Below, piece after piece: positions 1-32,478 of a DNA stretch of 32,478 nucleotides. Source of the stretch: a virus; the IMG/VR virus record IMGVR_UViG_3300027736_000147, positions 1-32,478 of that record; one strand, given 5' to 3'. Every line of letters begins with the position of its first letter. The stretch's first letter is position 1. A program made the translations under genes and the position numbers. The notes under the pieces were generated by a model. That model was not told the origin of the DNA, did not search any database, and saw only the letters and a list, made by a program, of their open reading frames with translations.

Positions 1-424
1 CAGCCGTTTGGGTTGTTGCAGTAGCCGCACCAAGAGCAGGGCTTGCTAGGCTGGTAATGTCAGTATTGGCACCCTTCAAGGCAAATGTAGTGTCTGCCGC
101 TTGCAAAGCCGCAATGTCAGTCGCCACACTATCCTGAACACTAGATATGTTGTCATAGGTGCCAATAGTGACACCAAGAGATGTGTTTAAAACAAACTTG
201 TACGACAGGTTGCTGGTAAGCCAAATCTCACCCGAGACACGGCCAGCAGAATCCAAAACAATCGGATTGCTGTTGGCTGTACCACCATCAGAACTGGTGT
301 AGGTAGTCTGTGAAGTGGTTGTACCAGCAGCATAGGTATATAGCAGGCCGCCAGACAATATGGCACCGTTATTGTCAAAGAATTGCCAGCCAGCACCGGC
401 AAACGGGGAGAGATTGACGGCCAT
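1..424 (-). CDS. Tail fibre/tailspike-like protein, 3' end cut by window edge
   Basis: The reading frame starts at the ATG at 424-422 and stays open to base 1, giving 141 visible residues with the C-terminus outside the window. The visible part contains GGLLYTYAAGTTT, then TYTSSDGGTANSNPIVLDS, then GRVSGEIWL and a YKFVL strand. This succession (a label strand, a 'default value' strand, 'G.V.G..WL') resembles the N-terminal particle-binding domain of podovirus tailspikes and fibres, which docks the protein to the virion while the missing C-terminal part would bind the receptor. It is the last gene visible of the portal-led minus-strand block and starts 10 bases after the 101-residue gene upstream. 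The fibre role rests on motif style and position, not on a proven match. Confidence 0.7.
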   Translation of the reverse strand, partial: MAVNLSPFAGAGWQFFDNNGAILSGGLLYTYAAGTTTSQTTYTSSDGGTANSNPIVLDSAGRVSGEIWLTSNLSYKFVLNTSLGVTIGTYDNISSVQDSVATDIAALQAADTTFALKGANTDITSLASPALGAATATTQTA

Positions 425-433
425 AGTAAAACC

Positions 434-739
434 TTATGCGTAGTAGCTAATGTTCAGGGTTGCACCTGCAACTTGCTCTATAAACTGGATGTTGGTCAGA
501 TCGCCATCGTACTGCAAGGGAATGCCAACTGCCAAAGGCATACCAACGGAGGCCGTTGGAGCCACTTTATCATCACGCCACCGAACAGCTTGGCCTTCGG
601 CAACGATCAGAGCAAACACCGGCTTGGCGTTTAGGCCGTTAAGGGTTCTTTGGGGAACCGTCAAGTTGGTGGCGCTGGACAGGCTGGTAATTTGCTGATA
701 ACCCATGCAGGTCGTTACAGCTTTCAGATTCATGGACAT
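434..739 (-). CDS. Small phage protein between fibre genes, unknown function
   Basis: A 101-residue protein that starts MSMNLKAV. The first ATG (739) is preceded by CGGAGA at good spacing; a second in-frame ATG lies two codons later. It contains alternating hydrophobic strands (VFALIVAEGQAVRW, MPLAVGIPLQYDGDL) and ends NISYYA, suggesting a small beta-rich fold. It has no transmembrane segment or catalytic motif I can name. It sits 2 bases after a beta-solenoid-like protein and 10 bases before a fibre-like gene, so a virion accessory or fibre-attachment role is likely, but this is inferred from neighbours only. Confidence 0.7.
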   Translation of the reverse strand: MSMNLKAVTTCMGYQQITSLSSATNLTVPQRTLNGLNAKPVFALIVAEGQAVRWRDDKVAPTASVGMPLAVGIPLQYDGDLTNIQFIEQVAGATLNISYYA

Positions 740-741
740 GA

Positions 742-2325
742 TTAAAATCTCCGAGGTTGAGTGAATGAGCGCAGACGCATTGTAATTTCATTGCCGACAG
801 TTGGTGAATCACCAAAATACCAACCCGAGTTGTTGCCCGCATTGATGTTGCCGTAATCGTAAAAGGCGTTCCAAGTAGCACCGCCGGTAGCAATAATATC
901 CCTAATGGTCAAATAACTTACTGAATTAACGCCACTTGCATCGCTAATGTAAGATTGTGTGCCAGGGGTTATGCTTTGCAAATACTTTTGATTGGTTCCG
1001 CTAGTGGCAAACGATTCTACTATGAGTGTAGTTCCATCTGCAATTTGTATTGTGCCGTTGGTTAAAGTTACCGCGCCATTAACGATAAGATTATTGTAAA
1101 TTTGCCATGCTCCACCAACGCCATCAAAAATTACTGGATTATTAATTGCATTGCTAGAACTAATGTAATTAGTGCTAGATGTTGATTTGAAAGTCCATGC
1201 GTTTGTGCCACCTGTAATTGTGGCAAAACCATTGTTGCTAAAAAACCCGTATATTTGAGGCGCTACATTTGCGCCTATGTTTCCAGAAAATGAACCAGAA
1301 AATTGGATATTGTTAAAAACCCTATTTGCCGTTCCAAAATTTATGGTATCAGCACCTGCCGAAATATTAAAATTTAAAGCATTGGCGGCTGTTCCATTTA
1401 GAGTTATTTGTCCTCCAGTAATAGTACGAGTATTTCCAACGGTTCCAACGCCAGTTACAAAAACATTTCTATCGCCAGCAACACTAAAGTTTGTTGAATC
1501 AGCCGCTGTGTAAATAGTATTGTTTCCTGATGCTGTTAGGTAAATTCCCCCACCAGTTCCAAAATCAAGAGTTCGTATATTTGCATTGCTGGTGCTAAAA
1601 ATACCAGTGCTAAATGTAAATCCGTTTAAATTTAGTGTGCCGTTTGTTAGCGTAGTAGTGCGAGTAGCGCCAGAAGTAAGTGATCCAGTAATTCGCCATG
1701 TTCCACCAACACCATTAAAAGTTAAATTTTTATCTACGGTAACACTATTTGTTGTAATTGTTTTAGTGCCTGACGTAGCTGCAAATGTTAGTGTTGCTGC
1801 TGCTGCAACTGTCATCCCAGCATCCAACGTAAGGTTTCCGTAAATAGTAAAAGAAGTGGAAGTAAGCGAACCTGTAAACCCTGTAAAAGTTAAATCACGA
1901 ACCGCACCACCACCAGTTGTGGTCAAATTTCCAGTACCGGCATTAACAGCAAATGAAATGCTATTTGTTTCAGTTACCGCTGTTGGCGTAATTGTTCTTG
2001 CCGTTGCGCTGCTATTGGTAAGAGTAATTAAAGGCGTACCAGCAACCGTCATGGTTGTAGCGCCAACAAACACCGTACCTGTACTATTTAGAAAAATTAC
2101 ACGGGTAGTAAAGTCAAGCGTACCCGTAAAGCCTGTGCAAGTCAGCGTTTGAATGGTCGGGCTGATGTCAAGCGTGGCTGTGCCAGAACCTGACGATGCA
2201 TCAAATAATGCCGCATCAGAGGAACCTGGCACAGATGCACCGGACGCACCACCGGAAGCAGTAGACCAATTGGTTGTGCTATTCCAGTTACCCGTACCGC
2301 CAGTAACCCAGTATCTATTTGCCAT
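742..2325 (-). CDS. Large Thr/Gly/Asn-rich beta-solenoid-like virion protein (candidate receptor-binding protein)
   Basis: A 527-residue protein almost free of charged residues and very rich in Thr, Gly, Asn, Ser and Ala. It opens with NRYWVTGGTGNWNSTTNW and closes with ATGGATWNAFYDYGN and GNNSGWYFGD, both of a style common in phage proteins from environmental genomes. The middle (about residues 50-440) is a series of short strand-turn units such as TLTNGTLNLNG, and a longer unit recurs: GVGGTW (205-210) followed by TLTNGT (225-230), and GVGGAW (402-407) followed by TLTNGT (420-425). This is what a parallel beta-helix looks like in sequence. There is no signal peptide. The gene is visibly more AT-rich than the portal and terminase genes, which suits an exchangeable host-recognition protein. 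The fold is inferred; no enzyme residues were recognised. Confidence 0.7.
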   Translation of the reverse strand: MANRYWVTGGTGNWNSTTNWSTASGGASGASVPGSSDAALFDASSGSGTATLDISPTIQTLTCTGFTGTLDFTTRVIFLNSTGTVFVGATTMTVAGTPLITLTNSSATARTITPTAVTETNSISFAVNAGTGNLTTTGGGAVRDLTFTGFTGSLTSTSFTIYGNLTLDAGMTVAAAATLTFAATSGTKTITTNSVTVDKNLTFNGVGGTWRITGSLTSGATRTTTLTNGTLNLNGFTFSTGIFSTSNANIRTLDFGTGGGIYLTASGNNTIYTAADSTNFSVAGDRNVFVTGVGTVGNTRTITGGQITLNGTAANALNFNISAGADTINFGTANRVFNNIQFSGSFSGNIGANVAPQIYGFFSNNGFATITGGTNAWTFKSTSSTNYISSSNAINNPVIFDGVGGAWQIYNNLIVNGAVTLTNGTIQIADGTTLIVESFATSGTNQKYLQSITPGTQSYISDASGVNSVSYLTIRDIIATGGATWNAFYDYGNINAGNNSGWYFGDSPTVGNEITMRLRSFTQPRRF

Positions 2326-2327
2326 GA

Positions 2328-2516
2328 TTACTCCACAATCGGTTCGTCAACCACGGGCGGTGGGTTAATGATGTAGTCGTACCATTTGTCGTACCGCGCC
2401 TGCTTCATTGCTTCAATCTCAGCGTCAGTCAGGCCGTGATCGTCAGCCAAGAGCAACGTGTCCGAGAACTTGTACGAGTCATCAGGCTGGCTTAGAGTAA
2501 ATTTAACTTCAATCAT
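2328..2516 (-). CDS. Small phage protein, unknown function
   Basis: A 62-residue acidic protein with the segment DAEIEAMKQARYDKWYDYI, probably helical, and a proline-rich tail (NPPPVVDEPIVE). Its ATG overlaps the stop of the DUF5856-like gene upstream in an ATGA arrangement (2513-2516), so translation is probably coupled. It ends 2 bases before the beta-solenoid gene. I do not recognise a family; position suggests a virion accessory or assembly protein. Confidence 0.65.
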   Translation of the reverse strand: MIEVKFTLSQPDDSYKFSDTLLLADDHGLTDAEIEAMKQARYDKWYDYIINPPPVVDEPIVE

Positions 2517-2875
2517 GCTAGGAATCTCAGCTTGTACAAGGTACGCAGGTAGATTTCAATAATATTGTCAATCAACTGCTGCAAAGATGTATCTGTTTTA
2601 TCGCAGATTTCATACCGGCCAGCCTCAATCTGGGCAAGTGAATCTTGCAAGAATTCAATGATATTGGCTGTCTTTTGCGCTGAATGCAGGGTGATAGGGC
2701 CAATTAGACCGTAACGGCCTTGGTAGGCTTCTGCAAAGTCATCAGCCGCACCAATGATGCGGTCATAAAAGATGTTCAGAGCAACGTGCTTGGAGTAGCT
2801 GCGGGTATTGAGATGCACCGAGTGCGTCACATCCCGCGCTAAAAATAGCAATCCTACAAAATCAGCGGCTTTCAT
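2513..2875 (-). CDS. DUF5856-like ferritin-fold-type phage protein
   Basis: A 120-residue, mostly helical protein. The pattern at residues 5-60 (FVGLLFLARDVTHSVHLNT, then SKHVALNIFYDRIIGAADDF, then EAYQGRYGLIGPI) and the ending IIEIYLRTLYKLRFL correspond to what I know of the phage family DUF5856, thought to be a ferritin-like helical bundle. Conserved His and Asp/Glu residues sit in the first helices, as expected for that fold, but metal binding is not shown. Its ATG overlaps the portal stop (ATGA, 2872-2875), so it is coupled to the portal. Molecular role unknown; the family is often encoded beside virion genes. Confidence 0.7.
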   Translation of the reverse strand: MKAADFVGLLFLARDVTHSVHLNTRSYSKHVALNIFYDRIIGAADDFAEAYQGRYGLIGPITLHSAQKTANIIEFLQDSLAQIEAGRYEICDKTDTSLQQLIDNIIEIYLRTLYKLRFLA

Positions 2876-5064
2876 GTTGGCATTCCTTGAGGCATTGGTT
2901 GGCCTTGCATTGGCATTTCTTGCATTGGCTCTTCCTGCATTAGTTCACGGCTTGGCATTTGACCAATCAAATCACCAGTGTCCAAAGCCGCAGCAATTGT
3001 ACCCATCACAATATCCTGAATCTGCTCGGGGTTCATTCCCGCTTGCACAGCAGAAATACGTTGCGTCTCAGCGGCATACGCCTTGACCTGAGAATCAAAT
3101 TCCTTGACCTCAATCTCACGCATATCTAGCGACTTAGATACATTTTGCAGCATTTGGTGCATCTGCTCCATCTCAGCACCCATCGCCTGCATTTGTTGCT
3201 GGGCAGCAGCCAAAGCAGGATTGTCCTCGTTATCCGACATAAGTTTGGGGTCAATGGTCTTGGCAAAACGCTTGGACATTTCTTGAGCGCCAGGCCAGTC
3301 CATGTTCTTGACAAACAGGTCACCGGCGACAGACCACAATTGAGGATTGCCCTGCAACAGTTGTGCCATTGCCTCCAATGCCTCTTGACGTTTGGTCGCG
3401 TAGCCTGGGCCGGTGGTCGCCACAACATCGTATTTGCCGACACCAGGGTTGTAAATCTTCTCGATCACAATACCCTGCTCGTCCACGATCTTGTTAACTG
3501 GCTGCTGCTGGTCAGGGTTAATCTTGACCATTTTTGTCTCGCCGTCCTCACCAATGATGCGGGCAATGCGTTGCGTGTCGTAAATCTTGGGGATCATGTC
3601 CACCAATTGACGCGCAATGTGCCGCACGCCACGGGCAAGGTTATCACCATAGTGGTAAGTCCCGACATCGCCCTCACGCTGACGCGCAAGGATGGCTTTA
3701 CCTGAACGCTCATTGGAACCCATGCCCAAAGATGCGTTGTACTGGCCGGTGGTTGATTTAATGTCTTCAGCAGCGCCCGCTTTAGCCTGCAACAGTCCGC
3801 TGGAGGCCATTGGCGGTTGGGCACGTTGGGGTAGTGGCAAGATACTGCCTTGGCCGTCTGTAACGTCAGGATTGACCTCCAAATACGGCCAATTCTGCGT
3901 GTTAGCAGTCTTCCACTTGTCCTCGTAACCTTCAAACTGCCCGCCATAGCCAATAAATGGCGCTTTGGGTGCCAAGGCCAGCATTTCTGCCTCTTGGGAG
4001 ACCCAATAGTTGTACATACGCTGGGCGTCTTTAGCGTTACGAACCAAGCCGCTGACGTACAGACGGCCATCTACCTCAAACTCATTGCCAACAATGCGGA
4101 TAACAGGTATCCACTTGCCTACCCACTCGCGCTGCTCAAGGATTTCATAACCATTGATCTTGCAATAGCGCACCTTGGGGCGGTCAGACTCACGGGATTT
4201 CAGCGGTTTGCCGTAAAACGCCTTCAATTGCTTGTCTTCGGGCGTCCCAGCAAAGGCCGTTTGGTTGCCGGGGTACAAATTCAGCGTTGCGCGGTCATAG
4301 TCTATGTAATAGTAGTCTGCAACCCGCACCGTGTCCTCATTCAACCAGTTTGAAATCGACTGGTCGCCCACACCCAGCGACTGCAAGGTCGTAATGGGCG
4401 CAGAATTGGGGTACATACGCTCATATTCGTCTTTGGTCAGGTCTTCCGTGACAAAGCAATACTTGGCATCCGCACCGGTCGGGTCTTGCATGGTCGGGTC
4501 CATGTAAACCGAGAACGAATTGCGAATCCGGCCAATCTTAATGTCCTGCTCAAAGGTATCGTCATCGCAATACTCAGTCAGAAGGCGAATATAGCCCTCA
4601 CCATAGGCCACCTGATTTTCGCAAGCCGTGTCATAAGCCACATCGGCATCCGAGATGTACTCAATATGGCGAATCATGCCATTAAAAATCTCGGCAATCT
4701 CCACATCGGCATTGCTATCCACCGGAATGACCTTGGCACCTGGGCGGTTCTGCCGCTGGTCATTGGTGACTTGGCGAACGTGCTGGGGCAGCTTGTTAAT
4801 AGTCAGCGTAGGACGCGCATTAATTGTCTGTCCCTGCACCGCACCACGGGTTGCCAACACATCAGCAGGCCACTGCCAGCAATTGTCAGGGGAACCAGCA
4901 TAGAACTTCAGATCGTCGTTCTCATCCTCACGCGACTCAGAGAGCGCCGACATTGCCATATCCAGCCGCGAACGGGCGGTGGCAAGGATGCTGGCATCAC
5001 TTTTGTCTTTTGCAGAGCCACCTACAGCAACTGCGGCAGCGGCGGTGATACCAGTAATGTCCAT
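2872..5064 (-). CDS. Portal protein, P22 gp1-like
   Basis: A 730-residue protein, very near the 725 residues of P22 portal gp1. It would form the dodecameric ring at one capsid vertex through which the terminase pumps DNA and onto which the tail is built. Features seen: an N-terminal helical region, then the QVTNDQRQNRPGAKVIPVD segment (about residues 97-115) typical of P22-type portals, a central wing/stem region with many aromatic residues, and a C-terminal part rich in Gln and Met (QQQMQAMGAEMEQMHQML) that would make the long barrel helix, ending in a Met/Pro/Gln-rich tail. It follows the large terminase with one 48-residue gene between them, the usual terminase-portal order. The start overlaps that gene's stop as TAATG. 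Family assignment is strong from length, composition and context. Confidence 0.92.
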   Translation of the reverse strand: MDITGITAAAAVAVGGSAKDKSDASILATARSRLDMAMSALSESREDENDDLKFYAGSPDNCWQWPADVLATRGAVQGQTINARPTLTINKLPQHVRQVTNDQRQNRPGAKVIPVDSNADVEIAEIFNGMIRHIEYISDADVAYDTACENQVAYGEGYIRLLTEYCDDDTFEQDIKIGRIRNSFSVYMDPTMQDPTGADAKYCFVTEDLTKDEYERMYPNSAPITTLQSLGVGDQSISNWLNEDTVRVADYYYIDYDRATLNLYPGNQTAFAGTPEDKQLKAFYGKPLKSRESDRPKVRYCKINGYEILEQREWVGKWIPVIRIVGNEFEVDGRLYVSGLVRNAKDAQRMYNYWVSQEAEMLALAPKAPFIGYGGQFEGYEDKWKTANTQNWPYLEVNPDVTDGQGSILPLPQRAQPPMASSGLLQAKAGAAEDIKSTTGQYNASLGMGSNERSGKAILARQREGDVGTYHYGDNLARGVRHIARQLVDMIPKIYDTQRIARIIGEDGETKMVKINPDQQQPVNKIVDEQGIVIEKIYNPGVGKYDVVATTGPGYATKRQEALEAMAQLLQGNPQLWSVAGDLFVKNMDWPGAQEMSKRFAKTIDPKLMSDNEDNPALAAAQQQMQAMGAEMEQMHQMLQNVSKSLDMREIEVKEFDSQVKAYAAETQRISAVQAGMNPEQIQDIVMGTIAAALDTGDLIGQMPSRELMQEEPMQEMPMQGQPMPQGMPT

Positions 5065-5210
5065 TATTTTTTACCTTTTGGGGCTGGTGTAGCTTGACGC
5101 TTTACAGCATAAGCGATTGCCACGGCTTGAGGAACCGGTTTTCCGGATTTTACCTCTGCCTTAACATTAGCGCGGAAGGCTTCTGGTGACTTTGACTTGA
5201 CTAATGGCAT
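5064..5210 (-). CDS. Small basic phage protein between terminase and portal
   Basis: A 48-residue protein starting MPLVKSKSPEAF and continuing KSGKPVPQAVAIAYAVKRQ, with a Lys/Pro-rich tail. Longer upstream starts exist in the same frame, but they lie inside the terminase gene; the ATG at 5210 is 2 bases after the terminase stop. Short basic proteins of this kind, with a 'K...P.QAVAIAY' core, are common in phage genomes next to portal genes; function unknown. The stop overlaps the portal start (TAATG), so the pair is probably translated together. Confidence 0.7.
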   Translation of the reverse strand: MPLVKSKSPEAFRANVKAEVKSGKPVPQAVAIAYAVKRQATPAPKGKK

Positions 5211-5212
5211 AT

Positions 5213-6739
5213 TCAGGCTCCCATCCAACCAGTTGAAACAGCACCACGTTCGGTGGCGCGTATTGTATGTGGCTTCTCGCGGTACTCTCTGTGGGCTACG
5301 GGAAAGGCAAATGTCACGCATATTGCATCAGCAGCATCTGGACTTGCCAAACCACGCGCCTTCATTTCCTTCTTGCCTTCCAAAAAGATAGTACCAGAAG
5401 AATTAGGCTTCTTTGTCGGCCCTGTCAGGTCAGCCTTTAGTTGCCTGTCTTGCGGAATACTAGCAGATTTTAACCAGTTCCGCATATCGTTCCACATTTC
5501 GGCGCGTTTATTGCCAAACGCAATGGAATGTTTTGCCTTATTGCCAAAGTTAACGCCTCTAACCTTATACCGCTGCTCTGTGAGCCGGTCAAGGATGCCG
5601 TAGCCGAGGCCACCTTCGTCAATTACCGTTAGCGTGGGCTTGAATTCCTCGATGGCGTCAATGACTCGGCCAACAATCGTCATGGTGTCCTCGCCCTGAT
5701 AACGCAGGATCTTGACAATATCCCTGCCCTGACGCACCGCAATTACGGTGGCATCCGCACCACCGCGGGCGGGGTCAACTCCAATAACGATGGGGGCGGT
5801 GACATCCTTCCATTTCGGGCGGCGCATAGCCTCATCAACCAAAATCGCGCCAATAAACTGGTCATCGCCAGCGGACGGAAACTCACCATAAACCTCAATC
5901 TTGGCCTGGCTGCTGTCTTCGCCATACTCTGCAATGATCTGCTCGTAGACCGCCTTGTCGGTGTCTTCCACCGTGCGGGCGTCAACTGTGCGGGACTTCC
6001 AAAAATCACGTTTCGCGTGAAACGTCTCAAAGAAATACCCAGAGTTTCGCCGTGGGTTAGAAAAAGCAAACCAGTACCTATCAGGCGTGTTCTCCGTAAA
6101 GAAGCCAGCGCCAACGTCCCAGATGGCGTCGGGGATACCGCTGGACTCATCAAAGATCAGCATCATGCCGTCTTGGTTGTGGACACCAGCGTAAGAATCT
6201 GGGTTTTCCTCGGACCACAGCTTACCCTCGCAGGCCCAGTAGCGGGTGCCCTTTTTCAGATCCTTCTCAACCAAGTCGGTCAACCACTTGGCCGGCACCA
6301 GCTTGGTGGCGCTGATTTCCCACCAGTGGCTGTTGATAAGCATCGCTGCCCACTTCGTTAATTCGGCCCATGTGACTGATCGCAACTGGTTTTCGCTGTT
6401 GGCGCTGACCACCACCGAGCCACCAATGCGGGTGGTCAACATCCAAAGAACCAGCCAACTGACAAGCGCAGACTTGCCAATACCTCGCCCGCTGGATACT
6501 GACTCCCTAATCGTGTCAAAGTTAACCTTGCCCTTCTGCGACTTGATGTGTTCCGTCACATCGCGCAGGACTTCCCTCTGCCACTTGCGTGGACCATTGA
6601 ACTTAGCCAATGGCGTGTTTTTGACGCCCCAAGGGAAAGCGTACATGACAAAAGCCTCAAGGTCATCGGCAATCTCTGGCGACCAGAGTTCAACCATTAA
6701 CCGCTGTTCTTCTTCGCCTTTGTAGATTGGGAGTTGCAT
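5213..6739 (-). CDS. Terminase large subunit (packaging ATPase-nuclease)
   Basis: A 508-residue motor that cuts concatemeric DNA and drives it into the prohead. Seen in order: the adenine-region WQREVL (residues 53-58), Walker A SGRGIGKS (83-90), a Walker B MLIFDE (193-198) with the catalytic Glu, coupling motif FAFSNP (224-229), then an RNase H-type nuclease domain with VIGVDPARGG (Asp322), TVIDEGG (Asp374/Glu375) and SPDAADAI (Asp468/Asp471). All expected acidic residues are present, so the protein should be active. Start ATG at 6739 is 1 base from the stop of the membrane-protein gene. The partner small subunit lies upstream at 8537-9043, separated by two unrelated genes and a non-coding segment, which is unusual. 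Confidence 0.95.
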   Translation of the reverse strand: MQLPIYKGEEEQRLMVELWSPEIADDLEAFVMYAFPWGVKNTPLAKFNGPRKWQREVLRDVTEHIKSQKGKVNFDTIRESVSSGRGIGKSALVSWLVLWMLTTRIGGSVVVSANSENQLRSVTWAELTKWAAMLINSHWWEISATKLVPAKWLTDLVEKDLKKGTRYWACEGKLWSEENPDSYAGVHNQDGMMLIFDESSGIPDAIWDVGAGFFTENTPDRYWFAFSNPRRNSGYFFETFHAKRDFWKSRTVDARTVEDTDKAVYEQIIAEYGEDSSQAKIEVYGEFPSAGDDQFIGAILVDEAMRRPKWKDVTAPIVIGVDPARGGADATVIAVRQGRDIVKILRYQGEDTMTIVGRVIDAIEEFKPTLTVIDEGGLGYGILDRLTEQRYKVRGVNFGNKAKHSIAFGNKRAEMWNDMRNWLKSASIPQDRQLKADLTGPTKKPNSSGTIFLEGKKEMKARGLASPDAADAICVTFAFPVAHREYREKPHTIRATERGAVSTGWMGA

Positions 6740-7096
6740 TTATTTATTTATCCGCAAGGCTTCTTTTAAAACGCGATTAATGTAATTTTTGTAATCCATC
6801 TTTTCGTCTTGCGACAACTTGTCAACAGCTTCAATAATTAATTGATAGTAATCATCATTGGTCATGCCTTTTTCTGGCGTAAACCAATAATCTTTGATTA
6901 CTTTTAGCCATGCCGCCGTAAAGAAAAAACACAGCACAAACGCGCCCCATTGGTTAGCTTGATAAGATGAATAAAACCAAAAAGGCTGTCCAAGCAAACC
7001 AAACACACAAGCCCACTTACGAAATTCTTTTCTTTTGTCTTGCAAAAGCCATATTGCAATTAACTCAGTAACTGCAATAAACACTTGTTCAATCAT
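6740..7096 (-). CDS. Small membrane protein with three predicted transmembrane segments
   Basis: A 118-residue protein. I chose the ATG at 7096 because it overlaps the upstream stop as ATGA and is preceded by GAGAAGG; a longer frame from 7123 would run into that gene. Hydrophobic stretches lie at about residues 4-18, 29-45 and 50-67 (GLLGQPFWFYSSYQANQWG and FVLCFFFTAAW), followed by a soluble, charged C-terminal half. Proteins with this 'GLLGQPFWFYS' core are frequent in phages but have no known role. The coding sequence is more AT-rich than the terminase. Placement between the HDVFGHG protein and terminase gives no functional clue. Confidence 0.75.
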   Translation of the reverse strand: MIEQVFIAVTELIAIWLLQDKRKEFRKWACVFGLLGQPFWFYSSYQANQWGAFVLCFFFTAAWLKVIKDYWFTPEKGMTNDDYYQLIIEAVDKLSQDEKMDYKNYINRVLKEALRINK

Positions 7097-8304
7097 TTTA
7101 AAAAACCTTCTCGCCAAGCCCATGCCGGCAAAATTCCTGTTTTTTGTTCTGCATATTCAGTAGCAATCGGACTTGCAAGTCTATTTAATTGACCGTATGG
7201 GCCAAAATTTACCCATGAATTTTGACCTCGTGTTTCTGAAGTAGCTGCTGGCAATGCTTCGGGCGAATACATTCGCGCATGAGATTGAAAAGCGTTTTCC
7301 TCACCAGCAGCCCGAAATCCAACACCATGCTTGCCATGCCCAAACACATCATGTACAGCCCTAAATACATCATTGGCAGTTACAGGTTTTCCGTTCCAAG
7401 TTTCACCAGTCCTTATAAGTAAAGGATTTGCTTCACTGGCAACAGCAGCAGATGGCCCACCAAAACCTTGCTCAGTTGGAAAAATTGATAAACGTTTATT
7501 TTGCACAATGTCATTTATGGCATTCCGAGGATTGCCATAAATATCACCACTTTCAGGCATAAAATCAAACTTATAACCTTTTTTTCTCAAAGCCTCATAT
7601 TGCGCCATTGTTTCTTCAATCATGGCGTTATAGGCTTTTTTTACTTTTGGATCATTTGGATTGTTTGCCATGCTTTCATAAGCCTGCGCCAATCTAGTTG
7701 CCCTGTTTTCATCAATCGTTGCATATTTTGTTTGCGGAGAATACACCAACCCCTTGTCTGCAACATACGATTTAGCAATATCTACCAATCGTTGATCTGT
7801 ACCAAATTGCTCCAATTTTCCACCAACATTAACAACGTCAGGCATACCTTCTAAAGTTTTGCCAACATATTTAGCTGGTGGCAAAACATTAGACGCCGTA
7901 TTGCTGCCCATAGCACCAAGCATCTCAGCGCCAAGGCCACCGCGCTCCATGATTTGCGGCACAACCTTTTCAGCCAAACGCTCACCAGCGCGGCCAACTG
8001 CCAAGGCGCTGTTGTTAAACACTTTGGCTGTTGGGCCGACCATAGGGGCAACTGCAAATGCTGCCTCCAATGCATCATTGTTGAACTTGGTTGTGCCACC
8101 CAGACCACCAGCGCCAGTTGTTAGGGGTTCGCCGTAGGACAACTTATCCAATGTCCGGCTGATGGCTGGGACTGACAAGAACTCTGCCAGTTGCTGTGCC
8201 TGCTGGGTGCGCTCCGGGCTGTAGGTGCTTGCCAATGCGTCAGACAACCGGCCAAGAAGCGCGTTGCGTGGCGTGGCCTGGATTAGGGCGTTGGGGTATG
8301 GCAT
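7093..8304 (-). CDS. Phage protein with C-terminal HDVFGHG-type domain, unknown function
   Basis: A 403-residue soluble protein. The N-terminal 150 residues are low-complexity and helical (Ala/Gly-rich), like linker parts of virion proteins. The C-terminal half carries a conserved-looking block: VTANDVFRAVHDVFGHG, then GVGFRAAGEENAFQSHARM, then ETRGQNSWVNFGPYG. The clustered His, Asp, Glu, Asn and Arg residues look like an active or metal-binding site. I recall this block from large polyvalent phage proteins (multi-domain effector-type proteins injected with DNA), but cannot name the family. Base composition changes near 7860: the part coding for the N-terminal region is GC-richer than the rest, suggesting a fusion or domain swap. 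Its stop overlaps the membrane-protein start. Confidence 0.8.
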   Translation of the reverse strand: MPYPNALIQATPRNALLGRLSDALASTYSPERTQQAQQLAEFLSVPAISRTLDKLSYGEPLTTGAGGLGGTTKFNNDALEAAFAVAPMVGPTAKVFNNSALAVGRAGERLAEKVVPQIMERGGLGAEMLGAMGSNTASNVLPPAKYVGKTLEGMPDVVNVGGKLEQFGTDQRLVDIAKSYVADKGLVYSPQTKYATIDENRATRLAQAYESMANNPNDPKVKKAYNAMIEETMAQYEALRKKGYKFDFMPESGDIYGNPRNAINDIVQNKRLSIFPTEQGFGGPSAAVASEANPLLIRTGETWNGKPVTANDVFRAVHDVFGHGKHGVGFRAAGEENAFQSHARMYSPEALPAATSETRGQNSWVNFGPYGQLNRLASPIATEYAEQKTGILPAWAWREGFLK

Positions 8305-8319
8305 AGGCGTTTTGAGGTT

Positions 8320-8528
8320 AGCGGTTTATATCATAAAAAAATAAAATTGTGCGCGGGGGCACCGTAACTGCGGCCCTTTCGCCCCGGCCCCTCCCCCCCG
8401 GCCACGGCGCGGCTGGACGGGTCGGGCGCGGCCATCGGCGCAGTTATCCACAGGCCATCCACCGTCAGATCAACTTAACATAACACCCGTTGTATAAAGC
8501 AGAGTCAGCAGAGACAGAGTTATCCACA
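8320..8528. other. Candidate origin-like non-coding segment with two DnaA boxes and GC island
   Basis: The 232-base gap 8305-8536 holds no gene. From 8328 to 8346 it is A/T only or nearly so (a possible unwinding element), then 8350-8440 is strongly GC-rich with a run of seven C at about 8392-8398. Next come two perfect copies of the DnaA box TTATCCACA at 8444-8452 and 8520-8528, same orientation, 76 bases apart. Near-matches TTATCCCCA lie at 9235 and 9304. DnaA boxes beside an A/T stretch are the hallmark of DnaA-dependent origins; a cos/pac-related role beside the small terminase is an alternative. Confidence 0.45.
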
Positions 8529-8536
8529 GGTACACA

Positions 8537-9043
8537 TCACTTGGGCGTGACGTCGGTCACGTTGTCAATCGCCAGTGTCTTTACCCTTGACTGCGCCTGC
8601 TCCAGCGCATCGAGTACGCTGATACGCTCATCGCGCACGGTCATGTCAATCCGGTCGCCATACGTCCTGGGCTTCAGCTTGCTGGCGATCCACTTGCGTG
8701 CGTCCACCTGCATACGCTTCTGCTGCACCCAGGCTGACGCCATAGCGCCTTCCAAGCCCTCTGGCATCTGTTCGTCCGATAACTCCAGTATCTCGTCAGC
8801 CATGCGGTCTGCACGGTCTTGCACCGCCTTGTCGTAGGCCTGGCGCAGCTTGTCATCACTGGCAAGCATCGTTTGGAAGCTGGTCCATGTTGGAAAGCCA
8901 GGCTCACGCAGCACCGTTGACACGCTCTTGCCAGCCGAAACCTTGTCAACAATCTCCTGCCAGATTGGATCGCCAATCGGCCACTTCACAGGTCGCCCCA
9001 TGATTGCCCCTGTTTTTGTGGTCTTTTCAGCCAAAGTCTTCAC
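8537..9043 (-). CDS. Terminase small subunit, Sf6-type
   Basis: A 168-residue DNA-recognition subunit that would bind the packaging site and load the large subunit. The start is GTG at 9043, chosen because a perfect GGAGG sits 6 bases upstream; an internal ATG gives a protein 14 residues shorter. The N-terminal third (WQEIVDKVSAGKSVSTVLRE) is a helix-turn-helix of the Sf6/Nu1 style, the middle is helical, and the segment QVDARKWIASKLKPRTYGDR is characteristic of Sf6-type small subunits. Slightly longer than Sf6 gp1. It is separated from the large terminase by the DnaA-box segment and two genes. Confidence 0.88.
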   Translation of the reverse strand: MKTLAEKTTKTGAIMGRPVKWPIGDPIWQEIVDKVSAGKSVSTVLREPGFPTWTSFQTMLASDDKLRQAYDKAVQDRADRMADEILELSDEQMPEGLEGAMASAWVQQKRMQVDARKWIASKLKPRTYGDRIDMTVRDERISVLDALEQAQSRVKTLAIDNVTDVTPK

Positions 9044-9081
9044 TTATTACCTCCAGCGCGTGCGCGTAATTCAAAAGAATG

Positions 9082-9165
9082 TCAGCGAAATGCGCCCCCC
9101 AGCGACATTTCACCTTCACCACCCAAAAAAGTCACCAAACATCCAGTCTGGCGACAATCCCTCAT
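9082..9165 (-). CDS. Possible 27-residue mini-protein between RusA-like and terminase genes
   Basis: A short frame starting MRDCRQTGCLV and ending LGGAFR. Its ATG overlaps the RusA-like stop (ATGA at 9162-9165) and is preceded by GAGGTGAT, an excellent match to the Shine-Dalgarno consensus, which lies in the last codons of that gene. It includes two Cys and a Gly-rich stretch. The start signals are good, but the length is too short for coding statistics; it may simply be a translation-coupling relay toward the small terminase 39 bases downstream. Confidence 0.35.
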   Translation of the reverse strand: MRDCRQTGCLVTFLGGEGEMSLGGAFR

Positions 9166-9497
9166 ATCACCTCAATCTCAACCCGATAAACCTTAACCCC
9201 ATCAGAACGCTGCCTGTACTGCCAGTCCAGCCGCTTATCCCCATCATCCACACCCAACCAATCAGCCACCCCATCTCTGGTCGCCTTAAACGCTGATTGC
9301 AGATTATCCCCATCCAACGCTCTAGGAGCCACCCTAGTCAACACAATCGTGCAAGGCAAGGGGATAGGTGCGGCAACAGCACATAACGCATTAAACGCCT
9401 TCTGGCGCTGACTCTTCACCAACCTCGCCTTCACCGCCCAGTGCATCCTAATGTTCGCCACACTCACAATCTTCATGTCCACCGTTACCTCAATCAT
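9162..9497 (-). CDS. rusA-like: RusA-like Holliday-junction endonuclease
   Basis: A 111-residue protein, close to the 120 residues of E. coli RusA. The motif RALDGDNLQSAFKATRDGV (59-77) followed by GVDDGD (82-87) matches RusA's catalytic 'D.DN...K...D.L......DD' pattern; Asp62, Asp64 and Asp84/85 are the candidate metal ligands. RusA cuts four-way junctions to resolve recombination intermediates or branched replication products before packaging. The frame extends upstream through the repeat array to 9755, but the ATG at 9497 with GGGGGA just before it is the likely start. It lies between the primase-helicase and small terminase on the minus strand. Confidence 0.8.
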   Translation of the reverse strand: MIEVTVDMKIVSVANIRMHWAVKARLVKSQRQKAFNALCAVAAPIPLPCTIVLTRVAPRALDGDNLQSAFKATRDGVADWLGVDDGDKRLDWQYRQRSDGVKVYRVEIEVI

Positions 9498-9551
9498 ATT
9501 TTCCCCCAAATTCCCTGAACCCTGCAAACCCCGCAAAACCGCCAAACCCGT

Positions 9552-9736
9552 GTACCGAAGGTTCGACCCGATTTTGTGTACCGAACCGAAGGGGGTATAT
9601 ATACCCCTTCGGTACGTTTCGGTACAACGAGCAAATCGGGCATCGGTACGTTTCGGTACGTTTCGGTACATCGGTACATCAATTCGGTACAGTACCGACC
9701 GTACCGATTTCGGTACGTTTCGGTACAGATCGGTAC
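9552..9736. repeat. Dense CGGTAC/GTACCG iteron-like array with central palindrome
   Basis: In 185 bases there are ten copies of CGGTAC (9610, 9620, 9644, 9654, 9664, 9672, 9685, 9711, 9721, 9731) and four of its complement GTACCG (9552, 9578, 9692, 9701). Many are exactly 10 bases apart, one helical turn, often as TTTCGGTACG. Inside lies a palindrome with arms CCGAAGGGG (9586-9594) and CCCCTTCGG (9604-9612) around a GTATATATA loop. The array fills the gap between the primase-helicase and RusA-like genes and covers the last 20 codons or so of the former. Looks like a multi-site protein-binding region: replication origin iterons, a packaging site or a regulator platform. Confidence 0.85.
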
Positions 9737-11739
9737 AACTCATTACGGAAAACAACCATGTCTTTTTTGGTTAAACCCTCCACCGATTCTTTAAACCGTC
9801 TGGCGTTCAAACCGTGGCTTTTGGCAGATTCGCGCCATTCATCGTAGTTGGCAGACACATCCATACCTTCCATGCCATCGGTCTGTTTCTTCAGTTCAAT
9901 GGCTACTAAGCAGTTCAGGGCAATCAACTGGTTACCTGGTAGCACGGTGCGCTTTTGCACGCTGCTAACCAGCCCCGAGATGTCCACGCTGGTCAGGTAC
10001 GCGCCCTTGACTGGCAAATTGTGCTTGTCCAGTATCGGCAGATCCACCTGCGTGATCTGAAAGTTCTTGGCCGCCGGCATCTCGGCATCCTTCATCTTCT
10101 TGCTCTCGAACTGGATGGTCTTGGTGCCGCTATCCAATTGGCACTTGTACTCAGCATCCAGCGCACCCTTTAGCGCCGTTGATCCCCTGCTGCGGTCCTT
10201 GTCCATCGCGCCGCTGTGGTGAACTACTAGCACGCAGCAGCGATAGTCCTGCCGCAAATAGGTATCAAGGTGCTGGATAAACGAATTCATGTCTTGGGTT
10301 GAATTCTCATCCCCGCCCATGTTCCGCGCCAGGGTGTCAATCACGATCATGGATGGGATGTGCCCGCACTCATTGCTCAAAATCTTGATTGACTCAGCCA
10401 CCAGCGCAGCCTCTGTCGCGTCATACAGTTGCGCAGCCCGATGGCTCTTGAATAAAGGCACATCCTTGAGACTCACCCCGTTACCCAGTTCCCATCCCTT
10501 GAACCGCCGCGCCAGCCCGTTGTGACCCTCACCGGCAATGTAGAACACCGCACCCTTTTGCACCTGATGCCCATGCCATGCTGTGCCGGTTGCCACGCAG
10601 CAGGCAATGTCAATGCTGACAAAAGACTTACCGCCGCCTGGATCTCCGAATACCTGCGCCAAGCTGTCTGCCTCAATGTAGTCATCAACAATCCACTTGA
10701 TTTCTGTCAGTTGAAGACTATCAGCACGGCTGAACTCAAACGCCAGCTTCTCCCGCACCGGCCCTGCCACGCGCTCGATCTGGTCCTTGACCGCATCCAG
10801 ACCTTGCAGGCAATGCAGGTCATTGAAGTCCGTTGGTTTGTTGTCAGTCATGTCAGATTCAGAGAACTTGGGATACACAATCTCGCCAAACACCAATGCC
10901 GCCGCTGCCCTGCCCTTGGTCACGCCTGGATTGCCGTCAGTGAACTGGTCATTATCCGCGCCAATGACAATGCGACTGCCAGGGAACATCTCCTTAGCCG
11001 CCTTGGCTACCTTAGCCAAGTTCCCGCAGTCAAACGCCACCAAGGTGGTATACCCCGTTGCCTCATGGATACTGGCGCAGGTTGCAAACCCCTCACCGAC
11101 AAAGATGATCTTTCGATTTCCCCTAAGTTCAAAGAACCCACCCTCAATCTTGCCGCCCTTCAAGAACCTCTTGTTGCCCTCCGCATCAATGGTTTGGTAG
11201 GACAGGATCTCACCATGTTGGTCAACCACCGGCACTACCAAACGCCCAGCACGGTCAATCTTTATCCCATGAGGCTCAATGTGCTTGCGAATTAGGTACG
11301 GATGGTCAGAACTGGCATCAGCGTAAGTGCCAACTTCATCCTCTGCCTTCTCAGCAGCTACCGCCTGGCTTGCCAACCTGTCAGCCTCCTTCTTGGCCTT
11401 CAGGTCATTCATCCACTTGTCATGCTCAAAGCGCTCAGTGAATGACATAGCCCGCCCAGTGTCAGCCACCCACTTGGCCTCAAAGGTAGGCTCCTTCCAG
11501 CATCCTGCTATACCCACCGGCACCTTGCCGCTGGTGTGCAGGATGTACCAGCCATCCAGCGCACCCTTTTTGCTTGAGACATGAGCCACTCGATGGATCT
11601 CCCCATCAGCAATGATCTCCTTGATCAGCAAACCGGACGCCTCACAGTGCGCCCGAAACGCCGCCTCTGGGTTAACTAGGTCTTGGCTCTCTATGGCCGC
11701 CGCAAAGCCGTTGGGGAAGATGCTAGATAAGTTGCTCAT
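9679..11739 (-). CDS. Toprim primase fused to RecA/AAA_25-type helicase
   Basis: A 686-residue replication protein. The N-terminal part (about 25-130) has no obvious zinc finger. A Toprim domain follows with VGEGFAT (214-220, catalytic Glu) and GADND (260-264), the acidic pair for metal-dependent primer synthesis. The C-terminal ATPase has Walker A GDPGGGKS (365-372), Walker B MIVIDT (464-469) and HHSG (507-510) typical of RepA/AAA_25-type hexameric helicases. It would prime and unwind DNA at the phage fork. The last residues (about 669-686, YRSVPKRTEIGTVGTVPN) are encoded by the CGGTAC repeat array and look non-domain. The ATG overlaps the regulator gene stop (ATGA). Confidence 0.9.
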   Translation of the reverse strand: MSNLSSIFPNGFAAAIESQDLVNPEAAFRAHCEASGLLIKEIIADGEIHRVAHVSSKKGALDGWYILHTSGKVPVGIAGCWKEPTFEAKWVADTGRAMSFTERFEHDKWMNDLKAKKEADRLASQAVAAEKAEDEVGTYADASSDHPYLIRKHIEPHGIKIDRAGRLVVPVVDQHGEILSYQTIDAEGNKRFLKGGKIEGGFFELRGNRKIIFVGEGFATCASIHEATGYTTLVAFDCGNLAKVAKAAKEMFPGSRIVIGADNDQFTDGNPGVTKGRAAAALVFGEIVYPKFSESDMTDNKPTDFNDLHCLQGLDAVKDQIERVAGPVREKLAFEFSRADSLQLTEIKWIVDDYIEADSLAQVFGDPGGGKSFVSIDIACCVATGTAWHGHQVQKGAVFYIAGEGHNGLARRFKGWELGNGVSLKDVPLFKSHRAAQLYDATEAALVAESIKILSNECGHIPSMIVIDTLARNMGGDENSTQDMNSFIQHLDTYLRQDYRCCVLVVHHSGAMDKDRSRGSTALKGALDAEYKCQLDSGTKTIQFESKKMKDAEMPAAKNFQITQVDLPILDKHNLPVKGAYLTSVDISGLVSSVQKRTVLPGNQLIALNCLVAIELKKQTDGMEGMDVSANYDEWRESAKSHGLNARRFKESVEGLTKKDMVVFRNELYRSVPKRTEIGTVGTVPN

Positions 11740-11954
11740 GCTTTCGCCCCCACCAACTCAGGCCAAATGTCAGCCCAGCTTGTAGTGCAGACCATCTTGC
11801 GAGTCACCGCCCCGTCGCTGGCCTGCTCTACCCGCACAGCCTCTGCTGCTGACATCTCACGCCTGCCGGTGAGGCATTGGTAGATGTACTGCTCATTCAT
11901 GCCGACTTTTTCTGCCAGTCGTCGGCGCTCATCTGGTGTGATTTGTGTAGTCAT
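11736..11954 (-). CDS. YdaS/Cro-like helix-turn-helix regulator
   Basis: A 72-residue DNA-binding protein. Residues 7-45 (PDERRRLAEKVGMNEQYIYQ, then CLTGRREMSAAEAVRVEQAS) form a helix-turn-helix of the YdaS_antitoxin/Cro type, and DGAVTRKMVC with WADIWPEL follow as in other phage YdaS-type proteins. It is the first gene of the leftward operon and lies beside the divergent control region. Two copies of a 17-base palindrome there are its likely operators. The ATG has no clear Shine-Dalgarno. No CI-type repressor was found in the window, so this may be the sole switch protein or one half of a pair encoded elsewhere. Confidence 0.85.
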   Translation of the reverse strand: MTTQITPDERRRLAEKVGMNEQYIYQCLTGRREMSAAEAVRVEQASDGAVTRKMVCTTSWADIWPELVGAKA

Positions 11955-11965
11955 AGGCTGCGGAG

Positions 11966-11982
11966 TCTAGCAGGTTGCTATA
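11966..11982. promoter_or_regulatory. Operator site 1 (TCTAGCA-N3-TGCTATA)
   Basis: Palindrome with 7-base arms and one mismatch around GGT. It overlaps TATAGC on the minus strand (11982-11977), a plausible -10 for leftward transcription of the regulator/primase operon. It shares the 10-base string GAGTCTAGCA with site 2. Likely bound by the YdaS/Cro-like protein encoded 12 bases away (autoregulation); this is inference. Confidence 0.6.
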
Positions 11983-12000
11983 GCCTAGCCATCTAGGGGT

Positions 12001-12017
12001 AAACCCTATTAGGGTTT
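12001..12017. promoter_or_regulatory. Inverted repeat AAACCC-TATTA-GGGTTT in divergent control region
   Basis: Perfect 6-base arms around a 5-base centre, midway between operator sites 1 and 2. The stem is too weak and the T-run too short for a good terminator. It could be a binding site for a second regulator or lie within a leftward promoter (TTGAAC on the minus strand at about 12027-12022). Role unknown. Confidence 0.35.
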
Positions 12018-12044
12018 TTAGTTCAACTTTTTTGCAAATAGTTG

Positions 12045-12072
12045 TTGACCGAGTCTAGCAATGCGCTAGAAT
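12045..12072 (+). promoter_or_regulatory. Rightward early sigma70-type promoter
   Basis: TTGACC at 12045-12050 and TAGAAT at 12067-12072 with a 16-base spacer give a good vegetative promoter; transcription would begin near 12079. It would drive the plus-strand early operon starting at 12131. The -10 lies within operator site 2, so bound repressor should block it. Confidence 0.65.
12054..12070. promoter_or_regulatory. Operator site 2 (TCTAGCA-N3-CGCTAGA) over rightward -10
   Basis: Second copy of the palindrome, one mismatch, centre ATG. It overlaps the -10 hexamer of the rightward promoter. An extra half site TCTAGCC follows at 12072-12078. Spacing between the starts of sites 1 and 2 is 88 bases. 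Confidence 0.6.
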
Positions 12073-12130
12073 CTAGCCATGCCAACGAAATTGTTCTTGG
12101 CATCACGCCGAAAGGCCGAAAGGAAACAAA

Positions 12131-12322
12131 ATGACAACTTTTACATACGACCAAGCAGTTGAGCGCTTCAACGAAGATATGAGCAACTCAATCTGTGACG
12201 GTGACCGCAAAATGGCTACTACATGGTTGGCAGAACGCATCAATAACACAGACCGCGCCGAAGTGCTGCGCCGCGATTGGATGATCCAGTATCGCCAATC
12301 CATGCGTGAACTGCAAGCCTAA
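12131..12322 (+). CDS. First gene of rightward operon, small protein of unknown function
   Basis: A 63-residue, probably all-helical protein rich in charged residues (YDQAVERFNEDMSNS, then EVLRRDWMIQYRQSMREL). The ATG follows GAAAGGAAACAAA, a good ribosome site. As the first gene after the regulated rightward promoter it would be among the earliest products. It is not a recognisable repressor or Cro despite its position opposite the YdaS-like gene; no helix-turn-helix is evident. Confidence 0.7.
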   Translation: MTTFTYDQAVERFNEDMSNSICDGDRKMATTWLAERINNTDRAEVLRRDWMIQYRQSMRELQA

Positions 12323-12332
12323 TTCAACTCAC

Positions 12333-12346
12333 GGGGCCTCGGCCCC
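12333..12346 (+). other. Short GC hairpin GGGGC-CTCG-GCCCC
   Basis: A perfect 5-base GC stem with a CTCG loop in the 43-base gap after the first early gene. There is no T-run after it, so it is not a standard terminator; it could stabilise the upstream message or act in antitermination. Its shape resembles the two UUCG-loop terminators near the right edge. Confidence 0.35.
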
Positions 12347-12365
12347 CTACCAACAAAAGCAAACC

Positions 12366-12449
12366 ATGAACAAACTATACGACATCCTCTTTGCTACCGC
12401 CATTGGCGTAGCCCTCGCCGCAGTCCTCGTTTACGGGTGGCCGCTATGA
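12366..12449 (+). CDS. Tiny single-span membrane peptide
   Basis: A 27-residue frame: MNKLYDILFATAIGVALAAV then LVYGWPL. It is nearly all one transmembrane helix with a positively charged start. The stop overlaps the next ATG as ATGA (12446-12449), so it is probably translated, but the ribosome site is weak. Such micro-proteins in early phage operons are often membrane-active toxins or inhibitors; function here is unknown. Confidence 0.5.
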   Translation: MNKLYDILFATAIGVALAAVLVYGWPL

Positions 12450-12709
12450 CCGGCGAATGCCTCGCCCCCTCCTGCCCAGATGGCATGGCTGAGTTTAACA
12501 TCTTCATTGAAGGTGTTTGGCTGACCTGCCACTTTGAATACGAACCCTATCAACGCGCCACAGAAAATGAACCAGGCTGGCGAGTTCTGCTGGTCTTGCA
12601 GGCCGCCTACCACCACGGCGTTGACATCATGCCTCTGATGCAAGAAAGCATCATGGTAGAAATTGAAAACCTAGCCCTACTTGAACTGGAGAACCAAGAT
12701 GATTTCTGA
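12446..12709 (+). CDS. Small early protein, unknown function
   Basis: An 87-residue acidic protein starting MTGECLAPSCPDG. The ATG was chosen for its 4-base overlap with the membrane peptide; a GTG three codons earlier is possible. It contains FNIFIEGVWLTCHFEYEP, a beta-hairpin-like stretch with one Cys (two further Cys near the start), and ends in a charged helix (SIMVEIENLALLELENQDDF). Its 3' end overlaps the next gene by 11 bases. No family recognised. Confidence 0.7.
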   Translation: MTGECLAPSCPDGMAEFNIFIEGVWLTCHFEYEPYQRATENEPGWRVLLVLQAAYHHGVDIMPLMQESIMVEIENLALLELENQDDF

Positions 12710-13064
12710 CCTCATCACAAAACTACGCGCAGCCAAAGACAACGAACTAGCCGCAAAGAACGAACGCCTGCGACTGGAAGGCTTAATTGAAGCCCATTTT
12801 GCCAAGCCTGACGGTGGCGAAGGCACACACAACGATGAAGAATTCAAGATCACTTGGAAACTCAACCGCACCGTGGACACCACCAAAGTGCAAGACGCTT
12901 GGGACACCTTGAGTCAAAACGTACAACGCGCATTTCGTTGGAAGGCTGACGTAGATCTGTCTTACCTTCGTGCGCTTCAAGAACTGGACGCTGCTGGCTA
13001 TGCCCAAGCAGCACAGTACATCACGAGCAAACCCGCAAAACCCTCAATTGAACTGAAAGACTGA
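12699..13064 (+). CDS. Conserved-type phage protein upstream of recombinase, unknown function
   Basis: A 121-residue protein starting MISDLITKLRAAKD; ATG at 12699 has GGAGA 8 bases upstream, whereas the longer frame from 12681 lies inside the preceding gene. The first 35 residues look like a coiled coil (LRAAKDNELAAKNERLRLEG), followed by a strand-rich part (EEFKITWKLNRTVDTTKV) and helices. Similar 'coiled coil plus EFKITWK' proteins occur just upstream of Sak4-like genes in other phages, suggesting a part in recombination or replication; unproven. Confidence 0.7.
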   Translation: MISDLITKLRAAKDNELAAKNERLRLEGLIEAHFAKPDGGEGTHNDEEFKITWKLNRTVDTTKVQDAWDTLSQNVQRAFRWKADVDLSYLRALQELDAAGYAQAAQYITSKPAKPSIELKD

Positions 13065-13065
13065 C

Positions 13066-13812
13066 ATGGCCTTTAATCTCGCATCCATTTCCAAGACCCG
13101 CCGCATCCGCAGCCCCAAGATTGTTGTTGTCGGCCAAGGCAAGATTGGCAAGACCACCTTTGCCGCTATGGCTCCCAACGCCATTGGCATCCTGACCGAA
13201 GACGGCGCTGACATGGTCAACGCCAACGCATTCCCTTTGGCATCCAGCCTCAGTGATGTATACGCAGCCATTGATACGTTGATCAATGATGAACATGAGT
13301 TCCAAACCCTGTTTATTGATTCACTTGACTGGCTCGAGCCAATGGTTCAAGACCATGTGTGCAAGCAAAACAACTGGAAGAACATTGAGCAGCCAGGCTT
13401 TGGCAAAGGCTATGTGGCCGCCGCCGAAGAATGGCGCAACCTGTTGTCTGGCTTGGAAGTTTTGCGCTCTGAAAAAGGCATGGGCATCATCTTGATTGCT
13501 CACGACAAAATCAAGCGCATTGAAGACCCGCTGACTGAGGGCTTTGATAGCCATGTTCTCAAGTTGCATGACCGCGCCGGTGCCTTAGTGTCCGAATGGG
13601 CTGATGTGATTGGCTACGCTGGCTACCGCATCTTTACCAGCAAGACTGACGCAGGCTTTGGCAACAAGGAAACCAAGGCCACCACCACAGGTGAGCGCAT
13701 TCTGCACGTTGAACCCCATCCAGCCCACTGCGGTGGTAACCGTTTTGGCCTACAAAATATGCCGCTTGACTGGACGGCATTCCAAGCTGCGCTAACTGTG
13801 GCGCAGTCTTGA
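13066..13812 (+). CDS. Sak4-like RecA-fold ATPase (AAA_24), single-strand annealing recombinase
   Basis: A 248-residue P-loop protein. Walker A is GQGKIGKTT (23-31), Walker B TLFIDSLDW (81-89), and a further motif GIILIAHDKIKRIED follows, the RecA-core 'sensor' strand. Length and motif spacing fit AAA_24/Sak4 phage proteins, which are single-domain RecA-like recombinases promoting single-strand annealing with the help of a cognate SSB. That SSB-like partner (DUF669) is the next gene, and an exonuclease and helicase follow, making a complete recombination set. No frameshift or missing motif seen. Confidence 0.85.
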   Translation: MAFNLASISKTRRIRSPKIVVVGQGKIGKTTFAAMAPNAIGILTEDGADMVNANAFPLASSLSDVYAAIDTLINDEHEFQTLFIDSLDWLEPMVQDHVCKQNNWKNIEQPGFGKGYVAAAEEWRNLLSGLEVLRSEKGMGIILIAHDKIKRIEDPLTEGFDSHVLKLHDRAGALVSEWADVIGYAGYRIFTSKTDAGFGNKETKATTTGERILHVEPHPAHCGGNRFGLQNMPLDWTAFQAALTVAQS

Positions 13813-13844
13813 TCACACCAGTTCGTAACCCTTGAAAGAATCAA

Positions 13845-14342
13845 ATGGCTCACTTTAACTTTGACGCATCTACCGTCGCCCCCCAAGCATCCACCGGCCC
13901 TGTGCCCGCTGGCACCTACCTCGCCCAGATCATTGAGTCTGATGTTGCGCCCCTCAAGTCTGGCAAAGGCACCGGCCTCAAGCTGACTTTTGAAATTATT
14001 GACGGCCAACAGAAAGGCCGCCGCATCTGGGAGAACCTGAATATCCAGCACGAAAACGAAGAAACTCAGCGCATTGCTCAGTCGCAGTTGTCTGCCCTAT
14101 GTCACGCCGTCAACGTGATTAAGTTGCAAGACACTGCTGCACTGCACCACAAGCCGGTCCATGTCCGTGTGGTGGTGCGCGAGGCACAAGGTCAGTACCA
14201 AGCAAGCAACAACATCAAGGGCTATGAGTCTGCCGGTGGTGTTCGCCAAGCGCCAGCCTTTGTGGCACAGGCAGAAGAAGCGCAAGCATCCTCAACACCG
14301 GCTGCTACCAGCAAAGCACCGGCTTGGGCAAAGCGCAGCTAA
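13845..14342 (+). CDS. DUF669 protein, SSB-like partner of the recombinase
   Basis: A 165-residue protein with the DUF669 pattern: MAHFNFDASTVAPQ at the start, VPAGTYLAQIIESDV (21-35), GTGLKLTFEIIDG, KGRRIWENLNIQHEN and HVRVVVREAQGQY. These are strands of an OB-type fold. DUF669 proteins sit beside Sak4-type ATPases and are thought to bind single-stranded DNA. The C-terminus (about 130-165) is Ala/Pro/Ser-rich and disordered, but does not end in the acidic tip of bacterial SSB; it ends basic (AWAKRS). AAAGAA before the ATG serves as a ribosome site. Confidence 0.85.
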   Translation: MAHFNFDASTVAPQASTGPVPAGTYLAQIIESDVAPLKSGKGTGLKLTFEIIDGQQKGRRIWENLNIQHENEETQRIAQSQLSALCHAVNVIKLQDTAALHHKPVHVRVVVREAQGQYQASNNIKGYESAGGVRQAPAFVAQAEEAQASSTPAATSKAPAWAKRS

Positions 14343-14344
14343 TT

Positions 14345-15430
14345 ATGGCTGCACTTCCACCCGCAGTTGTGGATCCTGTGGCTGATGCCATCTTTGCCCA
14401 TTACAAAGCAAAGTATGGTGCCGAGCCACAGCGACCTTACCTCGGTGCCAGCGCAATCGGCAAACCCTGCTTGCGCCAGCATTGGTACTCATTCCGCTGG
14501 TCAAAGCCGCCAGAGTTCCCTGGACGCATCCATCGAGTGTTTCAGTCAGGCCACCTTCAGGAGCCGCGCGTTTATTCTGACTTGAAGGCCATTGGCTGCA
14601 ATGTCTATGACATGGACCCAAGCACGGGCAAGCAGTTTGGCTGGCATGAGCCGCAGACTAACGGCCACTTCCGCGGCAACGCTGATGGCATTGTGACCAA
14701 CCTGCCACAGGCACCAAAGACGCCACACATCTTGGAGATCAAGACGGCCAGCGACAAGATGTACAAAGATATGCAGAAATCTGGCGTAAAGAAGGCCAAG
14801 CCCGAACACTACGCGCAGATGCAAATATACATGAAGTGGAGCATTGACCAGTTTGGTCAAGATGGCTGCACCCGCGCGTTTTACATTGTTGTCAACAAGG
14901 ACAACGATGACATCTACACCGAGCGCATAGAGTACGACAAAGCAGAGGCCACGGCTATCATTGCCAAAGCCTTGGCGGTGATCCAGTCGCCGGAGCCGCC
15001 AGTGGGCATCAGTAACGATCCGACATGGTACGAATGCAAGTTCTGCGACTACCACAGCATCTGTCACGGCACCGATGTACCCGCACCGACCTGCCGATCA
15101 TGCGCCCATGCCACGCCAGAGATGGAAGGTGCTATGGCCCGTTGGAGTTGTGCATCGCGCCAGCAGGACATCACCATTGACACCCAGCGCGTTGGTTGTG
15201 AGCGCCACCGATACATCCCCATCCTGCTAGAGAAATTTGCCCAGCCAACGGACATGGTTGACACCGCCGTTGTTTACCAGATGGGCGACAAGCAGTTTGT
15301 GAACGGCGACCCAGGCGTTAACCGCACTTACTTATCCAGTTCAGAGATCCATGCCTGCAAGGACAAGACGGCACTGACTGACATCATTGCAACATCGCTG
15401 CGCTTGCAGCACGAGGCAAAGTTTGTATGA
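14345..15430 (+). CDS. Cas4/RecB-like PD-(D/E)XK exonuclease with Fe-S cysteines and extra Cys cluster
   Basis: A 361-residue nuclease; ATG at 14345, 2 bases after the DUF669 stop. Nuclease residues: Glu73 (GHLQEP), Asp114 (GNADGIV), Glu131 and Lys133 (LEIKTAS), and QMQIY (158-162), the RecB-type QxxxY. Cys42 plus Cys231, Cys234 and Cys240 (CKFCDYHSIC) would ligate a 4Fe-4S cluster as in Cas4 and AddB. The protein would resect DNA ends to feed the Sak4-like annealing system. Beyond the cluster lies a second Cys set (Cys250, 253, 269, 285) that is not part of the core nuclease and may bind zinc. No CRISPR genes are nearby, so a Cas adaptation role is unlikely. Confidence 0.85.
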   Translation: MAALPPAVVDPVADAIFAHYKAKYGAEPQRPYLGASAIGKPCLRQHWYSFRWSKPPEFPGRIHRVFQSGHLQEPRVYSDLKAIGCNVYDMDPSTGKQFGWHEPQTNGHFRGNADGIVTNLPQAPKTPHILEIKTASDKMYKDMQKSGVKKAKPEHYAQMQIYMKWSIDQFGQDGCTRAFYIVVNKDNDDIYTERIEYDKAEATAIIAKALAVIQSPEPPVGISNDPTWYECKFCDYHSICHGTDVPAPTCRSCAHATPEMEGAMARWSCASRQQDITIDTQRVGCERHRYIPILLEKFAQPTDMVDTAVVYQMGDKQFVNGDPGVNRTYLSSSEIHACKDKTALTDIIATSLRLQHEAKFV

Positions 15431-17076
15431 TCCTGCGTGACTATCAAGCCAGGGCAGTTGATGACTTGTTTGGCTGGTGGACAAAGCACCAAGAGGATGC
15501 TGACATTCCTCTTTTGGTGCTGCCTACCGCCGCAGGCAAATCAGTAATTTGCGCTGAGATTGTGCGACAGATGTGGGAGCAGTGGCCTAACTACCGCCCC
15601 CGCACTGTGGTGCTGGTTCCGTCCAAGGAACTGGCAGAACAGAATGCCGCCAAGCTGACTGCGCTGTTGCCCGATGACATCCATGTCGGGTTTGTCAGCG
15701 CCAGCTTAGGCAAGAAACAACACCATGCTGATGTGATTGTTGCCACCATTGGCAGCATCCACAAAAGCGCCCATCTGCTTGGCGACATCAAGGTGGTGGT
15801 GATTGACGAAGCCCATCTTGTTAGCACCAAGGCATCTGACGCTGGTATGTACCGCACCTTCCTTGCCAAGCTGGCCCAGATCTGCCAGTTCCGCACGGTA
15901 GGCATGACCGCCACACCGTTTCGCGGAAATCAAGTCTGGCTGACCGACGGCGAAGAACCGCTATTCACCGGCATTGCGTCCAATGTCACCATGCGTGAAT
16001 TGCTTAACCAAGGGTTTATTGCACCGCTGGTGCCGCCTACAGTACAGATGCACACCCGCATTGACGCCAGCACCGTTGGCATCAGTAATGGCGATTACAA
16101 GGTAGGCGAATTGTCCGATGTGGTGGAAGGCTACTTGTCCGAAGTTTCCGTAGAGGCCAGCAAGTTGGCGGCTGACCGCCGCAAGTGGATTGCATTCACG
16201 CCAAGCGTTGCTAATGCTGAAAGCCTGGCTGACAAGCTGTGCGACCTTGGCATTGCCAGCAAGGTGGTCTGCGGTGAAACGCCAGCCCTTGAGCGTGAGC
16301 AGTACATCCGCGACTTTCGGTCTGGTGAGATTCGCTGTTTGGTCACCGTGCTGGCGCTGTCGGTTGGCTTTGATGTGCCTGACGTTGATTGCATCATCTG
16401 GTGCAGGCCAACCAAGTCGCCGGTGCTGTATGTGCAGGGCATGGGACGAGGTTGCCGCATTGCCGAGGGCAAGGAAGATTGCTTGGTGCTTGACTTTACT
16501 GACACCGTGGAGCGCCTCGGGCCAGTGGACATCATCAAAGGCCGAGCAAAGCGCACTGGTGGGCCGCAGGAGGCACCATTTAGCATTTGTCCAGCCTGCG
16601 GTGACCGCAACACCGCATCAGCCCTGATCTGCGCATCCTGTGGCGCTGTCATCCGCGAGGAAGTAGTCAAACCGCAAGATGCCAAGGTGTCGTATGCCGC
16701 GCTGCTGTCTGCCCAAATGGTGGCAACCGTGACTTGGCACGATGTTAGCCGAGTGGAATATCGACTGCACAGCAAGCCAGGCAAGCCAGACAGCATGAGG
16801 GTTGATTACTACGACGGTCTGTTGCGCTGCGCTAGTGAATGGATTTGCTTTGACCACACTGGCTACGCACGGCAGAAAGCTGAATCTTGGTGGCGTGAAC
16901 GCAACCAAGGACAAATTCCACACGATGTGGAGGACGCATTAGCTTTTCTTGAACACGACACCATTGCAGAACCCAGCCGCATTGCAACACGCCAGAACGG
17001 CAAATTTACGGAGATTACACAACATGAATTTGATAGAACTTACGGCCATCAAAAATCATTTGCAGAAGCAAATTAA
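15427..17076 (+). CDS. SF2 DEAH-type DNA helicase with C-terminal zinc finger
   Basis: A 549-residue helicase. Motif I is PTAAGKS (33-39), motif II DEAH (127-130), motif III TATP (161-164), motif VI QGMGRGCR (337-344) after TVLALSVGFDVPD. This is the ResIII/UvsW-like arrangement used for branch migration, fork regression or restriction-type translocation. After the helicase core is a CPAC...CASC zinc finger (Cys388, 391, 402, 405), then about 140 residues with strand-rich segments and a helical end. Start ATG overlaps the exonuclease stop (ATGA at 15427-15430). The 3' end overlaps the next small gene by 53 bases. It likely works with the exonuclease and Sak4-like protein. Confidence 0.9.
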   Translation: MILRDYQARAVDDLFGWWTKHQEDADIPLLVLPTAAGKSVICAEIVRQMWEQWPNYRPRTVVLVPSKELAEQNAAKLTALLPDDIHVGFVSASLGKKQHHADVIVATIGSIHKSAHLLGDIKVVVIDEAHLVSTKASDAGMYRTFLAKLAQICQFRTVGMTATPFRGNQVWLTDGEEPLFTGIASNVTMRELLNQGFIAPLVPPTVQMHTRIDASTVGISNGDYKVGELSDVVEGYLSEVSVEASKLAADRRKWIAFTPSVANAESLADKLCDLGIASKVVCGETPALEREQYIRDFRSGEIRCLVTVLALSVGFDVPDVDCIIWCRPTKSPVLYVQGMGRGCRIAEGKEDCLVLDFTDTVERLGPVDIIKGRAKRTGGPQEAPFSICPACGDRNTASALICASCGAVIREEVVKPQDAKVSYAALLSAQMVATVTWHDVSRVEYRLHSKPGKPDSMRVDYYDGLLRCASEWICFDHTGYARQKAESWWRERNQGQIPHDVEDALAFLEHDTIAEPSRIATRQNGKFTEITQHEFDRTYGHQKSFAEAN

Positions 17077-17224
17077 CGATCTTGAGTCAATCAGAATTAA
17101 TTGCGCGTCCTGTGAAAATTTACAGTCTAGAGTCTGCAAAAAGTTTGAAGCCGTTCCTCCAGATGACTGGATGCGAAAAAAAGCTGATTGCGCTGAATGG
17201 ATTTGGGATACAATTCCGTTCTAG
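17024..17224 (+). CDS. Small Cys-rich protein overlapping the helicase end
   Basis: A 66-residue protein starting MNLIELTAIKNHL; ATG at 17024 with GGAG 10 bases upstream. The frame is open further upstream inside the helicase, but that part looks like shadow translation. A helix is followed by CASCENLQSRVCKKFEAVPP and ADCAEWIWDTIPF: C-x2-C, then single Cys residues, a probable zinc site. The pattern resembles the extra Cys cluster at the end of the Cas4-like nuclease. The stop codon lies inside operator site 3. Confidence 0.65.
   Translation: MNLIELTAIKNHLQKQINDLESIRINCASCENLQSRVCKKFEAVPPDDWMRKKADCAEWIWDTIPF
17209..17214 (+). promoter_or_regulatory. Possible -10 (TACAAT) for accessory operon
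   Basis: TACAAT at 17209-17214 with TTGCGC at 17188-17193 (15-base spacer, shorter than ideal). Transcription would begin near 17221, in operator site 3. Suggested mainly because a perfect operator lies right at the expected start point. Confidence 0.35.
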
Positions 17225-17236
17225 CAATTTGCTAGA
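17220..17236. promoter_or_regulatory. Operator site 3, perfect palindrome TCTAGCA-ATT-TGCTAGA
   Basis: Perfect 7-base arms, same sequence as the sites at 11966 and 12054. It lies in the 34-base gap before the first accessory small gene and covers the stop codon of the Cys-rich gene. Suggests the YdaS/Cro-like protein also controls the accessory genes. Confidence 0.6.
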
Positions 17237-17258
17237 CAACGAAACGTAAAGTAACAAC

Positions 17259-17456
17259 ATGATTGACTACATCAAAGAACGTATGCGCCAGCCTACACCG
17301 CTGGAGATGATTACCAAGGAACTGGCATCAGCACATCTCGCCAAGCTGGAGGCCGAGTCTGCTGTGGACTACGCCATGAGCGTGGTCGAGTACAACGAGG
17401 CCCGCATCGAGCGCCTGAACAAGCACCTAGCAACGTATACAGGAGAGCAAGCATGA
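17259..17456 (+). CDS. Small coiled-coil protein, first of accessory gene string
   Basis: A 65-residue, all-helical protein (TKELASAHLAKLEAESAVDY and EYNEARIERLNKHLATY are heptad-like). It starts 23 bases after operator site 3 and its stop overlaps the next ATG (ATGA). Likely oligomeric; function unknown. Similar short coiled-coil proteins are common in phage early regions. Confidence 0.7.
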   Translation: MIDYIKERMRQPTPLEMITKELASAHLAKLEAESAVDYAMSVVEYNEARIERLNKHLATYTGEQA

Positions 17457-17626
17457 ACGCCGAGCATGAACTCAACCTATGGCGCGCAGGGTGGGAACTC
17501 ATCTACCGCACGCTGGTACTAACGGGCTTGGTCGCCTTTGTAATGTTCTGGCTGGGCTACGCATGGGCTACGTACATCCCTCCAAAAATGTGTACACCAA
17601 CTTTGATTGACAAGGTGTTGAAATGA
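17453..17626 (+). CDS. Single-span membrane protein, 57 residues
   Basis: Starts MNAEHELNLWRAG; residues 21-41 (LVLTGLVAFVMFWLGYAWAT) are a clear transmembrane helix, followed by a short tail with one Cys. GGAGAG lies just before the start. Both ends overlap neighbours by ATGA, so it is translationally coupled. No family recognised. Confidence 0.65.
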   Translation: MNAEHELNLWRAGWELIYRTLVLTGLVAFVMFWLGYAWATYIPPKMCTPTLIDKVLK

Positions 17627-17718
17627 CTTGGCCTTTCCCACCATTCCCTACGCCGGTACCCGCAAAGGCACCGCCCCTTAAGTTCAATCCTGAAAACTTT
17701 GAGGACGCCTTGATATGA
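17623..17718 (+). CDS. Tiny proline-rich protein, 31 residues
   Basis: Sequence begins MTWPFPPFPTPVPAKAPP and ends NFEDALI; ten prolines in 31 residues, so it should be extended and unstructured. Both ends form ATGA overlaps with neighbours, supporting real translation. Could bind a protein partner through its PxP segment; otherwise it may mainly couple translation. Confidence 0.5.
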   Translation: MTWPFPPFPTPVPAKAPPLKFNPENFEDALI

Positions 17719-17939
17719 GCAACCTAATACGACTACCACCAACAACCAATATGACGGCGCAACAGGCGCTTGACTCGGCACTTGTTGACACTGAAAGTGA
17801 CCATCTAACGGACGTACTCATCTGCGGCTACACCAAGGGTGGCGAGCTGTATATCAGGTCGTCAAAACTAAACTGCGCAGAGGCGTTTTTCTTGGCAAGC
17901 AAAGCCGCGCAATGGGCACAGAACGGGGGAAACTTTTAA
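17715..17939 (+). CDS. Small accessory protein, unknown function
   Basis: A 74-residue protein: a disordered start (LIRLPPTTNM), a helix, then LTDVLICGYTKGGELYIRSS, a beta-hairpin, and a C-terminal helix (CAEAFFLASKAAQWAQNG). The hairpin-helix arrangement is a common phage small-protein plan ('..G.LYI.SS..N.A....L..KA') that I know only as hypothetical. The stop overlaps the next start as TAATG. Confidence 0.7.
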   Translation: MSNLIRLPPTTNMTAQQALDSALVDTESDHLTDVLICGYTKGGELYIRSSKLNCAEAFFLASKAAQWAQNGGNF

Positions 17940-18184
17940 TGGGAGAACTGCACTTACCCGAGCTTTGGTACGCCAAGGCGCACCTACCAACCGAGCGAAT
18001 CTTCAAGGACTGTTTCTGCGACAAAATGTGCCCCGGCTGGAGCACCACACCGCTCAGGGACTTGCACACTGTGGCCATCAAACGCATTGCAGAACTCAAC
18101 ACCAAGATGCCTAACGAGTGGCAGTACGTCATTCTTGGGTGGGAACTTAACAACGAGCGAACAGAACAGGACGAAACACCGTGA
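17939..18184 (+). CDS. Small accessory protein with CFCDKMC motif
   Basis: An 81-residue protein starting MGELHLPELW. ATG at 17939 overlaps the preceding TAA; a longer frame from 17912 would overlap the previous gene by 28 bases and is less likely. It holds CFCDKMCPGW (about residues 25-34), three Cys that could bind metal, and a helical C-terminal half with HTVAIKRIAELNTKMP. Its last bases form a GTGA overlap with the next gene. Function unknown. Confidence 0.65.
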   Translation: MGELHLPELWYAKAHLPTERIFKDCFCDKMCPGWSTTPLRDLHTVAIKRIAELNTKMPNEWQYVILGWELNNERTEQDETP

Positions 18185-18480
18185 AAACACCACACATACA
18201 CGCAGACCTTATCAAGGCATGGGCCGATGGCGCTGAGATTGAATATTTAGATGTTGGTTCCGCTTCAGTTTGGCGCTCAGTTACTAGCCCAAGATGGGAC
18301 GGGCAAGGCAGTTACCGCGTCAAGCCTGAGCCGAAGCCTGATACTGTTGAAAAGTATTTTGCCAGCGGCTACACCAAGTACGGTTGCGTTCGCGTAGCGG
18401 AGCACTGGGAGCGCGAGAATCTAAAGCTCACCTTTGATGGTGAAACTGGCAAATTGAAAGCAGCAGAGGTGATCGCATGA
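18181..18480 (+). CDS. Conserved-type phage protein, unknown function
   Basis: A 99-residue protein with a GTG start overlapping the upstream stop (GTGA). Residues 5-50 (HIHADLIKAWADGAEIEYLD, then WRSVTSPRWDGQGSYRVKPE) match a very widespread phage pattern, 'H..LI.AWA.GA.IE......W......P.W.....YRIKP', of unknown function. The rest is two or three strands (CVRVAEHWERENLKLTFDGE). It may read as a small nucleic-acid or protein binder; not established. Confidence 0.75.
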   Translation: MKTPHIHADLIKAWADGAEIEYLDVGSASVWRSVTSPRWDGQGSYRVKPEPKPDTVEKYFASGYTKYGCVRVAEHWERENLKLTFDGETGKLKAAEVIA

Positions 18481-18755
18481 AACTCGACCGAGGCAACCCG
18501 AATTTAATGAAGGCCAAGGCCACACGGGTAAATACCAACAATGTAATGGAATCGTTTCCCAACACGCTTGGGGACGTGGCATCTAAGCGTAGGCACCGAG
18601 CCACAACGGGTTACGTACCTATGCCACGTGACGCCAACACGGCGCTGCCGCCATCCATCAACATCTGGAAGCAACCAGACTACGTGCCGCCCAAGCAGGA
18701 GTACGTGCGCCCCGGCGCTGAGGACTTCCTGCGCCTTAAGAGCAGGGGGATGTGA
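18477..18755 (+). CDS. Small basic accessory protein
   Basis: A 92-residue Arg/Lys/Pro-rich protein (VASKRRHRATTGYVPMPRD, then KQEYVRPGAEDFLRLKSRG). It appears largely unstructured and positively charged, so nucleic-acid binding is possible. ATGA overlap with the preceding gene and coupling with the next. No family recognised. Confidence 0.65.
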   Translation: MKLDRGNPNLMKAKATRVNTNNVMESFPNTLGDVASKRRHRATTGYVPMPRDANTALPPSINIWKQPDYVPPKQEYVRPGAEDFLRLKSRGM

Positions 18756-19009
18756 TGACCGAGATCGACGTTCTTATCAGCATTGCATACGACACGTTTA
18801 CATGCGGGGACATAAGCTCTGCGGAACCCAACCCGTACTTTGCCAAGCCCCCGTACACCCCGTTTGCAATGAACGACAAACACCCTGAAGGCGCACACGG
18901 AATCTACAACGCACAGGGCATCAACTGTCTGCGCTTTCGGGACAAGCGCGGGTCGGTATTTACAACCAAAGAACACGCCGTTGCATTGGCAGAAAGTTGG
19001 AACACATGA
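18755..19009 (+). CDS. Small accessory protein, unknown function
   Basis: An 84-residue protein starting MTEIDVLISIAYD. ATG at 18755 with GGGGGA just upstream was preferred; an in-frame GTG three bases earlier forms a GTGA overlap and is also possible. It contains Pro/Asn-rich loops (AEPNPYFAKPPYTPF) and ends GSVFTTKEHAVALAESWNT, a strand-helix unit. Function unknown. Confidence 0.65.
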   Translation: MTEIDVLISIAYDTFTCGDISSAEPNPYFAKPPYTPFAMNDKHPEGAHGIYNAQGINCLRFRDKRGSVFTTKEHAVALAESWNT

Positions 19010-19326
19010 AACGCCCAATCGAATCAGACTACACAAGCCAAGTGGCGTATACCCGTGCGCTTGAGGCGTATTGCGACAGCTTGGCACAGCCAGCGCAGGA
19101 GCCTGTGGCAAAGGTGTTGTTAACAGAAACGCTGGGATTGCCAGTTATGCAATGGCTAGACTTGAATCGCCAATTTGATTTTAAAGGTGGTGAATATCTT
19201 TACACCGCCCCACAACAACGCCCGTGGGTAGGGCTGACGGATGAGGAGTTAACACTTTGTGAATCTGAAGAAGATGTGCGTTTTGTCCGAGCCATTGAAG
19301 CCGTATTACGGAGTAAGAACACATGA
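19006..19326 (+). CDS. Small accessory protein, unknown function
   Basis: A 106-residue protein starting MKRPIESDYTSQVAYTRALE; the ATG overlaps the preceding stop (ATGA). Helical N-terminus, a strand pair (KVLLTETLGLP, GGEYLYTAPQ), then a helical, acidic C-terminus (LTDEELTLCESEEDVRFVRA). The segments 'YLYTAPQQRPWVGLTDEE' are of a type repeatedly seen in small phage proteins with no known function. Confidence 0.7.
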   Translation: MKRPIESDYTSQVAYTRALEAYCDSLAQPAQEPVAKVLLTETLGLPVMQWLDLNRQFDFKGGEYLYTAPQQRPWVGLTDEELTLCESEEDVRFVRAIEAVLRSKNT

Positions 19327-19511
19327 ACGACTACCTAGCCGGTGGCTCTGAGTTTTTGTACCCCCATGCTGGCGACCCTGTTCCACCAAAGGACACCAAG
19401 ATACTAATTTTGACTAGAGGTGGAATCTGCCTTACTGGTTTTTGGAATAACAATTGGTGCTTGGGATGGTTGCCGTTGCCAAAACGTAACATGGAGAAAG
19501 AAGAGAAATGA
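19323..19511 (+). CDS. Small accessory protein, unknown function
   Basis: A 62-residue protein with PPKDTKILILTRGGICLTGF followed by WNNNWCLGWLPLP, a strand-rich, Trp-containing core resembling the many small phage 'DTxILxxxxxG...GxWxxxxW' proteins. Flanked on both sides by ATGA overlaps. Function unknown. Confidence 0.7.
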   Translation: MNDYLAGGSEFLYPHAGDPVPPKDTKILILTRGGICLTGFWNNNWCLGWLPLPKRNMEKEEK

Positions 19512-19735
19512 GTCTGTCAAAACACAGAGTGATTCGGGAAATGCTGCACAATGAGCCAGACGGCATGACGGTATTTGAAATTGCATCACTTACAGGCATA
19601 AAAAAGGATACCATCCGCAATGCTTTAGAAGATATGCCAGACACCTACATTGACAGATGGATACAACAACCAATGTCGCCGCCTACGGCCGTCTGGATTG
19701 CCGTTGTACCACCATTAGATTGCCCAAGACCATGA
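19508..19735 (+). CDS. Small winged-helix-type DNA-binding protein
   Basis: A 75-residue protein. Residues 8-45 (VIREMLHNEPDGMTVFEIAS, then LTGIKKDTIRNALEDMPDTY) form a helix-turn-helix of the winged-helix/MarR-like type: 'G.T..EIA..TGI....IR.AL..MPD.YIDRW'. The tail lacks a clear second domain. It could regulate early genes or serve as a replication accessory. ATGA overlaps link it to both neighbours. Confidence 0.7.
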   Translation: MSLSKHRVIREMLHNEPDGMTVFEIASLTGIKKDTIRNALEDMPDTYIDRWIQQPMSPPTAVWIAVVPPLDCPRP

Positions 19736-19917
19736 AAGACACGCCAAACTTTGCAGCTTGGAGCAATGCAAATTTAGCCAAGTTTGCCTATGAATCTTAT
19801 GAGCGTATGCAAGAACAGCAAGAAACCATAATGCAGCTTCAGCGAGACTTTAAAGACGCCATGAATGAGTTAAGAAATGTTGTAATTCTGCAACAAAAGA
19901 CGCAGAAAACTTTGTAA
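19732..19917 (+). CDS. Small coiled-coil protein, unknown function
   Basis: A 61-residue protein starting MKDTPNFAAWSNANLAKFAY; ATG at 19732 overlaps the preceding stop (ATGA). A frame from 19657 is longer but overlaps the HTH gene widely. The last 40 residues are a Gln-rich coiled coil (YERMQEQQETIMQLQRDFKD). Last member of the coupled string. Function unknown. Confidence 0.65.
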   Translation: MKDTPNFAAWSNANLAKFAYESYERMQEQQETIMQLQRDFKDAMNELRNVVILQQKTQKTL

Positions 19918-19939
19918 TTTGTATGTTGTAAGATGTTTT

Positions 19940-19966
19940 TGCAGCATTCCGCTGCATAAATTTTTT
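19940..19966 (+). other. Hairpin TGCAGC-ATTCC-GCTGCA followed by T-run
   Basis: A 6-base stem at 19940-19956 followed by TAAATTTTTT, in the 59-base gap before the acidic-protein gene. It could be a weak terminator for the accessory string or an attenuator in the leader of the acidic gene. The A-containing gap between stem and T-run lowers confidence in a classical terminator. Confidence 0.35.
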
Positions 19967-19976
19967 GGAGAACATC

Positions 19977-20354
19977 ATGCTTTTTACTGTTACCGTTGAC
20001 CTTCCAGGCGCTGCCTATTTTGAATTTTCTACCGAGTCTTTGTTTGAAATGGCTGAGATTGTTAAGATGCTTGGCAACACCGATGTTGTTGAAGATGAAG
20101 ATGAGGACGATGATTTTGAAGACGAAGATTTCTTTGACATTCCAGAAGAAATTTCTGAGTATTTTGACGATGGCGAAGAGTACACTTACGACGAAGACGC
20201 TGATGTGTTCTGCTGGTACGACGAAGAGCATGAGGCTTGGTACTGGCTGAACGTAGAAACCGGTGAGTGGGTCTTGGTGGAAGACGCCGATGGCTACGAA
20301 GTTGAGCCAGAAGATGAGGAATCCGACTTAGAGGATGAGTTGGAAGCAGCTTAA
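19977..20354 (+). CDS. Extremely acidic protein, candidate DNA mimic or inhibitor
   Basis: A 125-residue protein; ATG at 19977 with GGAG 6 bases upstream (an in-frame TTG four codons earlier is possible). By my count 50 residues are Asp or Glu, with one Lys, one His and no Arg, giving a net charge near -49. The N-terminus (FTVTVDLPGAAYFEFSTESL) is strand-like and could fold; then an acidic run (residues 38-53), and a Trp/Tyr-rich middle (FCWYDEEHEAWYWLNVETGE). It is set apart from the accessory string by a 59-base leader with its own hairpin and is the last gene on the plus strand. Strong acidity with aromatic residues recalls DNA-mimic anti-restriction or nuclease-inhibitor proteins, but no known family is recognised. 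Confidence 0.75.
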   Translation: MLFTVTVDLPGAAYFEFSTESLFEMAEIVKMLGNTDVVEDEDEDDDFEDEDFFDIPEEISEYFDDGEEYTYDEDADVFCWYDEEHEAWYWLNVETGEWVLVEDADGYEVEPEDEESDLEDELEAA

Positions 20355-20356
20355 TG

Positions 20357-20379
20357 CAATTTTTGTGGGGACAAAATTG
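20357..20379. terminator. Possible terminator between converging gene blocks
   Basis: CAATTTTTGT and ACAAAATTG form an imperfect A/T-rich inverted repeat around GGGG, just after the acidic-protein stop and before the convergent metallophosphoesterase stop. A T-rich stretch (TTCTTTTTTG) follows at about 20401. Weak stem; position suggests it ends one or both transcripts. Confidence 0.4.
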
Positions 20380-20412
20380 AGCGTTTAGTTATCTAAATGT
20401 TCTTTTTTGTCT

Positions 20413-21366
20413 CTACATTGTTCCTACATCAATCACTTCCCCGCGAAACTCAACTTGCCCATCTGCCCACTTGTGTACTAGTTCGGGCCAAAGCAACTGA
20501 CCATCTTTAAATGTCAATACGGCAAAGCCAGACCTATGGTTTAAAGGGTTGCCTTCTGCGTAATCAAACTGTGGGCCGTAAGGCTCTGCCAAAGTGCCCG
20601 TATCCACGCCGAAACGGTTGCCGTTGTAATCTGCATAGGGTGTAACCTTTAAACTGTGCAAATGCCCCGTTACAATCGTTTTGCCAGCCCCTACGGTGTT
20701 GTTATGAGTAGCGTGAACGCCACCCTTGTATCGGTGTTTAACAACAACATCATCCGTTACCCAAGTCAACATACAAAAAGACCATTCAGGAAAGTGGTCA
20801 GATAGCTTAAAGCCAGGGGTTTGGACGTACTGCGGGGCATTGGAAGCTAAACGTGCTTCAAACCGTGCATCATGATTGCCCATCGTAAACATTAGCTTTA
20901 CATTGTGCCGCGCTTTCTTGGCAACTTCTTCTATCTCGCCCAATGATGCTTTGCAGGCGTTTAACTCATCAATGACACTTGGGACACGTTCCCATCCCAA
21001 AGGTGGATGGCGAGAGATAGATGCACCGTCAAAAGCATCGCCATTGCAAATAACTGCTTTCGGCTGTAGCTTTTCAATCGCCCAAAGTAAACCTTGAAAA
21101 GCAGTAGTCCGTAGCCCAGGCCAGAAATGAGCGTCAGAAAAAACAATAACTGTTCCATTTTCAATGCCAAGTTCTGATGGTGGACGAACTGGAGAATAGG
21201 TGGTTCGCTTATCTGTTGACCTCATATCAACATTGTGTTTTTCAGCTAAAACCTTTCGCCGCCTATGGATTGACCTTTGTTGCAATCCAGTAGCTTTTGA
21301 CATTTTTGCAGCGGATTTATAAGTATTCCATGCCTCTATAAATTCTGCGTCTGTAAGTTGAATCAT
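20413..21366 (-). CDS. Calcineurin-like metallophosphoesterase with N-terminal helix-turn-helix
   Basis: A 317-residue enzyme. Motifs in order: FSDAH (76-80), GDAFD (109-113), GNHDAR (163-168), GVHATHN (about 227) and TGHLHS (about 241): the complete metal-binding set of calcineurin-like phosphoesterases. The first 45 residues (TDAEFIEAWNTYKSAAKMSK, then GLQQRSIHRRRKVL) look like a DNA-binding HTH, so the enzyme may act on nucleic acid. Substrate unknown; phage relatives are proposed to remove terminal phosphates or act on cyclic nucleotides, neither shown here. It is the last gene of the late minus-strand block, 42 bases after the endolysin. Confidence 0.85.
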   Translation of the reverse strand: MIQLTDAEFIEAWNTYKSAAKMSKATGLQQRSIHRRRKVLAEKHNVDMRSTDKRTTYSPVRPPSELGIENGTVIVFSDAHFWPGLRTTAFQGLLWAIEKLQPKAVICNGDAFDGASISRHPPLGWERVPSVIDELNACKASLGEIEEVAKKARHNVKLMFTMGNHDARFEARLASNAPQYVQTPGFKLSDHFPEWSFCMLTWVTDDVVVKHRYKGGVHATHNNTVGAGKTIVTGHLHSLKVTPYADYNGNRFGVDTGTLAEPYGPQFDYAEGNPLNHRSGFAVLTFKDGQLLWPELVHKWADGQVEFRGEVIDVGTM

Positions 21367-21408
21367 TGCAATGGTTCCTCAAAACCCTGCAAACTTAACA
21401 CACTTTTG

Positions 21409-21918
21409 TTACGCTAATTGACTGGCGACAGATTGAACATGGGCAACACGGTTGCCCCAGCCCTTGCCAAAGGTTCCCCAAGTAGGTAATTTCTCAAGGA
21501 ACTGGAGTCGCTTGTCGTTGTACTGGACAATCAGATTTTGCACCGGCTTGGCATTTATTGCAGCCAATGTGGCTGGTCCAATAGCGCCATCGGCAGCGAC
21601 TCCAACCACCTCTTGCAGCCACTTGGCGGCACGGCCTGGCCCACTATTAATGGCGGCATCAAACACCGCATAGTCCAAGCCTTTGGGCAGATGGTCTCCA
21701 GCTACCTTGTCCCAATACTTGCGCCGGTACAAAGGCGCTACGGCATCAGGCGTCAAGGCACGCATATCAGCCTCTGACACAGGATGCCCAACAAACTCCT
21801 CCCAGACTGCCTTGGTGCAGCCGAGGTTGGTCATGCCGCCTGGGTCGGACGGATGGTTTACAAAGCCACCCTCGGAGGCCAGCACACGAGCGAGGCAGTC
21901 TTCAAAGTTTGATTTCAT
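21409..21918 (-). CDS. Endolysin, GH108 N-acetylmuramidase type
   Basis: A 169-residue peptidoglycan hydrolase. Residues 13-34 hold ASEGGFVNHPSDPGGMTNLG, the GH108 hallmark with catalytic Glu16; KYWDKVAGDHLPKGLDYAVF and DAAINSGPGRAAKWLQ follow as in the family, and the C-terminal part (GVAADGAIGPATLAAINA) matches the associated PG_binding_3 region. No signal peptide or SAR anchor is visible, so it depends on the holin gene next to it. ATG overlaps the holin stop (ATGA). Confidence 0.92.
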   Translation of the reverse strand: MKSNFEDCLARVLASEGGFVNHPSDPGGMTNLGCTKAVWEEFVGHPVSEADMRALTPDAVAPLYRRKYWDKVAGDHLPKGLDYAVFDAAINSGPGRAAKWLQEVVGVAADGAIGPATLAAINAKPVQNLIVQYNDKRLQFLEKLPTWGTFGKGWGNRVAHVQSVASQLA

Positions 21919-22319
21919 TTGTGCTTCATCGCAATGATGTTTTCAAGCGTTTTGCCGCCAAAATACGCAGACATTATGAGCATTCCCCATTGGCCGAGTA
22001 GGTTGACGTAGCCCTCATTGGCGTTGTAACCAAAAGCTGACATAAGCGCAAACAGAAAATAACCAACAAAAATAGCGACAAGAGACAAAGGACGAATATT
22101 TTTATTGAGCCAGCTATCAGTTGCATCATCAGCCTTCCAACGCTCAGTAACATTGTTTTGCTCCGTTTTGTAAATTTCTGTTTCGTTTGCCATCTTGGCG
22201 AGTTCGCCATTTTGAGCAAGCGTTGCCAGTTCTAATTGCGCCTTAGCCTTGGCTTCAGGGTCAGGAATCAGTTTGTCAATCAGCTTGTTGCCGATACCTA
22301 GAATTGAATCAAGTAGCAT
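21915..22319 (-). CDS. Holin, GTA/3TM type
   Basis: A 134-residue membrane protein; ATG at 22319 with GGAGG 6 bases upstream is preferred over a longer frame. N-terminal amphipathic part (LDSILGIGNKLIDKLIPDPE), a charged helix, then PLSLVAIFVGYFLFALMSAF (78-97) and LLGQWGMLIMSAYFGGKTL (about 107-125) as transmembrane segments. This matches the 'holin of 3TMs, for gene-transfer release' family, where the 'IPDPEAKAKAQLEL' start and 'RP' before the first span are typical. It would form the pore releasing the endolysin encoded next. Confidence 0.88.
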   Translation of the reverse strand: MLLDSILGIGNKLIDKLIPDPEAKAKAQLELATLAQNGELAKMANETEIYKTEQNNVTERWKADDATDSWLNKNIRPLSLVAIFVGYFLFALMSAFGYNANEGYVNLLGQWGMLIMSAYFGGKTLENIIAMKHK

Positions 22320-22321
22320 GA

Positions 22322-22792
22322 TTACCTCCGCATAAAGTCCACGTATTCCATCGTACCCCAAGCCACTAGCGTGATTACCAAGGACACAAGAACAACGAGC
22401 AGCACCATCTCCACTACTTCGCCAATTTCTTTTTTGCGCTTGGCGGCTGCCTTCTCAGCCTCAATCTCGTCTGCTTTTTGCTGTGCCACGATCCGGTTCC
22501 TCTCTCGTAGGAAGTCCATCCACAAGTTTGTCTTGCCACGCCGCATGAAAGACTTTTTAATTTCTTCCTCCACCTGCTGCATCTCCTCTGCAAGTTGGAT
22601 AAACTGCATTGCCTGCGAGTTTACCGACTGAAAAGACTTTTTGCTCGGCTTTGCCTTTTCCTTCATCACCGCATCTTTGGCATCAAAGAATTGATGGAAA
22701 AGTTCGGAGGCATCTTTCCCCAACGCAATAGCCTGCTTCACGCCTGCTATGGTCGCTCGGGCCGTAGCAATGAGCGTGATGGGGTCAATCAT
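22322..22792 (-). CDS. Coiled-coil protein with C-terminal membrane anchor, lysis cassette
   Basis: A 156-residue protein. Helical start (DPITLIATARATIAGVKQAI), a long charged coiled coil (residues 55-125, rich in Glu/Lys/Gln), and a C-terminal transmembrane helix (VVEMVLLVVLVSLVITLVAWG, about 125-146). It lies between the holin and another small membrane protein, and its stop overlaps the holin ribosome site. Inverted compared with classical i-spanins, whose anchor is N-terminal; it might be a spanin-like fusion partner, a holin regulator or an internal virion protein. Not resolved. Confidence 0.7.
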   Translation of the reverse strand: MIDPITLIATARATIAGVKQAIALGKDASELFHQFFDAKDAVMKEKAKPSKKSFQSVNSQAMQFIQLAEEMQQVEEEIKKSFMRRGKTNLWMDFLRERNRIVAQQKADEIEAEKAAAKRKKEIGEVVEMVLLVVLVSLVITLVAWGTMEYVDFMRR

Positions 22793-22794
22793 GG

Positions 22795-23010
22795 TTACAA
22801 ATTCAGCAACTTCTTAACGAATTCAGCGGCAACACCAGGACCAAGCAACACTACCGCCAGCAGCACATAGATTAAATACTCAATCTTAGTCATGCGCTTT
22901 GAACTTTCATCAAAACGCGCTTGGATTCCTTCATAACGCTGGGCGCAGACTGCCTCGTGAACGCTTAGACGCTTGTCGGTTTCGGTGGCTAACTCGTGTA
23001 CTTGTTCCAT
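22795..23010 (-). CDS. Small coiled-coil membrane protein, XhlA/holin-like
   Basis: A 71-residue protein: coiled-coil N-terminus (LATETDKRLSVHEAVCAQRY, then EGIQARFDESSKRMTKIE) and a membrane helix (YLIYVLLAVVLLGPGVAAEF). The plan, coiled coil plus one span near the C-terminus, matches XhlA-type lysis accessories and small holins. First gene of the lysis cassette after the ejection proteins; 2 bases before the next gene. Confidence 0.7.
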   Translation of the reverse strand: MEQVHELATETDKRLSVHEAVCAQRYEGIQARFDESSKRMTKIEYLIYVLLAVVLLGPGVAAEFVKKLLNL

Positions 23011-23016
23011 GATGTT

Positions 23017-24714
23017 TTACTGAGTTGGTAAATTACCGGCTTTAGCGCCAAGCAATGCAGCCATTTTAGCTGGATCATTACCACTTAATTGAGCAGCCAA
23101 TTGGTTTGCCATAGCAGGTCGTTTAGACAACAATACTGCCAACGTATTTTGGCCGGCCTTGGAGTAAAGCAAAGGTGACGCAGCAAGTGCCGCAAGTGCT
23201 GTAGATGCACCTTGAAATCCTGCCGCACCAGCGCCACCAGAGGCAACAAGTGCTGCAACCAATGCGCGGTATGGAGTTCCAGAATCAGGAACTTTACTTC
23301 CAAGCGCAGTTTTTGCATTCTCAGATAGGTCTTGCATCAAAGCCTCACCTTTGGCAAATTTACCTTTGTCTTTGCTTCTGTCCATTGCCTTAACAGCACT
23401 TTGTAACTGAGCAGGTGAGAATATTCCTTCTTCTGCGCCAAGACCAGCAGCGGCACGTTCTACCCTCTTAAAATTGGCATAGCCGGTATCAATAGCTTTA
23501 AGTTCTTTTGAAAACTGAGGATTACTTCTTGTAACCAATTGTCGAACTTGATCTTGCGCTTCTTTTAAGGCTTCACCAATCAATCGTTGGTCTGCATCCG
23601 TTGATACACCAAGGCGACTAATTGTTTCTCGCAAATCACTTTGGACTTGTTTCAATGTTTGTCCTGTAACAGCGCCCTGTCCTTGAAATTTATTCAAGAC
23701 ATTGTTATCCAACCATTTGTTAAAAAAATCTTTTGAGGCTTGATTGATTGCTCCACCGTCAACCATGTTTCTTAAATTAGAAATTTCAGTTTGAAATGGT
23801 GCATCCTGCACAATCGTCATTTTTGGCAATAATTTTCCATAAGCGTCATCCAGCTTATCTGATGCAAATTGCACAGCTTCTCGGCCAACAACGCCTTCTG
23901 GCAACTTCTCACCAATTGGCGTAAGCGCACGGTTAAACGCAGCCGTGTTAACTTGCTGTGCCGTTCTTGCTTGTGCGTTTTTGATAAAGTCGCCAAGCAC
24001 AGGAACGCTAGTTAAGGCTTCTTCTCCGCGCTTGTAAGCGCCGCCAAGAATTTGGCCAGGCGTAGGCACAACGCCTTCTTTCATTAAGGCTTGGATTTGT
24101 GGAGAAATGGTAGGACTAATAACGGCTGCGGCTGGTTTAATCAATGCATTGATTGGGTTTGTAAGCTGAGATGCTTGTGCAAGTGCATTGCTTGTTTTCC
24201 CCAAATTAGCTGCTTTGGCACCAGCACCAGCACCACCCAACAACATTGAAACATCTCCAGCCACCCGAAATGGATCTTCTTCCATTGTTCTAGCAAAACC
24301 TTGAGCAGACCCATAAGTGTTGGCGTAATCTCGCCCAACAGCGCCAGCAACATTTTGCGCTCGTTGCAGTGCCGCAGGATTTCCTAAAGGGTTGTACGGT
24401 GATTGTTCAAACGCAGTCAGACCACGCTGCACTGGAGCAGGCATAGCGTTGTAAAAACCGCCAGCGACAACATCGCCCAATGCTTGTGCAGTATCTAAAG
24501 GATGTGCAACTGCTTCAGAAATGCCACCAATAGTGTTTTTGTACAAACTACTAGGGGCATTCATCAACATTTTTATAGGATCAAATCCTTTTGATTGAGC
24601 GCTTTCCTCAGCCTTGGCCTGCTGATATGCTTTTGCAACCGTATCAAAATCGGCTGTTCCTTTTTTTTGGCTATTGTCAACGATCCATTTAGCGTATTGG
24701 TCAGCAGTAGCCAT
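23017..24714 (-). CDS. Internal virion/DNA-ejection protein, P22 gp16 slot
   Basis: A 565-residue protein; ATG at 24714 preceded by GGAG (the longer frame to 24774 overlaps the upstream gene). Begins MATADQYAKWIVDNSQKKGT and DFDTVAKAYQQAK, an N-terminal module repeated in many phage injection proteins. Long helical, Ala/Gly/Gln-rich middle; a Gly/Ala hydrophobic patch (ALVAALVASGGAGAAGF, about residues 510-526) may be membrane-active; C-terminal helical region. P22 gp16 has 609 residues and is last in the gp7-gp20-gp16 order; this gene is in the corresponding place. Such proteins leave the virion with DNA and span the cell envelope. Identity is by position and composition. Confidence 0.75.
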   Translation of the reverse strand: MATADQYAKWIVDNSQKKGTADFDTVAKAYQQAKAEESAQSKGFDPIKMLMNAPSSLYKNTIGGISEAVAHPLDTAQALGDVVAGGFYNAMPAPVQRGLTAFEQSPYNPLGNPAALQRAQNVAGAVGRDYANTYGSAQGFARTMEEDPFRVAGDVSMLLGGAGAGAKAANLGKTSNALAQASQLTNPINALIKPAAAVISPTISPQIQALMKEGVVPTPGQILGGAYKRGEEALTSVPVLGDFIKNAQARTAQQVNTAAFNRALTPIGEKLPEGVVGREAVQFASDKLDDAYGKLLPKMTIVQDAPFQTEISNLRNMVDGGAINQASKDFFNKWLDNNVLNKFQGQGAVTGQTLKQVQSDLRETISRLGVSTDADQRLIGEALKEAQDQVRQLVTRSNPQFSKELKAIDTGYANFKRVERAAAGLGAEEGIFSPAQLQSAVKAMDRSKDKGKFAKGEALMQDLSENAKTALGSKVPDSGTPYRALVAALVASGGAGAAGFQGASTALAALAASPLLYSKAGQNTLAVLLSKRPAMANQLAAQLSGNDPAKMAALLGAKAGNLPTQ

Positions 24715-24715
24715 A

Positions 24716-26212
24716 TTATTCTCCAAGAATCTTGTCGGCTTTGGCTCTATCATCACTAACAGCAGCAGGAACAACTGTTGGTGCTTTTGGAACTAATTTT
24801 CCTGCTTTTCCAGCAGCAATTTGAGCAGCAGAAATTACGTTTTTCAAACGTGCTTCCTTATCCTTTATTTGTTTTGGCCCATCACCAACCGAAGGAAAAT
24901 ACGAACTTCTATAGCCTTCAAGTTGTTCTTTTGTATATGCTGCACCAGTTCCAAGAGTCAATGCAGCATCAAGCATATCTAACTGTGCTGATTCCACACG
25001 TTGCCGCGCTTCTGGCGTCAATGTGTTTGCCAAAGGCGTTGACAGTTTAGCCAGTGCTGATGTCAATACACCAGGTTTTGCTGCATTGGGATCATCTACC
25101 AAAGCCTGAGTTAATTGACTTTGAGAAAACTCCAAACGCTGCAACAGAGTTGCGGCTTTACGTTCGCCTTCAGTAGTTCCACCAGCAGACTTGCCAACAA
25201 ACGGCACACCAGCGGCTGGCGCTGCGCGGCCATCAGTAACGCCTACAGATCCACGGCCAGCACCGGCAGCAGAAGCCGCAGCAGCAGGAGTAACGCTGCC
25301 AACCATCAAAGGCGTAAGTGCGCGTGTACGTTTGTCCACGGCGTAGTATTCGCCGTCAGCGTTTTGAATCAACTCATGGCCTGGGTTGTCTTTTTCCCAT
25401 TTAAATTTCTGTTGGTCAAATGCCAAACGATCACGAGCAGCTTGCGCTGTTGCACCAAGATCTTTGATCTGTTGGTCATAAATGGCGCGATTTGGACTTC
25501 CTGGCGGTAATGCGTCACGTTCCATTATGAGTTTTTTTACATCAGTAGGTACAGGAGGCGCAGCAGGCGCTTGAGTAAAGGTTCCCGTTTTTGGGTTGTA
25601 AACGGAACTGCTTGCTCCAACAACTTGAGGCTTCATGCTATCAAGAATTTGACTAACGCCTTGCATTGACTTCAAGCGCAAATCATCAAATGTGCCCGTC
25701 TGAATAGCATTTTGCAAAGTAGCAAGACCTTTTTCGGGTGTTGCACCTACGCTTTTAAGGTAAGGCCCAATTACTGGGTCAGCGTGTACAGACTGATGCA
25801 ATTGCAAATACGCCTCCGGCGTATCTGCTCTAAGATAGGCTTCTGGAAGCATTGCTAATTTTTTAGATAGCAACTCCGTGCTTTTAATATCTCTTTCAGT
25901 TTGTGCATTCTTGTACTCAAGTTGATTCTTGAGAACAGCAGGAATCTGACTGCCAGCACCACCTGACGCCAAAGCAGATGTAATTTTTTTATAGTCAACT
26001 TCTCCAGTTTCAGGATTTGTTGCCGAGGCATAAGCAGCATTCAAAGCATTGGCTTGAACATCTTGTCGTTGAGCCTGTGCAAGTTGGTACTGTGCCAAAG
26101 CATTTTGGTTCTGACCAACATTCAACTGCTGCATTTTTGCATACTGAGCAAAGGGATCAGGTGGTGGTTGGAACTGGTAGCCCTGTGCGATTAGTGCGTT
26201 TAGATCAGCCAT
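24716..26212 (-). CDS. DNA-ejection/internal virion protein, P22 gp20 slot
   Basis: A 498-residue, helix-rich, Gln/Ala-rich protein (AKMQQLNVGQNQNALAQYQL, then AQAQRQDVQANALNAAYA) near the start, with disordered Pro/Ala/Gly linkers (VTPAAAASAAGAGRGSVGV) around 310-350 and a helical C-terminal domain (SQLTQALVDDPNAAKPGVLT, then TLTPEARQRVESAQLDMLDA). P22 gp20 has 471 residues; this gene sits in the same slot, between the gp7- and gp16-type genes. Probably part of the ejection complex. 3 bases from the gp7-like gene's stop. No catalytic motif seen. Confidence 0.72.
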   Translation of the reverse strand: MADLNALIAQGYQFQPPPDPFAQYAKMQQLNVGQNQNALAQYQLAQAQRQDVQANALNAAYASATNPETGEVDYKKITSALASGGAGSQIPAVLKNQLEYKNAQTERDIKSTELLSKKLAMLPEAYLRADTPEAYLQLHQSVHADPVIGPYLKSVGATPEKGLATLQNAIQTGTFDDLRLKSMQGVSQILDSMKPQVVGASSSVYNPKTGTFTQAPAAPPVPTDVKKLIMERDALPPGSPNRAIYDQQIKDLGATAQAARDRLAFDQQKFKWEKDNPGHELIQNADGEYYAVDKRTRALTPLMVGSVTPAAAASAAGAGRGSVGVTDGRAAPAAGVPFVGKSAGGTTEGERKAATLLQRLEFSQSQLTQALVDDPNAAKPGVLTSALAKLSTPLANTLTPEARQRVESAQLDMLDAALTLGTGAAYTKEQLEGYRSSYFPSVGDGPKQIKDKEARLKNVISAAQIAAGKAGKLVPKAPTVVPAAVSDDRAKADKILGE

Positions 26213-26214
26213 GA

Positions 26215-26961
26215 TTAACGTCCTTGGTAGGTTCCATCGTAATAATTTACGGCATATCCTGGCATACTAACTGGGCCTTTATTTTTAGCCAACCAATTAT
26301 TAAAATTGGTTTGATTTTGGTATCCAGTTGCAGCAGACGTAAGACCACCAGCCAAACTATTAGCCGCACCCAATTGACCAGCGGCAGCAGCATTGCCAGC
26401 AGCCATGTACGCATTACCTGCGTTTGTGGCATAGTTGCCAGTATTGCCAGCCTGATTACTTGCCGCAGCTTGGCCTGATGACATCAAATTACCTAAAGAT
26501 TGAAGTCGTGCTGCTCGTTCAGCTTGGTATCTGGCAAACGCATTGCCGTACTCTTGCGAAGCAGATCCTTGGGCGTAGTCTTGCAAGCCCTTCATGGTGC
26601 CACCAGAGATCAAGCCACCACGGCTAGCACCCTGATGTTTAAGCAACTTCATGCCCTCGTTTAATCGAAAAGCGTAGCCAGGGTCTGCTTGGTAATCAGT
26701 CATGCTGAAGTCCCTGCCGTACCTGCCATAATCAGCAGCACCAGCGTTTCCACCAAGCCCAAGCAGTTCCATCAATCGGTTTTGACCAGTCAGACCAGCC
26801 TGCCTGTAAGGTTCCTGCAAGGCTAGTTGCTTGTCTAGCGCAGCAGCCTGCAAGTCAGCAGAACGATTTGCCGCATCAGCTTGCGTTCGTGCTGCCGATT
26901 GACTACCAAAATAACCTAAAGCAGCACCACCAATAGTTGCACCAGCTACCCAAAAAGTCAT
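26215..26961 (-). CDS. DNA transfer protein, P22 gp7-like
   Basis: A 248-residue protein (P22 gp7: 229). The opening MTFWVAGATIGGAALGYFGS with GG..G.......A is the family hallmark, followed by a helical stretch (ADAANRSADLQAAALDKQLA), then QEPYRQAGLTGQNRLMELLG and DFSMTDYQADPGYAFRLNEG, GASRGGLISGGTMKGLQDYA: the DNA transfer protein p32/gp7 pattern. The C-terminal half is Gly/Asn/Ala-rich and helical. It would be injected ahead of the DNA to help form a conduit. Its ATG overlaps the cupin gene stop (ATGA). Confidence 0.85.
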   Translation of the reverse strand: MTFWVAGATIGGAALGYFGSQSAARTQADAANRSADLQAAALDKQLALQEPYRQAGLTGQNRLMELLGLGGNAGAADYGRYGRDFSMTDYQADPGYAFRLNEGMKLLKHQGASRGGLISGGTMKGLQDYAQGSASQEYGNAFARYQAERAARLQSLGNLMSSGQAAASNQAGNTGNYATNAGNAYMAAGNAAAAGQLGAANSLAGGLTSAATGYQNQTNFNNWLAKNKGPVSMPGYAVNYYDGTYQGR

Positions 26962-27419
26962 AACAACACCTCAATTGGTTGATGTTTAATTTTATTACCA
27001 GGACTATAGTTGTTGCTGGCTTCTTCTTCAACTAGTTCAGATTCAGCTTCTTCAACAGTTTTAGCCTCAATAGCATGAAAAGTCATACAAAGCGCATCAG
27101 TTATTGCATAAACTGCACGTTTTGTTCCTGGTTTGCTTGAAAACAAGTGAGGACCAGTAACCTCTTGAACGCCATCATCCGTTGTAATGGCTACAGTGCC
27201 AGACACAATCAAATAAAAATGTTCTTTTTTGTGTACAGCACCAACAACTAAAACTCCAGCCTCACGAAAAACCTCTCGGCAGTACATTCCACCGTGAAAA
27301 TAATGCGTAGTTTTAGGTTGGTATTGTGGAAAGTTGGACAATTCTACTTGCAGTGCGGCAACCTTGCCCCGCATATCCGTAGCAACATTGAATCCAGCGC
27401 CGTAGGTGACTTGCATCAT
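26958..27419 (-). CDS. Cupin-fold protein in virion assembly cluster (P22 gp14 slot)
   Basis: A 153-residue protein with start ATG at 27419 (TAATG overlap with the upstream stop). The middle is a cupin barrel: HYFHGGMYCREVFREAGVLV, VHKKEHFYLIVSGTVAITT with conserved His and Glu, then GPHLFSSKPGTKRAVYAI. Candidate metal ligands: the two His and Glu of HKKEH plus His of GPHLF. The C-terminal 35 residues are Glu-rich (EEAESELVEEEAS) and disordered. P22 encodes gp14, an assembly factor, here between needle and gp7. A cupin in this place is unusual: either a metal-binding assembly factor or a small enzyme carried by the phage. Confidence 0.72.
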   Translation of the reverse strand: MMQVTYGAGFNVATDMRGKVAALQVELSNFPQYQPKTTHYFHGGMYCREVFREAGVLVVGAVHKKEHFYLIVSGTVAITTDDGVQEVTGPHLFSSKPGTKRAVYAITDALCMTFHAIEAKTVEEAESELVEEEASNNYSPGNKIKHQPIEVLL

Positions 27420-28114
27420 TATCCCACTACCCAAGAAGTACCGTTGTCAAACACGGGGCAAACCACAGTTCCACCACCAACGGGTGCGGCCAAGAACATG
27501 GGTGCTAAAGCATTAGTTACCCAAGCCCTACGCCCTTGAGTCCCTGCTGTTGGCAGAGTTGCGACTGTGTATGCTACTCCAGAGCCTGTACCGCCATTAG
27601 CCACCGGCAATATACCGCTGACCTGACTGGTTAGACTAACTCCGCTAAGAGTGCCGCCAAGGGTTAAATTGCCTGAACTAGTGACCGTTCCTGTTAGCGT
27701 GATGCCATTAACCGTGCCTGTGCCGGTTACGCTGGTTACGGCAGTTGATGTAATTGTAAAGTTAGGGTAAGTACCAGTAACAACATTGGTTCCAGCGCCT
27801 GTCAACACCACCGTTTGGTCAGGCAAAGTATTGGTTATCGTAATAGAGCCAGAGCCATTGGCAACTGATATGCCGGTACCAGCAAACAATGTTCTAAGGG
27901 AATACCCTGTTCCGTTACCAATTAACAGTTGACCATTGATTGGCGTTGTTCCCAAACCCGTGCCACCGTTAGCTACTCCCAAGATGCCGGTTCCAGCGCC
28001 AACAAAAGAATAAACGCTGTTGAACCACATGAACCACTCACGGGAAACCGTGTTGGTCTGCAAGTCCACCAACGGAACCCGTGGGGCTGGGATTTGTGAA
28101 GGAGATGCGGCCAT
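27419..28114 (-). CDS. Gly/Thr-rich tail-tip/fibre-like protein in needle slot
   Basis: A 231-residue protein. N-terminal part (PAPRVPLVDLQTNTVSREWF, then MWFNSVYSFVG) looks like an attachment domain; the rest is repeats of VANGGTG (about residues 47-53 and 172-178) and alternating Thr/Gly/Asn strands (TVNGITLTGTVTSSGNLTLG), as in fibre shafts. It lies where P22 encodes the tail needle gp26 (233 residues), but has no coiled-coil needle sequence. Likely a short tail fibre or plug that closes the gp10 hexamer; inference from position and length. TAATG overlap with the gp10-like gene. Confidence 0.7.
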   Translation of the reverse strand: MAASPSQIPAPRVPLVDLQTNTVSREWFMWFNSVYSFVGAGTGILGVANGGTGLGTTPINGQLLIGNGTGYSLRTLFAGTGISVANGSGSITITNTLPDQTVVLTGAGTNVVTGTYPNFTITSTAVTSVTGTGTVNGITLTGTVTSSGNLTLGGTLSGVSLTSQVSGILPVANGGTGSGVAYTVATLPTAGTQGRRAWVTNALAPMFLAAPVGGGTVVCPVFDNGTSWVVG

Positions 28115-29664
28115 TATGCGTTGGTCGGTGACATTAGCAACTCAGCGCCCATGATGGCAATCTTCACGGGATCGGTGCCAGACACCTCGTAAACACGGTC
28201 ACGTATTTTGAGCGTCATACCTAATCTGCGCCATATTGTGCGGTAACCATACTGACCAATAGCGCCCATCTCGCGCCAATGCTCATTGGACCATGTATGG
28301 CCGCCGTCATCCGACCAGCGCAACATTGCCTGCGGGTTGTAATTGTCAGGCAGACTTGGGATAGTTGTCAGCAACGCACCACTCTCGGTTGTCAGATAAA
28401 CAGCCGACTCAGTTGTCAGGTAGTCTGCTGGGTAAACAGTCAGGCCAACGCCAGTCTCGCAATCGAGTTGCAAACTGTGCTGCGCGGTACGTTTAAGGTT
28501 GTTCTGGCCGGTAGGAAGCGCACGCCATGAACGAAGCCACTTTTGGATGCTGCCGTTGTCATCGTAAACATCCAAGTCCAACGTGTAGATGTTGCCGTTT
28601 TCAAAGTCACCCACAACAATGTTGCCGCCAAAGTTACATTGGCAGTTGCTACGATGGCGGGTGAAATTGCCATTCTCAAATCCCGCACGCTCATGCCAGG
28701 CTTGGGTGGACACATCGTAGACCCATGTGGCATTGGCACTTGGGAACGTCAGCACATAAAAAGAATGGCCTTCCTGCTGGTAGGTATAGGCTAGTGCATC
28801 GGCAATGTTGCCGTATTGTGCGATTGCATACTCAATTGCATGGGTTGATACCCGAAGCCCGGCATATCCATTTGCCTTGTAAACAATACCCTGACCACGG
28901 GCGTCTGTGCCGAGCCAGAACAGGGTATTGTCCAGCTTGGCTACCGAGAAGGCGGCTACACAGCCAATCTCGTTAAAAGCGCCTTGGATGGGCGTTAATG
29001 GGAAGTTGGCAAGGCCAGCGTTGTACCAAACCTCAACCGAGTCCGTTCCAAACACCCAAAGCTGTCGGTGGTCACAATTGATCGCCACCACGCCATCGGG
29101 TGAGCCATCTGCACTAGAAAAGAACAAAGGGTCAAACACCAGCGGGTAAATGTAGTCACCATTTGCTGGGTTGACCGTATCCACAGACCACAAGCGCTGG
29201 CTGTTGGGTTCATTAAAAATGAATTGGTTGTCCAAATAACCAACAGTCACAGCGCCAGGGAAGTTTTCATCCGTGATTGCGTCAAACTCGTCGGTTGGCT
29301 CGTAGTAGGTGTAGCTTGGGCCGTTGCAGGCAAAGAAGATCACCGCACCATTGTCAGCAATAGATACGGGTCCAGTGCCTGACACATCGCCAATCTTGAC
29401 CGGCGTAGAAGTCAATCCTGTGAGTTTGTAGACCTCGGTGCCTGACACGACATAGAAGTCGCTGCCATTGGTTTGATGCGCCCACAGTCCACGAATTGGG
29501 CCGGTGCCTACAGTTTGCAGAAAGTTCAGACCTGGCGCACGATTCAGAAACCCAGCCTCTTTACCACCCTCCGGCACAATCTCAGGAAACAGGTTGACCA
29601 TGCGGTTATCCGCAGCGTTGATACTGCGGGCAACATACGATGAACCAAGGATGGGCGTCTTCAT
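28114..29664 (-). CDS. Packaged DNA stabilisation/head-closure protein, P22 gp10-like
   Basis: A 516-residue protein (P22 gp10: 472). The start KTPILGSSYVARSINAADNR and MVNLFPEIVP, then RAPGLNF and GLWAHQTNGSDFYVVSGTEVY, are the Phage_stabilise/gp10 signature, followed by a beta-propeller-like series of 'YLDNQFIF', 'DHRQLWVFGTDSVEVWYNAG', 'DNTLFWLG' blades and a C-terminal strand region with YLTTESAVYLTTESGALLT repeats. gp10 forms a hexamer below the gp4 ring and plugs the portal after packaging. Downstream of the gp4-like gene in the correct P22 order. Confidence 0.92.
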   Translation of the reverse strand: MKTPILGSSYVARSINAADNRMVNLFPEIVPEGGKEAGFLNRAPGLNFLQTVGTGPIRGLWAHQTNGSDFYVVSGTEVYKLTGLTSTPVKIGDVSGTGPVSIADNGAVIFFACNGPSYTYYEPTDEFDAITDENFPGAVTVGYLDNQFIFNEPNSQRLWSVDTVNPANGDYIYPLVFDPLFFSSADGSPDGVVAINCDHRQLWVFGTDSVEVWYNAGLANFPLTPIQGAFNEIGCVAAFSVAKLDNTLFWLGTDARGQGIVYKANGYAGLRVSTHAIEYAIAQYGNIADALAYTYQQEGHSFYVLTFPSANATWVYDVSTQAWHERAGFENGNFTRHRSNCQCNFGGNIVVGDFENGNIYTLDLDVYDDNGSIQKWLRSWRALPTGQNNLKRTAQHSLQLDCETGVGLTVYPADYLTTESAVYLTTESGALLTTIPSLPDNYNPQAMLRWSDDGGHTWSNEHWREMGAIGQYGYRTIWRRLGMTLKIRDRVYEVSGTDPVKIAIMGAELLMSPTNA

Positions 29665-29667
29665 GGC

Positions 29668-29814
29668 TTAATCGGCAGGCAGTGCGGTGTTACCTTCAGC
29701 AACCCAGTCCAAGTACACGCGGTAGTCAGAGTTGTTTGAGTCTTGAGGAATAATGGCGTTGTCAGCCAATCGACGGATGAAAGTCTCACCAAGACCTAAA
29801 TAAATTTGGTACAT
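29668..29814 (-). CDS. Small 48-residue phage protein (fibre-associated XkdW-like tail)
   Basis: Starts [16 protein letters not shown] and continues [20 protein letters not shown], ending NTALPAD. The block 'IP.D..N.DYR.YL.W..EGNT..P' is the conserved motif seen at the end of many phage tail-associated small proteins and fibre-assembly proteins. It fits exactly between the fibre gene (2-base gap) and gp10-like gene (3-base gap). Missed by length-limited searches. Confidence 0.75.
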
Positions 29815-29816
29815 GA

Positions 29817-30815
29817 TTAAAGTTCCGAGTTAAGACTGAAATAGGCTTGCGCGGTTGCGCTGTGTGCAGTGCTTTGGTATGCAACACCGAAACCTGTTGC
29901 GGCTCCGTAAGTGGTAAAAGAATACACCGCGCCTGTTCCTGACGGAACGCTTACCGCGCTAACAGTTGGGGTAGCACGCATCGCCGTTCTAGGAACGATA
30001 GGATTGGTGAACGTAGAAGTCCCCACTACAGTGCCATATTGCCCGTAGTATCGGCTTGCCAAAGTCAGTTCCGTTGAGTATGGCCTGTAGTCAAACGATG
30101 TGTTGGCAGCGCCCTTCTCAATCTGCACACCCGTGATGGTGATGCTGGATGTGGCTGTTGATGTGCATGAGAACACGATCATCAGCCCATTGGCTGACGC
30201 ATTGGTTCCCAAAGCAAATGTGAACGTCTTGAGTGCAAGAGCCGAGGTGGTCGTAAAAGTTCCTGTGGCAATGGAAGTTGCCCCAGTAGTAAAACTTGTG
30301 GTAAGGCTTGGTGCTTGCCAGGTATTGGCACTATTTGCGTAATATGCAGTCCATGTGACCGTGGCCGAGTTGCTGGTGGCTATATATGCTTGTACAGCTA
30401 CTGTTTGGTTATGTAGGTCAGCCACGTTGATGGCTTCAATTCGCTGCCCAATTGCCAATTCAGTATTGCTGGCATTGTTTGCGGTTACGGTCAACGCATA
30501 CTGAGGAACGCCGCTGGTGGGCAATGTTGTAGCCGCAACCGCTGAAGTGAACGCGCACGTAGTGCCGCTACCTTGGGCTATCCACCGATCAGTAACGTAG
30601 GCATTGGCGTAATTGGTTCCAGCCCCAGCAGAAATTCCGGTGTACTGCCTTACGTTAAATGCGCCGTTGATAATGCGGTTCTTAAACCCAAACGTGTTGG
30701 CGAACAGGTTGGCATTTGTAATCTTGCTAGTAACGCCGCTTTGAACAACTGGGTAAACATCATCCGCAAGACTAGATGTGACTGCCGGTAGGGCTGTAAT
30801 TGCAACAGTGCTCAT
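29817..30815 (-). CDS. Tail fibre-type protein with carbohydrate-binding-like C-terminus
   Basis: A 332-residue protein. Residues 40-80 have [15 protein letters not shown] and [14 protein letters not shown]: the 'NRI(I)NG.F.V.QR...YT.DRW' motif of many phage tail fibre and structural proteins, usually preceding a jelly-roll, carbohydrate-binding-type domain. The rest is Thr/Ser/Ala-rich strands and a segment '[20 protein letters not shown]', which closes that domain. It probably forms part of the adsorption apparatus. An odd place for a fibre, between gp4 and gp10 homologues. Confidence 0.75.
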
Positions 30816-30816
30816 A

Positions 30817-31545
30817 TTAGTAGTTTCCTGCGTAGATGTTGAACCGCTGACGAGTTGCCACCAGCGAATAAGGCATGGACATAATATCGTCAGGATTGTT
30901 GATGCGCTTCAAATCGCGCTTGCTTGTCATGGCAATCCGAGACACTTGGGGGCTGGGTTCTACGCCAAACTCAGGCGCAAACTCCATTGCCAAGTTGTAA
31001 GTAAACGCACGCAGATAGCCTGGTGGAAACAGAATCTGAGTTTCCAAGGTGGCTGGCTGGTCAAGTTCCTGCACCGAGATAAAGTGCCATTCCAACTCTC
31101 GTGTCGGCTTGGGATAGACCGTCATCTGGATGTTGGGGTACTCCATGTTAATCCACATGACCTGTGGATAAGTGGAAGTAACCGTCTTGACGGCAATGCC
31201 ATCATATTGCTGCTGATTGATAAACTTAATACCAAAAGACACGTTAGTACCCGGGTCGCGGTAGTAAGTGGCGTCATCCAACAATACGGGCCGCAAACCA
31301 TCAAAACCGCCAGCAGCAGCGCCAGTAGGACCAAGGTGGCGCTGAATCTCACCAGCAGGCCAAAGGAATGTTTGGTCAATGGTGTTGAATACCGACAGAC
31401 GCTCAATTGACCACGACTCAATCATTTGATTTAGGGCAGTCAACGCATCTTGCGAAGTGGCTGCTGATGGCGTTTCACCTTCAGCTAGGATGCCAAGCAA
31501 TCGAAGCGCACGATTTATTTGGTCTGCTGCGGTGTATGTTGCCAT
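30817..31545 (-). CDS. Tail accessory factor, P22 gp4-like head-to-tail adaptor
   Basis: A 242-residue protein (P22 gp4: 166; longer here). Start TAADQINRALRLLGILAEGE and DALTALNQMIESWS are the gp4-type helices that insert into the portal; 'LPPGYLRAFTYNLAMEFAPEFG'-like ending (FPPGYLRAFTYNLAMEF seen here) and conserved 'ISVQELDQP' follow, as in the family. gp4 forms a dodecamer attached to the portal and starts tail assembly. A perfect inverse DnaA box (TGTGGATAA at 31163) lies in it by chance. Next to a 63-residue gene upstream. Confidence 0.88.
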   Translation of the reverse strand: MATYTAADQINRALRLLGILAEGETPSAATSQDALTALNQMIESWSIERLSVFNTIDQTFLWPAGEIQRHLGPTGAAAGGFDGLRPVLLDDATYYRDPGTNVSFGIKFINQQQYDGIAVKTVTSTYPQVMWINMEYPNIQMTVYPKPTRELEWHFISVQELDQPATLETQILFPPGYLRAFTYNLAMEFAPEFGVEPSPQVSRIAMTSKRDLKRINNPDDIMSMPYSLVATRQRFNIYAGNY

Positions 31546-31546
31546 G

Positions 31547-31738
31547 TCAGATTTCCTCGGTTACAGCCTTGCGTGTGTATTTGCGTTTAATGCTCAACGC
31601 ATTTGTCTCCGGCTCAAAGACTTCAATAGACTCGTCTGGATTGTACCTTGACCAGCCGTTTTGTTCATCAAATTCGGCTTCAAGTTCCATAGTGGCAACT
31701 TTTCTGCCGTGAGTAGGGTGCATTAAATAGATGTTCAT
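31547..31738 (-). CDS. Small virion-cluster protein, unknown function
   Basis: A 63-residue protein starting MNIYLMHPTHGRKVATMELE; ATG at 31738 chosen (an in-frame TTG exists two codons earlier). It has an 'IYL.HP.HG.K.A....EAE' strand, an acidic middle (GWSRYNPDESIEVFEPE) and a basic tail (SIKRKYTRKAVTEEI). This resembles short phage proteins found after capsid genes. The start lies only a few bases after a rho-independent terminator, so it may have its own promoter or depend on read-through. Confidence 0.65.
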   Translation of the reverse strand: MNIYLMHPTHGRKVATMELEAEFDEQNGWSRYNPDESIEVFEPETNALSIKRKYTRKAVTEEI

Positions 31739-31742
31739 ACCC

Positions 31743-31762
31743 AAAAGAGGGGCCGAAGCCCC
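31743..31762 (-). terminator. Rho-independent terminator with UUCG loop
   Basis: On the minus strand GGGGC-TTCG-GCCCC followed by TCTTTT. Stable GC stem with the very stable UUCG tetraloop. It lies 18 bases after the stop of the 138-residue virion gene, before the 63-residue gene. Confidence 0.75.
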
Positions 31763-31780
31763 CCGTTTGTTAGGTGCATC

Positions 31781-32197
31781 TTACGATGCGCCGTGGATGA
31801 TTGCATAATTGATGATGACTGCTTCAGAGTATGAAGTAGCAGCAGTCAAGTTACGCAAAGTAATCAAAGCAGAACCAGCAGCCAAATAAGAAACGTATGT
31901 GGTGTAAGCACCAGCAGCACTACCAGTAGTATTGCTAGAAACACACACAACAATTGTGTCATTTGCGGAAATCAAACTGTTGGTCAATGTGAAAGAAACC
32001 GCAGCGCCAGCCGCCAAAGCAGCATTGTTCATTGTGATGCGACCAGCAGACTTGTTCAGAGTTACCCCTGTTGACTTATCTGTTGCTTGAGTCACAGTGC
32101 CTTGAGCCGCTGCGCTGTAGCCAATTTCTTGGCTTGCATAGCAGGTAGTAAATTCGGGGTCGCTATACGCAACACCTACAGCTTGTGTATTTGGCAT
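31781..32197 (-). CDS. Beta-rich virion protein, candidate capsid decoration protein
   Basis: A 138-residue Ala/Thr/Ser-rich protein with few charges: MPNTQAVGVAYSDPEF, then ALAAGAAVSFTLTNSLISA, TIVVCVSSNTTGSAAGAYTT, LITLRNLTAATSYSEAVIIN. The pattern 'GAAVSFTLTNSLI...DTIVV.....G..' is a jelly-roll-like strand series often found in phage proteins beside the coat. A good ribosome site (AAAGGAAACAATC) precedes the ATG. It is bounded on both sides by strong terminators, implying a high-level single-gene transcript or regulated read-through; a decoration protein would fit. Function unproven. Confidence 0.7.
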   Translation of the reverse strand: MPNTQAVGVAYSDPEFTTCYASQEIGYSAAAQGTVTQATDKSTGVTLNKSAGRITMNNAALAAGAAVSFTLTNSLISANDTIVVCVSSNTTGSAAGAYTTYVSYLAAGSALITLRNLTAATSYSEAVIINYAIIHGAS

Positions 32198-32210
32198 GAT
32201 TGTTTCCTTT

Positions 32211-32232
32211 AAAAACAGGGGCCGAAGCCCCC
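32211..32232 (-). terminator. Rho-independent terminator with UUCG loop, near-copy of the one at 31743
   Basis: On the minus strand GGGGC-TTCG-GCCCC followed by TGTTTTT. It lies after the stop of the gene cut by the right edge (32240) and before the start of the 138-residue gene. Confidence 0.75.
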
Positions 32233-32239
32233 GTTAAAT

Positions 32240-32478
32240 TTAGGCAATGCGGTACAGAGACCAGGCACCGTCACCAGTCTTAACTGCGCGGTACATCTGA
32301 GCCGTACCAGCAGTCGTGACAGTCATCAAGCCTTGTGAGCCAGACGAACCAATGGTCCAGCCGGTGTTGGTCGTGATCGTAATCACGCCAGAGCCAGAGC
32401 CATTGGTGTTAACCACAACAAAGTCAAAGCTGCTGTTGTTCTTGGCGCTAGACAAAGCTGCGTCAAGGTCAGTAGCCA
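32240..32478 (-). CDS. Beta-rich virion protein, 5' end at window edge
   Basis: The frame stays open to the last base: residues read ATDLDAALSSAKNNSSFDFV, then VNTNGSGSGVITITTNTGWT, SQGLMTVTTAGTAQMYRAVK, and end GDGAWSLYRIA. The final window bases read TG on the minus strand, so if base 32479 is T the first codon is ATG and the protein is a complete 79-80 residues; an A or C there would leave the start outside. Strand-rich, Gly/Thr/Asn-rich, ending in an 'A.M.R.V..GDG.W.LYR' motif frequent in phage structural proteins. The capsid gene is expected shortly beyond. Confidence 0.65.
   Translation of the reverse strand, partial: ATDLDAALSSAKNNSSFDFVVVNTNGSGSGVITITTNTGWTIGSSGSQGLMTVTTAGTAQMYRAVKTGDGAWSLYRIA

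Follow-up and report, generated by a model that had tools for sequence, protein, structure and literature searches.

An iteron-like array at the end of a phage primase-helicase gene covaries with the predicted winged-helix domain of the encoded protein

Why does a phage carry a dense array of one short repeat at the end of a primase-helicase gene, and which protein reads it? The window that we analysed is a 32,478-nt virus sequence (IMG/VR record IMGVR_UViG_3300027736_000147, positions 1 to 32,478). A sequence-only reading had reported fourteen CGGTAC/GTACCG units within 185 bases, and an exact count returned 14 at 9552–9736 (10 on the plus strand, 4 on the minus strand). We annotate them as an iteron-like array of GTACCG(A) units on the minus strand, based on the hexamer count and the match of the layout with relatives. 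Roughly 0.04 copies of CGGTAC would be expected in 185 bases, which excludes chance as the source of the array; in the whole window the hexamer occurs 27 times against 7.24 expected from shuffles, the largest of which held 15. The reported 10-base spacing applies to six of the 13 start-to-start gaps; the other seven measure 7, 8, 9, 13, 24, 26 and 32 bases. Consequently only runs of units are in helical phase, and the proposal of same-face binding sites holds within such runs but not for the array as a whole.

Followed along the primase-helicase gene, the array consists of direct units from 9736 to 9711, an inverted pair (9701, 9692), seven direct units from 9685 to 9610, a palindrome and two units of inverted orientation at 9578 and 9552, so that the inverted units are grouped as originally described. 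This layout, +++--+++++++--, is also found in relatives. The palindrome at 9592–9607, GGGGTATATATACCCC, is perfect and has a TWWA core; TATATATA, previously taken for a loop, is therefore its centre. From its sequence and its enrichment in relatives, we propose that it serves as a melting or priming element. A second palindrome, CGTACCGATTTCGGTACG, at 9700–9717, is made by the head-to-head units, as judged from sequence and from the layout in relatives. The array does lie beside the primase-helicase gene, but it is not strictly intergenic, because it starts inside the last codons of that gene and extends beyond the stop at 9679. Rfam gave no match to a known structured RNA anywhere in the window, and GC skew, which is confounded by gene strand, gave no clear origin signal.

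The primase-helicase (P0001, 686 aa; 9679–11739, minus strand) contains a Toprim_3 domain (residues 212–313), an AAA_25 RecA-fold helicase domain (334–510) and a predicted C-terminal winged-helix domain (602–671; codons at 9727–9936, minus strand). The last is identified from an AlphaFold model, with pLDDT mostly around 90 across the domain, and from structural matches, the best of which include the winged helices of SAMD1 on DNA, Cdc6 and ORC. A fold common to these proteins and to a predicted model is no proof of function. The predicted recognition helix, ARRFKESVEGLTK, spans residues 646–658 (9766–9804, minus strand), and residue 645 immediately precedes it. Pfam detected no D5 or SF3 family in P0001, only AAA_25 and Toprim families, and comparison of the P0001 and P0002 sequences with solved structures returned nothing similar. 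No classical plasmid Rep initiator family was present among the neighbouring proteins scanned, and the matches from a plasmid search were all weak and partial, most of them to the primase portion of proteins from conjugative plasmids, TraC among them.

Upstream of the primase-helicase lies a gene for a 72-aa YdaS/Cro-like HTH protein (11736–11954, minus strand), identified by family searches. Downstream is a 112-aa ORF (9162–9497, minus strand) with no family match, followed by the terminase small subunit gene, terS (8537–9043, minus strand; family match). The earlier suggestion of a RusA-like downstream gene found no support in Pfam, PHROGs, NCBIfam or PDB sequence searches; only a RusA-like Asp motif is visible. 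A 403-aa protein encoded between the genes for the two terminase subunits (7093–8304, minus strand) has a weak, below-cutoff match to MATCAP, a metallopeptidase.

The sequence-only reading would have been refuted if close relatives that share the replication genes lacked the array. In our close viral set (80 loci with primase-helicases 81–95% identical), the array is present at the 3′ end of the gene in 79, and the remaining contig, L012, ends just past the gene. Each of the 79 has 11–19 copies of one hexamer within 350 bases, and these either lie right at the gene's 3′ terminus or are separated from it by inserted sequence. The unit itself varies, and all copies within a locus change in concert: the close relatives use TACCG, CACCG, AACCG, ATCCG or GTCCG. 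Despite these changes the order of direct units, head-to-head pair, direct units, palindrome and two inverted units is kept, and the offset of the array from the stop codon is constant within the close family. Same-strand gaps of 10 bases dominate in the relatives (n = 497, compared with n = 78 for the next commonest gap).

More distant relatives share the arrangement. A scan of genome contigs with P0001 alone found none, whereas an alignment query recovered them. Most of 80 prophage or MAG loci have an array with other units at the same place, as do the cultured remote phages Alteromonas PB15, Idiomarinaceae 1N2-2 and Salicola CGphi29 (~32% identity); units at remote loci include TGTCCCG, GTTACC, GGTTCA and GTTACG, among others. 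Comparing the 3′ window of 114 mostly remote loci with control windows from the same locus, we found that it exceeded 95% of its controls in 83 loci and 99% in 75, with a median hexamer count of 7 against a control mean of 3.5. A clear hexamer array was not seen in 31 of the 114, many of them from Endozoicomonas, and several of these have a palindrome. The palindrome has a conserved core of its own, mostly CTTTAG, CTATAG, CTTAAG or TATATA, and 38% of primase 3′ regions, versus 0.43% of control windows, hold a palindrome whose TWWA core is flanked by at least 5 pairs, a ~90-fold enrichment. The palindrome may be conserved in more loci than the iterons are. Seven loci (L338, L352, L366, L333, L341, L350 and L330) have palindromes ~50–250 bases beyond the primase-helicase stop, even without an evident hexamer array; these are of the type Y-rich/CTTAAG, CTATAG, CTTTAG or CTAAGG/R-rich.

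The concerted change of the unit allowed us to ask which protein it follows. Across 102 distinct close relatives (counted on 93 rows), unit class matches residues 645, 646, 647 and 650 of the primase-helicase, where the predicted recognition helix begins. Where A precedes CCG, these residues are N[AS]R(K) with TACCG, DYRK with CACCG and KSNR with AACCG; where T precedes CCG, they are [KA]NNW with ATCCG and ARNW with GTCCG. The classes CATCCGA and ATCCGGA share an ATCCG core, and L024 and L025, one member of each class, both have ANNW. One locus, L070, has Ala at 650 and breaks the part of the rule that pairs K/R with A. By column-wise mutual information, the association is spread over the whole C-terminal domain and does not single out the helix.

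As a control we used a tree of residues 1–590 of the primase-helicase. Explaining unit class on it requires 24 changes, and well-supported branches force no fewer than 12 of them. The helix changed with the unit in 6 of 6 independent pairs for Trp650 with TCCG (p = 0.03) and in 5 of 5 for Asn647 with AACCG (p = 0.06). Pairs with near-identical bodies and different units have a median identity of 52% in the C-terminal domain, compared with 91% for pairs with the same unit. In one pair, L225 and L089 are 100% identical over residues 1–590, their DNA falls to 55% over the C-terminus and array, and it returns to ~90% and more downstream. This is a cassette swap with defined bounds, comprising the winged-helix domain and the array.

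The winged helix adjoins the array, so linkage alone would keep both together in many swaps. Against an explanation by linkage only stand just two observations, of which the second is the more telling. The first comes from 16 loci in which ~0.6–1.3 kb is inserted between the stop codon and the array while the match of helix and unit is retained (L001, L018, L028, L050, L054, L057, L070, L071, L072, L079, L113, L114, L134, L147, L214 and L215). By eye, the inserts hold one or more genes, PAPS-reductase-like, methyltransferase-like and others. Since an inserted gene is only ~63–69% identical between unit classes, insert sharing does not settle linkage versus function. The spot exactly between primase-helicase stop and array is in itself a recurrent insertion site in these 16 loci.

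The second is an out-of-sample test. The pairing of Arg646 with GTCCG was seen in one close-family class and then tested on remote prophages. GTCCG is the top NNCCG word in nine remote prophages with Arg at the position of 646 (36–46% identity), from Vogesella, Halomonas, Denitrificimonas, Marinobacter, Billgrantia, Ralstonia and Lysobacter. By motif, 16 remote loci have the Arg, and those without a detectable array fall outside the test; L364, one of the 16, has a different unit, not GTCCG. The nine that obey the rule may be partly of common ancestry in the winged-helix domain. Loci with a helix of the KKKAFQR type mostly have the unit TGTCCCG, as seen by eye.

These results bear on the idea that the array is merely repeat DNA, homogenised by slippage or gene conversion with no protein bound and tied to the C-terminus by linkage only. 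Tandem 10-mers can homogenise, and the winged-helix codons are contiguous with the array and often exchanged jointly with it. We nevertheless hold this very unlikely: the layout, inverted units and palindrome included, is fixed across unit changes, the helix–unit match persists across inserted genes, and the rule carries over to remote phages. There is hardly any more room for an operator array of the YdaS/Cro-like protein, which we regard as scarcely credible even though, in the window and in several remote phages, the gene immediately upstream of the primase-helicase encodes a small HTH protein. L050 (GTACCGA) and L214 (CGTCCGG) share the same YdaS-like protein and differ in unit, so we rejected YdaS as the reader; its helix region is also nearly invariant between unit classes, and we disfavour it as the specificity determinant of the array.

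A pac site, the alternative that the sequence-only reading had left beside an origin, would be read by the terminase small subunit. Such sites are often near terS, which in the window is encoded ~0.5 kb downstream, next after one ORF. This adjacency is absent in the relative PB15, whose terS lies ~6 kb and some 15 genes from the array, and the unit tracks the C-terminus of the primase-helicase instead. We therefore reject the pac site, to which we would give next to no chance. A regulatory or copy-control role is compatible with the covariation, which tells the reader protein and not the consequence of binding: through its winged helix the primase-helicase could bind the array to hold down its own expression or the copy number while replication starts elsewhere, as at the crr site of P4, a phage that has both ori and crr sites. 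We consider this unlikely, as the array sits where the gene ends, away from the gene's promoter, a search within and beside it gave no sigma-70-like promoter, and the conserved TWWA palindrome inside it better suits strand opening.

We conclude that the array probably represents replication-origin iterons bound by the primase-helicase's own C-terminal winged helix. The array, its layout and conservation, its covariation with the protein and the cassette swaps are computational observations; binding, strand opening and origin activity are inferred from them, and the covariation of the unit with the winged-helix domain lends the original iteron or origin interpretation strong but indirect support. 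The primase-helicase would bind the GTACCGA units next to its gene through the winged helix, and multiple copies might load side by side on runs of sites spaced by 10 bp. The palindrome, with its TATA-type core, would then open or act as first template, after which the helicase ring and fused Toprim primase could unwind and prime. With two oppositely oriented units on the far side of the palindrome, loading in both directions would be possible. Winged helix and array would together form one exchangeable specificity cassette.

Parts of this arrangement are known from other replicons. In SaPI Rep and SCCmec Cch2, the initiator helicase uses its C-terminal domain to bind short iterons that immediately follow the helicase gene (PMC7581432). 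The window array likewise consists of short repeats directly downstream of the gene for a proposed initiator helicase; unlike those systems, which have a different helicase type and separate primases, the window protein is a RecA-fold AAA_25 helicase fused to a Toprim primase. The present system also differs in its units of 6–7 bp, 10-bp spacing, 10–19 copies and TWWA palindrome, and it resides in tailed phages and prophages. In Vibrio PLE, the RepA_N DNA-binding domain and ori covary and swap as a module, only cognate pairs replicate, the origin-directed nuclease Odn attacks the system, and a change of origin specificity was shown against it (PMC8263062). The phage system shares the covariation and modular exchange of initiator DNA-binding domain and repeats, but RepA_N is the other half of its protein (the conserved part is C-terminal), and PLE has three ~30-bp iterons and no helicase-primase fusion.

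The alpha protein of satellite phage P4 has a C-terminal winged helix and a helicase of the SF3 type. In this one chain, a Toprim-type primase and a helicase are combined with a DNA-binding domain for the repeats of the origin (PMC4234260). The window protein similarly unites primase, helicase and a predicted C-terminal winged helix, with adjoining repeats whose origin role is inferred; unlike alpha, it has no SF3/D5-like domain. The replication protein of the archaeal plasmid pRN1 also has a C-terminal winged helix, with the origin just downstream of the gene, and shares with the phage system a fast-changing sequence with conserved structure (PMC4234260). Its site is a large stem-loop rather than iterons, and it pairs an archaeo-eukaryotic primase with an SF3 helicase. 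Iteron plasmids and P1-type phage replicons place a Rep initiator of a classical family beside the iterons, a kind of protein absent among the neighbours scanned at the window locus. In operation the system would resemble SaPI Rep, SCCmec Cch2, P4 alpha, PLE and pRN1, yet it belongs to none of these kinds: the helicase comes from a different family and is joined to a Toprim primase.

We did not find this arrangement described for Toprim and AAA_25 phage proteins; subscription literature was mostly outside the search, so a prior description is not excluded. As a rule, DnaB-like helicases depend on an initiator and a loader that are separate proteins. If our reading is right, initiator, helicase and primase are joined in one chain. 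It seems to us an even bet that the loci form a widespread, apparently undescribed class of phage origin, in which RecA-fold (DnaB-like) helicase-primases initiate on their own, the winged helix reads 7-bp iterons by a partly legible residue-to-base rule, and cassette exchange creates origin-incompatibility groups, plausibly driven by parasites or defences. In that reading, exchange of helix and iterons as a specificity cassette splits closely related phages into such groups, and origin-targeting parasites or defences are a plausible driver. The swapped cassettes suggest selection for changed origin specificity, as shown for PLE against Odn (PMC8263062). Sequence alone could then locate the origin, with the reader protein named, in many phages and prophages for which no replication start is known. 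For the study of specificity change in winged helices, the naturally occurring matched helix/unit pairs already offer a data set.

A search for orphan arrays, as in satellites using the same origin, found none. The strongest candidate, L123, was set aside, as by eye its contig apparently stops within a primase gene adjoining the array. At that contig end (4541–4780) lie an array of CGTACC-type units and the palindrome CCCCCTTACAGGGGG, and the cut-off frame resembles a primase C-terminus of the L135/L307 type. At L199:7070–7331 (MW202711, Manatee Spring), ten GGGACA copies occur 1.4 kb past a RepA-like primase gene, beyond several small genes, and may be an array of this kind that has been displaced. 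In L341 (Halomonas sp. DQ26W), 25 copies of GCTGCC fall within 350 bases ~1.8–2.2 kb past the primase-helicase stop, separate from the TGCCGGGTT-like units directly after it.
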